Of a stretch of 64,000 nt of DNA, positions 1 to 64,000 are shown one piece after another. Source of the stretch: Stenotrophomonas maltophilia (GTDB lineage: Bacteria; Pseudomonadota; Gammaproteobacteria; Xanthomonadales; Xanthomonadaceae). The translations under genes were made by a program, and so were the position numbers. The stretch covers positions 784,001 to 848,000 of the forward strand of contig NZ_CP015612.1 of assembly GCF_002138415.1 (NCBI RefSeq), given 5' to 3'. The notes under the pieces are model-generated. The model was not told where the DNA came from, made no database searches, and saw only the letters and a program-made list of their open reading frames with translations. Each line of letters begins with the position of its first letter. Within the stretch, counting starts at the first letter, position 1.

Positions 1-1
1 T

Positions 2-1162
2 GCCAGCCTGGCCATTGCCCTGGACCGCCTGGGCCGCGATGTGGGCCTGCTCGAGGCCAGCCCGGCCGGCGAGCTGCCTGCGGTGTTCGATCAGCGCAAT
101 CTCAGTTTCGCCGCGGCCACCGTCAATGCGCTGACCGCGCTGGGGGTGATGCAGAAGCTGGCGATGGCCCCGGGCCCGATCCGGCGCATCCACGTCAGCC
201 GCGCCGGCGATTTCGGCCGTGTGCAGCTGGAAGCAGGCGATTACGACCGGCCGTGGTTCGGCCAGGTGGTGGTCGCCCGCGACTTCGGCCAGGCGCTGGA
301 AGCGCGCCTGCAGGAGCTGCCGCGGCTGCGCCGTTACCGGCCGATGCGGTTCTTGGGCCTGGGCGAGGTGGTCGATGGCTACCGCCAGGTGCGGGTGGCT
401 GACGAGGCCGGCGAACGCGTGCTGCTGGCACGGCTGGTGGTCGGGGCCGATGGCACCAGCAGCGGCGTGCGTGGCGCGCTGGGCATCGAGGTCGACCGCC
501 ATGATTTCCAGCAGACCCTGTTCGTGGCCCGCGTGCGCAGCCAGCGCGCGCCGGATGGCACCGCCTGGGAGCGGTTCACCGATACCGGCCCGACTGCCCT
601 GCTGCCACGTGGCGATCGTCACTTCGGCACCGTGCACGGCGTAGCGCGCGACCAGGCCGATGCGGTGATGGCGCTGGACGATGCGGCCTGGCTGCAACGC
701 CTGCAGAACGCGATCGGCTGGCGTGCCGGCCGCCTGCTCGAGTCCGGCCCGCGCAGCGCCTATCCGCTCATCCAGGTGCTGGCACGCGCGCTGGCCGGTG
801 AACGCACGGTGCTGCTGGGCAATGCCGCGCAGACCATCCATCCATTGGGTGCACAGGGCTTCAACCTGGGCCTGCGCGATGCGCTGACCCTGGCCGAGCT
901 GCTGGAGGATGCGCATGAGGATGCCGGCAGCGATGCGCTGCTGCAGGCCTATGTTGGGCGCCGCGAGGAAGACCGCCGGCAGACGGTGGCGTTCTCCGGT
1001 GGCCTGGCACGCCTGACCAGCAATCCGGCACCGCTGATGCGGCCGCTGCGCAGCCTCGGTCTGGTGGCCGCACAACGCGCCTCGGTGCAGTCGATGCTGG
1101 TCGGTGGTGCGATGGGCTTCCGTGGTGAAGTGCCGCGCCTGTGCCGTGGAGAAGCCGCATGA
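2..1162 (+). CDS. ubiH: 2-octaprenyl-6-methoxyphenol hydroxylase UbiH (5' end missing)
   Basis: FAD-dependent aromatic hydroxylase of ubiquinone biosynthesis. The reading frame is already open at base 2 and its first residues (ASLAIALDRLGRDVGLLEA) continue a Rossmann FAD-binding fold, so the start codon and the GxGxxG motif lie upstream of the window. The later family motifs are present: VGADGTSS in the middle and the FAD-contacting HPLGAQGFNLGLRDA near the C-terminus. The stop overlaps the ATG of the next hydroxylase (ATGA), the ubiH-ubiI (visC) arrangement also found in E. coli. UbiH is preferred to UbiF or UbiI by gene order and the QRNLSF region; these paralogues are close. Confidence 0.9.
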   Translation, partial: ASLAIALDRLGRDVGLLEASPAGELPAVFDQRNLSFAAATVNALTALGVMQKLAMAPGPIRRIHVSRAGDFGRVQLEAGDYDRPWFGQVVVARDFGQALEARLQELPRLRRYRPMRFLGLGEVVDGYRQVRVADEAGERVLLARLVVGADGTSSGVRGALGIEVDRHDFQQTLFVARVRSQRAPDGTAWERFTDTGPTALLPRGDRHFGTVHGVARDQADAVMALDDAAWLQRLQNAIGWRAGRLLESGPRSAYPLIQVLARALAGERTVLLGNAAQTIHPLGAQGFNLGLRDALTLAELLEDAHEDAGSDALLQAYVGRREEDRRQTVAFSGGLARLTSNPAPLMRPLRSLGLVAAQRASVQSMLVGGAMGFRGEVPRLCRGEAA

Positions 1163-2340
1163 GCCGGCGCACGCGCCTGGACGTGGCCATTGTCGGCGGC
1201 GGCGTGGTCGGTGCCGCCTGTGCGCTGGCACTGGCCGATGCCGGTCTGTCGGTAGCGCTGGTGGAGGGCCGTGAACCGGCACCGTGGCAGGCCGCGCAGC
1301 CGGACCTGCGCGTGTTCGCCTTCGCCGCCGACAACGTACAGTTGTTGAACCGCCTGGGTGTGTGGCCGGCCATCGCGCAGGCCCGCGCGTGGCCCTACCG
1401 GCGCATGCAGGTATGGGATGCGGCGGGTGGCGAGGATCTGTTGTTCGACGCTGACCGCTTCGGTCGGCGCGAGCTGGGCTACATCGTCGAAAATGGCCTG
1501 CTGCAGGATCGCCTGTGGTCGGCGCTGCCGGCGGCAGGCGTGCAGCTGCATTGCCCGGCACGGGTGGAAGCGCTGGAGCAGGACGAGGACGGCGTGCGCC
1601 TGCGCCTTGACGACGGTCGTCGCCTGGAAGCGGCGTTGGCGGTGGCCGCCGACGGTGCCGAATCGACCCTGCGCCAGCTGGCCGGGATCGAGGTTGAAAA
1701 GCATGACTACCACCAGCGTGGCGTGGTGGCCTACGTGGACAGCGATCTTCCCAACCAGGCCACGGCCTGGCAGCGTTTCCTGCCGGGCGGTCCACTGGCG
1801 CTGCTGCCGGTGGCCGAGCGCCGCAGCTCCATCGTCTGGACCCTGCCCGAGGATGAAGCGGCTCGCGTGCTGGCGTTGGACGAGGACAGCTTCAACCGCG
1901 AACTGACCCGCGCCTTCGCTGCACGCCTGGGCGAACTGCGTCTGGCCTCGCCGCGTGCGGCGTTCCCGCTGCGCCGCCAGCTGGCCCGTCACTATGTGGC
2001 CGGCCGCGTGCTGGCGCTGGGCGATGCCGCACATGTGGTGCATCCGCTGGCCGGGCAGGGCGTGAACCTGGGGCTGCGCGATGTCGCCGCCCTGCAGCAG
2101 TGGCTGGCGCCGTCCGCCGAGCGTCGGGGCCAGCCGCGGCTGTCGCCGCAGCGCCTGCAGCGCTGGGCGCGCGAACGGCGCAGCGACAACCAGATCGCCG
2201 CCTACAGCTTCGATGCGATCAACCGCCTGTTCTCCAACGACGAGATGCACCTGACCCTGGCCCGTGGACGCGCACTGGGCTGCGTCGGCAAATGGCCGCC
2301 GCTGGTGCAGGCGTTCTGGAAGCGCGCCGCCGGCGTCTGA
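1159..2340 (+). CDS. ubiI: UbiH/UbiF/VisC-family FAD-dependent ubiquinone hydroxylase (UbiI-like)
   Basis: A 393-residue flavoprotein monooxygenase. The N-terminal dinucleotide-binding motif VAIVGGGVVGAACA is complete, followed by the mid-protein ADGAEST motif and the C-terminal GDAAHVVHPLAGQGVNLGLRD FAD/substrate motif. The chosen ATG overlaps the ubiH stop by four bases, implying translational coupling; an upstream GTG at 1141 is in frame but inside ubiH. By position this is the second hydroxylase of the pair (UbiI/VisC, C5 hydroxylation). Which carbon it hydroxylates cannot be read from sequence alone. Confidence 0.88.
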   Translation: MSRRTRLDVAIVGGGVVGAACALALADAGLSVALVEGREPAPWQAAQPDLRVFAFAADNVQLLNRLGVWPAIAQARAWPYRRMQVWDAAGGEDLLFDADRFGRRELGYIVENGLLQDRLWSALPAAGVQLHCPARVEALEQDEDGVRLRLDDGRRLEAALAVAADGAESTLRQLAGIEVEKHDYHQRGVVAYVDSDLPNQATAWQRFLPGGPLALLPVAERRSSIVWTLPEDEAARVLALDEDSFNRELTRAFAARLGELRLASPRAAFPLRRQLARHYVAGRVLALGDAAHVVHPLAGQGVNLGLRDVAALQQWLAPSAERRGQPRLSPQRLQRWARERRSDNQIAAYSFDAINRLFSNDEMHLTLARGRALGCVGKWPPLVQAFWKRAAGV

Positions 2341-2351
2341 CCGGAATACCG

Positions 2352-2393
2352 GTCGCTCTGGCAGGTGCCAACGTCGCTCTGGCAGGTGCCAAC
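2352..2393 (+). repeat. 21-bp perfect tandem duplication beside SMAG palindromes
   Basis: The unit starting GTCGCTCTGGCAGGTGCCAA occurs twice head to tail (2352-2372 and 2373-2393). The second copy runs straight into a palindromic CCAACCTTGGTTGG. The mirror sequence, ending in CTAC, is at 2456-2478. The block therefore looks like a partly duplicated GTAG-type extragenic palindrome just after ubiI. Confidence 0.8.
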
Positions 2394-2455
2394 CTTGGTT
2401 GGCACAAGGCTGGAAATACCCTCGCCTCATCCGGGCCCAGGATGCCTGAGGGATG

Positions 2456-2534
2456 TGCCAACCAAGGTTGGCACCTACCAGAAGCGGGCTCCGCTACCGC
2501 CGTTGATCCAGTAGATCCACGCCATGCGTGGATG
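2456..2534 (+). repeat. SMAG/REP palindromes (GGTTGGCAC type and GTAGATCCACG type)
   Basis: Two different GTAG-family extragenic palindromes occupy the gap after ubiI. The first, at 2456-2478, reads CCAACCAAGGTTGGCACCTAC and carries GTAG on the minus strand. The second, at 2511-2534, reads GTAGATCCACGCCATGCGTG and so on. This family is known in S. maltophilia. The rest of the 211-bp gap shows nothing further. Confidence 0.8.
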
Positions 2535-2551
2535 AAGATCGCGCCGGTGGA

Positions 2552-2947
2552 TCAATCGATCAGCCAACCAGCCAGGTCGGCACGGTCCAGCTTGCCGCGA
2601 CGCTTCACGTCCAACGCATTGAACTCATCGGCCAGTGCCGGATTGGCCTGCGCTTCCTCGCGGCTGATGAAGCCATCGCCGTTCACATCCAGCGCGGCGA
2701 AGTGGATGCGGTACTGGCCGACCACGCTGCTCGGTTCCAGCGAGCGAACGGTGACGTGTGCTTCGCCGGCGGGCTGCGGAATCTCGACGCTGCCGCTGAC
2801 CCGGCCGGCATCCAGCGGCTGCTGGCGGATCGCGCCGCCGGTCGGGCCCAGCGGCTGGCTCTGTGCAGGCGTGTGCGGCAGCTGCTGGGCAATGGCCGGT
2901 GCGGCTGCCAGCACGGTGATCAGCATGGCGAGCGGGTGGTATCGCAT
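2552..2947 (-). CDS. Exported EF-hand domain protein
   Basis: A 131-residue small protein with an N-terminal signal peptide (MRYHPLAMLITVLAAAPAIAQ) and a proline/glutamine-rich stretch. Near the C-terminus is one canonical EF-hand loop, DVNGDGFISREE, with all calcium ligands. A second, degenerate loop (DVKRRGKLDRAD) follows about 25 residues later. Probably a periplasmic calcium-binding protein of unknown role. The ATG at 2947 is chosen because AGGAAGGG lies just upstream; the frame is open ten codons further but without a ribosome site. A SMAG palindrome lies immediately upstream. Confidence 0.75.
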   Translation of the reverse strand: MRYHPLAMLITVLAAAPAIAQQLPHTPAQSQPLGPTGGAIRQQPLDAGRVSGSVEIPQPAGEAHVTVRSLEPSSVVGQYRIHFAALDVNGDGFISREEAQANPALADEFNALDVKRRGKLDRADLAGWLID

Positions 2948-2961
2948 GGTTCCCTTCCTCG

Positions 2962-2987
2962 GTAGCGCCGGGCTCATGCCCGGCGGG
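2962..2987 (+). repeat. SMAG/REP palindrome (GTAGCGCCGGGC type)
   Basis: GTAGCGCCGGGCTCATGCCC plus CGGCGG between the EF-hand gene and rlmM. It forms a short GC-rich hairpin of the GTAG family. Confidence 0.7.
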
Positions 2988-2995
2988 CGTGTTCC

Positions 2996-4063
2996 TCAGC
3001 GCAGCGGCGAGGCCAGTACCGTGATCTCCTCACGGTCGTGATAGAGCTGCTTGGCGCGTACCACCAGCGGCTTGCCGGCCTGGTCCTGGAACAGGTCCAG
3101 GCACAAGCGGGTTTCGTCCCAGCGCTTCTTCATCGGCAGCTTCAGGTTGAAGATGGCGTGCCTGCACCAGCCTTCGCGGAACCAGGTAGCCATGCGTTCG
3201 GCCACGCGTCTCGGCTGCTCGACCATGTCGCAGACCATCCAGTCCAGCGGCTGTTCCGGGTGCCAGTGGAAGCCATCGGCGCGCAGGTGCTCGACCAGGC
3301 CGGTGTCCAGCACGTGCTGACGCAGCGGGCCGTTGTCGATGCTCAGTACGTGCATGTGCTGGCGCGTCAGTACCCAGGTCCAGCCGCCCGGTGCGGCGCC
3401 GAGGTCGGCCGCGCGCATGCCCGGCCTGGCCAGCGTCTCGCGCTCTTCCGGCGTCAGCAGGGTCAGCAACGCTTCGTCCAGCTTCAGCGCCGAACGCGAA
3501 GGTGCTTCGGGCAGCAGCTTCAGGCGTGGGATGCCCAGTGCCCACGGCGCGCTGTCGGCCGGGTCGGCCACGCAGACGAAGGCGTGGGTGCCGTCGACAA
3601 ACACCACGTGCAGGCGCGGCAGGCGATTGTTCGGCTTGTCGCTGAGCTTTCCGGCCTTGCGCAGCGCCGGGCGCAGTGCATTGCCGAAGGCACGGGCCAG
3701 CCCGGACAGCGGCTTGCCGGCGTCCGAATCGGGATGTTCCACCCACAGGTCGCCGAAGCGCGGCGCATCGGCCAGCACCTCCAGCATCGGGGTGATCCGG
3801 TCGGCCGGATCGAGCTGCGGCAGCTCGGCCAGCACCACCAGCTTCTGCCGCGCGAAGATCAGTTCGCGCCAGCGCAGGCGCGGCGCCAGTGCCGCGGCTT
3901 CGTCGCACATGAAAAGCACATAGCCATCATTGCGCTGGGTGCGCGCATAACCGGCGAAACCGGCTTCACCTGCGCGGAACTGCAGTTCGCCGGCCAGCTC
4001 GGGCTCGAAGCCCTGCCGGCACAGGCACAGCAGGCCGATGCCGGCCTCAGTAACGGGCGCCAT
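2996..4063 (-). CDS. rlmM: 23S rRNA (cytidine-2498-2'-O)-methyltransferase RlmM
   Basis: A 355-residue SAM-dependent methyltransferase that modifies C2498 of 23S rRNA. An N-terminal THUMP-like region is followed by a Rossmann methyltransferase domain with the SAM motif ADLGAAPGGWTWVL and the later VCDMVEQPRRV. The ATG at 4063 is preferred because GGGGA lies 7 nt upstream; an in-frame ATG at 4075 is also possible. The start overlaps the end of the downstream-lying deaminase gene by 17 nt, so the two are probably co-transcribed. Confidence 0.9.
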   Translation of the reverse strand: MAPVTEAGIGLLCLCRQGFEPELAGELQFRAGEAGFAGYARTQRNDGYVLFMCDEAAALAPRLRWRELIFARQKLVVLAELPQLDPADRITPMLEVLADAPRFGDLWVEHPDSDAGKPLSGLARAFGNALRPALRKAGKLSDKPNNRLPRLHVVFVDGTHAFVCVADPADSAPWALGIPRLKLLPEAPSRSALKLDEALLTLLTPEERETLARPGMRAADLGAAPGGWTWVLTRQHMHVLSIDNGPLRQHVLDTGLVEHLRADGFHWHPEQPLDWMVCDMVEQPRRVAERMATWFREGWCRHAIFNLKLPMKKRWDETRLCLDLFQDQAGKPLVVRAKQLYHDREEITVLASPLR

Positions 4064-4607
4064 CGTTTTCCCCATAGGCACGCAGCACGCTGCGCGCGGC
4101 GTCGCGGTTCAGGCCCTGCACCACTTCGATGCCGCGCTTGTTGAGTTCACCCACCCAGTCGGCCGGCAGCGGGCCTTCATCGAACGGGGTCAGCTCTTCG
4201 ACGTCGGCCGAGTTGGCACCGATCAGCAGGCGGTCGATGCCGGCCCACACGGTGGCGCCGTAGCACTGGCAGCACGGCTGCGAACTGGTGGCCAGGGTGA
4301 CCGGCGACAGCACCGCGTTCAGGCGCGGGGTCTGCAGGCGCTGCTGGGCCAGCATGTAGGCCATGTTCTCGGCGTGCGCCAGCGAGGTCGCGTGCGGCAT
4401 CACCCGGTTCACGCCGGCGGCGATGACCTTGTCATCCGGGCCGAACACCACCGCGCCGAACGGGCCGCCACTGGCGTGCTCGACGTTCAGCCGCGACAGC
4501 TCGATCGCCAGCGCGACCTTGGCCTCATCGCCCGGATATCGACGATCCAGGTCGATCTGGTCGTGGATCCAGGCGGGAAGGGTCAGGTGGACTTGCGCGT
4601 ACAGCAT
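4047..4607 (-). CDS. Zinc-dependent nucleoside/guanine deaminase family protein
   Basis: A 186-residue cytidine/deoxycytidylate-deaminase-fold protein. The zinc site is visible: HAEN (the Glu is the proton shuttle) and PCCQC, the PCxxC motif with two cysteine ligands, and GGPFGAVV forms the substrate loop. The family includes guanine deaminase and TadA-like enzymes. Length and the long C-terminal extension fit the guanine-deaminase-like branch rather than TadA, but the substrate is uncertain. Its 3' end overlaps the start of rlmM. Confidence 0.75.
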   Translation of the reverse strand: MLYAQVHLTLPAWIHDQIDLDRRYPGDEAKVALAIELSRLNVEHASGGPFGAVVFGPDDKVIAAGVNRVMPHATSLAHAENMAYMLAQQRLQTPRLNAVLSPVTLATSSQPCCQCYGATVWAGIDRLLIGANSADVEELTPFDEGPLPADWVGELNKRGIEVVQGLNRDAARSVLRAYGENDGARY

Positions 4608-4705
4608 CGCGGGGGTGCCTCGTAGTGGGATGGAAGAAAGTGCGGTTGCTTGGGAAACCGGCGCGCAGTGTAGCTGCACCGGCCTGTATCGGGTGTGGCG
4701 GCGGG

Positions 4706-5428
4706 TCAGCCCGGCGAGCCGGTGCGGATCACTACGTACTGCTTGCGGAATTCCAGCCCGGCCTGCGGCCAGCTGGCCGCGTAGGCGCGCAGCAGGGGCA
4801 GGGCGGCGGCAAAGTCGTGGCCGTTGACCCGGCAATCGGCCTCGCACAGGCCGTCGGCATCGCGCGAGGCGAACAGGCGGATGGCGAGGAACTGGCGGGC
4901 TTTCAGCAGCGCGTCGAAGGCCTCCATGCTGCGGGTGAACAGGCAGCACGGGCAGGAACCATGGTCGTCCTCGCTGCAGGTGGAGGCATCCACCTCCTGT
5001 GCGCGGTAGTGCGCCAGCGGCCCAAGCACCACGGTGCGCTCGTGTTCCTCGCCATTGTCACCGGCCGGATAGGTCAGGCCCATCATCGGCAGGCCCTGTG
5101 CGTCTTGGGCGCCGATCGCGGTCTGCAGGGTCGCCAGGTCTACCCGCACCCAGGCCTGGAAGCCGGACAGCAGCGACGCCTGTTCGTCGGCACCGTTGGC
5201 GTGCTGGTACTCGAACAGGCCATCGGCGAACAGCAGCGGATGCTGGCTCTCGATGACGGTAGAGGTCTGCCAGCCGCCGTTGTCGCGCGCGTGCGCGGCC
5301 ATCGCATGCGGGGTCAGGCGCAGGCCGCTGTCCAGCAGCAGCGCGTCACCGTCGACGTGGCTGGCGATGCCGGCGTCCTGCAGGACCTGCTGCAGCAGCG
5401 GGAGGAGGGCGGCGGAAGTCGTGGTCAT
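4706..5428 (-). CDS. Conserved hypothetical protein (DUF6348-like)
   Basis: A 240-residue soluble protein without signal peptide or membrane segment. A cysteine-rich stretch, CSEDDHGSCPCC, at about residue 150 is followed by LFTRSMEAFDALL. The pattern resembles the DUF6348 family, an assignment from memory. The cysteines could bind metal, but no function is known. It stands alone between two small genes on the same strand. Confidence 0.6.
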   Translation of the reverse strand: MTTTSAALLPLLQQVLQDAGIASHVDGDALLLDSGLRLTPHAMAAHARDNGGWQTSTVIESQHPLLFADGLFEYQHANGADEQASLLSGFQAWVRVDLATLQTAIGAQDAQGLPMMGLTYPAGDNGEEHERTVVLGPLAHYRAQEVDASTCSEDDHGSCPCCLFTRSMEAFDALLKARQFLAIRLFASRDADGLCEADCRVNGHDFAAALPLLRAYAASWPQAGLEFRKQYVVIRTGSPG

Positions 5429-5478
5429 GTCAGGCCTGTGGATGGATGGGGTGGAACATCCAGGCAGGGCCTGGGGAT

Positions 5479-6132
5479 CTAGCGGTCGAGTGCGTCGAGT
5501 TCGGCGCGATATCGCTGCGCGTCGGGCTGCTGCTGCGGATCGTTGCCGTGGTCGCGCAGCCAGGTTTCCAGCTCGCGGCGATAGTCCGCGCGGAAATCGG
5601 CATTGCCCGGGCTGAAGTGCAGCTTGCGCGCCGCCACTTCCACCCGCTCGCGCGCGCTGGCCCGGGCCTGGGCGACGCCGTGCGGGGATTCATTGGTGAG
5701 GATGACGAAGTTGCGTGGGAAGCCCGGCGTGTACTTGACCACGAACGGCTGGTCGCGCGCCGGGATACGGATGGCGTTTTCCAGCGGCCACAGCGAAGCG
5801 GTGTTGGTGTGGAACACCACGTCCACGTCGCGGCCCTCGGCGGTACGCAGCACCCCTTCGTAGCGCCAGATGTACTGTTCGTTGAGCGTGGAGCTGGTTC
5901 GCTCGGCCTTGACGATCACCGCTTCACCACGCTCGCCCACCACGTTGAGGAAGGTGGCGTTGAGGAAGTGGCCGAGGAACATGTTGAGCATCGCCAGCGG
6001 GAACACCACGATGGCGTAGCCCGGAAAGCGCCGCCACCACGAGACCAGCCCGGCCAGCACCATCGCTGCAAAGAACGTCAGCAGCGGATGCTGCGAGATG
6101 AACCAGAACAGGACGGACAGGGCGGTAATCAT
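5479..6132 (-). CDS. Conserved hypothetical membrane-anchored protein
   Basis: A 217-residue protein with two hydrophobic segments in the first 60 residues (around ISQHPLLTFFAAMVLAGLV and YAIVVFPLAMLNMFLGHF). A soluble, probably periplasmic domain and a charged C-terminal tail follow. I recognise no catalytic motif. It follows glnS on the same strand after 43 bp that contain a strong hairpin. Confidence 0.6.
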   Translation of the reverse strand: MITALSVLFWFISQHPLLTFFAAMVLAGLVSWWRRFPGYAIVVFPLAMLNMFLGHFLNATFLNVVGERGEAVIVKAERTSSTLNEQYIWRYEGVLRTAEGRDVDVVFHTNTASLWPLENAIRIPARDQPFVVKYTPGFPRNFVILTNESPHGVAQARASARERVEVAARKLHFSPGNADFRADYRRELETWLRDHGNDPQQQPDAQRYRAELDALDR

Positions 6133-6144
6133 CGTCGGGGGCGT

Positions 6145-6167
6145 GCGGGCGCCATGCTGGCGCCCGC
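6145..6167 (-). terminator. Hairpin between glnS and the downstream gene
   Basis: A perfect 9-bp stem (GCGGGCGCC / GGCGCCCGC) with loop ATGCT lies 9 nt beyond the glnS stop. There is no U-tract, so it may be a REP-like 3' stabiliser rather than a true terminator. Confidence 0.45.
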
Positions 6168-6175
6168 GCAGGTCC

Positions 6176-7924
<1,749 letters not shown>

Positions 7925-8000
7925 GAGTCGGCGAAGAGAAAGGCAGAAAGACCAACAGTTTAGCGCGTAAGGGGCAGGGTTGCCCGGCGGGGTGTGGGAA

Positions 8001-8064
8001 TGCCGGCCAGCGGCCGGCGGAATGTGGATCGACGCAGATGGGTAGTGCCGGCCGCTGGCCGGCA
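8001..8064 (+). repeat. Inverted pair of SMAG/REP palindromes
   Basis: TGCCGGCCAGCGGCCGGC at 8001 and GTAGTGCCGGCCGCTGGCCG at 8042 face each other in the divergent gap between glnS and the DUF2007 gene. The pair can fold into a larger cruciform. It is the commonest repeat type in this window. Confidence 0.85.
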
Positions 8065-8139
8065 GAACGGTCATGCGCCGTCACCACCACCATTCAGCCC
8101 TCGGGCGTATGCTGGAGTCCTGTCCCACGGAGCCGCCGC

Positions 8140-8403
8140 ATGCACATCGTGTACAAGGCCGACAACCTGTTCGACGCCCATCTGGTCAAGCACGCGCTGG
8201 AGGACGCCGGCATCCCGGCCTTCGTGTTCGGCGAGTCGTTGCTGGGCGGCATGGGCGAGCTGCCGCTGTTCGGCGTGCTGCGGGTGGGCATCCCTGATGC
8301 GGCGCGCCCGCAGGCCGAGGACATCGTGGCGGCGCTGGACTTGGGCCACGTGCCGGACGCCCCCATTTCAGATGCAGACGACATAGCCGGTCTTCCGGCG
8401 TAG
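8140..8403 (+). CDS. DUF2007-family small protein
   Basis: An 87-residue protein (MHIVYKADNLFDAHLVKHAL...) matching the DUF2007 fold, a GlnB-like small domain annotated as putative signal-transducing protein. It has the family's pattern of an N-terminal strand-helix reading position and source of a ligand, then GVLRVGIPDA. The ATG at 8140 has GGAG eight bases upstream. It lies 9 bp before msrA and is probably co-transcribed with it. Confidence 0.7.
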   Translation: MHIVYKADNLFDAHLVKHALEDAGIPAFVFGESLLGGMGELPLFGVLRVGIPDAARPQAEDIVAALDLGHVPDAPISDADDIAGLPA

Positions 8404-8412
8404 GAGCGCATC

Positions 8413-9099
<687 letters not shown>

Positions 9100-9179
9100 C
9101 GCGCGGTGGTCCGCCTGCGGCGGGCAACGTCAACATCAAGAGCTGAAAGGCCAAAGCGGCTCTGGGCTGCTGCGGGTTG

Positions 9180-9283
9180 GGTGGGGCGGTGTGGGTGGGC
9201 AGGACACGCCGTAAACCCGTCCCTGGGGGCTCGATGGCGCCATCCATGGCGCCAACGGTCCTGCCCACCCACACCGCCCCACC
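9180..9283 (+). repeat. Nested palindromic element, copy 1 (forward)
   Basis: Outer arms 9180-9205 and 9258-9283 are perfectly complementary over 26 bp. The 52-nt loop starts ACGCCGTAAACCCGTCCCTG and contains an inner 9-bp hairpin, TGGCGCCAT-CC-ATGGCGCCA. Copy 2 at 9576 is the same element inverted; copies 3 and 4 are near 38.3-38.7 kb. Outer and inner arms differ between copies yet stay self-complementary. Confidence 0.85.
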
Positions 9284-9350
9284 TCCGACAGTTTCCCGGT
9301 GACGGTGGGCAAGAGCATTGGGTTACTGACGAACTGTTGGAAAACAAAAA

Positions 9351-9372
9351 GGACGCGGCCTTCGCCGCGTCC
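9351..9372. terminator. Bidirectional intrinsic terminator between msrA and tal
   Basis: The stem GGACGCGGC / GCCGCGTCC (9 bp, loop CTTC) is preceded by AAAACAAAAA and followed by TTCTTGTTT. It therefore has a U-tract in both directions, the better one for transcripts arriving from tal on the minus strand. Apart from the two palindromic elements, this hairpin and a SMAG copy, I see nothing in the 666-bp gap 9100-9765. Confidence 0.75.
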
Positions 9373-9575
9373 TTCTTGTTTGGTCCTGCAGTGCTTTCCG
9401 TAGAGCGGAAGGCAGCGGCAGGAGCCGCTGCCAACGTCGCTTGCGACGGCCCGGAGGGTGCCGGTCAGGACGACCGGCATAGCCATGCTCGGCTGCGAGC
9501 AAGCGAAGCGCGCGACCCGCTGTTGCTCTTCTTTCTTTCTTCCGTGGCGGGCGGCCACCGGAAACTGTCAGAGGG

Positions 9576-9673
9576 CGGGCGGGTTGGGTTCGCGGGAGTG
9601 TCCGCGGCATGGATGCCGCGGCCAAGCCTCCAGGGACGGATTCACGGCGTCTCCCGCGAACCCAACCCGCCCG
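9576..9673 (-). repeat. Nested palindromic element, copy 2 (inverted)
   Basis: Outer arms 9576-9598 and 9651-9673 pair over 23 bp. The loop, read on the minus strand, starts ACGCCGTGAATCCGTCCCTG and holds the inner hairpin CCGCGGCAT-CC-ATGCCGCGG. The loop is 52 nt, as in copy 1, but both stems have different sequences. Confidence 0.85.
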
Positions 9674-9700
9674 ACCCAGCGCGGCTTTTGCTTTAGCAGT

Positions 9701-9723
9701 CAGTCGAGCAAGCTCGACTCTAC
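9701..9723 (-). repeat. SMAG/REP palindrome (GTCGAGC type)
   Basis: On the minus strand GTAGAGTCGAGCTTGCTCGA and so on, 43 bp beyond the tal stop. Confidence 0.7.
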
Positions 9724-9765
9724 AAATCGATCCGCCACGAGGGGCTCAGCCGTTGGCCGAAATCC

Positions 9766-10722
9766 TCACAGTGCCGAGCGAATGCGCTCGCGCAGCGCCT
9801 GCAGATCCTTGGCAAACGCATCGATACCGGTCGCCAGCTTCTCGGTCGCCATCGGATCGGCCGCCAGATCCGCCGCGAACTTCGCCGCATCGATCGGGGT
9901 CACCGCCGCGCCATCGGCCGCACCGGCCACCAGCTTGCGCGGCAGCTCGCCGTGGTCGGCGTCCAGCTTTTCCAGCAGGTCCGGCGAAATCGTCAGGCGG
10001 TCGCAGCCGGCCAGCGCTTCGATCTGCGCGGTCGAACGGAACGAGGCGCCCATCACCACCGTCGGCGAACCGCGGCGCTTGAATTCGGCATACACGCCAC
10101 GCACGAACTTCACGCCCGGGTCTTCGTCGATGGTGGCCGGGGTCTGGCCGTTGGCCACGTACCAGTCCAGGATGCGGCCGACGAACGGCGAGATCAGGAA
10201 CGCACCGGCTTCGCTGCAGGCCAGCGCCTGGGTCGGGTTGAAGATCAGGGTCAGGTTGCAGTCAATGCCCTCGGCCTGCAGCACGCGCGCCGCTTCCACG
10301 CCTTCCCAGGTCGCGGCGATCTTGATCAGGATCTTCTCGCGCGGCACGCCGGCATCGGCGTACATCTGGATGAACTGGCGGGCCTTGGCCACGGTGGCGG
10401 CGGTGTCGTGGGCCTGGTCGGCGTCCACTTCGGTGGACACGCGGCCCGGCACCAGCGTGCTCAGCAGCGCGCCGACGCCGATGGTCAGGCGGTCGGCCAC
10501 GGCGTGCACCACGGCTTCGCGGTCGCCCGTCTGCTGGCGGCCCCAGGCCAGTTCGCGTTCGATCAGCCCGGCGTACACCGGCAGGTCCAGCGCCTTCTTC
10601 ACCAGGGTCGGGTTGGTGGTGCAGTCCACCGGCTGCAGGCGCTTGATCGCCTCGTAGTCACCGGTATCGGCAACGACCACGGACAGTTCGCGCAGCTGGG
10701 ACAGTTTGGACGGGGTACTCAT
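9766..10722 (-). CDS. tal: Transaldolase
   Basis: A 318-residue TalB-type transaldolase of the non-oxidative pentose phosphate pathway, transferring dihydroxyacetone units between sugar phosphates. Visible motifs are DCTTNPTLV near residue 35, the Schiff-base lysine region [13 protein letters not shown], and CNLTLIF. Length matches E. coli TalB. It is followed on the same strand by a strong terminator. Confidence 0.96.
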
Positions 10723-10772
10723 TACGGCTCCTGGTGCAGGGGGATCGAATCGCGCGCGGTGCGCAGCGGTAA

Positions 10773-11177
10773 TCAGGGGCGGTCGTTGTGGACCGCGGTC
10801 ACGCGCAGGCGCAGCTTGCGGCCGCCGGGCGCGTTCCAGTCGATGCTCTGGCCGATCGAAAGGCCGAGCAGGGCACTGCCGACCGGGGCCAGCACGGAAA
10901 CCTTGCCTTCATCGACGTTGGCTTCGCGGGGGAAGACCAAGGTCAGGACGTGCTTCTCGCCCGACACTTCATCTTCGCACTCCACGCGCGAATGCATCAT
11001 GACGATGCCTTCGGGAATCTGGTCCGGTGCCAGCACGGTGGCACGGTTGAGTTCTTCAGCAAGCGCGAGCGCGGCAGGCGTCTGGCTCAGCGCAGGGGAT
11101 TCGAGCATGGCGTCCAGGCGGTCCATGTCGAAGGTGGAAACGGTGATCGACGGCGGCAGGCCGCTGGCGGTGTTCAT
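10773..11177 (-). CDS. rnk: Nucleoside diphosphate kinase regulator / GreA-GreB C-terminal domain protein
   Basis: A 134-residue Rnk-like protein. The C-terminal half, including [21 protein letters not shown] and GQSIDW, is the GreA/GreB FKBP-like domain that binds RNA polymerase. The N-terminal half is a short coiled region lacking the long GreA coiled-coil with its acidic tip. The ATG at 11177 has GGAGC upstream. Whether it regulates Ndk or competes with Gre factors cannot be told from sequence. Confidence 0.8.
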
Positions 11178-11300
11178 GGTGAAGCTCCTTGGTTGAAAGC
11201 CATGCAAAAGGCGGCACCTGCTGGCGCCGCCTGTCTGTATTGTGGGGACAAATGCGGCCGGAATCGACTCCTGCCGATTCCGGGCCGGTGCTGCGGGGGC

Positions 11301-12263
11301 TCAGCCGTTCAGCGCGGGGCCGGGCAGGGCCGGTGCATCGCTGCCGGCATCGAGCGCCTCCAGCGTGAACAGTGCCTGCGGCAGGCGCTTGAACTGGTCG
11401 GCCAGCTCCATCAGGAAGTCGTTCATGGCGGAGCTGCGGCGCCAGATCATGGCGATGCGACGGCTGGGACGGCCTTCGCCGGTGAAATCGAGCAGGCGGA
11501 TGTTGTTCGAGCGCGGCACCGGCGGCTGCACCGACAGGCTCGGCAGCAGGGTGATGCCGACGTCGGCGGCGACCATCTGCCGCAGCGTTTCCAGGCTGGT
11601 GGCGCGGAATTCGGACTTCTCGTTGGCGCCGAACAGTCGGCAGACTTCCAGCGCCTGGTCGCGCAGGCAATGCCCGTCTTCCAGCAGCAGCAGCTTCTGC
11701 GTGGCCAGCTCCTGCACGTCCAGGTGTTCGCGGCGGGCCAGCGGGTGACGCCCGGATACGGCCAGCAGGAACGGTTCCTCGAACAGGAACTCGGCATGCA
11801 GCTGGTCGTCGATCACCGGCAGGGCCAGCAGTGCGGCGTCGAGCTTGCCTTCGCGCAGGCGGTCCAGCAGCACGTCGCTCTTTTCCTCGACCAGCAGCAG
11901 TTCCAGCTCCGGGAAGCGCTCGCGGATGCGCGGGATCACATGCGGCAGCAGGTACGGGCCGAGGGTCGGGAAGATGCCCAGGCGCACCGTGCCGGCTTCC
12001 GGATCGCGGCTGCGTCGCGCCGCTTCCTTCAGCTGTTCCACTTCGGACACGATCACCCGCGCCCGTGCCGCCGCTTCCTGGCCGGCCGGGGTCAGCATCA
12101 CCTTGCGCGGTGCGCGTTCCACCAGCGGCAGGCCCAGCTCTTCTTCCAGCTTGCGGATCTGCGTCGACAGCGTGGGCTGGCTGACGAAGCAGGAGGCGGC
12201 AGCCCGGCCGAAATGCTTGTGGTCGGCCAGGGCTACCAGGTACTTCAGATCACGTAGGTTCAT
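11301..12263 (-). CDS. oxyR: Hydrogen-peroxide-sensing LysR regulator OxyR
   Basis: A 320-residue LysR-type activator. The N-terminal winged HTH (FGRAAASCFVSQPTLSTQIRKLE) is followed by the sensing domain. The two redox cysteines are in GHCLRDQALEVC, at residues 199 and 208, the same numbers as in E. coli OxyR, so the peroxide disulfide switch is intact. It lies directly downstream of ahpF, the order known in Xanthomonas and Stenotrophomonas, and a matching operator sits upstream of ahpC. Confidence 0.95.
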   Translation of the reverse strand: MNLRDLKYLVALADHKHFGRAAASCFVSQPTLSTQIRKLEEELGLPLVERAPRKVMLTPAGQEAAARARVIVSEVEQLKEAARRSRDPEAGTVRLGIFPTLGPYLLPHVIPRIRERFPELELLLVEEKSDVLLDRLREGKLDAALLALPVIDDQLHAEFLFEEPFLLAVSGRHPLARREHLDVQELATQKLLLLEDGHCLRDQALEVCRLFGANEKSEFRATSLETLRQMVAADVGITLLPSLSVQPPVPRSNNIRLLDFTGEGRPSRRIAMIWRRSSAMNDFLMELADQFKRLPQALFTLEALDAGSDAPALPGPALNG

Positions 12264-12321
12264 CCTTACACCCCAGGGGTAACGGACCGGCTGACGGCGT
12301 GGTTACCCGACAGGCAGACAA

Positions 12322-12341
12322 TGTTCCCGGTGATCTGGGAA
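12322..12341 (-). other. Short hairpin between ahpF and oxyR
   Basis: GTTCCC-GGTGATCT-GGGAAC in the 85-bp ahpF-oxyR gap. A perfect 6-bp stem without a U-tract; it could modulate read-through into oxyR. Weak evidence. Confidence 0.3.
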
Positions 12342-12348
12342 CGGTGGA

Positions 12349-13941
12349 TCAGGCTGCTTCAGCAACGGCACCGCTGCTGTTGCTCACCGACGAGCGGATC
12401 AGGTGGTCGAACGCACTCAGTGCGGCGGTCGAGCCGGCGCCCATGGCGATGATGATCTGCTTGTAGGGCACCGTCGTGCAATCGCCAGCGGCGAACACGC
12501 CCGGCAGGTTGGTCTGGCCGCGGTCGTCGATGACGATCTCGCCGCGCGGCGACAGCGCCACCACATCCTTCAGCCACTCGGTGTTGGGCAGCAGGCCGAT
12601 CTGCACGAAGATGCCTTCCAGCTCGACGCGGTGGGCGTCGCCGCCGACGCGGTCCTTGTAGACCAGGCCGGTGACACGGCTGCCGTCGCCCAGCACTTCA
12701 GTGGTCTGTGCGCTGGTCAGCACGGTGACATTGGCCAGGCTGCGCAGCTTCTTCTGCAGCACTTCATCGGCGCGCAGGCTGGAATCGAACTCCAACAGGG
12801 TTACATGCGACACGATGCCGGCCAGATCGATGGCCGCTTCCACGCCGGAGTTGCCGCCGCCGATCACCGCCACGCGCTTGCCCTTGAACAGCGGACCATC
12901 GCAATGCGGGCAGTAGGCCACGCCCTTGTTGCGGTACTGGTCTTCGCCCGGCACGTTCATCTGCCGCCAGCGCGCGCCGGTGGACAGGATCACCGAACGC
13001 GACTTCAGCACCGCGCCGTTTTCCAGCTGCACCTGCACCAGGCCGTCTTCACCGGCCGGCACCAGCGCGCTGGCGCGCTGCAGGTTCATGATGTCCACCT
13101 CGTACTCGCGCACGTGCTGTTCCAGCGCCGTGGCCAGCTTCGGGCCTTCGGTCTCCTTCACCGAAATGAAGTTCTCGATCGCCATCGTGTCCAGCACCTG
13201 GCCACCGAAACGCTCGGCGGCGATGCCGGTGCGGATGCCCTTGCGTGCAGCATAGATCGCTGCTGCCGCGCCGGCCGGGCCACCGCCCACCACCAGCACG
13301 TCGAAGGCGTCCTTGGCGGCGATCTTCTCCGCATCGCGCTTGCTGGCATTGGTGTCCAGCTTGGCGACGATCTGCTCGAGGGTCATGCGGCCCTGGTCGA
13401 ACACTTCACCGTTGAGGTACACGGTCGGCACCGACATGATCTCGCGCTTCTCGACTTCGTCCTGGAACAGGGCACCGTCGATGGCCACGTGCTGGATGCG
13501 CGGGTTGAGCACCGCGGCCAGGTTCAGCGCCTGCACCACGTCCGGGCAGTTCTGGCAGGACAGCGAGAAGTAGGTTTCGAACCGGTAGTCGCCTTCCAGG
13601 TTCTGCACCTGCTCGATCAGTTCGGCGGTGGCCTTGGACGGATGACCACCCACCTGCAGCAGCGCCAGCACCAGCGAGGTGAACTCGTGGCCCATCGGCA
13701 GGCCTGCGAAGGTCAGGTGGATGTCCTGGCCCGGGGTGCCCAGATCGAAGGACGGCACGCGGCCCTGGCCATCGCGCAGCACCTGCAGCGAGATCTTGTC
13801 CGACAGGCTGTCCAGGGTCTGCAGCAGTTCCAGCATTTCCTGCGACTTGGCGCCGTCGTCGGCGTGCGCGGTGATCTGGATCGGGCGGGTCACGCGCTCC
13901 AGATAGGTCTTCAGCTGCGACTGCAGGTTGGCGTCCAACAT
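12349..13941 (-). CDS. ahpF: Alkyl hydroperoxide reductase subunit F
   Basis: A 530-residue FAD/NADH disulfide oxidoreductase that re-reduces AhpC. The N-terminal double thioredoxin-like domain carries a CxxC (SCQNCPD). The C-terminal thioredoxin-reductase-like half has the FAD motif [19 protein letters not shown], the redox pair YCPHC and the NADH motif [10 protein letters not shown]. The ATG at 13941 begins [11 protein letters not shown], typical of the family. It is separated from ahpC by 224 bp that contain a 19-bp perfect stem-loop. Confidence 0.97.
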
Positions 13942-14013
13942 CGGTCTTCTCCTGGCTTCAGGCAAACAGGGGGCGTGGCACCGCTGTACAAGGTAGCGGA
14001 CCAGCTGGGGGTA

Positions 14014-14092
14014 GGGGTGAACCCAAGACAGCGACCGTGGAAGGGGCTGGCTGGCCAAGGCTGGCGTGCGTTGGCTGTCTTGGGTTCACCCC
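14014..14092 (-). promoter_or_regulatory. Long stem-loop between ahpC and ahpF
   Basis: Arms 14014-14032 (GGGGTGAACCCAAGACAGC) and 14074-14092 are perfectly complementary over 19 bp around a 41-nt loop that itself contains TGGCCA. In the mRNA it follows the ahpC stop by about 75 nt. No U-tract follows. It could act as an attenuator or a 3' stabiliser that sets a high AhpC:AhpF ratio. Confidence 0.6.
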
Positions 14093-14165
14093 CACGCCGG
14101 CGGGGGGACCGGCACGGGGATGAAAGGCGCGCCGTGGCGTGGGGCCACGGCAGGCCGGTAGTGCT

Positions 14166-14729
14166 TTAGATCTTGCCGACCAGGTCCAGCGACGGGGTCA
14201 GGGTCTTCTCGCCTTCCTTCCACTTGGCCGGGCAGACCTGGTTCGGGTTGGCGGCGGTGAACTGGGCAGCCTTCAGCTTGCGCAGGGTCTCGGACACGTC
14301 ACGGGCGATCTCGTTGGAGTGGATCTCCAGGGTCTTGATCACGCCTTCCGGGTTGATGATGAAGGTGCCGCGCAGGGCCAGGCCTTCTTCCGGAATGTGC
14401 ACGCCGAAGGCATTGGTCAGCTGGTGGGTCGGGTCGCCGACCAGCGGGAACTGGGCCTTGCCGACGGCCGGCGAGGTTTCGTGCCACACCTTGTGCGAGA
14501 AGTGGGTGTCGGTGGTGACGATGTAGACCTCGGCGCCGGCCTTCTTGAACTCGGCGTAATGGTCAGCCGCGTCCTCGATCTCGGTCGGGCAGTTGAAGGT
14601 GAAGGCGGCCGGCATGAAGATCAGGACGGACCACTGGCCCTTCAGGCTGGCGTCGGAAACCTTGATGAACTCGCCATTGTGGTAAGCGTTGGCTTCGAAC
14701 GGCTGGATCTGGGTGTTGATCAGGGACAT
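14166..14729 (-). CDS. ahpC: Alkyl hydroperoxide reductase subunit C (2-Cys peroxiredoxin)
   Basis: A 187-residue peroxiredoxin reducing peroxides in the cytoplasm. Peroxidatic Cys47 is in FTFNCPTE; most homologues have Val before this Cys. Resolving Cys166 is in QVCPAKW. The GDP and FI(I)NPEG motifs are normal. A two-part OxyR-type site lies about 80-110 bp upstream of the start, so induction by peroxide through OxyR is expected. Confidence 0.97.
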   Translation of the reverse strand: MSLINTQIQPFEANAYHNGEFIKVSDASLKGQWSVLIFMPAAFTFNCPTEIEDAADHYAEFKKAGAEVYIVTTDTHFSHKVWHETSPAVGKAQFPLVGDPTHQLTNAFGVHIPEEGLALRGTFIINPEGVIKTLEIHSNEIARDVSETLRKLKAAQFTAANPNQVCPAKWKEGEKTLTPSLDLVGKI

Positions 14730-14806
14730 CGTTTTTCCTCTGGTGAAGGGGAGTGGGTGAATCGACAGGAGCTAGGTTACCGACTCGCTGGCGATAAGAA
14801 CAATCC

Positions 14807-14839
14807 ATTGATTGCATCTATTTGATAGATGGAGTCTAT
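14807..14839. promoter_or_regulatory. Tandem OxyR-type binding site upstream of ahpC
   Basis: Two 15-bp half-motifs match ATAGntnnnanCTAT: ATTGATTGCATCTAT (14807-14821) and ATAGATGGAGTCTAT (14825-14839). The second is also a perfect palindrome TTGATAG-N7-CTATCAA. The spacer is only 3 bp, against 7 in the E. coli consensus. The position fits activation of ahpC. Confidence 0.7.
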
Positions 14840-14984
14840 CAAGGGGCCATGAGCCAGCACTGAACCATGCCGCTCCCATCCTGCAACTGCTTGTGTGACA
14901 AGGAAAATCGCCCGGGATGTGTGAAGAGGGCTGATAGCCCCTCCTTATTCCCGCCGGCGGAACCTGAACGGATTGCAGCTTTTT

Positions 14985-15073
14985 GTAGTGTCGAGCCACG
15001 CTCGACTGCGGATCTTTGGAACCGAGCCCATGCTCTGCTGTTCCAGAAGCAGCCGAGCAGGGCACGGCTCTAC
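14985..15073 (+). repeat. Facing SMAG/REP palindromes upstream of prmC
   Basis: GTAGTGTCGAGCCACGCTCG at 14985 and its inverted partner ending GGCTCTAC at 15073 flank a 45-nt middle. The pair ends 9 bp before the prmC start, so it lies in the 5' leader of that transcript. The rest of 14840-14984 holds no feature I can support. Confidence 0.75.
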
Positions 15074-15082
15074 AATTGCGGG

Positions 15083-15940
15083 ATGTCTTTCCAAGCCGAA
15101 CCCACCCTGCGCCAGATCGTGGCCGAGGCCAGTGCCCGTCTCGGCGGCATCGAGGCCCGCCACGAGGCTGAACTGCTGCTGCTGCACGTACTGGACCGGC
15201 CGCGCAGCTGGCTGTTCGCCCACGCCACCGATCCGCTGGCCGCCAATGACCAGGCCGCCTTCGAGGCGTTGCTGGCCCGCCGCGTGGCCGGTGAGCCGGT
15301 GGCCTACCTGACCGGCCGTCGCGGATTCTGGACGCTGGACCTGGAAGTCGATCCAACCACGCTGATCCCGCGCCCGGAAACCGAGCTGCTGGTCGAGCTG
15401 GCGCTGGAGCGCCTGCCGCCAGACCAATCGCTGCAACTGGCCGACCTGGGCACCGGCAGCGGTGCGATTGCACTTGCACTGGCCAGCGAACGGCCCCAAG
15501 CGCAGGTGCTGGCTACCGATGCCAGCCCGGGCGCGCTGGCCGTGGCCGCGCGCAATGCTGCGCGCCATGAACTGCGCAACGTCCGCTTCGCCGAGGGCGG
15601 GCACGACTGGTATGCGCCGCTGCAGGGGACACGCTTCGACCTGATTGCCAGCAACCCGCCGTATATCGCCAGCGACGACCCGCATCTGGAGCAGGGCGAC
15701 CTGCGTTTTGAACCGGCTACCGCGCTGGCCTCCGGCGTGGATGGCCTGGATGACATCCGCCGCATCGTCGACGGTGGCCAGGCCCACCTGCTGCCCGGTG
15801 GCTGGCTGCTGATCGAGCACGGTTGGGACCAGGGCGCGGCGATCCGCGCGCTGTTCGACGCGGCGGGTTTTGCCGAGGTGCAGACCGTGCAGGATCTGGA
15901 GCAGCGCGACCGCATCACCCTGGGCCGGCGTCCGGCCTAG
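15083..15940 (+). CDS. prmC: Peptide chain release factor N5-glutamine methyltransferase PrmC (HemK)
   Basis: A 285-residue SAM-dependent enzyme methylating the GGQ glutamine of release factors; its substrate gene prfA is at 41312 in this window. The N-terminal helical domain is followed by the methyltransferase core with [16 protein letters not shown] and the catalytic NPPY (SNPPYIAS). The ATG at 15083 gives the standard N-terminus ([13 protein letters not shown]); the frame is open upstream through a repeat and is not coding there. Confidence 0.95.
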
Positions 15941-15988
15941 AATGGAGGTTCTCCTGCCCCGGCAGGGCATCACCCTGGAGCTGCAAGC

Positions 15989-16930
15989 ATGCGTACGCTG
16001 TACCCCGCCATCACCCCCTACGACGTCGGCACCCTGAAGGTCGACGACCGCCACACGCTGTACTTCGAACAGTGCGGCAACCCGGACGGCAAGCCGGTGG
16101 TGATGCTGCACGGTGGCCCGGGCGGCGGCTGCAGCGACAAGATGCGCCAGTTCCACGACCCGTCCAAGTACCGCATCATCCTGTTCGACCAGCGTGGTGC
16201 CGGCCGTTCCACGCCGCACGCGGACCTGGTGGACAACACCACCTGGGACCTCGTGGCCGATATCGAGAAGCTGCGCGAGCATCTGAAGGTTGATCGCTGG
16301 CAGGTGTTCGGCGGCAGCTGGGGCTCGACCCTGGCGCTGGCCTATGCCGAAACCCATCCGCAGCGCGTGACCGAACTGGTCCTGCGCGGCATCTTCATGC
16401 TGCGTCGCTGGGAACTGGAATGGTTCTACCAGGAAGGCGCCAACCGCCTGTTCCCGGATGCGTGGGAGCATTACCTGAAGCCGATCCCGTCGGTGGAGCG
16501 TCATGACCTGATCTCGGCCTTCCACCGCCGCCTGACCAGCGACGACGAAACCACCCGCCTGGAAGCGGCCAAGGCGTGGGCGGTGTGGGAAGGCGCGACC
16601 AGCTTCCTGCATGTCGATGATGACTTCATCAACAGCCACGAAGACCCGCACTTCGCGCTGGCGTTTGCCCGCATCGAGAACCACTACTTCGTCAACGGCG
16701 GCTTCTTCGAAGTGGAAGACCAGCTGCTGCGCGACGCGCACCGCATCGCCGATATTCCCGGCGTGATCGTGCACGGCCGCTACGACGTGGTCTGCCCGCT
16801 GGCCAACGCCTGGGACCTGACCAAGGTGTGGCCGAAGGCGAGGCTGGAAATCACCCCGGCCTCGGGCCACTCGGCGTTCGAGGCAGAGAACGTGGACGCG
16901 CTGGTGCGCGCCACCGACAGTTTTGCTTGA
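15989..16930 (+). CDS. pip: Proline iminopeptidase (S33 family)
   Basis: A 313-residue alpha/beta-hydrolase removing N-terminal proline from peptides. The oxyanion motif HGGPGGG is at residues 41-47. The nucleophile is Ser110 in GGSWGS, the Asp is in HGRYDVVCP and the His in SGHSAF. Length and the DQRGAGRSTPHA region match bacterial PIPs of Xanthomonas and Serratia. Cytoplasmic, as no signal peptide is seen. It follows prmC by 48 bp. Confidence 0.95.
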   Translation: MRTLYPAITPYDVGTLKVDDRHTLYFEQCGNPDGKPVVMLHGGPGGGCSDKMRQFHDPSKYRIILFDQRGAGRSTPHADLVDNTTWDLVADIEKLREHLKVDRWQVFGGSWGSTLALAYAETHPQRVTELVLRGIFMLRRWELEWFYQEGANRLFPDAWEHYLKPIPSVERHDLISAFHRRLTSDDETTRLEAAKAWAVWEGATSFLHVDDDFINSHEDPHFALAFARIENHYFVNGGFFEVEDQLLRDAHRIADIPGVIVHGRYDVVCPLANAWDLTKVWPKARLEITPASGHSAFEAENVDALVRATDSFA

Positions 16931-17032
16931 GGCAAAACTATCCACGCATTCCACCTTATCCCCGCGCCTGTCGGCGCGCCCCCTTGAACAACAAGGGGGC
17001 TCTGCTCCAGACCGGGTTCGGTGCACTGATCA

Positions 17033-17130
17033 GTAGAGCCAGGCCACGCCTGGCTGCGGTAGTGCCGGCCGCTGGCCGGCAACCCGGAAACGGTTGGATG
17101 CGCGCAGACGCCGGCCTGCGGCCGGCGCTA
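17033..17130 (+). repeat. Cluster of three SMAG/REP palindromes
   Basis: GTAGAGCCAGGCCACGCCTG at 17033, GTAGTGCCGGCCGCTGGCCG at 17059, and an inverted GCCGGCCTGCGGCCGGCGCTAC ending at 17130 (quoted here as consecutive short blocks). The last copy overlaps the end of the LysR gene and supplies its TAG stop. Confidence 0.8.
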
Positions 17131-18027
17131 CCACTGCCCAGCCAGCAACGCGTCGGCCAGCACCTGCAGCTTCGGCGAATGCTGGCGCGACGGTGGATAG
17201 ATCAACGACAGTTCGCGGCTGCGGCCCTCGAACGGCTGCAGCACGCGCTGCAGGCGGCCGTCAGCCAGCGCGTCGGCCACGGCGAAATCCATCACCTGCA
17301 CGATGCCGATGCCGGCGATGGCCGCTTCCACCAGCGGATCGCCGCTGTCGAACACCATCCGCGTCGGGGGCGTGAACTCACGCAGTTGCCCGTCCTGCAG
17401 GAACTGCCAGTCCACCAGCCGGCCACTGCGCAGGTTGCGCACCGCCAGGCAGGCATGATCCTGCAGCGCGGCCACATCGTCCGGTGCGCCACAGCGGGCC
17501 AGATATTCCGGGCTGGCCACGGTCACCCAGCGCAGCGGTCGCAATGGCCGCGCGACGATGCGCTGGTCGGCGATGACGCCGGTGCGCAGCGCGGCATCGA
17601 AGCCTTCCTCGACCAGATCGACCAGGCGGTCGCTGAGCACCGCTTCCACCTGCAGCTGCGGATGCTGTTGCAGCAACGGCGCCAGCATCGGCACCAGCAC
17701 CTTGCGCCCGAACATCGACGGCGCGCTGATCTTCAACGTGCCCGAGGGCGTGCACGGGCGGTCGGCCAGTTGCCGCTCGGCATCGTCCAGGCCGGCCAGC
17801 AGCGGTGCCACCTGTTCCACGAACTGGCGGCCATCCGGGGTCAGCGCCACGTTGCGGGTGTTCCGCTGCAGCAGCTTCACCCCCAGCGAGACTTCCAGCC
17901 GCCCGATCGCGCGGGACAGGCCGGACTGGCTCAGGCCCAGCTGGCCGGCGGCCACGGTGAAACTGCGCGCTTCGGCCACCTGCACCAGCATGCGCACCGC
18001 ATTGAGGTCCATCGAGGCTGCATTCAT
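17128..18027 (-). CDS. LysR-family transcriptional regulator
   Basis: A 299-residue regulator with an N-terminal winged HTH (FTVAAGQLGLSQSGLSRAIGRLE) and a C-terminal ligand-binding domain. It is divergent from a DHA2 exporter 55 bp away, so it probably controls that gene. An ATTGAT-N8-ATCAAT palindrome lies in the gap. ATG 18027 or 18012 (MDLNAVRML) could be the start; neither has a clear ribosome site. The TAG stop comes from a SMAG repeat. The inducer is unknown. Confidence 0.85.
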   Translation of the reverse strand: MNAASMDLNAVRMLVQVAEARSFTVAAGQLGLSQSGLSRAIGRLEVSLGVKLLQRNTRNVALTPDGRQFVEQVAPLLAGLDDAERQLADRPCTPSGTLKISAPSMFGRKVLVPMLAPLLQQHPQLQVEAVLSDRLVDLVEEGFDAALRTGVIADQRIVARPLRPLRWVTVASPEYLARCGAPDDVAALQDHACLAVRNLRSGRLVDWQFLQDGQLREFTPPTRMVFDSGDPLVEAAIAGIGIVQVMDFAVADALADGRLQRVLQPFEGRSRELSLIYPPSRQHSPKLQVLADALLAGQW

Positions 18028-18064
18028 GCGGAAAATCATGACAGATATAGCGGGAATGGGGTTT

Positions 18065-18084
18065 ATTGATTCGGCCGCATCAAT
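18065..18084. promoter_or_regulatory. Probable operator between LysR regulator and MFS gene
   Basis: A perfect dyad ATTGAT-TCGGCCGC-ATCAAT, containing a T-N-A LysR-type core, in the 55-bp divergent gap. It overlaps the first possible ATG of the exporter, which argues for using the later ATG at 18119. Confidence 0.5.
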
Positions 18085-19537
18085 GAGACTGCGCTTCCCC
18101 CAACGCACCCGACCGCCGATGCCTCCCCTCAAGTACCCGCGCTGGGCGCTGACCCTGCTGGCCACCGCCCAGCTGATCATTGCCCTGGACGCCACCATCA
18201 TCTTCGTTGCCCTGCATGACATGGGGCGCGCGCTGCAGATCAATGCGCAGCAGCTGCAATGGGTGGTCAGTGCCTACACCGTCGCCTTCGGCGGCAGCCT
18301 GCTGCTGGGCGGGCGCGCCGCCGACCTGATCGGCCGCCGCCGTTTCTACCGGCTGGGCATGCTGCTGTTCGCACTGGCGTCGCTGCTCGGTGCGCTGGCG
18401 CCGAATGCCACCTTGTTGATCATCGCGCGCGCCGCGCAGGGCGTCGGTGCGGCGCTGCTGTTCCCGGCCACGCTGGCGCTGATCAACACGCTGTACGCCG
18501 AAGGCCCGGTGCGCAATCGTGCGCTGGCGATCTGGAGCATGGCCAGCGCGGTCGGCCTGGCGCTGGGCACGCTGCTCGGTGGCGTGCTGACCCAGGCGTT
18601 CGGCTGGCTGGCGGTGCTGGCGGTGATCGTGCCGTTGGCCACGGCGTGTGCGGTCGCAGGCGGTGCATGGTTGCCGGCCGATGGCCCGCTCGTGCAGGGC
18701 CGTTCCTTCGATCTGGCCGGTTGCCTCACCGTCACCGCCGGCGGCAGCCTGCTGGTGACCACCCTGGTGCAAGGGCCGGAGTGGGGCTGGACGGCACCGG
18801 CCACGCTGATCTGCCTGCTGCTTTCCGCCGTACTGTTGACGGTGTTCGTACAGATCGAAAAGCGCAGCCGTGACCCGCTGATGCAGTTTTCGCTGCTGCG
18901 CCTGCCCGGCCTGCGCGCAGCACTCGGCCTGACCTTCGCCTTCATGAGCAGCTATGGCGTGCAGTACTACTTCATGGCGCTGTATTTCCAGGATGGCTAT
19001 GGTTGGAGTCCGCTGCGGGCCGGCCTGGCCTTCCTGCTGCCGACATTGGTGTGCACCTTCGGCATCCGCGTTGCCGAACGCATGCTGCATCGCAGTTCCG
19101 CGCGCCATGTACTGGCCTGGGGATTCGCGGCCGGTGCCGTGGGCATCGCAGGCGTGGCGCTGGCGATGCCGCATGGCGCCAGCTACTGGCCGCTGCTGCC
19201 GGGCATCGTGGTGCTCAGCGTGGGCCAGGGCATGAGCTGGACGGCGATGTGGATCGTGGCCGGCCAGGGCGTGCCGGGGCCCCAGCAGGGAGTGGCGTCC
19301 GGCATGGCCGCCACCGCACAGCAGATCGGTGGTGCGTTGGGACTGGCGGTACTGGTGATGGTGGCCAACGCCGCGCGCGGCACGCAGGCGGCAACCAGTC
19401 CTGATGCGCTGCAGGGCATGGTCAATGCACAGTACGGCGCCGCGCTGTTCGCCGCGTTCGGCGTGGTGATCGCGCTGGGCCTGCGCCCGGCACCGGTAGA
19501 CTCGGCAGTGACCGCCTGCCTGGGCAACGACGCATGA
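18083..19537 (+). CDS. MFS exporter, DHA2 (EmrB/QacA) family
   Basis: A proton-driven multidrug-type exporter of up to 484 residues with about 14 hydrophobic segments. The motifs are ALDATIIFVAL in helix 1, GGRAADLIGRRRFY between helices 2 and 3, and the motif C-like ALGTLLGGVL. Two starts are possible: 18083 (used here) or 18119, which avoids the operator palindrome. It is divergent from a LysR regulator and overlaps the next gene by ATGA. The substrate is not predictable. Confidence 0.85.
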   Translation: MRLRFPQRTRPPMPPLKYPRWALTLLATAQLIIALDATIIFVALHDMGRALQINAQQLQWVVSAYTVAFGGSLLLGGRAADLIGRRRFYRLGMLLFALASLLGALAPNATLLIIARAAQGVGAALLFPATLALINTLYAEGPVRNRALAIWSMASAVGLALGTLLGGVLTQAFGWLAVLAVIVPLATACAVAGGAWLPADGPLVQGRSFDLAGCLTVTAGGSLLVTTLVQGPEWGWTAPATLICLLLSAVLLTVFVQIEKRSRDPLMQFSLLRLPGLRAALGLTFAFMSSYGVQYYFMALYFQDGYGWSPLRAGLAFLLPTLVCTFGIRVAERMLHRSSARHVLAWGFAAGAVGIAGVALAMPHGASYWPLLPGIVVLSVGQGMSWTAMWIVAGQGVPGPQQGVASGMAATAQQIGGALGLAVLVMVANAARGTQAATSPDALQGMVNAQYGAALFAAFGVVIALGLRPAPVDSAVTACLGNDA

Positions 19538-20205
19538 TCGAACTGCTGGACCTGCAACAGACTCTGTGCGCCTTTGCGGCCTGCAACGATGACGATGCGG
19601 TGTACGCCTCCTTCGGTTGGGTGCACGCCACCGGGGGCGATCTGCTGCAGGCGCGTTTCTGGTTGCCGGGCGATGAAGACGCGGCGTTCGACGACGACGG
19701 TGATGTCCCCGCCGAAGCGGGCGCGCTGGGCCTGTCCACCTTTCTTGAACCGGCGACCTTCGCCGACGTGCTCGACGTGCAGAAGCGGCAGCAGCCGCTG
19801 TCCACGCTGGCCGACCATGCACGGGCGCTGGCGTACTACGCCGAGTACGACGCATTCCAGCAGGTCGAGGGCATCGACGAGGCCCTGGGCGAAGCGGGTG
19901 CTGAGGAACAAGCGGCGGCACGCGAGGCCGGCATTGGTGCGGGCATCTTCGCGTCGTTCGATCTGGTGCTGGTCGCGTGTCCGGAGGCGCAGGTCAAGGC
20001 AGTGGCCCAGCGCGTGGCGCATCTGCTGGAGATTCCGGTGGGCGAAGCGCTGCCGCGCTGTCGTGGGTTGCCGCTGATGCTGGGCGAAGCACTGGACCGC
20101 AAGCGTGCGCAGGCGATCAAGGATGACTTCGCCGCCATTGGCGCAACGTTGCAGGTGCGCGCTTTCAAGCCGTTCCCGTGGATGGATGCGCCCGTATTGC
20201 GGTAG
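19534..20205 (+). CDS. Conserved hypothetical protein coupled to the MFS exporter
   Basis: A 223-residue soluble acidic protein I do not recognise. It has no signal peptide or membrane helix. The last third (LPRCRGLPLMLGEALDRK then AIKDDFAAIGATLQV) looks like the C-terminal domain of ribosomal protein L7/L12, a strand-helix pattern ending in GAxxxV; this is only an eye match. Its ATG overlaps the exporter stop, so translation is coupled. The TAG stop is the GTAG of a SMAG repeat. Confidence 0.65.
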   Translation: MIELLDLQQTLCAFAACNDDDAVYASFGWVHATGGDLLQARFWLPGDEDAAFDDDGDVPAEAGALGLSTFLEPATFADVLDVQKRQQPLSTLADHARALAYYAEYDAFQQVEGIDEALGEAGAEEQAAAREAGIGAGIFASFDLVLVACPEAQVKAVAQRVAHLLEIPVGEALPRCRGLPLMLGEALDRKRAQAIKDDFAAIGATLQVRAFKPFPWMDAPVLR

Positions 20206-20274
20206 TGCCGGCCGCTGGCCGGCAACCCCAGGTCGGTTGGATCATTGCAGTTGCCGGCCAGCGGCCGGCACTAC
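20202..20274 (+). repeat. Inverted SMAG/REP pair between convergent genes
   Basis: GTAGTGCCGGCCGCTGGCCG at 20202 and its mirror ending GGCACTAC at 20274 fill the space between two convergent genes. Bases 20203-20205 of the first copy are the stop codon of the upstream gene. Confidence 0.85.
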
Positions 20275-20288
20275 CAGGCCTGGGTAAA

Positions 20289-21086
20289 TCACCCGGCGGC
20301 CAGCAACTGCGGCTGCAACGCGCTGAAGATCCGCGCCAGCCGATCCGCCCACGCCAGCTGCCCGGCGGCATCGGCGATCAGATCTTGGCGGATCTCCAGT
20401 TCCACATGGACCAGGCCACGACCTTCGCCATGCACCGGCACAGCGTAGTCGCTGGTGCTGCTGACCGAATACGGTTCGTTGTCACCTACCACCAGGTCGC
20501 CTTCGTCGCGCAGCGCCTGCAGCAGTGCATGGGCAAAGCGCGTGTCCTGGTGGTACAGCACGCCGGCATGCCAGGGCCGCTGCGCGCCGTTCATCGCCGG
20601 AGTGAAACTGTGCATCATCACCAGCAGGGTGGGGCGACCGGCATCGCGGCGCGCATCCAGTTCGGCGTCGATGCGCGCATGGTAGGGCGCGTGAATCGCA
20701 TCGATGCGCTGCTGGCGCTGCGCTGCCGACAGCCCGGCGTTGCCAGGTACCACGGTGTGGTCGCTCACTTCCGGAATCAGCGTGGGCGAGGCCAGTGGGC
20801 GGTTGCAGTCGATCAGCAGCCGCGAATAGGTCTGTTCGATCGCCCAGGCATCCAGCCGTTCGGCCAGTGCACGGGTGGTGCCGGCAATGCCGATGTCCCA
20901 GCCGATGTGGCGATCCAGTTCGACCTGTGGCAAGCCCAGGCCGGCGAGGGCGCGCGGCACCTGCTGGCCGGCGTGGTCGGCCAGCAGCAGGTACGGCGAA
21001 GCGCCCTGCGGCTGGTGGACCGTGTAGAGCGCCGGGTCGTCGGCGTCCAGCAGCGCCGGCAGTGCGTGCAGGTCGGCGTCAGCCAC
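20289..21086 (-). CDS. N-formylglutamate amidohydrolase family protein
   Basis: A 265-residue FGase-like zinc hydrolase. The family pattern is visible: LLLADHAGQQVP near residue 35, DRHIGWDIG, SRLLIDCNR, and MMHSFTP with a metal-ligand His. No hut genes are nearby, so histidine degradation is not implied; other N-acyl or peptide substrates are possible. Last gene of a four-gene overlapping minus-strand operon; its start overlaps the NUDIX gene by 8 bp. Confidence 0.85.
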   Translation of the reverse strand: MADADLHALPALLDADDPALYTVHQPQGASPYLLLADHAGQQVPRALAGLGLPQVELDRHIGWDIGIAGTTRALAERLDAWAIEQTYSRLLIDCNRPLASPTLIPEVSDHTVVPGNAGLSAAQRQQRIDAIHAPYHARIDAELDARRDAGRPTLLVMMHSFTPAMNGAQRPWHAGVLYHQDTRFAHALLQALRDEGDLVVGDNEPYSVSSTSDYAVPVHGEGRGLVHVELEIRQDLIADAAGQLAWADRLARIFSALQPQLLAAG

Positions 21087-21633
21087 GCGGGCGCCCGTCC
21101 AGGTGGTGCTCGATCATCCACAGGCCGGCCCAGAGCTTTGCGTCCAGCTCGTAGCCTTCGCCCATCTTCTGCACCAGCCAGGCCGCGGCCTCACTGCGTG
21201 GAATCTCGTGCACGGTGATGTCTTCGCTGTCATCGCCGCCACCTTCGCCGATCCGGCGCAGGCCGGTGGCGCGTACGAAGGCGATCTTCTCGCTGCTGGC
21301 GCCGGAGGACGTCGGGCCGATCATCAGCACTTCGGCGTGGTTGGCGGTCCAGCCGGTTTCTTCTTCCAGCTCGCGCACGGCCGAGACTTCGATCGATTCG
21401 CCGGCATCGATGTCGCCGACCAGGCCGGCGGGCATCTCGATGGTGGGTGCCTGCAGCGGCACGCGGAACTGCTCGACGAACAGCACCTTGTCCTCCGGGG
21501 TGACGGCGATGATGATCGCGGCCAGGCCACCGGCATGGGTACGTTCGCTGTATTCCCAGGTGCCGCGCACCAGCATGCGCTGGTACTTGCCTTCATAGAC
21601 GACACGCGGGGCTTCGGTGTTGCGCTGGCTCAT
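21079..21633 (-). CDS. NUDIX hydrolase (ADP-ribose/NADH pyrophosphatase type)
   Basis: A 184-residue protein with an exact Nudix box, G-DIDAG-E-SIEVSAV-RE-L-EE-T-G, at about residues 78-100. It is preceded by the EMPAG strand typical of ADP-ribose pyrophosphatases and followed by GPTSSGASSEKI. It probably hydrolyses an ADP-sugar or dinucleotide to AMP. The ATG overlaps the upstream exonuclease stop by 4 bp. Confidence 0.88.
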   Translation of the reverse strand: MSQRNTEAPRVVYEGKYQRMLVRGTWEYSERTHAGGLAAIIIAVTPEDKVLFVEQFRVPLQAPTIEMPAGLVGDIDAGESIEVSAVRELEEETGWTANHAEVLMIGPTSSGASSEKIAFVRATGLRRIGEGGGDDSEDITVHEIPRSEAAAWLVQKMGEGYELDAKLWAGLWMIEHHLDGRPRG

Positions 21634-22580
21634 GCGGGCTCGCCGGAATTGGAAAAGGATGGAGTAGGAACGGGGTCGGCCACACCGGCGGCATCGAACA
21701 GCCGGCGGCGGGTCATCGGGCCGAAGCGCAGGGTCTGGCACAGGCCACCGAGCAGCTCCGGGTCGGCCGCCTGGCGCAGCAGACCGGGTTGGCTGCCTTC
21801 CAGCGGCGCGTCCAGCGCGATGGTGGTCAGCTGGCGCCAGAGCTGGGCGTGCTCGCGCTGTTCGCGCAGGCGCACCGCCATCTGTGCGGCGCCGCGCAGG
21901 CGCAGGAACGGCACTTCGTCCAGGCGCTCGTACAGCGCATTCATGCTGCCGAAATGGGCCAGCAGCACCGCAGCGGATTTGCTGCCGACGCCGCTGACAC
22001 CGGGAATGTTGTCCACCGCATCGCCGCACAGTGCCAGGTAATCGGCAATCTGGTGCGCGTGCACGCCGTGCCGCGCCTTGACGCCGGCCACGTCCCAGCG
22101 CTGGTTGCGCGCGTAGTCCCACTGCTCGTCATGGTCGAGCAGCAGCTGCGACAGGTCCTTGTCGGCGGAGATGATCACGCCGCGGTGGCTGCCACGATGC
22201 ACATGCAGTGCGCTGCCGATCAGGTCATCGGCTTCGTATTCGTGGTGGGCCAGCACCGCAAGGCCCAATGCCGCGCACAGCGCCTTGCAGTGTACGAACT
22301 GGCGCTTGAGCGCTTCCGGTGCCGGGTCGCGGTTGGCCTTGTAGGCCGGGTACAGGCGATGGCGGAAGCCGTTGTCCAGCGCTTCGTCAAAGGCGATGGC
22401 GATGTGACGGGGGCGCTCGCGCTCCAGCAGGTCCAGCAGGAAGCGGGCGAAGCCGTGCACGGCGTTGGTCGGCCAGCCCTGCGCGTCCTGGAACTGGTCC
22501 GGCAGCGAGTGCCAGGCGCGGAACACGTAGATGCTGGCGTCGACCAGGTACAGCGACGGCGGTGGTGCCGGCAGGCTCAT
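21630..22580 (-). CDS. 5'-3' exonuclease / flap endonuclease-like protein
   Basis: A 316-residue stand-alone protein matching the 5' nuclease domain of DNA polymerase I (ExoIX/Xni-like). Metal-binding acidic motifs are visible: LVDASIYVFR at the N-terminus, AFDEALDNGFRHRLYPAYKANR, YEADDLIG, and SADKDLSQLL. The helix-hairpin-helix is GDAVDNIPGVSGVGSKSA. It overlaps both neighbours by four bases, in an operon with a nitroreductase, a NUDIX hydrolase and an FGase-like enzyme. Confidence 0.88.
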   Translation of the reverse strand: MSLPAPPPSLYLVDASIYVFRAWHSLPDQFQDAQGWPTNAVHGFARFLLDLLERERPRHIAIAFDEALDNGFRHRLYPAYKANRDPAPEALKRQFVHCKALCAALGLAVLAHHEYEADDLIGSALHVHRGSHRGVIISADKDLSQLLLDHDEQWDYARNQRWDVAGVKARHGVHAHQIADYLALCGDAVDNIPGVSGVGSKSAAVLLAHFGSMNALYERLDEVPFLRLRGAAQMAVRLREQREHAQLWRQLTTIALDAPLEGSQPGLLRQAADPELLGGLCQTLRFGPMTRRRLFDAAGVADPVPTPSFSNSGEPA

Positions 22581-23176
22581 GCCGGTGGCGTCCAGTCGCG
22601 CAGCAGGGCGGCCGGATCGGGGCGCTCGCGCTCGGGAACATCGGCCTTGGGCGTGCCGATGTGGATGAAGCCGGCGATGCCTTCGCCTTCGGCCAGGCCC
22701 AGATGTGCCTGCACGACCGGGTCGAAGGCCATCCATGCGGTCAGCCACTGCGCACCGAAGCCCAGTGCCTGCGCGGCCTGCAGCAGGGCGAAGCAGACGC
22801 AGCCGGCGGTCATCAGCTGTTCCTGTTCGGGCACCTTAGGGTCCGGGCGCGGGCTGGCCACCACTACGATCACCAGCGGCGCATGGCTGAAACGCTGGCG
22901 GTCCTTTTCGAATACCGCCTCGCCCGCATGCGGGTCGCGCTGGCGGCTGCGCTCGGCCAGGAAGTCGCCCAGAGTGTGACGTGCATCGCCGGCGATCTTC
23001 AGGAAGCGGAACGGTACGCGCTTGCCGTGGTCGGGCACGCGCACGGCCGAGGCCAGCATGCGCTGCAGGGTGGCTGGATCCGGTCCGGGCTCGCCCAGTT
23101 GCCGCGAGGGCACCGAGCGGCGGGCATCCAGGGCAAGCAGGGCAGCGGGGTCGGGCATGGAGTCTGAACCGGTCAT
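22577..23176 (-). CDS. Nitroreductase family protein (YdjA-like)
   Basis: A 199-residue FMN-dependent oxidoreductase of the small nitroreductase family. The FMN-binding Arg pair is in ARRSVPSRQL, with VPDHGKRVPFRF following, and the GF-GAQWLTAW region and the C-terminal IHIGTPK are typical. First gene of the four-gene overlapping operon. ATG 23176 is taken; an in-frame ATG at 23158 is also possible. The physiological acceptor is unknown. Confidence 0.85.
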   Translation of the reverse strand: MTGSDSMPDPAALLALDARRSVPSRQLGEPGPDPATLQRMLASAVRVPDHGKRVPFRFLKIAGDARHTLGDFLAERSRQRDPHAGEAVFEKDRQRFSHAPLVIVVVASPRPDPKVPEQEQLMTAGCVCFALLQAAQALGFGAQWLTAWMAFDPVVQAHLGLAEGEGIAGFIHIGTPKADVPERERPDPAALLRDWTPPA

Positions 23177-23489
23177 CACGGGTGTTTGATTATAGTCGGG
23201 GTGGTCAATGACGCCGTCTGTGTCGCGTCCCGCCCCTGAATATCAAACTGTGATGAACATCATGCCACTGGCGGGAAAGGGACGACCGCTTCCTCTCGCC
23301 TCGTGGGCCTCGCACGGCTTACGATATCTATCTTGCCGGGCCGCCGGTCATGAGGTTTGAAGTGAGGACTGTTTCACTGTCCGTGACGGGCTGGCCGGCC
23401 TACCATCGACGTACCGGTACATGGGGTGTGCCGGTCGTCGCGATGTCCATGCTGTCTGTCGTATCAGAGAAGGTGGGGAGCCTTCCCGA
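23177..23489. other. 313-bp divergent promoter region
   Basis: The gap between the nitroreductase operon and the DUF1631 gene must contain both promoters. I see a TATAGT hexamer at 23193-23200 and a TGTGA-N6-TCATG near-match to a CRP/Clp site at 23249-23264. Nothing more can be supported. Confidence 0.3.
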
Positions 23490-25811
23490 ATGATGAGCGC
23501 GCCCACACCGATGGGATCGCCGGGGCGTGACCCGGCCCAGCTTCAGCGTGCCCGGGACATGGTCCTGCCGGCGCTGTGCCAGGCGTTCGGGGCCGCACTG
23601 GCGCGTTTCGACGATGCCCTGTTCGACCGGGCCGGCAATGCCGGCTCGTCGCAGCTGCTGTTCCTGGATGCGATGCGCGAGCTGCGCCGCCGCCGTGAGG
23701 ACATCGCCGCCGCCTTCGCCGGCCACCTGCAGCGGGCCTGGGATGCGCTGGCCAGTGGCGAGCCGCTGTCGGCCGAAGCCACCCTGTCCGGGCCGGCCGA
23801 GGATGGCCTGAGCCTGCTGGCTGAACATGTACTGGAGTCGCGGCTGGCGGTGCGTAATTTCGCCACCGTGCTGCTGCGCGACTTCAAGCCGGTGCTGGCG
23901 CGGCTGGACCGGCGCCTCGGCCGCTTGATCGGCGGCGCGGAGCTGGATGCCGACCACAACCCGGTCAGCCCCGAACACCTGGGCGTGGCCATCCACGAGG
24001 CCTTTGCCGGCTGTGAGCTGGCGCCGGAAGTGCACCTGGTGCTGATCAAGCTGTGCGAGCGCGACCTGCGCGCGCCGGTGGGCCGCATCTACGAGAAGCT
24101 GGACGAGCAGCTGGCCGCTGCTGGCGTGATGTCGCAGATGGGGGCGCCGCAGCGTCCGCTATCGGCCGCCCCCGACCCGCGCATGGCCTCGGGCCTGGAC
24201 GATCTGGTGGAACAGCGCCAGAGCGCGGGCTTCGACAGCGAATTCAGCGATGATGAACAGGCCGCGCCGGCCTGGGCGCAGCGTTTCGCCGCGCGCTGGT
24301 CCGAGCGCCGTGGCCACATGCAGCAGCACCTGCCGGGCGAAGAAGTTGGCAACAGCGAGGCGTATGCCGGCCAGCAGGGCATGTTGCTGGAGGCCCTGCA
24401 TGAGCTGCTGCAGCAGACCCGTCACGTTCGCGAGGACGCCACCTCGGCCGCGCAGGTCGCGGTCGGCCAGCACCGCCCGTTGAGCCAGCGCGAGATGATG
24501 TCGGTGCTGTCGCTGCTGCAGGCCACGCCCAGCGCGACCCTGCGTGCGGCGATCGGCGAGGACGGCGAATCACTGGCGCAGCGGCTGAAGAGCGAAGTGC
24601 TGTCCAGCGCCACCCGCCTCGGCGTTGATCCCGGCCAGACCCGGCTGGACCCGCAGGACGAGGACGCGATTGATCTGGTCGGCATGCTGTTCGACGTGAT
24701 GCTGGACGAACGCGAGTTGGAAGGTCGCTCGCGCGAGCTGATCGGCCGCCTGGTGGTGCCCTTCGTCAAGGTCGCGATGCTCGACCGCCGCATGTTCGTG
24801 CAGAAGACCCACCCGGCCCGCAAGCTGCTCAACTCGCTGGCCGAAGCCTGCGAGGGCAATACCGGCGAAAGCCAGGCCGAGCGCATGCTGATGGCCAAGG
24901 TCGAGGAGATCATCGAACGCCTGGTGGCCGAGTTCAACGAGAACCTGGCGATCTTCCTGACCCTGGAAGAAGAATTCCGCGAGTTCCTCGTGCAGCATCG
25001 CCGCCGTGTGGAAATCGCCGAGCGTCGCGCCGCTGAAACGCAGCGCGGCCAGGAAAAGCTGGAAATGGCCCGCAGCCGTGCCGGTGCCGAGCTGGACCGC
25101 CGCATCGGTGATGCCACCCTGCCACCGGCCATCGCCGAGTTCCTGCGCCAGCCGTGGCAGCACCACCTGACCCTGGCGCTGCTGCGCGAGGGCGAGGAGG
25201 GCGCGTCGGTGGCCGAGGCACTGAGCCTGGCTGACGGCCTGCTGGAGGAAGTGGCCGAGGCCCGCCGCCAGATCGTCGGCAAACCGTGGCTGCAGGCCTG
25301 GCAGCCGGTGCTGGCCAAGGTGTTCGCCAGCGTGGGTGTGCATGGTGATGCCGCCACCGGCGCCATCGATGCCCTGCATGACACCCTGCAGGGTATTGCC
25401 GAATCGCGGCCGGAACTGCAGCGCGCGCTGCCGGAGCTGCCACAGGTTGCCTTGCCGGCGCCGCCGGTGGCCGAATCGCCGGCAGTGGAGCTGGGCGGGC
25501 AGATCGACGCCGACGATTTCGACAACGCCGATGCCGACCGCTTCCGCCGCATGGAAATCGGCAACTGGCTGGACTTCGTCGACAAGGACGGCAAGGTGCA
25601 GGCCGGCAAGCTGTCCTGGGTCAGCCCTATTTCCTCGCGCCTGCTGTTCGTCAACCGCCGCGGCGTGCGCTTCTGCGTGGCCTCGCCGGAAGAACTGGCG
25701 GTGATGGTGCGGCTGGGCCGCCTGCGCGCCCACGTCGACGATGGCGCCTTCGACAGCGCGATGCAGGGTGTAATCGATCGGCTGGACCCGGGCAGCGCAA
25801 CACTGCACTGA
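23490..25811 (+). CDS. DUF1631 family protein with C-terminal PilZ-like region
   Basis: A 773-residue soluble, largely helical protein with a charged coiled region at about 505-560 (EEEFREFLVQHRRRVEIAERR). The C-terminal block (GNWLDFVDKDGKVQAGKLSW then RLLFVNRRGVRF) has the beta-barrel pattern of the PilZ-related end of DUF1631. No catalytic motif is recognised; c-di-GMP or RNA-polymerase-related roles are speculation. The ATG at 23490 has GGTGGGGAG upstream; a second ATG follows at once. Confidence 0.75.
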   Translation: MMSAPTPMGSPGRDPAQLQRARDMVLPALCQAFGAALARFDDALFDRAGNAGSSQLLFLDAMRELRRRREDIAAAFAGHLQRAWDALASGEPLSAEATLSGPAEDGLSLLAEHVLESRLAVRNFATVLLRDFKPVLARLDRRLGRLIGGAELDADHNPVSPEHLGVAIHEAFAGCELAPEVHLVLIKLCERDLRAPVGRIYEKLDEQLAAAGVMSQMGAPQRPLSAAPDPRMASGLDDLVEQRQSAGFDSEFSDDEQAAPAWAQRFAARWSERRGHMQQHLPGEEVGNSEAYAGQQGMLLEALHELLQQTRHVREDATSAAQVAVGQHRPLSQREMMSVLSLLQATPSATLRAAIGEDGESLAQRLKSEVLSSATRLGVDPGQTRLDPQDEDAIDLVGMLFDVMLDERELEGRSRELIGRLVVPFVKVAMLDRRMFVQKTHPARKLLNSLAEACEGNTGESQAERMLMAKVEEIIERLVAEFNENLAIFLTLEEEFREFLVQHRRRVEIAERRAAETQRGQEKLEMARSRAGAELDRRIGDATLPPAIAEFLRQPWQHHLTLALLREGEEGASVAEALSLADGLLEEVAEARRQIVGKPWLQAWQPVLAKVFASVGVHGDAATGAIDALHDTLQGIAESRPELQRALPELPQVALPAPPVAESPAVELGGQIDADDFDNADADRFRRMEIGNWLDFVDKDGKVQAGKLSWVSPISSRLLFVNRRGVRFCVASPEELAVMVRLGRLRAHVDDGAFDSAMQGVIDRLDPGSATLH

Positions 25812-25863
25812 GTCGTGGCTGCCTGCTAGGATCGGGAAAACTCACCGATCAGCGGGGACCTGC

Positions 25864-26943
25864 ATGGCCGTGGCGTTGCTGGGGATCAAGGAGACCGCGC
25901 CGGGCGAACGGCGCGTGGCACTGACGCCGGAAACCGCGCGCAAGCTCGGTGCCTTGGGCATTACCGTCTGGTATGAGGCCGGCGCCGGTCTGGCGGCGGG
26001 ATTTACCGATGCTGCCTATGACGACGCCGGTGCACGCGTTTTCGATGAAGGTCGCTGGGCCGAGATCGATATCCTGCTGTGCGTGCAGGCGCCGCCGGCG
26101 GCGGTGCTGGAGCAGCTCAAGCCCGCTGCCAGCGTAGTCGGCCTGTTGACCCCGGGCAGCGATCCGGCCCTGGCCGCGTTGGCCAGCGACGACCGCCTGT
26201 ACCTGTTCCCGCTGCAGCAGCTGCCGCGCACCACCCGTGCGCAGGCGATGGACGTGCTCAGTTCGCAGGCCGGCATGGCCGGTTACAAGGCCGCGCTGAT
26301 CGCCGCCGAACGCGCACCACGCTTCTTCCCGATGCTGACCACTGCGGCCGGTACCGTGCGCCCGGCCAAGGTACTGGTGATCGGTGCCGGCGTGGCCGGC
26401 CTGCAGGCCATTGCCACCGCGCGCCGGTTGGGCGCACAGGTGGAAGGTTTCGACGTGCGCCCGGAAACCCGCGAGCAGATCCAGTCACTGGGCGCGCGCT
26501 TCCTCGATCTTGGCGTGAGTGCGGCCGGCGAGGGCGGCTATGCGCGCGCGTTGAGCGATGAGGAACGCGCCGAGCAGCAGCGCCGCCTGGCCGACCACCT
26601 GCGCAGCGTGGATGTGGTGATCTGCACTGCAGCGGTACCGGGGCGACCGGCGCCGACGATCGTGACTGCGGCGATGGTGGAGGGCATGGCCACCGGCAGC
26701 GTGATCGTGGACCTGGCGGCGGAGAGCGGCGGCAACTGCGCACTGACCCAGCCGGGGCAGTGCATCGAGCATCAGGGCGTGACCATCGATGGCCCGCTGG
26801 GCCTGGCCAGCCGCGGCGCGACCCAGGCCAGCGAGATGTATGCGCGCAACCTGCTCAACTTCGTCGCGCTGTTCGTGCGCGAAGGGCAGCTCGGTTTCGA
26901 CTGGGAAGACGAGTTGCTGGCGAAGACGCGCTGGCAACAGTGA
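25864..26943 (+). CDS. pntAA: NAD(P) transhydrogenase subunit alpha, part 1 (PntAA)
   Basis: A 359-residue NAD(H)-binding domain I of the proton-translocating transhydrogenase. The AlaDH/PNT N-terminal domain (MAVALLGIKETAPGERRVALTPE) and the NAD Rossmann motif VLVIGAGVAGLQA are both clear. It is the split form, lacking the membrane part, which is encoded by pntAB. pntAB lies 1.5 kb downstream rather than adjacent; three minus-strand genes sit between. Confidence 0.93.
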   Translation: MAVALLGIKETAPGERRVALTPETARKLGALGITVWYEAGAGLAAGFTDAAYDDAGARVFDEGRWAEIDILLCVQAPPAAVLEQLKPAASVVGLLTPGSDPALAALASDDRLYLFPLQQLPRTTRAQAMDVLSSQAGMAGYKAALIAAERAPRFFPMLTTAAGTVRPAKVLVIGAGVAGLQAIATARRLGAQVEGFDVRPETREQIQSLGARFLDLGVSAAGEGGYARALSDEERAEQQRRLADHLRSVDVVICTAAVPGRPAPTIVTAAMVEGMATGSVIVDLAAESGGNCALTQPGQCIEHQGVTIDGPLGLASRGATQASEMYARNLLNFVALFVREGQLGFDWEDELLAKTRWQQ

Positions 26944-26947
26944 GTCG

Positions 26948-26974
26948 GTAGCGCCGGGCCATGCCCGGCGCTAC
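26948..26974 (+). repeat. SMAG/REP palindrome after pntAA
   Basis: GTAGCGCCGGGCCATGCCCG then GCGCTAC. It is an almost perfect dyad with GTAG/CTAC at both ends, 4 bp after the pntAA stop and close to the end of the convergent DUF3106 gene. Confidence 0.8.
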
Positions 26975-26988
26975 CGACGTTGAGCGCG

Positions 26989-27450
26989 TTACCGCGGCTT
27001 CGCCGGCGGCGGGTTCTCGCGCACCCAGTCCCTGCGCTGTTCCGGCGTCATCTGCGACCAGCGCTCGCGCAGTGCGTCGCGCTGCGCGGGCGGCAGATCC
27101 CGCATCTGACCGAACAGGGCACGTGCCTGCTCACGTTGTTCCGGGCTCATGTGTTCGAAGCGGCGTAGCCCACGGCGGGCCCTGTCGCGTTCCTCCGGAC
27201 TCATCGATTGCCAGCGCTGGCCATGCGAGAGCATGCGTTGGCGCTGGCCAGCGTCGGCGCTGTTCCAGCGGTCGCGCAGCGGCGCCAGCAGGAATTCGCG
27301 CTGGGCGTCGCTCAGTTGTTCCCAGGCCGGCAGCGGTGCGGCCGGCGCGGGGCGTGCGGCAGGGGCGGGCGCGGCGCTCTGCGCCAGCGCCGGGAGGGCC
27401 GGCAGCAGCAACAGGGTCATCAGCAGGGGCAGGGTGTGCAGTCGGGACAT
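26989..27450 (-). CDS. Exported DUF3106 protein
   Basis: A 153-residue protein with a signal peptide (about 23 residues, ending ALAQS) and a Pro/Ala linker. A helical domain is built from repeats of an LSxxQRxxLxxLRxRW / MSPEERxRAR pattern. This is the DUF3106 family, recalling periplasmic CpxP/Spy-like helical proteins. Third gene of a sigma factor, DUF3619-like, DUF3106 cassette; a role in an envelope response is inferred from the cassette only. Confidence 0.75.
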   Translation of the reverse strand: MSRLHTLPLLMTLLLLPALPALAQSAAPAPAARPAPAAPLPAWEQLSDAQREFLLAPLRDRWNSADAGQRQRMLSHGQRWQSMSPEERDRARRGLRRFEHMSPEQREQARALFGQMRDLPPAQRDALRERWSQMTPEQRRDWVRENPPPAKPR

Positions 27451-27453
27451 GAT

Positions 27454-27780
27454 TCACTCCATCGCCAGGTCGTTGTCGCCCAGCCACAGGTACAGATCGG
27501 GATTTTCGTCGTAGAGCGCGCTGTTGTCTTCCACTGCCGCAAGCACCGGTGCCGGCGCAGGGCCCGTCAGCGTGCCATGGCCAGTGAACTGCAGGCCGAT
27601 ACCCAGTGCCACCACCAGTGAACAGGCGCTGGCCAGCCACCAGCGCCAGCGCCCGCGATGGGCCGCGCCGGCGCCATGGCGGGCCTGGCGCAGCCGGGCC
27701 AACGTTGCCGGCGACAGCGCGTGCAGCGACTGCGCGTGCAGGCTGCGCAGGGTGTCATCGGAAGGCAGGGAGCGGTTCAC
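27454..27780 (-). CDS. Small single-span membrane protein (DUF3619-like, possible anti-sigma factor)
   Basis: A 108-residue protein: soluble N-terminal 45 residues rich in Arg and Ala, one membrane helix (WWLASACSLVVALGIGL), and a short acidic outer tail ending LYLWLGDNDLAME. It starts with GTG overlapping the sigma-factor stop by four bases, so it is co-translated. Position and topology suggest an anti-sigma-like or DUF3619 protein, but no ZAS zinc motif is present. Confidence 0.6.
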   Translation of the reverse strand: MNRSLPSDDTLRSLHAQSLHALSPATLARLRQARHGAGAAHRGRWRWWLASACSLVVALGIGLQFTGHGTLTGPAPAPVLAAVEDNSALYDENPDLYLWLGDNDLAME

Positions 27781-28361
27781 GGGTGGATCTCCAGGTAATC
27801 CTGCAGCGCCTGGCGGGCGCGTGCCAGATGGGTTTTTACCGCGCCTTCGCTGCAGCCCATGGCACGGGCGGTGGTGGCCCCGTCCAGGTCCTGCAGCACG
27901 CGCAGGGTGAAGGCCTCGCGCTGGCGGGCGGGCAGGCGGCGCAACGCGTCCACCAGCTGTTGGTACTGCTGGCGCTGTTCATGCGCCTGTGCCGGGTCCG
28001 GGCCGGGATCGGCCCAGTCGATCTCGCCGCCTTCCGGGTCCTGGTTGTCGCGCCAGAACGGCAGGCGGAAGCGGCGCCGGCGCTGCACGTCGATCACGCG
28101 CCGGCGCAGGATGCTCCAGAACAGCGGTGCCCATTCGGCCGCTGGCTTGTCGGCGTAGTCCAGCATGCGCAGCAGCGCATCCTGCACCGCGTCCATGGCG
28201 TCTTCGCGCTGGTGCAGACCGGCCTCGGCGAAGCGGAACGCACGCGGGCCAACGCTGGCCAGGAACACTTCCAGCGATGCCGGCAGGGCATCGGTCTCGG
28301 CGCTCGGGGGGACGGGGCTGCTCACCAGCACAGGGTACGGTTCCTCGCTCGGGGTCACCAT
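27777..28361 (-). CDS. RNA polymerase sigma factor, ECF-like
   Basis: A 194-residue group 4-type sigma factor. Region 2 is at about 40-100 (EDAMDAVQDALLRML and WSILRRRVIDVQRRRR). Region 4 is at about 145-190 (LPARQREAFTLRV and GCSEGAVKTHLARARQAL, the HTH). The N-terminus is proline-rich. ATG 28361 is used. It is divergent from pntAB with 98 bp between and heads a three-gene operon inserted in the pnt cluster. Confidence 0.85.
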   Translation of the reverse strand: MVTPSEEPYPVLVSSPVPPSAETDALPASLEVFLASVGPRAFRFAEAGLHQREDAMDAVQDALLRMLDYADKPAAEWAPLFWSILRRRVIDVQRRRRFRLPFWRDNQDPEGGEIDWADPGPDPAQAHEQRQQYQQLVDALRRLPARQREAFTLRVLQDLDGATTARAMGCSEGAVKTHLARARQALQDYLEIHP

Positions 28362-28459
28362 CGACAACGCGTGAGCGCGGCTTCGGTTGACGCCGGGCGC
28401 GCGCCGGGTTCAGCCCATGGTTATGATGGGACGACGAAGACAGAGCAGGAGCGTTGCCA

Positions 28460-28780
28460 GTGAGTGACGGGTTCGTGGCGCTGTACATCTTCATGCTGGC
28501 AGCCATCGCCGGCCACGTGATCATTTCGCGGGTGCCGGTGATCCTGCATACCCCGCTGATGTCGGGCTCCAACTTCATCCACGGCATCGTGCTGATCGGC
28601 GCGATGGTGGTGTTGGGGCACGCGCAGACACCGCTGGAGAAGGCGCTGGGCTTCCTCGCCGTGGTGCTCGGTGCCGGCAATGCCGCCGGTGGCTACGTGG
28701 TCACCGCGCGCATGCTGGAAATGTTCAAGCCGAGCGCGCCCAAGGGGGGCAAGGACGAACCGAAGGAGCCGCAGGCTTGA
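28460..28780 (+). CDS. pntAB: NAD(P) transhydrogenase subunit alpha, part 2 (PntAB)
   Basis: A 106-residue inner-membrane subunit with three to four hydrophobic helices (FVALYIFMLAAIAGHVII, FIHGIVLIGAMVVLG, ALGFLAVVLGAGNAAGGYVV). It forms part of the proton channel domain II. It starts with GTG, with GCAGGAG upstream. The stop overlaps the TTG start of pntB. It is separated from pntAA by the sigma-factor cassette. Confidence 0.9.
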   Translation: MSDGFVALYIFMLAAIAGHVIISRVPVILHTPLMSGSNFIHGIVLIGAMVVLGHAQTPLEKALGFLAVVLGAGNAAGGYVVTARMLEMFKPSAPKGGKDEPKEPQA

Positions 28781-30237
28781 ACATCAGCACCGTCGAACTG
28801 CTCGATTGGCTGGTCAAGGCCAGCTACCTCGTCGCCGCTACGCTGTTCCTGCTGGGCCTGCAGCGCATGGCCTCGCCGCTGACCGCGCGCAGCGGCATAC
28901 GCTGGGCCGGGCTGGGCATGCTGCTGGCCACGGTGGCGACTTTCTTCCTGCCCGAACTGCACAACGTGCCGCTGATCCTGGTGGCGCTGCTGCTGGGCGC
29001 GGGCCTGGCCTGGTGGTCGGCCGGCAAGGTTGCCATCACCGACATGCCGCAGATGGTGGCGCTGTACAACGGCATGGGCGGTGGCTCGGCGGCGGCCATC
29101 GGCGCGGTGGAACTGTTGCGTTACGCCTTCCTTGCCAACCGCGATACCAGCCACTGGAGTGCGCAGGCGCTGGCCGACCTCGCTGCACGCCAACCCTCGG
29201 CCACCGTGCTGTTGCTGGCGGTGGTCGGCGCGGCGATCGGTGCGGTGTCGCTGTCCGGTTCGGTGATCGCCTGGGCCAAGCTCGACGGTCGCCTCGACAA
29301 GCGCGTGACCTGGCCCGGCCAGCAGGTGATGAACCTGGTGGTGGCACTGGCGGTGGTGGTGCTGGCGATCATCGCGGCCAGCACGCTCAACACCTGGGCG
29401 ATCGTCGCCTTCTTCGTGCTGGCACTGGCGCTGGGCGTGTTGATGACGTTGCCGATCGGTGGTGCCGACATGCCGGTGGTGATCTCGCTGTACAACGCGT
29501 TCACCGGCCTGGCGGTGTCGTTCGAAGGCTACGTACTGGGCAACGAGGCATTGATCATCGCCGGCATGATGGTCGGCGCGGCGGGCATCCTGCTGACCCG
29601 GCTGATGGCCAAGGCGATGAACCGGCCGATCCGCAACGTGTTGTTCTCCAACTTCGGCGGCGGTGCCGGCGGCGAAGCGCAGGCGATCACTGGTGCGCAG
29701 AAGCCGATTGAGGCGTCGGACGTTGCGGCGATGATGGCCTACGCCGAACGCGTGGTGATCGTGCCGGGTTACGGCATGGCGGTGGCGCAGGCCCAGCACA
29801 AGATCTGGGAGCTGGCGCAGCGGCTGGGCCAGCGCGGGGTGAAGGTGAAGTTCGCCATTCACCCGGTGGCCGGGCGCATGCCCGGGCACATGAACGTGCT
29901 GCTGGCCGAAGCGGGTGTGCCCTACGACCTGATCGCCGACATGGACGACATCAACCCGGAGTTCGCCAACACCGACGTGGTGCTGGTGATCGGTGCCAAC
30001 GACGTGGTCAATCCGGTGGCACGCACCGACCCGGCCAGCCCGATCTACGGCATGCCGGTGCTGGATGTGGTCAATGCGCGCAACGTGGTGGTGATCAAGC
30101 GGGGCAAGGGCACCGGCTTTGCGGGCATCGAGAATGCGCTGTTCTACGCCGACAACACCCGCATGCTGTACGGCGATGGTGCGGAAGCGGCAGCCTCGCT
30201 GGTGAGCGAACTGAAGGCGCTCGACGGCGGGCACTGA
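28777..30237 (+). CDS. pntB: NAD(P) transhydrogenase subunit beta (PntB)
   Basis: A 486-residue protein. The N-terminal 280 residues hold about nine membrane helices including the conserved GGADMPVVISLYNA. The C-terminal domain III binds NADP(H), with VPGYGMAVAQAQH, FAIHPVAGRMPGHMNVLLAEA and VIGANDVVNPVA. It completes the enzyme that uses the proton gradient to make NADPH. The start codon is the rare TTG, overlapping the pntAB stop (TTGA). Confidence 0.95.
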   Translation: MNISTVELLDWLVKASYLVAATLFLLGLQRMASPLTARSGIRWAGLGMLLATVATFFLPELHNVPLILVALLLGAGLAWWSAGKVAITDMPQMVALYNGMGGGSAAAIGAVELLRYAFLANRDTSHWSAQALADLAARQPSATVLLLAVVGAAIGAVSLSGSVIAWAKLDGRLDKRVTWPGQQVMNLVVALAVVVLAIIAASTLNTWAIVAFFVLALALGVLMTLPIGGADMPVVISLYNAFTGLAVSFEGYVLGNEALIIAGMMVGAAGILLTRLMAKAMNRPIRNVLFSNFGGGAGGEAQAITGAQKPIEASDVAAMMAYAERVVIVPGYGMAVAQAQHKIWELAQRLGQRGVKVKFAIHPVAGRMPGHMNVLLAEAGVPYDLIADMDDINPEFANTDVVLVIGANDVVNPVARTDPASPIYGMPVLDVVNARNVVVIKRGKGTGFAGIENALFYADNTRMLYGDGAEAAASLVSELKALDGGH

Positions 30238-30244
30238 GGAGACC

Positions 30245-30283
30245 GGGGTCGGATCCCTTTCCGCAGGAAAGGGATCCGACCCC
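30245..30283. repeat. 39-nt perfect hairpin, family GGGGTC, copy 1
   Basis: GGGGTCGGATCCCTTTCC pairs perfectly with its complement over 18 bp, leaving loop GCA. It lies 8 bp after the pntB stop. Related copies are at 32631 and 50876. There is no U-tract after it. Confidence 0.85.
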
Positions 30284-30292
30284 ATGTAGGGC

Positions 30293-30712
30293 TCAGCGCG
30301 CCAGCCAGGCGCCCACGGCCAAGCCCAGGGCCAGCCACAGCCATTCCATCGCGCCATTGGCGAGGGTGATCAGGGTCCAGGCCAGGTGCGGACCCATCCG
30401 CATCGTGGCGTCCCACAGGTCCAGCCCGATCGAGCCGCCCATCCAGGCGCTGGCGATGGTCCAGTTGGCCACGGCGGCCACCAGCAGGGTACCCAGCACG
30501 ACCAGAGCGATGCGCAGCCGGCCCGGGCCCAACGTACCCATGCGCAGCATGAACACCAGTTCCAGGGCGGTCAGTACCGCCATCCAGCCGACCTGCCGGC
30601 CGGTCATCAGCGCCAGCACCATCCAGGCGAGGGGAGCAACAAGCAGGCCCAGCAACAGCATGATGGGCCAGAGCCAGGTCACGGTCCTGGCACGCGCGGC
30701 ATTGGAGGACAT
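30293..30712 (-). CDS. Conserved hypothetical inner-membrane protein
   Basis: A 139-residue protein with four predicted membrane helices (WLWPIMLLLGLLVAPLAW, VLTALELVFML, IALVVLGTLLVAAVAN, MEWLWLALGLAVGAWLA). I recognise no motif. The ATG at 30712 has GGGAGC upstream. It stands alone, convergent with pntB. Confidence 0.6.
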   Translation of the reverse strand: MSSNAARARTVTWLWPIMLLLGLLVAPLAWMVLALMTGRQVGWMAVLTALELVFMLRMGTLGPGRLRIALVVLGTLLVAAVANWTIASAWMGGSIGLDLWDATMRMGPHLAWTLITLANGAMEWLWLALGLAVGAWLAR

Positions 30713-30834
30713 CGAAGCTCCCTGAAGATCACCCACAGGATACTGTGGTTTGCCGCAGTGCACCGGCGGCAGCAGGGCGGCTGGGCTAGAATGCCGTCTT
30801 GCGTGGCCGCGGCCACGGCCCCATATCGGTCCCC

Positions 30835-31386
30835 ATGTATTCCCGTAGCAGCGAACCTGTCCACTTCGAACGCGATTGCGAGGCCGTGATGGTCCCGCAG
30901 GGCGACACCGTGACCCTGCCCGCCGGCAGCTATGGGTACATCACCCAGGCACTGGGCGGCAGTTACTCGGTGTTTGTCGAGGGCAACCTGTTCCGCATCG
31001 CCGGCAAGGACGGCGACGCCATCGGCAAGGAGGCGCCGGCACCGCTGGAGCTGCCGGCCGACGCCACCGATGAACAGGTGGAACAGCTGGTATGGCAGCA
31101 GCTGCGCACCTGCTTCGATCCGGAAATTCCGGTGAACATCGTCGAACTGGGCCTGGTCTACGAAGTCGAGATCAAGCACCTGGACGAAGGCAAGCGCGAG
31201 ATCGACGTGAAGATGACCCTGACCGCACCGGGCTGCGGCATGGGCGAGATCCTGGTCGACGACGTGCGCAGCAAGCTCGAAATGATCCCGACGGTGGCCG
31301 AGGCCGACGTCGACCTGGTGTTCGACCCGCCGTGGAACCAGCACATGATGTCCGAGGCGGCCCGGCTCGAGACCGGCATGCTTTGA
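30835..31386 (+). CDS. sufT: Fe-S assembly factor SufT (MIP18/DUF59 family)
   Basis: A 183-residue protein. The N-terminal 80 residues are the SufT-specific part (EAVMVPQGDTVTLPAGSYGY). The C-terminal DUF59/MIP18 domain has DPEIPVNIVELGLVYEVEI and the TLTAPGCGMGEIL cysteine loop. It acts in maturation of iron-sulfur proteins. No suf operon is visible nearby. ATG 30835 is chosen for the typical N-terminus. Confidence 0.85.
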   Translation: MYSRSSEPVHFERDCEAVMVPQGDTVTLPAGSYGYITQALGGSYSVFVEGNLFRIAGKDGDAIGKEAPAPLELPADATDEQVEQLVWQQLRTCFDPEIPVNIVELGLVYEVEIKHLDEGKREIDVKMTLTAPGCGMGEILVDDVRSKLEMIPTVAEADVDLVFDPPWNQHMMSEAARLETGML

Positions 31387-31445
31387 CCCACGGCCCGCAG
31401 TGACGCGGGCCCGGCATTACCCGCAACCAGAACAGGAAATCTCCG

Positions 31446-32540
31446 GTGTCCCAGTCCATTCCCAGCTTCGCCGTCACCCGTTCGGACCACCCGCGCAGCG
31501 CTGAAGAGCGCGCCCAGATCCTGGAGAAGCCGGGCTTCGGCCTGCACTTCACCGACCACATGGTGGAAGTGCGCTGGGACAAGGACACCGGCTGGCACAA
31601 CGCCAACGTGCGCGCCTACGGCCCGCTGCAGCTGGACCCTGCTGCAGCCGTGCTGCATTACGGCCAGGAAATCTTCGAAGGCATCAAGGCCTACCGCCAT
31701 GCCGACGGTTCGATCTGGACCTTCCGCCCGGATGCCAACGGCCGTCGCCTGCAGCGTTCGGCACAGCGCCTGGCGCTGCCGGAACTGCCGGTGGAGATCT
31801 TCGTCGAATCGCTGAAGCAGCTGATCGCCGTCGACAGCGCCTGGGTGCCGTCGGCCGATGAGTCGAGCCTGTACTTCCGTCCGTTCATGATCGGCGACGA
31901 AGCCTTCCTTGGCGTGCGCGGCGCGCACAAGGCCGGCTACTACGTCATCGCCAGCCCGGCCGGCCCGTACTTTGCCAAGGGCGTCGCCCCGGTGTCGATC
32001 TGGCTGTCGACCGAGTACGCACGTGCGGCCAAGGGCGGCACCGGCGCCGCCAAGTGCGGCGGCAACTACGCGGCGTCGCTGCTGCCGCAGCAGAAGGCGC
32101 AGGCGCAGGGCTGCTCGCAGGTGCTGTTCCTCGACCCGGTCGAAGGCAAGTACCTGGAAGAACTGGGTGGCATGAACGTGTTCCTGGTCTACAAGGACGG
32201 CACGCTGGTGACCCCGGAACTGTCGGGCAGCATCCTCGAGGGCATCACCCGCGAGAGCATCCTGCAGCTGGCCCGCGACCGCGGCATGAAGGTCGAAGAG
32301 CGCAAGGTCAGCATCGACGAGTGGAAGCAGGGCGTGGCCTCCGGCGAGATCGCCGAAGTGTTCGCCTGCGGCACCGCCGCGGTGGTCACCCCGATCGGCC
32401 AGCTGAAGGGCGAGGGCTTCTCGGTGGGCGACATCAACGCGCCGGCCGGCGAAGTGACCATGTCGCTGCGCAAGGAACTGACCGACATCCAGTACGGCCG
32501 CCTGCCGGACCGCCACAACTGGCTGGTCAAGCTGGGCTGA
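31446..32540 (+). CDS. ilvE: Branched-chain amino acid aminotransferase
   Basis: A 364-residue fold-type IV PLP enzyme of the long (BCAT-II, eukaryote-like) class, the last step in Ile/Leu/Val synthesis. Motifs are LHYGQEIFEGIKAYR, the PLP lysine in AAKCGGNYAASL, the cofactor loop EELGGMNVF, and the FACGTAAVVTPIG phosphate loop. It starts with GTG after GGAAATCTCC. A SMAG repeat and an intrinsic terminator follow. Confidence 0.95.
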   Translation: MSQSIPSFAVTRSDHPRSAEERAQILEKPGFGLHFTDHMVEVRWDKDTGWHNANVRAYGPLQLDPAAAVLHYGQEIFEGIKAYRHADGSIWTFRPDANGRRLQRSAQRLALPELPVEIFVESLKQLIAVDSAWVPSADESSLYFRPFMIGDEAFLGVRGAHKAGYYVIASPAGPYFAKGVAPVSIWLSTEYARAAKGGTGAAKCGGNYAASLLPQQKAQAQGCSQVLFLDPVEGKYLEELGGMNVFLVYKDGTLVTPELSGSILEGITRESILQLARDRGMKVEERKVSIDEWKQGVASGEIAEVFACGTAAVVTPIGQLKGEGFSVGDINAPAGEVTMSLRKELTDIQYGRLPDRHNWLVKLG

Positions 32541-32556
32541 CCGCCCACGCTGAACT

Positions 32557-32580
32557 GTAGCGTCGAGCCACGCTCGACTG
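32557..32580 (+). repeat. SMAG/REP palindrome after ilvE
   Basis: GTAGCGTCGAGCCACGCTCG plus ACTG, 16 bp beyond the ilvE stop and just before the terminator hairpin. Confidence 0.75.
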
Positions 32581-32589
32581 CTCTTCCGG

Positions 32590-32615
32590 AAAGCCCGTCC
32601 CCCGTGACGGGCTTT
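32590..32615 (+). terminator. Intrinsic terminator of ilvE
   Basis: The stem AAAGCCCGTC / GACGGGCTTT (10 bp, loop CCCCGT) is followed by CTGCGTTAT. The A-run before and T-run after suit both directions. Confidence 0.7.
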
Positions 32616-32630
32616 CTGCGTTATCGGCCT

Positions 32631-32671
32631 GGGGTCAGATCCCTTTTCCATGGGAAAAGGGATCTGACCCC
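32631..32671. repeat. 41-nt perfect hairpin, family GGGGTC, copy 2
   Basis: GGGGTCAGATCCCTTTTCC pairs over 19 bp with its complement, loop ATG. Compared with copy 1 the stem carries paired changes (G-C to A-T, and one extra A-T pair), so pairing is kept. The remaining 32672-32991 upstream of the protease shows no clear promoter or operator. Confidence 0.85.
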
Positions 32672-32991
32672 GAATCAGCGGACGCCGATGTCGGCATAGT
32701 CATTCCAGGACATGTGACGGCCCAGTCAGGTCTGTGCAGGACACGAGAAAGTTCCTTCACCTTCACAAACCCTCGACCCGAAAAGTCTCAGAACGAACAT
32801 TTCATCTTGCTGAAAAGACGCTGAAAATCTTGTGGTGTCCGGTTTCGGCCATTAGCGTCATGTGCACGGCGGATCGTTAGGGGGATCCGCTGACTCACCG
32901 GACTTCGAACCTCGCCAATGCAAGCCAGCCCAGGGTTCGGGCCGGTGCTTCTGCCGATTCCGGCATTCACACCACAAGAAAGGGAAATACG

Positions 32992-34734
32992 ATGTCCCAG
33001 GTAACGCAACCGCGTGTGCGTCGAGTGTGGGTGGTCCTTGGTGCGTCCGTTCTGTCATCGCTGCTGCTGGCCACGCCTGCGCTGGCCGGTGATGTCCAGC
33101 TCAGCGGCCTGCAGTCCGCGCCGACGCACCAGCGCTTCATCGTCAAGTACCGCGACGGCAGCGCCGCCGTGGCCAACACTACTGCGCTGGCTTCGTCGCT
33201 GAAGACGGCCGCCGCCGGCCTGGCCAGCAGCCAGGGCCGCGCGCTGGGCCTGCAGCAGGTCCGCAAGCTGGCCGTCGGCCCGACCCTGGTCAAGACCGAC
33301 CGTCCGCTCGACCAGGCCGAATCCGAACTGCTGATGCGCAAGCTGGCCGCCGACCCGAACGTGGAATACGTCGAAGTCGACCAGATCATGCGCGCGACGC
33401 TGACGCCGAACGACACCCGTTTCAGCGAGCAGTGGGGCTTTGGCACCTCCAACGCCGGCATCAACATCCAGCCGGCCTGGGACAAGTCCACCGGCACCGG
33501 CGTCGTGGTGGCCGTGATCGACACCGGCATCACCAACCATCCCGACCTCAACGCCAACATCCTGCCCGGCTACGACTTCATCAGCGATGCCGCGATGGCG
33601 CGCGATGGCGGTGGCCGTGACAACAATCCGAACGATGAAGGCGACTGGTACGGCGCCAACGAGTGTGGCTCGGGCATCCCGGCCTCCAACTCCAGCTGGC
33701 ACGGCACCCACGTTGCCGGCACCGTGGCGGCGGTGACCAACAACAGTACCGGCGTGGCAGGGACCGCGTTCAATGCCAAGGTCGTGCCGGTGCGCGTGCT
33801 CGGCAAGTGCGGCGGCTACACCTCCGACATCGCCGATGCGATCGTGTGGGCGTCCGGTGGCACCGTCAGCGGCGTACCGGCCAACGCCAATCCGGCCGAA
33901 GTCATCAACCTCTCGCTGGGCGGCGGTGGCAGCTGCTCGACCACCTACCAGAACGCGATCAACGGCGCGGTCGGCCGTGGCACCACCGTGGTGGTCGCCG
34001 CCGGCAACAGCAACACCAACGTGTCCTCGTCGGTGCCGGCCAACTGCCCGAACGTGATCGCGGTGGCGGCGACCACCTCAGCCGGTGCACGTGCCAGCTT
34101 CTCCAACTACGGTACCGGCATCGACATTTCGGCACCGGGCCAGAGCATCCTGTCCACCCTCAACACCGGCACCACCACGCCGGGCAGCGCGACCTACGCG
34201 TCGTACAACGGCACCTCGATGGCAGCGCCGCACGTGGCCGGCGTGGTCGCGCTGATGCAGTCGGTCGCTCCGAGCCCGCTGAGCCCGGCGCAGGTCGAGA
34301 GCATCATCAAGAGCACGGCACGTCCGCTGCCGGGCGCCTGCTCGGGTGGTTGCGGCGCCGGCATCATCGACGCCAATGCCGCCGTGGCCGCGGCGATCAA
34401 CGGTGGCGGCAACCCGAACCCGGGTGGCAACGTGCTGCAGAACAACGTGCCGGTGACCGGCCTGGGCGCTGCGACCGGTGCCGAGCTGAACTACACCGTC
34501 GCGGTTCCGGCCGGCAGCACCCAGCTGCGCGTCGCGATCAGTGGCGGCAGCGGTGATGCCGACCTGTATGTGCGCCAGGGCAGTGCCCCGACCGATACCA
34601 CCTACACCTGCCGTCCGTACCTGAGCGGCAACAGCGAGACCTGCACCATCAACAGCCCTGCCGCCGGCACCTGGTATGTGCGGGTGAAGGCGTACAGCAC
34701 CTTCTCGGGCCTGACCCTCAACGCCCAGTACTGA
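32992..34734 (+). CDS. Secreted subtilisin-like serine protease (S8) with PPC domain
   Basis: A 580-residue preproprotein: signal peptide to about residue 32, an inhibitor-I9-like propeptide (RFIVKYRDGSA to VEYVEVDQ), and the catalytic domain from about 138. The triad is Asp177 in VIDTGI, His237 in WHGTHVAGT and Ser409 in NGTSMAAPH, with cysteine pairs. A GGGNPNPGG linker leads to a C-terminal bacterial pre-peptidase domain with GDADLYVR. It resembles the S. maltophilia alkaline proteases (StmPr type) and is expected to use type II secretion. Which paralogue it is cannot be said. Confidence 0.92.
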   Translation: MSQVTQPRVRRVWVVLGASVLSSLLLATPALAGDVQLSGLQSAPTHQRFIVKYRDGSAAVANTTALASSLKTAAAGLASSQGRALGLQQVRKLAVGPTLVKTDRPLDQAESELLMRKLAADPNVEYVEVDQIMRATLTPNDTRFSEQWGFGTSNAGINIQPAWDKSTGTGVVVAVIDTGITNHPDLNANILPGYDFISDAAMARDGGGRDNNPNDEGDWYGANECGSGIPASNSSWHGTHVAGTVAAVTNNSTGVAGTAFNAKVVPVRVLGKCGGYTSDIADAIVWASGGTVSGVPANANPAEVINLSLGGGGSCSTTYQNAINGAVGRGTTVVVAAGNSNTNVSSSVPANCPNVIAVAATTSAGARASFSNYGTGIDISAPGQSILSTLNTGTTTPGSATYASYNGTSMAAPHVAGVVALMQSVAPSPLSPAQVESIIKSTARPLPGACSGGCGAGIIDANAAVAAAINGGGNPNPGGNVLQNNVPVTGLGAATGAELNYTVAVPAGSTQLRVAISGGSGDADLYVRQGSAPTDTTYTCRPYLSGNSETCTINSPAAGTWYVRVKAYSTFSGLTLNAQY

Positions 34735-34756
34735 GCCCAAGTCCCTCTCCAAGGGC

Positions 34757-34787
34757 ACGCCCTGGCTCCGGCCGGGGCGTTTTTGTT
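34757..34787 (+). terminator. Intrinsic terminator of the S8 protease gene
   Basis: The stem ACGCCCTGGC / GCCGGGGCGT (10 bp, one T-G pair) is followed by TTTTTGTTT. A textbook terminator, 22 bp after the stop. Confidence 0.85.
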
Positions 34788-34822
34788 TGGCTGGATGCCG
34801 ACCTCGGTCGGCACGCTGTTCC

Positions 34823-35308
34823 TCAGACGGACTCGAAGCGGTTCGCCGCCACGTTCTTGCGCACGTGCTGCGGGTCGAAGATCCGCCCGTTCATCGCGAT
34901 GAACACGCCGCTCGGCAGCGACTGCACCGCACCGATCGCACAGCCGATGTTGAACTCCGCATCCGAGCCGCGGAAGCGCGCCGGGCTCAGTGCACCGGTC
35001 ATCACGATGGTCTTGTCCGGGATCGTCGCCAGCACCTTGCCGGTCTGCACCATCGAATCGGTGCCGTGGGTCACCAGCACGTGCCGGGTCGGCTGCGCGG
35101 CGATGGTGGCGCGGATCAGTTCGCGGTCCTCATCGTTGATGTGCAGCGAATCCTTGCGCAGGATCGGAATCACGTTGAAGCGGAACGTCACGCCCAGCTC
35201 GCGCAGGATCATGCCGATCTGCGGATCGCCGATCTGGTAGTCCGACTTGTCGTCGAAGTAGATCTTGTCGATCGTGCCACCGGTGGTGACGACCAGGAGC
35301 TCTTCCAT
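34823..35308 (-). CDS. Single-domain asparaginase-like protein
   Basis: A 161-residue protein containing only the N-terminal domain of L-asparaginase. It has both catalytic-Thr motifs: TTGGTIDKIYFD at the start and VLVTHGTDSMVQTG at about residue 80. The C-terminal domain of the usual 330-residue enzymes is absent and the stop is natural. Such short asparaginase-domain proteins recur in Proteobacteria; activity is uncertain. Start codons at 35317, 35311 and 35308 are all in frame. Confidence 0.75.
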   Translation of the reverse strand: MEELLVVTTGGTIDKIYFDDKSDYQIGDPQIGMILRELGVTFRFNVIPILRKDSLHINDEDRELIRATIAAQPTRHVLVTHGTDSMVQTGKVLATIPDKTIVMTGALSPARFRGSDAEFNIGCAIGAVQSLPSGVFIAMNGRIFDPQHVRKNVAANRFESV

Positions 35309-35387
35309 CATGTGCATGCGCGAAACCAGGACAGGTACTGCGGCGCGGGGCCAGGAATGCAGATGATACGGCCCTGCGGCCGCAGCG

Positions 35388-35723
35388 TCAGCGTCGCTTG
35401 CCGAAGCGGGCGCGCAGGCCGGGCAGGCTGGCGCTGAAGATCACCAGCAGCGCCAGCGCGATCTCGATCAACGCCAGCCAGCGCGTTTCCGGGTGGCTCC
35501 AGGCGCTCATCACGCCGTGGCTGAACCAGCCCAGCGCCAGCACCGAGGCCCAGAATCCGGCCTTGCGCCAGCCCAGGCGCACGGCGATGGCCAGCGCCAG
35601 CGGTGGAGCGGTGAACACCAGCTGGGTTGCCAGCCAGTGCTTGTCATTGATGAACCAGCCTGCGAACAGCGCGGCCAGCCCCATCAGGGCCAGCAGCAGG
35701 ACCGTGCGCGGCGCGCGGCTCAT
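35388..35723 (-). CDS. DUF2069 inner-membrane protein
   Basis: A 111-residue protein with four hydrophobic helices (VLLLALMGLAALFAGWF, LVFTAPPLALAIAV, GFWASVLALGWFSHGVM, LIEIALALLVIFSASL). This is the DUF2069 pattern and its usual place next to wrbA. Its ATG overlaps the wrbA stop by four bases. Function unknown. Confidence 0.75.
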   Translation of the reverse strand: MSRAPRTVLLLALMGLAALFAGWFINDKHWLATQLVFTAPPLALAIAVRLGWRKAGFWASVLALGWFSHGVMSAWSHPETRWLALIEIALALLVIFSASLPGLRARFGKRR

Positions 35724-36313
35724 CGGGCCAACCGCTGCGCGATGTCGGCCACCCGGCGCCCCAGTGCGCGCGCCAGCACCGCTTCGTCGTCGGTCGGCTG
35801 CGGGTCGTCGGCGGCGCCGGCCACGTGGCTGGCGCCATAGGGCGTGCCGCCACTGGTGGTGTGGCTCAGCGCCGGTTCGGTGAACGGGATGCCGACGATC
35901 ACGCAGCCGTGGTGCAGCAGCGGCACCTGCATCGACAGCAGGGTCGACTCCTGGCCGCCATGCATCGAGGCGGTGGAAGTGAACACGCCGGCCGGCTTGC
36001 CGGACAGGGTGCCATTGACCCATTCGGCGCCCAACCCGTCCAGGAAGTGCTTGACCGGCGCGGCCATGTTGCCGAAGCGGGTGGGGCTGCCGAGCAGCAG
36101 GCCCTGGCATTCGACCAGGTCCTGCACGCTCACATAGGGGGCGCCATCGTCGGGTACCGGCGGCTGCGCGGTCTGGGTCACGGCAGCCACCGGCGGCACC
36201 GTGCGCAGGCGCGCGGTCATGCCCGGCACTTCGCCGATGCCCCGCGCGATCTGGCGCGCCAGCCGTGCCACCGAACCGCCCCGGCTGTAGTACAGCACCA
36301 GAATCTCGCCCAT
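35720..36313 (-). CDS. wrbA: NAD(P)H:quinone oxidoreductase WrbA
   Basis: A 197-residue flavodoxin-like protein. The FMN phosphate loop YYSRGGSVARLA, the SPTRFGNMAAPVKHFLDG region and TSTASMHGGQESTLLSM are characteristic of WrbA. It reduces quinones by two electrons, limiting radical formation. Translationally coupled to the downstream DUF2069 gene and divergent from yihY with 77 bp between. Confidence 0.9.
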   Translation of the reverse strand: MGEILVLYYSRGGSVARLARQIARGIGEVPGMTARLRTVPPVAAVTQTAQPPVPDDGAPYVSVQDLVECQGLLLGSPTRFGNMAAPVKHFLDGLGAEWVNGTLSGKPAGVFTSTASMHGGQESTLLSMQVPLLHHGCVIVGIPFTEPALSHTTSGGTPYGASHVAGAADDPQPTDDEAVLARALGRRVADIAQRLAR

Positions 36314-36390
36314 CGTGCCCGCTTCTCCTCGTCGTGTGGCTACCAGTATGGCTATCCTGCGAGCATTCCGCATCGGGTACCCTTTCGCCG

Positions 36391-37665
36391 ATGGAACCTT
36401 TGGATACGCTCAACCTGTGGATGGAGCGCGCGCGGGATCGCGCACGGGCCATCAGTTTCGGCCGCTTCCTGTGGCATCGCTTCCTCGACGACCGCCTGTT
36501 CCAGGCAGCGGCGGCGCTGGCGTACACCACGGTGTTCGCGCTGGTGCCGCTGGCGATCGTGGTATTCGGTGTGCTGTCGGCCTTCCCTGTCTTCGACCGC
36601 TGGAGCGATCAGCTCAGCGATTACGTGTTCTCCAACTTCGTGCCCTCTGCGGCGCGCGCGGCCGAGGGCTACCTGCGGCAGTTCTCGGCCAGTGCTGGCC
36701 AGCTGACGGCGGCCGGCTTCATCGCACTGGTGGCCTCACTGCTGATCACGCTCAACAGCGTGGAAGAGACCTTCAACCAGATCTGGCGGGTCGGCTCGAC
36801 CCGGCCCAAGCTGACCCGCTTCCTGGTCTACTGGACCGTACTGACCTTGGGCGCCATGCTCGCCGCCGCATCGCTGGCGGTATCGGCGAGGGTGTTCGCG
36901 ATGCCGTTGTTCGGTACCCAGGAGGGCCGTTGGCTGGCCGAGTTTGCGCTGCGGCTGGCGCCGATCCTGATCGAGTTCGTCTGCATCACGCTGATGTTCC
37001 GGGTGGTGCCGCACCACACGGTGAAATGGCGCCACGCCGTGCCCGGCGCGATCCTGGCGGCGGTCATCCTGGAGCTGGTGAAGTGGGGTATCGGCGCCTA
37101 TCTGGGCAGCTTCCAGTCCTACCAGAAGCTGTATGGCACGGTGGCCTTCGTGCCGATCCTGCTGCTGTGGATCTACCTGTGCTGGGTGGCAGTGCTGCTG
37201 GGCGCGTCGCTGGCCTCGTCGATGGCGGCTTTCCGCTATCAGCCGGTTGAACTGCGCCTGCCGCAGGGGTACGAGTTCTACGGCCTGCTGCGCCTGCTCG
37301 GTCGCTTCCACCATGCCCGTGCCAAGGGCAAGGGCCTGGCCGACGATGAAATCCTGCGGCTGGAACCATTGCTGACCGACTCGCTGCTGCAGGACCTGGC
37401 CTGCAACCTGCAGGAGATCGGCCTGCTGCGTCGTGACGAGCGCGGCGAGTGGCTGCTCGCGCGCGACCTGGACCAGGTCAGCCTGGCCGATCTGTACGAA
37501 TGCACCCAGCTGCGCATCCCGGTGGCCGAGCAGCACCTGCCGTACCGCGACGACAGCCTGGGCCGTGCCGCATTGGCGGCGCTGGACGATCTGCGACTGC
37601 CCCTGCGCGAACGCCTCAAGCGCAAGGTCAGTGATATCTACACCGATTCCGGAGACATGCCATGA
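36391..37665 (+). CDS. YihY/BrkB family inner-membrane protein
   Basis: A 424-residue protein. The N-terminal 300 residues carry six helices with the family signature (LAYTTVFALVPLAIVVFGVL, LNSVEETFNQIWRV, YGTVAFVPILLLWIYLCW). About 125 cytoplasmic residues follow, with a winged-helix-like look. It was once called ribonuclease BN, which is incorrect for this family; the true role is unknown. It overlaps the next gene by ATGA. Confidence 0.85.
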   Translation: MEPLDTLNLWMERARDRARAISFGRFLWHRFLDDRLFQAAAALAYTTVFALVPLAIVVFGVLSAFPVFDRWSDQLSDYVFSNFVPSAARAAEGYLRQFSASAGQLTAAGFIALVASLLITLNSVEETFNQIWRVGSTRPKLTRFLVYWTVLTLGAMLAAASLAVSARVFAMPLFGTQEGRWLAEFALRLAPILIEFVCITLMFRVVPHHTVKWRHAVPGAILAAVILELVKWGIGAYLGSFQSYQKLYGTVAFVPILLLWIYLCWVAVLLGASLASSMAAFRYQPVELRLPQGYEFYGLLRLLGRFHHARAKGKGLADDEILRLEPLLTDSLLQDLACNLQEIGLLRRDERGEWLLARDLDQVSLADLYECTQLRIPVAEQHLPYRDDSLGRAALAALDDLRLPLRERLKRKVSDIYTDSGDMP

Positions 37666-38237
37666 CCCGCAGGACCCCGTTGCCGCTACTGCTCCCGTTG
37701 ACCCTGCTGCTGGCCCTGGCGGCCTGCAAGCCGGCCCAGGAGCCTGCCCCGGCCAGCAGCCAGCCGCCGGCACAGGCGCCGACGCCGACCGCTCCGGCGC
37801 CGGTTGACGAGACCCCGGCCGAGCGCACCACTGCCGAGTTCCCGACGCTGAAGATGAAAGCCGTTGATGGCAGCGACTACGACCTGGCCGCGCACCGCGG
37901 CAAGTGGGTGATCGTGAATTTCTGGGCGACCTGGTGTGCCCCGTGCCGCAAGGAAATGCCGGAGCTGTCGGCGCTGCATGCGATGCGCAGCAACATCGAG
38001 GTGGTCGGCCTGGCCTATGAGGATATCGAGGTGCCGGAGATGCAGTCGTTCCTGACCAAGCATCCGGTGACCTATCCGATCGTGATCGTGGACCCGTTCG
38101 ATCCGCCGGCGGACTTCGCCACGCCGCGTGGTCTGCCGCTGACGCACCTGCTGGACCCGCAGGGCAAGCTGGCCCACACCTTCCTCGGCCCGGTGACGGC
38201 CGCCGACATCGAAAAGCAGATCGCGGCCGGCAAGTAG
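37662..38237 (+). CDS. TlpA-like thioredoxin-fold lipoprotein
   Basis: A 191-residue protein. The lipobox LAAC gives a lipidated Cys22. A Pro/Ala-rich linker runs to about residue 55, then comes a thioredoxin domain with the active site WCAPC in NFWATWCAPCRKEMPEL and the cis-Pro region GLPLTHLLD. It is probably a membrane-anchored periplasmic thiol reductase. Coupled to yihY by a four-base overlap. Confidence 0.9.
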   Translation: MTRRTPLPLLLPLTLLLALAACKPAQEPAPASSQPPAQAPTPTAPAPVDETPAERTTAEFPTLKMKAVDGSDYDLAAHRGKWVIVNFWATWCAPCRKEMPELSALHAMRSNIEVVGLAYEDIEVPEMQSFLTKHPVTYPIVIVDPFDPPADFATPRGLPLTHLLDPQGKLAHTFLGPVTAADIEKQIAAGK

Positions 38238-38313
38238 TGGGTTGGTCGGCAGGGCCTGCGGCCCTGCACCTGCCGGATCAACGTCAACGTCAAAAGCGTG
38301 CATTCTGTGGGAT

Positions 38314-38427
38314 GGCGGGGTGGGTCCGGTTGCGGGGGACGCCGTAAACCCGTCCCTGAAGTGACCCCTGGGGGCTTGGCCGCGGCATCCATGCCGCGGA
38401 CACCCCCGCAACCGGACCCACCCCGCC
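38314..38427 (+). repeat. Nested palindromic element, copy 3 (forward)
   Basis: Outer arms 38314-38338 and 38403-38427 pair perfectly over 25 bp. The loop begins ACGCCGTAAACCCGTCCCTG as in copy 1. It carries a 12-nt insertion (AAGTGACCCCTG), then the inner hairpin CCGCGGCAT-CC-ATGCCGCGG. The upstream flank CAACGTCAACGTCAAAAGC also resembles the flank of copy 1. Confidence 0.85.
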
Positions 38428-38451
38428 TTCGACAGATCTCCGCGATCTGCA

Positions 38452-38542
38452 GTAGATCCACGCCATGCGTGGATGAATCTCCATCGGAATCGAATATTTC
38501 GAACTGGAATCGAAAAGCATCCACGCATGGCGTGGATCTACT
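38452..38542 (+). repeat. Inverted SMAG/REP pair (GTAGATCCACG type)
   Basis: GTAGATCCACGCCATGCGTG at 38452 and the mirror CCACGCATGGCGTGGATCTAC ending at 38542 (21 bases, given here by position) enclose about 43 nt. They sit between copies 3 and 4 of the nested element. The 533-bp gap 38238-38770 shows nothing besides these repeats. Confidence 0.8.
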
Positions 38543-38590
38543 GTGTCGACCAAGGTCGACACCCTCCAACAGCCGCAGAAATCTGTCAGG

Positions 38591-38692
38591 GGTGGGGCGG
38601 TGTCGGAGTGCGGGGTGTCAGCGGCATGGATGCGGCTGCCAAGCCTACAGGGACGTACTTGCGGCGTCCCCGCACTCCGGCACCGCCCCACC
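38591..38692 (-). repeat. Nested palindromic element, copy 4 (inverted)
   Basis: Outer arms 38591-38615 and 38668-38692 pair over 25 bp with one T-G wobble. The 52-nt loop read on the minus strand starts ACGCCGCAAGTACGTCCCTG and ends in a CATCCATG-centred inner hairpin with one mismatch. It is the inverted partner of copy 3. Confidence 0.85.
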
Positions 38693-38770
38693 ATCCCACG
38701 GAATACCCGCTGTTGCTGTTGCTCTGGCTCTGGCTTCGGCAGGTGCAGGGTGCAACCCTGCCGAACAACC

Positions 38771-39556
38771 CTACTCCTCGACCGGGAAGTCCTCGATCGG
38801 CTTCAGTACATCGTAGTGCTCGCGATGCAGCTTGCCCTTCAACTTCGGCAGCTCCGGCAACGGCGCATCGACCCGCGTGTCCGGCAACCGGTCCAGCAGG
38901 TTGCGCACCAGGGTCAGTCGCCCCAACCGCTGGTCGTTGAAATCCACCAGCGTCCACGGCGCCGCCTCGCGATGCGTCGCGCGCAACATCGCCTCGCGGG
39001 CTTCGGTATACGCGCTGTACTTGCTGCGGGATTTCAGGTCGACCGGGGACAGCTTCCAGCCCTTCAGTGGATCGAGATGACGCTCGGCGAAGCGCTTCTC
39101 CTGCTGCTCCTGGTCCACGCACAGCCAGTACTTGAACAGCAGGATGCCGTCGTCCACCAGCAGCTGTTCGAACACCGGCGCCTGGCGCAGGAACTGCTGG
39201 TACTCGGTTTCGCTGCAGTAGCCCATCACCCGTTCGACGCCGGCGCGGTTGTACCAGCTGCGGTCCATCAGCACGATCTCGCCGGCAGCGGGCAGATGCG
39301 AGACGTAGCGCTGGAAATACCACTGCGTGGCTTCGCGGTCGGTGGGCTTGGGCAGCGCCACCACCCGGCACTGGCGAGGGTTGAGATGCTGGCTGATGGC
39401 CTGGATCGCGCCGCCTTTGCCTGCGGTATCACGGCCCTCGAACAGCACCAGCAGGCGCTGCCCGCTGTGCTGTACCCAGCGCGCCATTGCGGTCAGTTCC
39501 AGCTGCAGCGGCAGCAGCAGTTCGTCGTAGTCCTTGCGCTTGAGCTTGGCCATCAT
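38771..39556 (-). CDS. ppk2: Polyphosphate kinase 2 (PPK2)
   Basis: A 261-residue P-loop kinase that phosphorylates nucleotides with polyphosphate. Walker A is FEGRDTAGKGGAI at about residue 40, Walker B is VLMDRSWYNRAGVERVMGYC, and the lid is LKRWKLSPVD-like (GWKLSPVDLKSRSKY). One-domain class; ADP or GDP preference cannot be told. Two adjacent ATG codons make the start 39556 or 39553. Confidence 0.93.
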   Translation of the reverse strand: MMAKLKRKDYDELLLPLQLELTAMARWVQHSGQRLLVLFEGRDTAGKGGAIQAISQHLNPRQCRVVALPKPTDREATQWYFQRYVSHLPAAGEIVLMDRSWYNRAGVERVMGYCSETEYQQFLRQAPVFEQLLVDDGILLFKYWLCVDQEQQEKRFAERHLDPLKGWKLSPVDLKSRSKYSAYTEAREAMLRATHREAAPWTLVDFNDQRLGRLTLVRNLLDRLPDTRVDAPLPELPKLKGKLHREHYDVLKPIEDFPVEE

Positions 39557-39599
39557 CACACCACGCGGAGAGGAGGCCTGAGCGTAGCGCAGGGATGGC

Positions 39600-41306
39600 T
39601 CAGGCGATGTCGACGCCCTGCCACCCATGTTCGGCGGCCAGCCTCTGCAGCAGCGCTGACAGGTCGCGGGCGAAGCCGGCCATGTCGAACAGGCCGCTGC
39701 GCGCGCGCGCGCGGGCCAGTTCGCTGCGCAGCGCCGCCAGGGCAGCCGGATCGTTGCCCAGCGCACTGGCGGTGGCGATGAAGGCGGCATCGTCGGCGAC
39801 GTTCATGTGCACCAGACCCAGATGATGGTTGAGGCTGCCGGCCACGCGCGCGGCGAAGGTGTCGCCGGGGCAGGTCAGCACCGGGCAGCCGGCCCACAGC
39901 GCGTCGGACGCGGTGGTGTGCGCGTTGTACGGATGCGTGTCGAGGAACAGGTCGGCCAGCTGATAGCGGGCCAGGTACTGCGGATGCGGCAGCTTGGCCA
40001 TGAATACCAGGCGTGCCGGGTCCAGGCCGGCAGTCTGCGCGGCCGCACGCAGGCGCGTATCGGCCCGGCCGGGACCGGACAGCAGCCACAGCACGCTGCC
40101 GGGCACGGCCTGCAGTACCGCGAACACGCGGCCCATACTGCGCGGATTGAGTTTGTAGCTGTTGTTGAAGCAGCAGAACACCACGCCATGCTCGGGCAGG
40201 CCGCACTCGGTGCGCGTCGGTGCCGGTTCAAGTACCCGCGTGTTGTCCGAGGGCTGGAAAGCGCGTGGCAGGCGCAGCACGCGTTCGCTGTAGTGCGGCT
40301 CCAGTGATGCCGGCAGGGCGACGTCATCGCCGATCACCGCATCCATCCACGGTGCACCCGACGTGCCGGGGTAGGCCAGCCAGTTCAGTTGCAGCGGGGC
40401 AGGGCGCATCGCCAGCACTTCCGGCGTGCCACCACCGCCCCAGCCGCGCAGGTCGAACAGCAGATCAATGCCTTGCGCGCGGATGCGGGTGGCGATGTCG
40501 GCATGACGCAGGCCGGACACATCGTGCAGCTGCGTTGCCGCCTGCAGGCGCTTGCGGATGCGGCTGCCGTCATCGCGGTTCAGTGCGAACAGGTGCAGTT
40601 GCAGAGCGGGATCATGGCGCAGCTGTTCGAACAGGGCCGCGGTCAGCAGTCCGGTGGGATGGGCGCCGAAACCGTTGGAGAGGAAACCGGCCCGCAGCGC
40701 GCCTTGGGCACGCACCTTCGTTGGCGACAACGGGCGCACCGAGGCGGCTACGGGAGATGCACGCGCACGCGCGCAGGCCAACTGCTCGGCAGCGCTGGCC
40801 TCTTCGCTGAGAAAGGCGAACGGTTCGACGACGCCCTGCCCGGAGGCCAGCGCACCGCGCACCTGTTCCGCCAACGCGTCCACGTCCTGCCAGTCGCACA
40901 GGCGACGCTGCCAGGCCAGGCGCTGGGCGGCGATATAGGGTTCGTCCGGCATCAGTGCATGTGCACGGCGATAGGCCGACGCCGCGCCTTCGGCATCATC
41001 GGCATCTTCCAGCGCATGGCCCAGCCACAACGCGATGCCGGGGTGCTGCGGGGCCAGCGCCGAGGCCTGGCCGAGCAGCCTGGCCGCGTCGGCATGCGCG
41101 CCGGCCATCCAGGCCACACGGCCCAGCCGCGCCAGCGCTTCGGGATGGTTCGGGCGCAGCTGCAGCGCACGTCGTGCCGCCTGCTCCCCGGCGGCGATGT
41201 CGCCGGCTTCCAGTTCCAGGTCGGCCAGCATCACCCAGGCGACAAAGTCGCCGGGCTGGCGTGCGATCGCCTGTTGCAGGTGCTGCCGCTGCTGCCAGGC
41301 CGTCAT
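39600..41306 (-). CDS. TPR-containing O-GlcNAc-transferase homologue (GT41, XcOGT-like)
   Basis: A 568-residue protein: N-terminal TPR helices to about residue 150 (for example GEQAARRALQLRPNHPEALARLG). A GT41/SPINDLY-type glycosyltransferase region follows, with GFGAHPTG, LDLRGWGGGGTPEV-like FDLRGWGGGG, QLNWLAYPGTSG, FCCFNNSYKLNP, and HTTASDALWAGCPVLT. Length and architecture equal the structurally studied Xanthomonas campestris OGT. No signal peptide, so cytoplasmic. The native acceptor is unknown. Confidence 0.9.
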   Translation of the reverse strand: MTAWQQRQHLQQAIARQPGDFVAWVMLADLELEAGDIAAGEQAARRALQLRPNHPEALARLGRVAWMAGAHADAARLLGQASALAPQHPGIALWLGHALEDADDAEGAASAYRRAHALMPDEPYIAAQRLAWQRRLCDWQDVDALAEQVRGALASGQGVVEPFAFLSEEASAAEQLACARARASPVAASVRPLSPTKVRAQGALRAGFLSNGFGAHPTGLLTAALFEQLRHDPALQLHLFALNRDDGSRIRKRLQAATQLHDVSGLRHADIATRIRAQGIDLLFDLRGWGGGGTPEVLAMRPAPLQLNWLAYPGTSGAPWMDAVIGDDVALPASLEPHYSERVLRLPRAFQPSDNTRVLEPAPTRTECGLPEHGVVFCCFNNSYKLNPRSMGRVFAVLQAVPGSVLWLLSGPGRADTRLRAAAQTAGLDPARLVFMAKLPHPQYLARYQLADLFLDTHPYNAHTTASDALWAGCPVLTCPGDTFAARVAGSLNHHLGLVHMNVADDAAFIATASALGNDPAALAALRSELARARARSGLFDMAGFARDLSALLQRLAAEHGWQGVDIA

Positions 41307-41311
41307 CGTGC

Positions 41312-42371
<1,060 letters not shown>

Positions 42372-42394
<23 letters not shown>

Positions 42395-43655
42395 CGGGTC
42401 TCACGGGTGGGTGGCGGTAACCCGGCGTGGCCGGGAACAGGCGCTCGGCGGCGCGGGTCAGGTCAGCATCGCCACTCAGCGCGGCGGCGCGCAGTGCGGC
42501 GGTCGGCGGATGCAGCAGTCGATTGGTCAGGCCATGGGCCAGCAGTTCCAGCACTTCGTCGGCTGGCTTGCCGTTGGCCAGCTGCTGGCGCGCGCGCTCC
42601 AGCAGTTCGGCGCGGGTGGCTTCGCCGAACGCACGCAGCTGCCGCAGCGGTGCCTGGTGGGCGCTGGCCTGCTGGGTCTCGACGAAGCGCGACACCTGCA
42701 GGTCGATGATCGCCTCGGCTTCGGCGGCGGCCTCGCGGCGGCCACGGCGGTTGTCTTCCACCGCGCGCTCGAGATCGTCCACGGTGTAGAGGAAGGCATC
42801 GTTGAGCGTGCCGACCTCGGCCTCGATGTCGCGCGGTACGGCCAGGTCGAACAGCAGCATCGGCTTGTGCCGGCGCGCGCGTAAGGCCTTGGCCACCATC
42901 TCGCGATGGATCACCGGTTCGCGCGCGGCGGTGGCCGAGAACACCACGTCGGCCTCGCCCAGGTGGCGGTCCAGTTCGGTCAACGGCAGCGCCACGCCGC
43001 CATGGCGGCTGGCAAGTTCCTGCGCGTGGGCGAGGGTGCGGTTGGCGATCAGCAGCCGGCGTACCTTGCCTTCGCTCAGGTGCCGTGCAGCCAGTTCGAT
43101 GGTCTCGCCGGCACCGACCAGCAGCACGGTGGAGTCGTCCAGGCGCGCGAACGCGTTCTGCGCCAGGCGCACCGCGGCCGAGGCCACCGATACCGGATTG
43201 GCGCCGACCTGGGTATCGGTGCGCGCACGCTTGGCCACCGAGAAGGTCTGCTGGAACAGGCGGTCCAGGCGCTGGCCGAGCAGACCGTGGTCGCGCGCGG
43301 TCGACCAGGCATCCTTCACCTGGCCGAGGATCTGCGGTTCGCCCAGCACCATCGAGTCCAGCCCGGTGGCGACCCGGAACAGGTGGCGCACGGCCTCGGC
43401 ATCAGCATGCTGGTACAGGTAGCCCTGCAGGTCGCCGGCCTGGCTGTGCAGCCACTGGTCCAGCGCCTGTGCCGACTCGGCCACGGCGTACAGCTCGGTG
43501 CGGTTGCAGGTGGACAGCAGCACGGCCTCGGCGATCTGCGGGGTATTGCGCAGCGAACCGAGCGCGCGCGGCAACGCCTCACCGGCGAAGGCCGCGCGCT
43601 CGCGCAGCTCCACCGGTGCGGTCTGGTGATTCAGTCCGAGCACCCACAGGGTCAT
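42372..43655 (-). CDS. hemA: Glutamyl-tRNA reductase
   Basis: A 427-residue enzyme starting C5 tetrapyrrole synthesis by reducing Glu-tRNA to glutamate semialdehyde. Catalytic Cys50 is in [12 protein letters not shown]. The NADPH-binding [17 protein letters not shown] and the C-terminal dimerisation helix are complete. It is divergent from the TPR-lolB-ispE operon with a 54-bp shared promoter region, as in other Gammaproteobacteria. Confidence 0.97.
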
Positions 43656-43709
43656 TGTTCAGTTGCTTGCGATAAGCTGCTGGCCATTGGACGACATTTT
43701 AAGGCCCCG

Positions 43710-45404
43710 ATGCCGACGATGCCCGCATTGATTCGCATCCCCAGTGTTCTGCTGCTGTCCCTGGCCTGCGCCCAGGCCCTGGCGGCGGTGCCGGCCAAGG
43801 CCCCCGTACGGGCCCCGGCCACTGAGGAACTGGCGCTGGAACCGGTGATGGCCGGTGAGTTCGCCCTGCAGGCCGGCAAGCTGGCCGAGGCCGCGCGCTG
43901 GTACCTGCAGGCGGCCCAGCAGACCGACGGCGACGCCGGCCTGGCCGAGCGCGCGACCCGCATTTCCATGCTCGCCAACGATGATGCCAGCGCCGCCAAG
44001 GGCCTTGCCCTGTGGCAGCAGCGGGCCCCACGCTCATTGACCATGCGCAGTGCGGCCGGTGCGCTGGCCATGCGCCAGGGCGATGTGAAGGCGGCCCGCA
44101 CCGAACTGCAGGCCCTGCTGGCCGACCCCGACGAGCGCGGCTGGAAGTTCGCCCTCGCCGCGCTGATTGGCGGTGGCCGTGATCCGGCGGTGCCGGCGCA
44201 GGTGTTGGGCGAGCTGGTCGACGCCAACGCCATTCCGCCGAAGATCGAAGCCTGGCAGGAGTTCGGCCGCCTTGCCCTGCGCATGGAAAAGCCCGAACTG
44301 GCGCGGCGCATGATCGATGAAGTGGTCAAGCGCTTCCCCGAGGAGCCGCGTGTGGCGTTGCTGCGTGCCAGCCAGCTGCAGCAGGCCGGCGAGACCGACA
44401 AGGCATTGTCGCTGCTGCACGACGTGGAGCCGAAAACCCGCCAGGACCCGGAACTGCGCAATGCCGTGGCCATCGCCTATGACAGCCTCGGCCAGCCCGC
44501 CGCCGCCGAGCGCGTGCTGGCGTTCGGCCCGCAGGACGTGCAGACCTGGGGCATGCGCGCCTCGCTGCTGGCCAAGCAGGGCGACAAGGCCGCGCTGTCC
44601 AACCTCTACAACGAACTGTCGCGGCAGGCGGCCAAGCCGGACCCGGCGCAGCGCCTGCTGCTGGGCAAGATCGCCGAGTACCTGAAGCGCTACCCCGAGG
44701 CGGTGCAGTGGTACCACAGCGTGCCCGGTGGCGATGAGCTGAGCGAAGCGCGCCTGCGCGCGGCCAACGCCCAGGCCCTGGCCGGGCGCCTGCCGCTGGC
44801 GCTGGATGAAGTGCACGCGATCCAGTCCGATGCGGTGGTCGACGACGACGTGCGCCGCGACGCCTACCTGCTGGAAGCCGAACTGCGCCAGCGCGCCGAC
44901 GACAGCGCCGGTGAACTGGATGCGCTGGCCCGCGGCCTGGCCGCTTACCCGGATGACAACGGCCTGCTGTACGCCCGTGCGCTCACCTGGGAACGCCGCG
45001 ACGATATTCCGCGCGCCGAGGCCGACCTGCGCAAGATCCTGGTGACCGAGCCGGAGAACGTGCCGGCTTTGAACGCGCTGGGTTACACCCTGGCCGATCG
45101 CACCGGCCGCCTGCAGGAAGCACTGGAGCTGATCGACCGCGCCCGCGTGGCCGAACCGGACAACGCGGCCATCGTCGACAGCTATGGCTGGGTGCTGTAT
45201 CGCCTGGGCCGCAAGGAAGAGGCACTGGTGCAGCTGCGCCGGGCCTGGACCCTGGCCAAGGACCCGGAGATTGCTTCGCATGTCGGCGAAGTGCTGTGGG
45301 TGCTGGGCAAGCACGATGAAGCCCGCCATTTCTTCGACGAAGCGGCCAAGCTCGACCCTGAAAACCGCGCGCTGCTGCGCGCCCGCGAGAAATTCAATCC
45401 ATGA
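43710..45404 (+). CDS. Exported tetratricopeptide-repeat protein
   Basis: A 564-residue protein with a signal peptide ([22 protein letters not shown]) and about 12 TPR-like helical hairpins. The clearest are near the C-terminus ([51 protein letters not shown]). It is the usual gene before lolB in Xanthomonadaceae and Pseudomonas. A scaffold in the periplasm or outer membrane is likely, partner unknown. ATG 43710 follows AAGG; ATG 43719 is the alternative. Confidence 0.8.
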
Positions 45405-46060
45405 GTGTTTCCCTGATCCGGCCGCTGCTGTTGGCGGCCGCGACCCTGGCGGTGAGCGCCTGTACCAGCGTCGGCACGCAGAAGACCCCGGCGCCAGCGG
45501 TGGTCGAGATTGTTTCGGCCGAAGCCGCGCAGGCCGAGGCCGCGCGCGTGACCGCGCTGCAGGCACAGCCGGACTGGGCCTTCCAGGGCCGGGTCGCGGT
45601 CAGCAAGGGCAAGGACGGTGGCAGCGGTCGCATCGACTGGAAGCAGGAAGGCCGCCGCTACGTGGTGGAGTTGAGCGCGCCGGTAACCCGGCAGAGCTGG
45701 AAGCTGACCGGCGACACCCATTCCGAAGCCGGCCGCCTGGAAGGGCTGGCTGGCGGGCCGCGCGATGGCGAGGATGCCCAGCAGCTGCTGCTGGAAGCAA
45801 CGGGCTGGGACATTCCGGTCAACCAGCTGCCGGAGTGGATCCGTGGCCTGGTGGCCGGCGATGCTGCCGGTCCGGAGAAGGTCGAGCGCGACGGTGAAGG
45901 CCGGCCGCGCCGCATGCAGCAGATGGGCTGGCAGGTGCAGTACCTGGACTGGTATCCCGCCGAGGCCGGGCGCCCGGCGCTGCCGCGCCGGATCGAGGCC
46001 AGCAATGGCGACGCCAAGGTGCGCCTGCTGGTGGACCAGTGGGGGCAGGGCGCCCCATGA
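45401..46060 (+). CDS. lolB: Outer-membrane lipoprotein insertase LolB
   Basis: A 219-residue lipoprotein that receives lipoproteins from LolA and inserts them in the outer membrane. The lipobox VSAC gives lipidated Cys21. The domain shows [24 protein letters not shown], the convex-surface part and the final beta strands. ATGA overlaps on both sides couple it to the TPR gene and ispE. Confidence 0.9.
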
Positions 46061-46926
46061 GTGGGCTAGCCGACGACGCGGGCTGGTCCTGGTGGCCGGC
46101 CCCGGCCAAGCTGAACCTGTTCCTGCACATCACCGGCCGCCGGGCCGACGGTTACCACGAGCTGCAGACCGTGTTCCGCCTGCTGGACTGGGGGGACCGC
46201 ATCGGCCTGCGCCTGCGTGAAGATGGCCAGGTGCGCCGGCAGGGCGAGGGCCTGGCCGGCGTGGCCGAGGCGGATGACCTGGCGATCCGCGCCGCGCGGC
46301 TTCTGAAAGACGCGGCCAATATTGCGCAAGGTGCAGACATCATCGTCGAAAAGCATGTTTCGGCTGGCGGTGGCTTCGGTGGCGGGTCGTCCGATGCCGC
46401 CACCGTACTGGTGGTGCTGAACCGGCTCTGGCGGGCCGGTCTGGGTGAGAACGCGCTGGCGGAACTGGGCCTGCGCCTGGGCGCCGACGTGCCGGTGTTC
46501 GTGCGCGGGCGCAATGCCTGGGCCGAAGGGGTGGGCGAGCGCCTGCAGCCGATCGTGCTGGAACCGGCCTGGTATGTGGTGGTTGAACCGGGCGTTCATG
46601 TTCCCACCCCGGCCCTGTTCGCAGACCCGGATTTGACGCGCGACAGCCCAGTGGCGAAAATAGAGGACTTCGCTTCCGGAACCCTGGTCGGGAACGCGTT
46701 CGAACCGGTGCTGCGCCGCCGTGAGCCTGCCGTCGAGGCAGCGTTCGCAGCGTTGAGCGACATCGGCACGGCGCGGCTGACCGGTTCGGGAAGTGGTTGT
46801 TTCGTCGAGTTCGCATCGCAGTCTGCCGCAGAGCAGGGACGGTCGAAGTTGCCGAAGGAGTTGCGGGCAAGGGTGGCAGCGGGCGTTGCGCGTTCGCCAC
46901 TGCTGGATGCACTCGAGCAACACTGA
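46057..46926 (+). CDS. ispE: 4-diphosphocytidyl-2-C-methyl-D-erythritol kinase
   Basis: A 289-residue GHMP kinase of the MEP isoprenoid pathway. N-terminal [26 protein letters not shown] loop [17 protein letters not shown] and the C-terminal [11 protein letters not shown] are all present. The ATG overlaps the lolB stop (ATGA). tRNA-Gln and prs follow, the classical lolB-ispE-(tRNA)-prs order. Confidence 0.96.
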
Positions 46927-46937
46927 TTTATCAATGC

Positions 46938-47014
46938 AGGGGCGTCGCCAAGAGGCCCAAGGCACCAGGTTTTGATCCTGGCATTCGTAGGTTCGAATCC
47001 TACCGCCCCTGCCA
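46938..47014 (+). tRNA. tRNA-Gln (UUG)
   Basis: A 77-nt cloverleaf with encoded CCA. Acceptor AGGGGCG / CGCCCCT, discriminator G. Anticodon arm CCAGG-TTTTGAT-CCTGG with anticodon TTG. T-arm GTAGG-TTCGAAT-CCTAC. It lies between ispE and prs. Confidence 0.96.
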
Positions 47015-47150
47015 ATAGCGGCTGTGTCCGCGCCTTCCAGCGCATCGCCTGCGCGGGACGTGGAAACAACCGCGGTGTTGTCAGCAGCAAGGGTCCATCG
47101 GGTCCTTGCCGACTCCGGATCCCCGCCACTCGTCCCCGCCCGAGACAATC

Positions 47151-48113
47151 ATGATGCAAGAGTCCCCGAACCTGCTGGTCTTTTCCGGCAACGCCAACAA
47201 ACGTCTGGCGCAGAACATCTGCAAGGAACTGGGGGTTCGCCCGGGCAAGGCGCTGGTCTCGCACTTCTCCGATGGTGAAGTGCAGGTGGAAATCGAAGAG
47301 AACGTCCGCAAGCAGGACGTGTTCGTGATCCAGCCGACCTGCGCGCCGAGCGCGGAAAACCTGATGGAACTGCTGGTGCTGATCGACGCGCTCAAGCGCG
47401 CATCGGTGGCCAGCGTGACCGCCGTGGTGCCGTACTTCGGCTACTCGCGCCAGGATCGCCGCATGCGTTCCTCGCGCGTGCCGATCACCGCCAAGCTGGC
47501 GGCGAAGATGTTCAGCACCGCTGGCGCTGATCGCGTGCTGACCGTCGACCTGCACGCCGACCAGATCCAGGGCTTCTTCGATATTCCGGTGGACAACGTG
47601 TATGCGTCCCCGCTGCTGCTGGCCGACATCTGGCGCGCCTACGGCACCGAGAACCTGATCGTTGTGTCGCCGGACGTGGGCGGCGTGGTCCGCGCCCGTG
47701 CGGTCGCCAAGCGCCTGGATGACGCCGATCTGGCGATCATCGACAAGCGCCGCCCGCGCGCCAACGTCTCCACCGTGATGAACATCATCGGTGACGTCGA
47801 AGGCAAGACCTGCGTGATGGTCGATGACATCGTCGATACCGCCGGCACCCTGTGCGCCGCTGCCGCTGCCCTGAAGGCGCGCGGTGCGCTCAAGGTCGCC
47901 GCCTACTGCACCCACGCGGTGCTGTCGGGCCCGGCGGTGGACAACATCACCAATTCCCAGCTCGACGAGCTGGTGGTGACCGACACCATCCCGCTGAAGG
48001 ACGCAGCGCGGGTGTGCAGCAAGATCCGCCAGCTGAGCGTGGCGGAAATGCTGGCCGAAACGATGCGCCGCATCGCCTTCGGCGAGTCGGTCAGCTCGCT
48101 GTACGTCGACTGA
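47151..48113 (+). CDS. prs: Ribose-phosphate pyrophosphokinase
   Basis: A 320-residue class I PRPP synthetase (ribose-5-phosphate + ATP to PRPP). The N-terminal [17 protein letters not shown], the ATP site [18 protein letters not shown] and the PRPP loop [13 protein letters not shown] are intact. Two ATGs in a row (47151, 47154) are possible starts, neither with a strong ribosome site. It follows tRNA-Gln and may be partly co-transcribed with it. Confidence 0.97.
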
Positions 48114-48223
48114 GTTTTTCGTCCCTGCCGGCAACGGCGGGGACATACCCCGGGTGCTTCTGGTCGCGGAAGCATCTTCAACCGCCACGCCGCAAGGCAA
48201 GGCAACAACCTGAGTAGTCGAAA

Positions 48224-48841
48224 ATGTCGAAGACCCATGAAATCAAGGTCACCAAGCGTGAACTGCAGCGTAAGGGTGCGAGCCGCCGCCTGCGTCACGC
48301 TGGTGTGATCCCGGCCATCGTGTACGGCGGCAACGCCGAGCCGGTCGCCATCAGCCTGGACCACAACGAAATCTGGCTGGCCCAGCAGAACGAGTGGTTC
48401 TATGCCTCGATCCTGGACCTGAACCTGGACGGCCAGGTGCAGAAGGTCCTGCTGCGTGACATGCAGCGCCACCCGTACAAGCAGCTGATCATGCACCTGG
48501 ACTTCCAGCGCGTGAACGAGAACGAAGCCCTGACCGCTTCGGTCCCGCTGCACTTCATCAACGAAGACACCTCGCCGGCTGGCAAGGCTGCCGACGTCGT
48601 GGTCACCCACGAACTGAAGGAAGTGACCATCACCTGCCTGCCGAAGGACCTGCCGGAGTCGATCGAAGTCGACCTGGGCGAGCTGAAGGCCGGTGACGTG
48701 GTGTACCTGTCCAACATCAAGCTGCCGAAGGGCGTGGAAATCCCGGCCCTGGCGCTGGGCAAGGACCACGACGACGCCATCGTCACCGCCAAGGCCGGCA
48801 AGGCCGACGCGGCTGACGAAGAAGCGGCTGCCGCCGAGTAA
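48224..48841 (+). CDS. rplY: 50S ribosomal protein L25, long (CTC) form
   Basis: A 205-residue protein with the N-terminal 5S-rRNA-binding L25 domain (IKVTKRELQRKGASRRLRHAG, VPAIVYGG-like IPAIVYGG) and the C-terminal TL5/CTC domain found in the long form. The C-terminus is acidic and Ala-rich (ADEEAAAAE). It sits between prs and pth, the common order in Gammaproteobacteria. Confidence 0.96.
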   Translation: MSKTHEIKVTKRELQRKGASRRLRHAGVIPAIVYGGNAEPVAISLDHNEIWLAQQNEWFYASILDLNLDGQVQKVLLRDMQRHPYKQLIMHLDFQRVNENEALTASVPLHFINEDTSPAGKAADVVVTHELKEVTITCLPKDLPESIEVDLGELKAGDVVYLSNIKLPKGVEIPALALGKDHDDAIVTAKAGKADAADEEAAAAE

Positions 48842-48850
48842 TACCGCTAC

Positions 48851-48874
48851 GGTGCCTGCCTCCGGGCAGGCACC
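48851..48874 (+). terminator. Hairpin between rplY and pth
   Basis: A perfect 10-bp stem GGTGCCTGCC / GGCAGGCACC with loop TCCG starts 10 bp after the rplY stop. Only a short GTATTGG follows and the pth ribosome site is 10 bp on. It is more likely an attenuator or processing site than a full terminator. Confidence 0.55.
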
Positions 48875-48889
48875 GTATTGGAAGGAACC

Positions 48890-49468
48890 ATGGCAGGACT
48901 GCGACTGATCGTCGGTCTGGGCAACCCCGGATCGGAACACGCCCGGACCCGGCACAATGCCGGGTTTCATTTCGTTGAGGCCCTGGCGGAAAAAGCCGGT
49001 GCACGATGGAACGTGGACAGCAAGCTGTTCGGTGAGACCGCCAAGGTCGAGATCGCCGGGCAGACGGTGTGGCTGCTCAAGCCCGCCACCTTCATGAACC
49101 TCAGCGGCAAGTCGGTCACCGCCGCACAGCGGTTCTGGAAGATCGAGCCGGAAGAAACCCTGCTGGCCCACGACGAACTGGACCTGGCGCCCGGCGTGGC
49201 GCGGCTGAAGTTCGACGGTGGCCACGGTGGCCAGAACGGCCTGCGCGACACCATCCGGTTGCTCGGCCACGGCAAGTTCCATCGCCTGCGCGTGGGCATC
49301 GGCCATCCCGGCCACAAGGACCGCGTGGTGGGCTGGGTACTGGGACGCCCTTCCAAGGATGATGAAGTACTGATTTCGCGCGCCATCGACGATGCCATCG
49401 ACGTGCTGCCGCTGGCGGTGCAGGGCGATTTCAGCGAAGCGATGAAGCGGCTTCATACCCCGAAATAG
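48890..49468 (+). CDS. pth: Peptidyl-tRNA hydrolase
   Basis: A 192-residue enzyme recycling stalled peptidyl-tRNA. The catalytic signature is present: GLGNPGSEHARTRHNAGFHFV with the catalytic His, MNLSGKSV with Asn, and HDELDLAPG with Asp. ATG 48890 has GGAAGGA upstream. It is followed by ychF, again the usual order. Confidence 0.96.
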   Translation: MAGLRLIVGLGNPGSEHARTRHNAGFHFVEALAEKAGARWNVDSKLFGETAKVEIAGQTVWLLKPATFMNLSGKSVTAAQRFWKIEPEETLLAHDELDLAPGVARLKFDGGHGGQNGLRDTIRLLGHGKFHRLRVGIGHPGHKDRVVGWVLGRPSKDDEVLISRAIDDAIDVLPLAVQGDFSEAMKRLHTPK

Positions 49469-49476
49469 CGCTTCTT

Positions 49477-49534
49477 GTAGGTGCCAACCTTGGTTGGCAC
49501 ACGTTTCCCCGGTAATCGCCAACCTTGGTTGGCG
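49477..49534 (+). repeat. SMAG/REP palindromes (CCAACCTTGGTTGG type) between pth and ychF
   Basis: GTAGGTGCCAACCTTGGTTG then GCAC at 49477-49500, and a shorter GCCAACCTTGGTTGGCG at 49517-49534 without GTAG. Confidence 0.75.
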
Positions 49535-49615
49535 GATGCTCCACACCGAGATGGATTGGCCAAGCAGCGCGCGCGCTGTTTCACCAATCACTTTCACCCC
49601 AGAGAGCTGTCACCC

Positions 49616-50707
49616 ATGGGTATCAAATGCGGCATCGTCGGCCTGCCCAATGTCGGCAAGTCGACCCTGTTCAATGCGCTGACCAAGGCGGGTATCGCCG
49701 CGGCGAACTTCCCGTTCTGCACCATCGAGCCGAACGTCGGCATCGTGCCGGTGCCGGACCCGCGCCTGAACGAGCTGGCGGGCATCATCAACCCGCAGAA
49801 GGTCATCCCGACTGCGGTCGAGTTCGTCGACATCGCCGGCCTGGTGGCCGGTGCTGCCAGCGGTGAAGGCCTGGGCAACAAGTTCCTGGCGCACATCCGC
49901 GAAGTCGACGCGATCACCCACGTGGTGCGCTGCTTCGAGCACGGCGACATCGTGCACGTGGCCGGCAAGGTCGATCCGATCTCGGACATCGAAACCATCG
50001 ACACCGAGCTGGCGCTGGCTGACCTGGACAGTGTCGAGAAGGCGCTGAACCGTGCCGAGCGTGCGGCCAAGGGCGGCGACAAGGACGCAGCGGCGCGCAA
50101 GCCGGTGCTGGCCAAGCTGCAGGCTGCGCTGTCCGACGGCAAGGCCGGTCGCTCGGTCGGCCTGGACGAGGAAGAGAAGGCGCTGGTGCGCGATCTGTTC
50201 CTGCTGACCCTGAAGCCGGTGATGTACATCGCCAACGTGCTGGAAGACGGTTTCGACAACAACCCGCACCTGGAAGCCGTGCGTGCGCATGCTGCCGCTG
50301 AAGGCGCGCAGGTGGTGCCGGTGTCGGCAGCGATCGAAGAAGAGCTGTCGCAGCTCGACGACGAAGACCGCGATACCTTCCTGGCCGACCTGGGTCTGAG
50401 CGAGCCGGGCCTGAACCGTGTGATCAACGCGGCCTACAGCCTGCTCGGCCTGCAGACCTACTTCACCGCCGGCGTGAAGGAAGTCCGTGCGTGGACCGTG
50501 CGCAAGGGCGCCACCGCCCCGCAGGCTGCCGCGGTCATCCACACCGACTTCGAGAAGGGCTTCATCCGCGCTGAAACCATCGCGTATGACGACTTCATCA
50601 AGTACAAGGGCGAAGCCGGTGCCAAGGAAGCCGGCCGCCTGCGCCTGGAAGGCAAGGAATACCGCGTGCAGGAAGGCGACATCCTGCACTTCCGCTTCAA
50701 CGTCTGA
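49616..50707 (+). CDS. ychF: Redox-regulated ribosome-binding ATPase YchF
   Basis: A 363-residue Obg-family P-loop protein that prefers ATP. G1 is [18 protein letters not shown]3 is [20 protein letters not shown], the central coiled coil is acidic, and the C-terminal TGS domain has [12 protein letters not shown] and the final [13 protein letters not shown] 49616 gives the standard N-terminus [10 protein letters not shown] terminator hairpin follows. Confidence 0.96.
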
Positions 50708-50732
50708 TCCCGCGGCATCGGATCGACCCCGG

Positions 50733-50755
50733 ACGCCCCGCCCTGTGCGGGGCGT
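50733..50755 (+). terminator. Terminator hairpin after ychF
   Basis: The stem ACGCCCCGC / GCGGGGCGT (9 bp, loop CCTGT) followed by TCGCGTTTCT, 26 bp after the stop. Confidence 0.65.
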
Positions 50756-50768
50756 TCGCGTTTCTGGT

Positions 50769-51146
50769 GATGGACAAAAAAGCACCAGGCTGCGAAACGC
50801 TTGCGGTGCGACGTTTGCCGGCACTTGTCCACAGCAAACTCCCATCGCTTTCCACGCCCCATGTGGAAAACCGTGGGGGCGGATCCCTTTCCACGGGAAA
50901 GGGCTCCGACCCCGATCAGTGCAGTCGGACCGTGGACAGAATTTCACCACGCTTCGAAACGCCTGCGCTGCAATGCTCGCGCCCACTTGTCCACACCAAG
51001 TTCCCATCGCTCTCCACGTCCGGTGTGGAAAACAATCGAAGGGCATGGACAAAAAATCACCACGTCCGGAAACGCCCGCACTGCAAGCCTCGCGGCCACT
51101 TGTCCACACCAAGTTCCCATCGCTTTCCACGCGCGGTGTGGAAAAC
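50769..51146 (+). repeat. Three 103-nt intergenic repeats with DnaA-box-like 9-mers
   Basis: Units at 50769-50871, 50931-51033 and 51044-51146 align without gaps. The last two differ at about 16 of 103 positions by hand count. Each unit has TTGTCCACA (50825, 50987, 51100) facing TGTGGAAAA (50862, 51024, 51137), whose reverse complement TTTTCCACA fits the DnaA-box consensus TTWTNCACA. The spacers are 59 and 10 bp; the first spacer holds a GGGG-type hairpin. No ORF is supported here. Confidence 0.85.
50876..50913. repeat. GGGGTC-family hairpin, copy 3 (imperfect)
   Basis: GGGGCGGATCCCTTTCC and GGAAAGGGCTCCGACCCC pair with a few mismatches around loop ACG. It lies 4 bp after the first 103-nt repeat, between copies one and two. 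Confidence 0.75.
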
Positions 51147-51163
51147 CCGCGTGGCCCGCTCTG

Positions 51164-51222
51164 GTAGTCGCCCACCTTGGTGGGCGCGTGGCAGATCAGT
51201 GCCCACCAAGGTGGGCATCTAC
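51164..51222 (+). repeat. Inverted SMAG/REP pair (GCCCACCTTGGTGGGC type)
   Basis: GTAGTCGCCCACCTTGGTGG at 51164 and the mirror GCCCACCAAGGTGGGC ending in CTAC at 51222. Confidence 0.8.
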
Positions 51223-51242
51223 CAGAGCCAGGTTCCCAAACA

Positions 51243-51269
51243 ACAGGGCCCGCCAATGGCGGGCCCTGT
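51243..51269 (-). terminator. Intrinsic terminator of the TonB-dependent receptor gene
   Basis: The perfect 12-bp stem ACAGGGCCCGCC / GGCGGGCCCTGT, loop AAT, is followed on the minus strand by TGTTTGG. It lies 28 bp beyond the receptor stop. Confidence 0.8.
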
Positions 51270-51296
51270 CGTCCACGTTCTGCAATGCGGCGTGCC

Positions 51297-54035
51297 TTAC
51301 AGCGCGCTGCCACCGAACTTGTGGGTGTACTGCAGGTTGATGGTGCGGCCGACGCTGTCGAACCAGGACACGTCGTAGTACGGATACGCGGTGTACGTGG
51401 CGTCCTTCGGCGGCATCTTGTTGAACACGTTGACCACCGACAGCGACAGGCGCGAGTGGTCGTCGAAGCGGTACTGCAGCGACGCGTTGTAGCGGTAGGT
51501 TGCCTTGATGTACGGGCTGTCACCGCTGTCCCACTTGAATACCTGGTCGTAGCTGTCCGAGGTCGGCAGCTTGCCCAGGCGCGAACCATAGACCGTGGCC
51601 GACCACGCGTCCTTCTCCCAGGTCACGCTCAGGCTGGTCTTGGTACGCGGGATGTCGAAGTTGCTGTTGACCGCGAACTGGTCCTGGATCGGATCACCGG
51701 GGTAGCGCTGGAAATCGTGCTTCTTCACCCAGGTGTGGGTGCCGTTGAGGATGAAGTCGCCGATGCCGGTCTGCAGGCGGTAGCGCAGGCCAATGTCGAT
51801 GCCGGAGGTGGATTCGCGGGCGACGTTGATCGGGGCGACACGCACGCCGTACAGGCGGCCATCACTGGTGCGGGTGATGCGGTCGAGCGCGTCCACGCAG
51901 GTCGGCGAGTTGATGTCGGCACTGCCGAGGCGGCAGTTCGCTTCGCTGGCCAGGATCGTGCGCACGTCCATGTCCTGCACCTGCTTGCGCATGTCGATGT
52001 CGAACCAGTCCACCGACAGGTCCAGGCCGATCGCCGGCGACCAGACGAAGCCGGCACTCCACGAGGTGCTGGTTTCCGGGTCGAGCTGGCGGTTGCCGGT
52101 GCGGCTGCGGATCAGATTATGCTCGTAGTCGGAACAGTCGGCGGCATCGTCGGCGCGGCAGCTGTACAGGTCCACTGCGCTCGTCTCGTCGTTGCCCGGG
52201 CCGGCGAACACGTAGTGCAGGTCCGGCGCACGGAACGCGGTGCCGTACGAACCGCGGACCAGCAGCGTGTCGATCGGGCGCCATTCCAGGCCACCGCTCC
52301 AGGTCGCCTTGCCGATGGTGTGGCCGGAATAGCGGTACTGATCGTAGCGGCCGGCCACGCTCAGGTTGACCGTCTCGTGCAGCGGCAGGCGCAGCTCCGC
52401 AGCGGTCGCCCAGCGGTTGCGCGAGCCCTTGCCGTCCGAATCCTTCCAGCTGTAGTAGTAGTACTCGGTCGCCAGCGGATCGGGATTGAGCGAGTACGCC
52501 TGCTGGCCAACTTCCACGGTCGCGGCGAAGCCGGCATCACCGCCCGGCAGGCCGAACAGCGCGGAATTGGTCAGCGTGAACGCAGCCGTCTCGGTGCGCG
52601 ACTTCGGGGTGTAGGTGGTGCGCGCCGCGATCGAATCGTACTCGGCGCGGGTCAGCGGCCGGTACAGGCGCGACGGGTCGGCGTTGTAGATCGGGAAGCC
52701 GTCGTCGTCCACGCCCAGCTGCGGGCCCAGGAACAGGTCATTGGCTTTGGCGGCGATGATCTGTGCCCAGCTGATCCGCGACTGGTACTGCGAATGGCTC
52801 AGGGCCGCTTCGTAGTCCCAGTTGCCGGCCAGGTTGCCCTTGAAGCCGGTGGTCACGCTGAAGGTCTTCTGCGTGCTGCGCACCATTGCATTGCGCAGGC
52901 CACCCATCTCCTCGGGCGAGAACTGGCGCTGCCAGAACTCGATCTCGCCGGTGGCCTGGTTGTTGAAATAGCCCGACTCATCGCCGTTGGCGTCCATGCG
53001 GCCCCACTTGGTGACGTCGCGCATCAGCGACATCGTGTGGTAGCCCAGCTGCACATCGGCGAACCACTGCTGGCCGTTGTCGAAGTCGTAGCTCAGCGAG
53101 GCGTAGCCATTGGCGCCGCGGCGCTTGCTGAGGATGGTGCCGTAGCCGATCGAGCTGTCGCTGCCGCAGTAGTAACCGTAGCGCGGGCGGTAGGCGCGGT
53201 AGGTGCTGCCCTGGTTCTGCCCGGCCAGTGCTTCGCAGGTGGCCGCGCCCGGATCCAGGTAGTCGTCGTTGTAGTCCGTGCGCAGGTAAGCGCGGCGTGC
53301 GATGCGTGAGCCCTCGGTGGGGCCGTCCTGGGTCGAATCCTGGATGTCGCGCTCGTACGCCCACAGTGGGGTCTGCGACTGCAGCTCGACGCTGTACACC
53401 GCGTTGAAATTGCCGCGACTGAAACCGCTGGCCAGGCTCAGGTCGAACGACTCGCCACCGCCTTCGCTGGTGGTGCCCATGCGCATGTCGATCGTGGTGC
53501 CGTCGGCCTTCTTCTTCAGGATGAAGTTGACCACGCCGGCGATCGCGTCCGAACCGTAGATGGCCGAGGCGCTGCCGGTCAGCACTTCGATGCGCTCGAT
53601 CATCCCCAGCGGAATGTTGGAGACATCGGTGAAGTTGCTGCGGCCCTTGAACGGCATCGGGAAGTCGGCGATGCGGCGGCCATTGACCAGTACCAGCGTG
53701 TGGTTCGGGCCCAGGCCGCGCAGGTCCACCTGCTGGGCGCCCGGCGAGAAGTCGGCGCCGCTGGACGACTGCTGGCTCTGGGTCTCACCGCCGTTCTGGG
53801 TCATCGAGCGCAGGACGTCGGGCACGCTGGTGAAGCCGCTGGAACGGATCTGCTCGGCGCTGATCACCGTGATCGGGGCGGGGCCTTCCACCTGGGCGCG
53901 CGGAATGCGCGAACCGGTGACCTGCACCGCATCCAGTTGTTGAACCGAAGAGGAAGCCGGTGCCTGGGCCGCCGCGGAAGCAGCCACGCCCATCAACGCC
54001 AGCTGGATCGACCACGCCATCGCCTTTCTACGCAT
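51297..54035 (-). CDS. TonB-dependent outer-membrane receptor
   Basis: A 912-residue receptor. Signal peptide MRRKAMAWSIQLALMGVAASAAAQA, then a TonB-box-like LDAVQVTGSRI. The plug is at about 35-150 (PAPITVISAEQIRSSGFTSVPDVL, VLVNGRRI, IYGSDAIAGVVNFIL). A 22-strand barrel ends YTHKFGGSAL, with the family TonB C-terminal box VNVFNK. It lacks the long N-terminal extension of FecA-type signalling receptors. It is divergent from cyanophycinase-like and isoaspartyl-peptidase genes, so uptake of acidic or arginyl dipeptides or polymer fragments is inferred. ATG 54035 is chosen for the signal peptide. Confidence 0.9.
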   Translation of the reverse strand: MRRKAMAWSIQLALMGVAASAAAQAPASSSVQQLDAVQVTGSRIPRAQVEGPAPITVISAEQIRSSGFTSVPDVLRSMTQNGGETQSQQSSSGADFSPGAQQVDLRGLGPNHTLVLVNGRRIADFPMPFKGRSNFTDVSNIPLGMIERIEVLTGSASAIYGSDAIAGVVNFILKKKADGTTIDMRMGTTSEGGGESFDLSLASGFSRGNFNAVYSVELQSQTPLWAYERDIQDSTQDGPTEGSRIARRAYLRTDYNDDYLDPGAATCEALAGQNQGSTYRAYRPRYGYYCGSDSSIGYGTILSKRRGANGYASLSYDFDNGQQWFADVQLGYHTMSLMRDVTKWGRMDANGDESGYFNNQATGEIEFWQRQFSPEEMGGLRNAMVRSTQKTFSVTTGFKGNLAGNWDYEAALSHSQYQSRISWAQIIAAKANDLFLGPQLGVDDDGFPIYNADPSRLYRPLTRAEYDSIAARTTYTPKSRTETAAFTLTNSALFGLPGGDAGFAATVEVGQQAYSLNPDPLATEYYYYSWKDSDGKGSRNRWATAAELRLPLHETVNLSVAGRYDQYRYSGHTIGKATWSGGLEWRPIDTLLVRGSYGTAFRAPDLHYVFAGPGNDETSAVDLYSCRADDAADCSDYEHNLIRSRTGNRQLDPETSTSWSAGFVWSPAIGLDLSVDWFDIDMRKQVQDMDVRTILASEANCRLGSADINSPTCVDALDRITRTSDGRLYGVRVAPINVARESTSGIDIGLRYRLQTGIGDFILNGTHTWVKKHDFQRYPGDPIQDQFAVNSNFDIPRTKTSLSVTWEKDAWSATVYGSRLGKLPTSDSYDQVFKWDSGDSPYIKATYRYNASLQYRFDDHSRLSLSVVNVFNKMPPKDATYTAYPYYDVSWFDSVGRTINLQYTHKFGGSAL

Positions 54036-54165
54036 GAGGAATTCTCGGAAATGAAGCCGGCCCGCAGCGGAGGGGCCCTGTCCCCCATTCAGATTTGCGG
54101 AATGGGCGCGCGCATTTAACGCCTTTTTCATGCCCTTGACTACTGTGTCCCTATCTGGCAAAGAG

Positions 54166-54179
54166 TGAAAACGCTTGCA
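54166..54179. promoter_or_regulatory. LacI-type palindrome between receptor and cyanophycinase genes
   Basis: TGAAAACGCTTGCA is a CG-centred dyad with 10 of 14 bases symmetric. It fits the TGnAAnCGnTTnCA pattern bound by LacI-family repressors. It lies 27 bp before the cyanophycinase start and 131 bp before the receptor start. No LacI-family gene is in the window. Confidence 0.5.
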
Positions 54180-54205
54180 AGTCGATTTTGTTCAGGGAGA
54201 TCAAG

Positions 54206-55225
54206 ATGCGACGCCTCCATCGCACCCTGCGTGCCCCCTTCGCCTGGCTGGCGCTGCTGGTGTTGACCGTGCCGTTGGCCACCCTTGCGCAGGACCTGCA
54301 TGGCCCGGGCTTCGCCTACTACGAAGCTGGGGATCTCGACGCACCCCGGCCCGGCCCGCGCGCGCCGGCCATGATGTTGATGGGTGGTGGCGAGTGGGTG
54401 CCGGAAGCCTTCCACTGGTGGCTGAAGCAGGCTGGCAATGGCCGCGTGCTGATCCTGCGCGCTTCCGGCAGTGATGAGCTGCAGGACCGCCTGTATCGCG
54501 AGATCGGCGGGACCACCGCAGTGCAGACGCTGGTCTTCGACAGCCGCCGCGGCGCCGACGATCCGGCCGTGCTGCGCGTGGTTGCCGCAGCTGATGCCAT
54601 CTTCATTGCCGGTGGTGACCAGTCGCGCTACATCCGCTTCTGGAAGGGCACTGCGCTCAACCGCGCGCTGAACGCCCATGTGCGCGCCGGCAAGCCGATT
54701 GCCGGTACCAGTGCTGGGCTCGCCATCCTCGGTGGCTATGCCTACGGCGCGATGGACGGCGGCAGCATCACCTCCGCGGGTGCGCTGGCCGATCCGATGG
54801 GCAGCGCGGTGACCATGGACAGTGGCTTCCTGCAGATGCCCTATCTGCAGCGGGTGGTCACCGATACCCACTTCGACAAGCGCGACCGGCTCGGTCGCCT
54901 GATCGTGTTCGTGGCGCGCGCCGCCCAGGACAGCGGTGATCCCGACATCGTCGGCATCGGCGTCGACGAAGACACCGCCCTGTGCGTGGAGCCCGATGGC
55001 CAGGCACAGGTCTACAGTGCTGACGGCGAGGGCAAGGTCTGGGTGGTCAGCCCCGGCCGCGATGCCGACCGCCTGGTTGAGGGCGAGCCATTGCGCTTCC
55101 ATGCCGTTCCGGTGACCGTGGTCGCCAGCGGCAGCCGCATGCGCCTGGACGACTTCCAGGCCGACGCCGACTATCAGGCGGTGGCCGACATCAGCGACGG
55201 CGAGATTGAGTTCACGCTTCGGTAG
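54206..55225 (+). CDS. Exported cyanophycinase-like peptidase (S51 family)
   Basis: A 339-residue protein with a signal peptide (FAWLALLVLTVPLATLAQD). The peptidase-E/cyanophycinase fold follows: MLMGGGEWVPEAF, AIFIAGGDQSRYIRFWKGT, and the nucleophile Ser169 in AGTSAG. Cyanophycinases split multi-L-arginyl-poly-L-aspartate into beta-Asp-Arg dipeptides. Export points to extracellular or periplasmic polymer use, not a stored reserve. ATG 54206 follows GGGAGA. The TAG stop comes from a SMAG repeat. Confidence 0.85.
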   Translation: MRRLHRTLRAPFAWLALLVLTVPLATLAQDLHGPGFAYYEAGDLDAPRPGPRAPAMMLMGGGEWVPEAFHWWLKQAGNGRVLILRASGSDELQDRLYREIGGTTAVQTLVFDSRRGADDPAVLRVVAAADAIFIAGGDQSRYIRFWKGTALNRALNAHVRAGKPIAGTSAGLAILGGYAYGAMDGGSITSAGALADPMGSAVTMDSGFLQMPYLQRVVTDTHFDKRDRLGRLIVFVARAAQDSGDPDIVGIGVDEDTALCVEPDGQAQVYSADGEGKVWVVSPGRDADRLVEGEPLRFHAVPVTVVASGSRMRLDDFQADADYQAVADISDGEIEFTLR

Positions 55226-55291
55226 TGCCGGCCGCTGGCCGGCAACTCACCTTCCCTGATGCGACCGGTGCCGGCCAGCGGCCGGCACTAC
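55222..55291 (+). repeat. Inverted SMAG/REP pair between cyanophycinase and isoaspartyl peptidase
   Basis: GTAGTGCCGGCCGCTGGCCG at 55222 and its mirror ending GGCACTAC at 55291. Bases 55223-55225 are the stop codon of the upstream gene, so the repeat lies inside the presumed operon. Confidence 0.85.
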
Positions 55292-55330
55292 CCGTGCAAT
55301 CCTTCACTACACCTGCTGGAGACGTACCCG

Positions 55331-56347
55331 ATGAAACTGCGCCTGGCGCTGTCCGCGCTGTTGTCCCTGCCCATGCTTGCCCAGGCCGCGCCGGCCACTT
55401 CGCCGCTGCTGGTCATCCACGGTGGCGCCGGTGTCGAGCGCAAGGACCTGTCGCCGGCCGAGGAAAAGGCAGCACGTGACGCGCTGCGGGCGGCCTTGTT
55501 GAAGGGGCATGCGGAGCTGGCGGCGGGTCGCCCCGCGCTGGCCGCAGTCACCGCCGCGATCACCGTTCTGGAGGACGATCCCACCTTCAACGCCGGCAAG
55601 GGCGCGGTGTTCACCCACGACGGCCACAACGAGCTGGATGCGGCCGTCATGGACGGCGCGAGCCAGGCGGCGGGCGCGGTGGCCGGCGTGCAGCGGGTGC
55701 GCAACCCGATCCAGCTGGCGCAGACCGTGATGCAGAAGTCCAGGCACGTGATGATGGTCGGGCAGGGCGCCGAAGCCTTCGCGGTCGAGCAGGGCATTTC
55801 TCTCGTCGATCCCTCCTACTTCCGTACAGAGAGGCGTTGGCAGCAGCTGCAGCGTGCACTGAAGGAAGAGGCCAGTGGCCAGGCGCATGCCGACCTGGAG
55901 ACTGCAAAGCACTTCGGGACCGTCGGTGCGGTCGCATTGGATGCACAGGGGCACCTGGCCGCCGGTACCTCCACTGGCGGCATGACCAACAAGCGCTATG
56001 GCCGGGTGGGTGACTCGCCGATCATCGGTGCAGGCACCTGGGCCGATGCGCGTTGTGCGGTATCGGGCACCGGCTGGGGCGAGTACTACATCCGCACTGC
56101 GGCCGCGCACGAGATCTGCGCGCGCATGCGCTACCAGGGACAGAGCCCGGAGCAGGCGGGCAAGGGCGTGATCAACGAGACGATTCCGCAGATGGGCGGC
56201 GACGGCGGTGCGATCGTGCTCGCTGCGGACGGGAAAATGGCCACGCCGTTCAACACCCAGGGCATGTATCGGGGCTGGATCGGCGGCGACGGCGTCCCTC
56301 ATGTCGCAATTTTCGCCAACGAGACCCTTGCGGTCCCGGGGCAATAA
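55331..56347 (+). CDS. iaaA: Exported isoaspartyl peptidase / L-asparaginase (Ntn hydrolase)
   Basis: A 338-residue plant-type asparaginase. Signal peptide MKLRLALSALLSLPMLAQA, then LLVIHGGAGVERKDL, the alpha-subunit motif FNAGKGAVFTHDGHNELDA, and the autocleavage/nucleophile Thr197 in HFGTVGAVALD. The beta subunit carries TSTGGMTNKRYGRVGDSPIIGAG. The family cleaves beta-aspartyl dipeptides, the product of cyanophycinase, which lies directly upstream. The gene symbol reflects the family, not proven substrate. Confidence 0.88.
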   Translation: MKLRLALSALLSLPMLAQAAPATSPLLVIHGGAGVERKDLSPAEEKAARDALRAALLKGHAELAAGRPALAAVTAAITVLEDDPTFNAGKGAVFTHDGHNELDAAVMDGASQAAGAVAGVQRVRNPIQLAQTVMQKSRHVMMVGQGAEAFAVEQGISLVDPSYFRTERRWQQLQRALKEEASGQAHADLETAKHFGTVGAVALDAQGHLAAGTSTGGMTNKRYGRVGDSPIIGAGTWADARCAVSGTGWGEYYIRTAAAHEICARMRYQGQSPEQAGKGVINETIPQMGGDGGAIVLAADGKMATPFNTQGMYRGWIGGDGVPHVAIFANETLAVPGQ

Positions 56348-56399
56348 CCTTGCGTATCAATGGGTTTGCGACAGCGTGTGAAAAAAGTGGAAAAAAGCG

Positions 56400-56428
56400 T
56401 TGACAGCCCCCCGTCCCATCAGCAGAAT
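56400..56428 (+). promoter_or_regulatory. Promoter of the tRNA-Tyr/Gly/Thr-tuf transcript
   Basis: A perfect -35 TTGACA (56400-56405), a 17-bp spacer, and -10 CAGAAT (56423-56428), about 57 bp before tRNA-Tyr. A-rich DNA lies just upstream (GAAAAAAGTGGAAAAAAG), like an UP element. Confidence 0.7.
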
Positions 56429-56484
56429 AAGCGGCTCACCACCACACACCGCAACGCTTCGGCGGCAACGGAATGGGGTGGTAA

Positions 56485-56570
56485 GGAGGGATACCCAAGC
56501 GGCCAACGGGGGCAGACTGTAAATCTGCTGGCTTACGCCTTCGGTGGTTCGAATCCACCTCCCTCCACCA
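56485..56570 (+). tRNA. tRNA-Tyr (GUA)
   Basis: An 86-nt class II tRNA with long variable arm and encoded CCA. Acceptor GGAGGGA / TCCCTCC; anticodon GTA in CAGACTGTAAATCTG; T-arm GTGG-TTCGAAT-CCAC. First gene of the tRNA-tuf cluster. Confidence 0.96.
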
Positions 56571-56594
56571 GTTTCACGTTGTGACATTCCCGGC

Positions 56595-56668
<74 letters not shown>

Positions 56669-56717
56669 TTGAATGAACTTTGAATATTATCGAGTTCATG
56701 TCATAATGCAAAACTCG

Positions 56718-56793
<76 letters not shown>

Positions 56794-56834
56794 TCTTAAG
56801 CATCACCTCTCAGACGAATTCGAGATAAGCAGCC

Positions 56835-58025
56835 ATGGCCAAGGGTAAGTTCGAGCGCACCAAGCCGCACGTCAACGTCGGCACCATCGGTCACGTCGAC
56901 CACGGCAAGACCACGCTGACCGCCGCACTGACCAAGATCGGTGCCGAGCGCTTCGGTGGCGAGTTCAAGGACTACTCCTCGATCGACGCCGCGCCGGAAG
57001 AAAAGGCTCGTGGTATCACGATCTCGACCGCGCACGTCGAATACGAATCCCCGGTCCGTCACTACGCCCACGTCGATTGCCCGGGCCATGCTGACTACGT
57101 CAAGAACATGATCACCGGTGCTGCCCAGATGGACGGCGCGATCCTGGTCTGCTCAGCCGCTGACGGCCCGATGCCGCAGACCCGCGAGCACATCCTGCTG
57201 TCGCGTCAGGTCGGCGTGCCGTACATCGTCGTGTTCCTGAACAAGGCCGACATGGTTGACGACGCCGAGCTGCTCGAGCTGGTCGAAATGGAAGTTCGCG
57301 AGCTGCTGAGCAAGTACGACTTCCCGGGCGACGACACCCCGATCATCGCCGGTTCGGCCCGTCTGGCGCTGGAAGGCGACCAGAGCGACATCGGCGTGCC
57401 GGCCATCCTGAAGCTGGTCGACGCCCTGGACAGCTGGATCCCGGAGCCGGAGCGCGCGATCGACAAGCCGTTCCTGATGCCGGTGGAAGACGTGTTCTCG
57501 ATCTCGGGCCGCGGCACCGTGGTGACCGGTCGTATCGAGCGCGGCGTGATCAAGGTTGGCGACGAAATCGAAATCGTCGGCATCCGTCCGGTGCAGAAGA
57601 CCACCGTGACCGGCGTTGAAATGTTCCGCAAGCTGCTGGACCAGGGTCAGGCAGGCGACAACGCTGGCCTGCTGCTGCGCGGCACCAAGCGTGACGACGT
57701 CGAGCGTGGCCAGGTTCTGGCCAAGCCGGGTTCGATCAAGCCGCACACCAAGTTCGAAGGCGAAGTCTACGTCCTGTCGAAGGACGAGGGCGGCCGTCAC
57801 ACCCCGTTCTTCAACGGCTACCGTCCGCAGTTCTACTTCCGCACCACCGACATCACCGGCGCAGCTGCTCTGCCGGAAGGCGTCGAAATGGTGATGCCGG
57901 GTGACAACGTCAAGATGGTCGTCACCCTGATCAACCCGGTGGCAATGGACGAAGGCCTGCGCTTCGCCATCCGCGAAGGCGGTCGTACCGTCGGCGCCGG
58001 CGTGGTCTCGAAGATCATCGAGTAA
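56835..58025 (+). CDS. tuf: Elongation factor Tu
   Basis: A 396-residue GTPase carrying aminoacyl-tRNA to the ribosome. G1 is [14 protein letters not shown]3 is [12 protein letters not shown] and G4 is NKADMVDD; all three domains are complete. The tRNA-Tyr-Gly-Thr-tuf-tRNA-Trp-secE-nusG order is that of tufB in Gammaproteobacteria. A second tuf near fusA is expected outside this window. Confidence 0.98.
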
Positions 58026-58127
58026 GCCTGCAGTACCGGTGGTTGCATAGCGCCGCCGGTTACGCGAATGGCGGGCCGGGAACCTCGGTCCGCCTTCGCC
58101 GTCTAAGGGAAGGCAAGTTTTCAACGT

Positions 58128-58203
<76 letters not shown>

Positions 58204-58252
58204 TCTGCCCACCTTATCCAGCGGCCTGGGCCGCTAAAGCAGACACAGCCTG

Positions 58253-58666
58253 ATGAATAGCAAGATCGAACACTCCAAGGACAACTCCGCCAACGGTGGA
58301 GATATCGTCAAGTATGTCGCCGCATCGCTGCTGGTGCTGGCCGGTCTGTTCGTCTGGTTCTGGTTCTCCGCCGACTCTGGTCGCGCTGCCCAGCTGGGCG
58401 CGTGGGCAGGTCAGTTGCGTGCGTTGGCGGTTGTGGTCGGCCTGGTTGGCGGTATCGGCGTGTTCATGCTGACCGGCAAGGGGCGCGACACCCGCGAATT
58501 CCTCTCCGAGTCGCGCTTTGAACTGCGCAAGGTGGTCTGGCCGACGCGCCAGGAAGCCATTCGCATGACGTGGGTCGTGATCGTCGTGGTGCTCATCCTC
58601 AGCCTGTTGCTGGGTGGCTTCGACTTCCTGATCCAGAAACTGACTCAGTGGTTCCTGAGCCGCTAA
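58253..58666 (+). CDS. secE: Preprotein translocase subunit SecE
   Basis: A 137-residue inner-membrane protein of the three-helix enterobacterial type: two N-terminal helices ([34 protein letters not shown]). The conserved amphipathic stretch [15 protein letters not shown] and the essential last helix ([19 protein letters not shown]) follow. It is part of SecYEG and lies 10 bp before nusG. Confidence 0.95.
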
Positions 58667-58676
58667 GGAGAATTGC

Positions 58677-59237
58677 ATGAAGCGTTGGTACGTCGTTCAC
58701 GCCTATTCGGGCTTCGAGAAGTCGGTGGCGCAGGCTCTGCGCGATCGCATCGTCCGTGACGGCATGGAAGAGCGCTTCGGCGACGTCCTGGTCCCGACCG
58801 AAGAAGTGGTCGAGATGCGCGCTGGCCAGAAGCGCCGCTCCGAGCGCAAGTTCTTCCCGGGTTACGTGCTGGTCCAGATCGAGACCCACGAAGAGGCCGG
58901 TATTCCGCGCATCGACAACGAAAGCTGGCACCTGGTCAAGGAAACCCCGCGCGTGATGGGCTTCATCGGCGGCACCGCCGACCGTCCGCTGCCGATCGCC
59001 GATTCCGAGGCCGAAGCCATCCTGAATCGCGTTCAGGAAGGTGTCGAGAAGCCGCGTCCGAAGGTGCTGTTCGAGCCGGGCCAGATGGTCCGCGTCACCG
59101 ACGGCCCGTTCAACGATTTCAATGGCGTCGTCGAAGAAGTCAACTACGAGAAGAGCCGCCTGCGCGTCTCGGTGCTGATCTTCGGTCGTGCCACTCCGGT
59201 CGAACTCGAGTTCGGCCAGGTCGAAAAGGCCGTCTGA
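58677..59237 (+). CDS. nusG: Transcription termination/antitermination protein NusG
   Basis: A 186-residue protein with the NGN domain ([34 protein letters not shown]) and the C-terminal KOW motif ([24 protein letters not shown]). It couples RNA polymerase to Rho or the ribosome. A SMAG copy and an intrinsic terminator follow. Confidence 0.97.
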
Positions 59238-59248
59238 TCCGGCCGTGG

Positions 59249-59308
59249 GTCGAGCAGGCTCGACCGCTACGGGACCAGAAACCGGGCGCTGCCCGGTTTC
59301 TCTCGTTT
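59249..59308 (+). terminator. SMAG palindrome and intrinsic terminator after nusG
   Basis: GTCGAGCAGGCTCGACCGCTAC at 59249-59270 (22 bases, read as two short blocks) is a SMAG-type palindrome. It is followed by the 10-bp stem GAAACCGGGC / GCCCGGTTTC at 59278-59300 and TCTCGTTT. Confidence 0.75.
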
Positions 59309-59340
59309 ACGTGCCGCTTCAGGCATGTGAAGAAAAAACC

Positions 59341-59459
59341 TGATATAGTGCGCGGCTCCCCGCTGGGAAGCCAGCAGGACGAGGCCGCCGCAAGGTGGCC
59401 TTCAGCATGATTTCAAAACGCGATGCCGGGACGCGTGATTCCCGGTCCGATGGGGAGCC
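59341..59459 (+). promoter_or_regulatory. rplKA promoter and structured leader
   Basis: An extended -10, TGATATAGT, at 59341-59349 with no clear -35. The leader then has GGCTCCCC (59354-59361) able to pair with GGGGAGCC (59452-59459), enclosing about 90 nt of smaller hairpins. In E. coli, L1 represses rplKA by binding its leader; the same control is inferred here. Confidence 0.5.
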
Positions 59460-59496
59460 TGTTGTCGAAAGGCGCTAGCACCCGGAGAGTACTCAC

Positions 59497-59925
59497 ATGG
59501 CAAAGAAAGTTGTCGGTTACATCAAGCTGCAGGTGAAGGCCGGTCAGGCCAACCCCTCGCCGCCGGTCGGTCCTGCGCTGGGTCAGCGCGGTCTGAACAT
59601 CATGGAATTCTGCAAGGCGTTCAACGCTGCCACGCAGAAGCTCGAGCCGGGTCTGCCGGTTCCGGTGATCATCACGGCCTACTCGGACCGTACGTTCACC
59701 TTCATCACCAAGAGCACCCCGGCCACCACCCTGCTGAAGAAGGCCGCTGGCATCTCGTCGGGCTCCAAGCGCCCGAACACCGAGAAGGTCGGCAAGGTCA
59801 CCCGTAAGCAGCTGGAAGAGATCGCCAAGGCGAAGGAACCGGATCTGACTGCCGCCGATCTGGACGCCGCCGTGCGTACCATCGCTGGCTCTGCCCGTTC
59901 CATGGGCCTCGTGGTGGAGGGTTAA
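59497..59925 (+). CDS. rplK: 50S ribosomal protein L11
   Basis: A 142-residue protein. The N-terminal domain [20 protein letters not shown] with the conserved proline pair and the C-terminal rRNA-binding domain ([18 protein letters not shown]) are complete. It is part of the GTPase-associated centre with L10 and L7/L12 below. rplA follows 4 bp later. Confidence 0.98.
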
Positions 59926-59929
59926 TAAG

Positions 59930-60628
59930 ATGGCACAGACCAAGCGTGAGAAGGCCATCAAGGCCGCCGTCGTTCCGGGCAAGGCATACGCCTTCGAGGA
60001 CGCGATCAACATCCTGAAGAGCGCCACCAAGGCCAAGTTCGTCGAGTCGATCGACGTTGCTGTGCGCCTGGGCGTCGATGCGAAGAAGTCCGACCAGCAG
60101 GTCCGTGGCTCCACCGTGCTGCCGGCCGGTACCGGCAAGTCGGTCCGCGTCGCCGTGTTCGCTCCGGCCGGTGCCAAGGCTGACGAAGCCCTGGCCGCTG
60201 GCGCCGAAGCCGTCGGTATGGATGATCTGGCCGAGAAGATGCAGGCCGGCGATCTGAACTACGACGTCGTCATCGCGACCCCGGACGCCATGCGCGTCGT
60301 CGGTAAGCTGGGTACCGTGCTGGGCCCGCGCGGCCTGATGCCGAACCCGAAGGTCGGCACCGTTTCCCCGAACCCGGGTGAAGCCGTGAAGAACGCCAAG
60401 TCGGGTCAGGTCCGTTACCGCACCGACAAGGCCGGCATCATCCACTGCACCATCGGCAAGGCCGACTTCGCCGAAGACGCGCTGAAGTCGAACCTGACCG
60501 CGCTGCTGCTGGACCTGATCAAGGCCAAGCCGGCCACCTCGAAGGGCACCTACCTGCAGAAGGTTTCGGTCAGCTCGACGATGGGCCCGGGCGTCACCGT
60601 CGACCAGTCGTCGCTGACCCTGAAGTAA
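59930..60628 (+). CDS. rplA: 50S ribosomal protein L1
   Basis: A 232-residue L1-stalk protein, also the translational repressor of rplKA in E. coli. Motifs are KVGTVSPN and [11 protein letters not shown], with [25 protein letters not shown] at the end. Co-transcribed with rplK. Confidence 0.98.
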
Positions 60629-60639
60629 TTGTTTCAAGC

Positions 60640-60666
60640 GGTCACGGTACCTTCGGTGCCGTGACC
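60640..60666 (+). terminator. Hairpin after rplA
   Basis: The 12-bp stem GGTCACGGTACC / GGTGCCGTGACC with loop TTC and one T-G pair, 11 bp after the rplA stop. There is no U-tract. It separates rplKA from rplJL. Confidence 0.6.
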
Positions 60667-61011
60667 GTGACATTTGAAGGCATCGCTGGCAGTGCATCGC
60701 CCGCGGTAGCCGTCAAAGACCGCAGGCGCGGTCGTGGCAATACCGGCGACGGGCACGGAAGCTCGATCTGGCAAGGAGTCGCCGCCGGAGCAGTCATGAG
60801 CGCTTAATCGATTCCCCGGAATCACCCTGCGTAGATGGTGCCCTTCTGGAGTTTTTCTGGTTCACGCACGTCTGGGATTTCCCTGATTGCCTCCAGGTCT
60901 GGAACGGCCCACCCCCGGAACATCATCCCGATGTTCCCGGCGTCCAGGACGGATGCCGCACAGGACCGCACACGGCAGGAGCCGTAAGCGGAGTTCAATA
61001 GGAGGAGTGCA
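60667..61011 (+). promoter_or_regulatory. rplJL leader region
   Basis: A 345-bp non-coding stretch before rplJ. Its position fits the rplJ promoter and the L10 leader, the mRNA structure bound by L10-(L7/L12) in many bacteria. Small hairpins such as GACCGCAGGCGCGGTC (near 60718) are visible, but I could not match the L10-leader consensus by eye. GGAGGAG just before the ATG is the ribosome site. Confidence 0.4.
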
Positions 61012-61548
61012 ATGGCTCTCAATCTGTCCCAGAAGCAAGAAGTAGTCGCCGAGCTGGCAGACGTCGCCGCCAAGGCCCACTCCTTGATCGCAGCCGAATA
61101 CGCTGGCACCACGGTCGCCCAGATGACCGCGATGCGCAAGCAGGCTCGTGAAACCGGTGTTTTCTTGAAGGTTGTCAAGAACACCCTGGCTTCGCGCGCC
61201 GTTGAAGGCACCGAGTTCGCAGTCGCCCAGGACCAGATGGTTGGTCCGCTGCTGTACGCGTTCTCGCTCGAGGAGCCCGGCGCTGCCGGTCGCCTGATCA
61301 AGGAAGCCGCCAAGGGCAACGACAAGCTGAAGGCTAAGGTCGTCGCCATCGGTGGCGAAGTGTTCCCGGCAAGCCACGTCGAAGTGCTGGCCTCGCTGCC
61401 GACCCGCGACCAGGCCCTGGCCATGCTGGCCCGCGTCCTGACCGAGCCGGTCACGATGTTTGCCCGCGCCATCAAGGCCGTTGGCGAGAAGCAGGGTGGT
61501 GGCGACGTCGCCGCCGACGCTGCCGAGCCGGCCGCCGAGACCGCCTGA
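61012..61548 (+). CDS. rplJ: 50S ribosomal protein L10
   Basis: A 178-residue protein. The N-terminal rRNA-binding part ([36 protein letters not shown]) and the C-terminal helix that carries L7/L12 dimers are present, ending in an Ala-rich acidic tail. Probably autoregulates its own operon. rplL follows 63 bp later. Confidence 0.98.
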
Positions 61549-61611
61549 GTTTCGACTTACCGTGGTTCCTGACGGAACCTCAACCCAGAAAATCATCCAA
61601 AGGTATTAATC

Positions 61612-61980
61612 ATGTCCCTTACCAACGAACAGATCGTCGACGCCATCGCCGAGAAGTCCCTGATGGAAGTGATGGAGCTGGTCAAGGCCATCGAAGAGAA
61701 GTTCGGCGTCTCCGCCGCTGCTCCGGTTGCCGTGGCTGCTGCCGCTGGCCCGGCCGCTGCTGTTGAAGAGCAGACCGAGTTCACCGTCACCCTGAAGTCG
61801 GCCGGCGACAAGAAGGTCGAAGTCATCAAGGCCGTCCGCGCCATCACCGGCCTGGGCCTGAAGGAAGCGAAGGACCTGGCCGAAGCCGGTGGCGTCCTGA
61901 AGGAAGGCGCTTCGAAGGACGACGCCGAGAAGATGAAGAAGGACCTGGAAGCTGCTGGCGCGACTGTCGAAGTCAAGTAA
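61612..61980 (+). CDS. rplL: 50S ribosomal protein L7/L12
   Basis: A 122-residue stalk protein. N-terminal dimerisation part ([21 protein letters not shown]), Ala/Gly hinge, and C-terminal factor-binding domain ([23 protein letters not shown]). Highly expressed codon usage. Confidence 0.98.
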
Positions 61981-62021
61981 GCAGTTACCTTGCATCGTCA
62001 CCGATTCACGGCGATGCAGCC

Positions 62022-62049
62022 AAGGCTGGGGGCGTAAGCCCCCGGCCTT
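62022..62049 (+). promoter_or_regulatory. Attenuator hairpin between rplL and rpoB
   Basis: The 12-bp stem AAGGCTGGGGGC / GCCCCCGGCCTT (one T-G pair, loop GTAA) is followed by TGGTCGTTGTTG. An rplL-rpoB attenuator is known at this position in E. coli; partial termination here is inferred. Confidence 0.65.
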
Positions 62050-62068
62050 TGGTCGTTGTTGCAGTGTT

Positions 62069-62091
62069 GTAGATCCACGCCACGCGTGGAT
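62069..62091 (+). repeat. SMAG/REP palindrome inside the rplL-rpoB gap
   Basis: GTAGATCCACGCCACGCGTG then GAT, within the essential ribosomal protein/RNA polymerase operon. Confidence 0.75.
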
Positions 62092-62186
62092 GTAACGAGC
62101 GGCAAAAAGCCCAACACGGGCTGCGGTCAGACCCCGGCAGGCCAGCGCAGAGCGCGGCAGCGGGGGAGTGGATGCAGACGAGTTGG

Positions 62187-62245
62187 CAGTTGGAAGTAGC
62201 GGGAGAAGGCGTGCTGGTGCCGGCAATACCAGCGACTTCCAACTG
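62187..62245 (+). promoter_or_regulatory. Two-tier hairpin in the rpoB leader
   Basis: CAGTTGGAAGT (62187-62197) pairs perfectly with ACTTCCAACTG (62235-62245). Inside it GCTGGT pairs with ACCAGC (62213-62233). It lies about 60 nt before rpoB. E. coli has an RNase III processing hairpin in this gap; a similar role is inferred. Confidence 0.55.
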
Positions 62246-62306
62246 ACAATTTCAAGTTCCCTTCGGATCGTGGGCGCACGATCCGCACAACAAGGTGGAA
62301 GACCTC

Positions 62307-64000
62307 ATGACGTCCTATTCGTTCACCGAAAAAAAGCGTATCCGCAAGGATTTCGGCAAGCAGCGCTCGATTCTCGAAGTGCCGTTCCTGCTGGCCATCC
62401 AGGTGGATTCCTATCGTGAATTCCTGCAGGAAAACGTCGATCCGGCCAAGCGCACGGACCACGGCCTGCACGCTGCGCTGAAGTCGGTCTTCCCGATCGC
62501 CAGCTACAGCGGCAACGCTGCCCTGGAATACGTCGGCTACAAGCTGGGCGAGCCGGTCTTCGACGAGCGTGAGTGCCGCCAGCGTGGCATGAGCTACGGC
62601 GCCCCGCTGCGCGTGACCGTGCGCCTGGTGATCTACGACCGTGAGTCGTCGACCAAGGCCATCAAGTACGTGAAGGAGCAGGAGGTCTATCTGGGCGAAA
62701 TCCCGCTGATGACCGAGAACGGCACCTTCATCGTCAACGGCACCGAGCGCGTCATTGTCTCGCAGCTGCACCGCTCGCCGGGTGTGTTCTTCGACCACGA
62801 TCGTGGCAAGACCCACAGCTCGGGCAAGCTGCTGTACAGCGCCCGCATCATTCCTTACCGCGGTTCCTGGCTGGACTTCGAGTTCGACCCGAAGGACGCG
62901 CTGTTCACCCGTATCGACCGTCGCCGCAAGCTGCCGGTGTCGATCCTGCTGCGCGCGCTTGGCTACAGCAACGAAGAGATGCTGGCCGAGTTCTTCGAGA
63001 TCAACACCTTCCACATCAACCCGGATGAAGGCGTCCAGCTGGAGCTGGTGCCGGAGCGCCTGCGTGGCGAAACCCTGGGCTTCGACCTCGCCGACGGCGA
63101 CAAGGTCATCGTGGAAGCCGGCAAGCGCATCACCGCGCGCCATATCAAGCAGCTGGAAGCCTCGGGCATCGCCGCCCTGGCCGTGCCGGACGACTACATC
63201 GTCGGCCGCATCCTGTCGCACGACGTGGTCGATGCTTCGACCGGCGAACTGCTGGCGCAGGCCAATGACGAGATCACCGACGAGCAGCTGCAGGCCTTCC
63301 GCAAGGCCGGGGTGGATGCCGTGGGCACCCTGTGGGTGAACGATCTGGATCGTGGCCCGTACCTGTCCAACACCCTGCGCATCGACCCGACCAAGACCCA
63401 GCTGGAAGCCCTGGTCGAGATCTACCGCATGATGCGTCCGGGCGAGCCGCCGACCAAGGACGCCGCGCAGAACCTGTTCCACAACCTGTTCTTCACCTTC
63501 GAGCGCTACGACCTGTCCGCGGTCGGCCGCATGAAGTTCAACCGTCGCGTGGGCCGCAAGGAAACCACCGGCGAAGCCGTGCTGTATGACCGCAAGTACT
63601 ACGGTGAGCGCAACGACGAAGAGTCCAAGCGCCTGGTCGCCGCCCATGGCGACAGCTCCGACATCCTGGACGTGATCAAGGTCCTGACCGAGATCCGCAA
63701 CGGTCGCGGCGTGGTCGATGACATCGACCACCTGGGCAACCGTCGCGTGCGTTCGGTCGGTGAAATGGCCGAGAACGTGTTCCGCGTGGGCCTGGTCCGC
63801 GTCGAGCGCGCGGTCAAGGAGCGCCTGTCGATGGCGGAGTCGGAAGGCCTGACCCCGCAGGAACTGATCAACGCCAAGCCGGTCGCCGCTGCCATCAAGG
63901 AGTTCTTCGGCTCCTCGCAGCTGTCGCAGTTCATGGACCAGAACAACCCGCTGTCGGAAGTGACCCACAAGCGTCGCGTCTCGGCCCTGGGCCCGGGCGG
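62307..64000 (+). CDS. rpoB: RNA polymerase beta subunit RpoB (3' part missing)
   Basis: The first 564 residues of beta, running off the window end. Protrusion and lobe regions are normal ([43 protein letters not shown]). The last residues are the rifampicin cluster [18 protein letters not shown], then [13 protein letters not shown]. The residues equivalent to E. coli Asp516, His526 and Ser531 are wild type. ATG 62307 follows AAGGTGGAAG. Confidence 0.97.

Follow-up and report, generated by a model that had tools for sequence, protein, structure and literature searches.

The window analyzed here is a 64,000-nt stretch of Stenotrophomonas maltophilia contig NZ_CP015612.1 (positions 784,001 to 848,000). 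Within it, msrA (peptide methionine sulfoxide reductase, PF01625; 8413–9099, plus strand) converges with a transaldolase gene (PF00923; 9766–10722, minus strand), and the interval between these genes holds two nested palindromes of about 104 nt that face each other, one downstream of each gene. Element 1 occupies 9180–9283 on the plus strand and consists of an outer stem (9180–9205/9258–9283; 26 bp, 100% complementary, with a 52-nt loop) and a three-way-junction core (9206–9257). Element 2 lies at 9573–9676 on the minus strand, and its outer stem (9573–9598/9651–9676) is likewise 26 bp long with a 52-nt loop and is 96% complementary. The initial annotation, made from the sequence alone, had reported two facing palindromes after msrA with perfect outer stems of 23–26 bp; the palindromes are real. 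The loop cores of the two elements open with ACGCCGTAAA and ACGCCGTGAA, and each contains a 9-bp inner hairpin around CC in CATCCATG.

A second pair of the same family is flanked by a thioredoxin-like gene on one side and a PPK2 gene on the other. Element 3 (38311–38430, plus strand) carries a 12-nt insertion within hairpin 1 of its core (about 38359–38370) and for this reason has a loop of 64 nt, and element 4 (38591–38692, minus strand), which faces it, has a variant core with the TAC/GTA form of hairpin 1. R1, a covariance model of 23 copies, scores elements 1 to 4 at 101, 99.3, 90.5 and 85.7 bits, respectively. With up to three mismatches allowed, the core pattern occurs three times in the window against 0.06 expected occurrences.

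The 52-nt ‘loop’ is itself folded. The inner 9-bp hairpin that the initial annotation had described is present, and a second, shorter hairpin that it had missed pairs GCC with GGC and then YCC with GGR around RTCCNT. In the gapless alignment of 23 copies, this hairpin 1 has a GTRAA bulge between GCC/GGC and YCC/GGR, with TAC/GTA as an alternative, and hairpin 2 ends in ATCCAT; two hairpins and an outer stem together make a three-way junction. Hairpin 1 of element 1, with its 5-nt bulge, spans 9206–9230 and is supported by covariation and by its loop columns. GCC at 9208–9210 pairs with GGC at 9228–9230 and CCC at 9216–9218 with GGG at 9225–9227, around a hexaloop at 9219–9224 whose opposite strand fits ANGGAY. 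Hairpin 2, the inner hairpin, spans 9232–9257 and has the hexaloop ATCCAT at 9242–9247 (ATGGAT on the opposite strand). The hexaloops of element 2 are at 9632–9637 and 9609–9614. Both hairpins of an element present CNTCCNTG loops, which read CANGGANG on the opposite strand. RNA folding z-scores for elements 1 and 2 on both strands range from −8.05 to −11.07.

The spacer of the first pair (9284–9572) carries an inverted motif, GACAGTTTCC at 9287–9296 and GGAAACTGTC at 9560–9569, and by inspection a similar motif also adjoins other copies. A GC hairpin with A-rich and T-rich flanks (9342–9381), seen by inspection in loci L108, L109, L110 and L127 as well, is probably a bidirectional intrinsic terminator serving the convergent genes. 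Several copies of the family (L006, L010, L024 and L031) contain IS-like DNA starting AAGTGACCCCC inside hairpin 1; the 12-nt insertion of element 3 has a similar sequence at the same point, as does L020, and is perhaps a footprint of such DNA. An insert of about 80 nt made up of several small hairpins (TTGCTCG..) recurs by inspection at the tip of hairpin 2 (L009, L015, L023, L025, L032, L033, L109, L271 and L276), as though the element hosted another palindromic one. Other long inverted repeats in the window lie at 2378–2482, 20201–20275, 38450–38543, 51158–51228 and 55221–55292, several of them with a GGTAG foot and resembling SMAG/REP dimers.

Pairing is kept while the paired sequence changes. 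Among the 23 copies, 621 cells of the alignment hold 137 two-sided changes and no one-sided change, 96.6% of cells are paired (3.4% unpaired), and 20 of the 27 pairs are altered on both sides in some copy. Thirty other copies, taken at 29 loci in as many other genomes (L065 belongs to the same genus), gave 256 two-sided versus 2 one-sided changes in 810 cells, with 97.8% paired (2.2% unpaired), and in this set the GCC/GGC helix also varies in step. When the partners were slid by 1–3 columns as a control, at most 19 and 49 two-sided cells were obtained for the 23 and 30 copies, respectively. These counts bear out the earlier suggestion that the arms stay paired through sequence change. Unpaired arm changes elsewhere, which had been named as evidence against it, occur in part: a few mismatches were found in the outer stems of 46 of 74, 42 of 110 and 43 of 73 copies in three sets. 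The 74- and 110-stem sets retain 184 of 198 aligned matches, with odd-length and duplicate matches left out; the former, a ‘foreign’ set, includes L065 and a Stenotrophomonas-like viral contig (L217), and the latter includes copies from relatives outside the genus. At orthologous sites, arms have been exchanged with pairing mostly kept.

Orthologous sites give a direct view of long palindromes changing sequence while staying paired. We searched 18 of 80 collected loci with R1, of which four Stenotrophomonas loci matched and the other 14 had no match. In the msrA–tal region of four named Stenotrophomonas genomes, the elements are in the same places, with seven of the eight expected matches found. 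The eighth (L110, S. maltophilia PC315) is hidden: at the expected start of the second element the contig ends in a long run of G (its last ~60 bases), probably because the palindrome misled the assembly. By inspection, the arms and inner hairpins of these orthologues differ yet stay paired, with the exception of S. geniculata (L109). The first copy of this species has a left arm of one type and a right arm of another and therefore pairs only in its inner part; it contains an 80-nt insert too.

A second locus, that of the copy at 1734610 of the window genome, was matched by its query in all 41 genus genomes. From a set of 30 loci we left out L272, which has no upstream gene, and L283, in which 87 bp of that gene aligned. 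By inspection, 18 of the remaining 28 carry whole, hybrid or collapsed copies (189–467 bp between the aligned parts) and 10 are without the element (16–134 bp), so that alignment reveals presence and absence at one orthologous locus. The left element is mostly lost in L264, L268, L274, L275 and L277, with L264 retaining a perfect 22-nt palindrome of arm ends, and L263, L266, L269 and L273 look like hybrids of two facing copies. The forms seen at this locus look like products of palindrome-driven slippage, template switching and conversion.

The initial annotation had proposed a covariance-model search, and R1 finds at least 149 copies in the window genome. Among 41 genomes drawn as relatives, 23 had matches, comprising 20 of the 25 of the genus (the window genome included) and 3 of the 16 others, and the number of copies per Stenotrophomonas genome ranges from 0 to at least 117. 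Of 369 genomes sampled from the class Gammaproteobacteria, 69 had matches, spread over many families, as did 29 of 398 genomes of a phylum sample, all 29 of which belong to the same class. Copies per genome were counted up to 13 in the class sample, 117 among the relatives and 12 in the phylum sample, so that counts at these values stand for at least that many. Judged from these searches, the Stenotrophomonas form is an abundant subfamily with a high and very variable copy number. A 58-nt core consensus gave no match at E 0.01 in annotated plasmid, phage and E. coli collections, and the exact core pattern matched two viral contigs. Because an excerpt of PMC2847712 lists 3 YPAL matches for E. 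coli, the blank obtained there with a single consensus is not proof of absence.

The elements can be assigned, with good support from sequence comparison, to a Stenotrophomonas subfamily of the Yersinia YPAL/RU-2 dispersed palindromic repeat. A 168-nt Yersinia RU-2 sequence was printed by Delihas and equated with YPAL (PMC2759123, Table 1b, as excerpted). Its reverse complement includes the window core, with an alignment score of 45 where the best of 500 shuffles reached 20. On alignment, the core (ACGCCGTAAA..TCC..GGCTCGA..GCGCCATCC.TGGCGC) and the three-way-junction structure with both hairpins are common to the two. Copies dispersed in intergenic regions are described for YPAL/RU-2 in the accessible parts of PMC2759123 and PMC2229807, and dispersal near gene 3′ ends is a feature that the Stenotrophomonas elements have as well, with at least 149 copies and 54 of 70 intergenic ones in sense. 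In addition, viral contig L218 contains an RU-2 copy with 3 differences over 167 aligned nt, which R1 scores at 59.2 bits. This copy is inserted at a terminator-like hairpin and has GGCCACACAGGTGGCC on both flanks, in agreement with the statement, in the available text of a review, that YPAL inserts across or next to dyads and duplicates 3–26 bp of its target (PMC2229807).

Beyond the core the likeness ends. The local alignment with RU-2 covers the core only, and the arms and flanks of the window elements look unrelated to it; the elements are therefore a relative of YPAL and not YPAL itself. Judged by inspection of L218, YPAL has a short, interrupted outer stem, whereas Stenotrophomonas stems are long, near-perfect and variable. 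YPAL is a unit of 167–168 bp with its own flanks and target duplications of 3–26 bp (PMC2229807, in part), whereas Stenotrophomonas copies occur mostly in convergent pairs. The 10 of 28 second-locus sites without the element allowed no clean duplication to be read, and a flank repeat was seen in L218 only.

TwoAYGGAY is a candidate RNA that was originally catalogued from the human gut and from gammaproteobacteria and Clostridiales. In the window genome, the Rfam model of this RNA (RF01731) gave four matches of 36–41 bits, just under its gathering score of 43 (best 41), each on an R1 element and on the opposite strand. In 12 other R1-positive genomes it gave 16 matches in three genomes, 12 of them over the gathering score in 2 of the 12. 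The other 9 of the 12 had no match, so the model covers only part of the family. We examined 15 of these 16 places and all 15 coincide with R1 on the opposite strand; overall, 19 of 20 matches were examined and 19 of 19 lie on R1 elements, opposite strand. By this coincidence TwoAYGGAY is identified as the opposite strand of the same repeat family. The likeness extends to the two hairpins, whose loops read ANGGAY and ATGGAT on the opposite strand; position two of the former is not always Y.

Among sub-threshold Rfam matches of the window, the best E-value belongs to Ysr224 (RF02770; 5e-5, 31.3 bits against a gathering score of 70), a Yersinia sRNA. It is on the same strand and has the core within its consensus, which differs in including Yersinia flanks. 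Rfam matches to microRNAs, far below gathering scores, were dismissed as palindrome artefacts. The view of the initial annotation that no described family fits is thus not supported, since the core is that of YPAL/RU-2 and Rfam TwoAYGGAY detects the opposite strand. It had named a match to a described repeat or Rfam family as counter-evidence, and this holds in part, with no window copy reaching any Rfam gathering score. Among the papers listed in a literature collection from which subscription journals are mostly missing, and in the parts of papers accessible there, we found no link among the names YPAL/RU-2, Ysr224 and TwoAYGGAY and no Stenotrophomonas repeat of this kind linked to them; papers searched for printed core motifs yielded none. 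The present comparison joins a Yersinia mobile repeat (YPAL), a Yersinia sRNA (Ysr224) and TwoAYGGAY into one family that is far wider than Yersinia, given the 69 positive genomes in the class sample of 369. According to the accessible portion of PMC9029176, Ysr224 is among the most abundant sRNAs when repeated instances within a strain are counted, and this listing may partly reflect the repeat.

Copies are positioned non-randomly with respect to genes. In the window genome, all 46 of the neighbor pairs closer than 600 bp among the matches listed are convergent, with a median spacing of 277 bp; close pairs in this genome, so far as these matches go, are only convergent. To count orientation we used 77 of the 149 listed own copies (at least 700 bp of flank) and removed 7 inside a called ORF, with genes called by a crude codon model. 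For the 70 intergenic copies that remained, the upstream gene is in sense in 54 and not in 16 (p 6e-6), and taking one copy per cluster leaves 34 in sense versus 11. Model matches begin a median of 95 nt past the stop codon. These calls indicate a bias toward the sense orientation after gene 3′ ends. In other genomes, a crude test of 67 copies classified 25 as sense and 9 as antisense and left 33 unclear, with the downstream gene directed toward the element in 15, away from it in 23 and unclear in 29. The sense bias may therefore be general, and the convergent setting is not.

The initial annotation had offered a terminator as one possible role. No T-run is found in the 3′ flank of either outer stem, so the defining feature of an intrinsic terminator is absent, and as a general role this suggestion is not supported. 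We also considered whether the elements target terminators, as group IIC introns do, because L071 and L366 directly follow strong terminators. Among 143 copies in other genomes, just 6 had a canonical terminator on the top strand no more than 120 nt upstream (3 had one upstream on the bottom strand, 3 downstream on the top strand and 1 downstream on the bottom strand), and this idea was rejected.

Selection on an RNA hairpin tolerates G·U, and a G·T mismatch on one strand is A·C on the other, so an excess of one mismatch indicates the strand under selection. Internal transition mismatches of the outer stem, read on the top strand, comprise 81 A·C versus 29 G·T in the three sets (33, 28 and 20 versus 16, 4 and 9; pooled p 7e-7 under a slightly laxer filter, third set alone p 0.06), in counts that omit repeated contexts and stem ends and come from copies that are still related. 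Transversion mismatches number 20, 20 and 29 (69 in total). In the window genome, the A·C excess appears in both orientations relative to an origin assumed at coordinate 1 (7:2 and 7:0). The excess of A·C over G·T on the top strand implies that G·U is favored on the bottom, TwoAYGGAY strand. Mutational bias could also be its source, and top-strand transcription should act on the asymmetry in the opposite direction.

Conservation of the two loops was followed across copies with cores of exactly 52 nt. In a wider set of 85 distinct cores (97 copies), the loops read C-N-T-C-C-N-T-G, with variation at N and 99–100% fixation of the twelve consensus letters. For the window genome and relatives (67 distinct cores, also 97 copies), the same letters are 97–100% fixed and the N variation is not seen, because hairpin 2 is almost always ATCCAT. 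All cores were found with R1, which favors the conserved loop letters. The bottom strand of the loops is C-A-N-G-G-A-N-G and thus presents paired hairpin-loop GGA motifs fitting CANGGANG, putative CsrA/RsmA sites; the Rsm-binding consensus is given as 5′-(A/U)CANGGANG(U/A)-3′ in the accessible text of PMC6849547, citing Schubert 2007. Because TwoAYGGAY was earlier matched to a CsrA motif (PMC4333381, in part), the RsmA/CsrA idea is not new for that RNA; what the motif comparison would add is to carry it over to YPAL and to a repeat dispersed through a genome. In the class sample, CsrA (PF02599) is present in 64 of 69 element-bearing versus 249 of 300 other genomes (p 0.04), a weak association confounded by genome completeness. 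Five element-bearing genomes had no CsrA match, G196 at 98% completeness and four at 67–88%.

Taken together, we think it likely that the elements form a YPAL/RU-2-type subfamily with TwoAYGGAY as its opposite strand, that they spread in trans, and that recombination and selection jointly keep their hairpin. Such an element would be non-autonomous and chromosomal, and would depend on an activity supplied in trans. The arms would stay complementary while their sequence changes through palindrome-driven recombination (slippage, template switching, conversion from one copy to another) acting alongside selection that preserves the hairpin. A transcribed copy would give the 3′ flank of a gene a highly stable stem-loop, which by analogy with YPAL might protect the 3′ end and impede read-through of transcripts of the convergent gene. 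Protein recognition would be the role of the two conserved loops, with RsmA/CsrA, acting on the antisense strand, as the best candidate ligand. The ‘mobile palindrome or structured RNA’ of the initial annotation was the right class.

Mobility itself is likely. The Stenotrophomonas copies showed no clean target-site duplication, and the conservation of orthologous positions across species could be read as host function instead. A non-mobile, vertically inherited terminator or 3′UTR stabilizer selected by the host would fit the sense orientation about 95 nt past stop codons, the same placement in four named Stenotrophomonas genomes and the very stable fold. We find this reading unlikely, since one genus contains genomes with 0 to at least 117 copies, 10 of 28 loci are without the element, no T-run follows the stems, the spread over the class is patchy, and the RU-2 copy of L218 is itself inserted at a terminator-like hairpin. 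A relative of SMAG, that is a REP-type element moved by a REP-associated tyrosine transposase, is suggested by a genome rich in SMAG-like palindromic repeats, some of them between pairs, and by the head-to-head dimers that REPs likewise form (PMC3733652, as excerpted). By inspection, however, the stem foot of the elements lacks a GTAG or CGTC tag, and the stems are mostly 20–40 bp long, variable and unrelated between copies, against 5–13 bp for REPs (PMC3733652, same excerpt); their sequence is also unrelated to the GTAG-tagged SMAG repeats. We rejected this identity and hold it very improbable, and the distinction from SMAG drawn in the initial annotation was correct.

Two further readings divide the evidence on pairing and strand. 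Pairing could be maintained purely by DNA processes, namely hairpin-templated repair, template switching and conversion, with no RNA selection. One-sided intermediates (G·U on the top strand) are nearly missing from the core model (0 of 621 and 2 of 810 cells), and the hybrid and collapsed copies at one locus and the L109 copy with two arm types are of the kind expected. A strand-symmetric process, however, predicts neither the asymmetry of A·C over G·T nor the fixed loops, and we regard this reading as possible though doubtful. The functional product could instead be the opposite-strand RNA, its two C[ANGGAN]G hexaloops clamping an RsmA/CsrA dimer, with read-through from the convergent gene yielding a dispersed reservoir of sites. 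The near-complete fixation of loop consensus letters beside varying N positions in 85 cores agrees with this, as do the fit of the loops to the PMC6849547 consensus (TAC/GTA hairpins fit the flanking A/U and U/A too), the implied G·U pairs on the bottom strand (81 versus 29), the distribution of CsrA (64 of 69 versus 249 of 300 genomes, p 0.04) and the prior match of TwoAYGGAY to a CsrA motif (PMC4333381, in the text available). Several points speak against the clamp. In most copies this strand runs antisense to the closest upstream gene; RsmA leaves the conservation of the GTRAA bulge and of GCT unexplained; the 67 cores of the window genome and relatives almost all have ATCCAT in hairpin 2; and all copies were found via R1, which favors these letters, and stem from a small number of active copies. 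Moreover, five element-bearing genomes have no CsrA match in an association confounded by completeness, and the mismatch asymmetry could be mutational, with 69 more mismatches being transversions. We therefore put this proposal forward tentatively.

A broader version combines the preferred trans-mobilized subfamily with the clamp: a spreading gammaproteobacterial repeat would have seeded many chromosomes, some with at least 100 copies, with paired antisense RsmA/CsrA clamps at gene 3′ ends, where read-through from convergent genes would titrate or recruit RsmA/CsrA, and YPAL, Ysr224 and TwoAYGGAY would be parts of this one system. We offer it as speculation that is more probably wrong than right. 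If the loops do bind RsmA/CsrA, the abundant repeats would constitute a previously unrecognized sink for a global regulator.

A transposase or other mobilizer was sought among the ORFs between wide pairs at L100, L101 and L103, and none was found. The same IS3-type element is present at L100:1314–2464 and L101:1365–2515, inside or directly beside an element copy; it has ORFs of 97 and 286 aa, the latter with rve/HTH_21 domains (Pfam, L100 copy only). In another genome (L372:654–1818), an ORF carrying a DUF4357 domain lies inside a convergent pair; by eye, the N-terminal part of this ORF looks GIY-YIG-like and the flanking ORFs look rimO- and cyaY-like. Finally, one genome has a tandem array of six direct element copies spaced every ~227 bp (L371, G597:C1:94432–95644).
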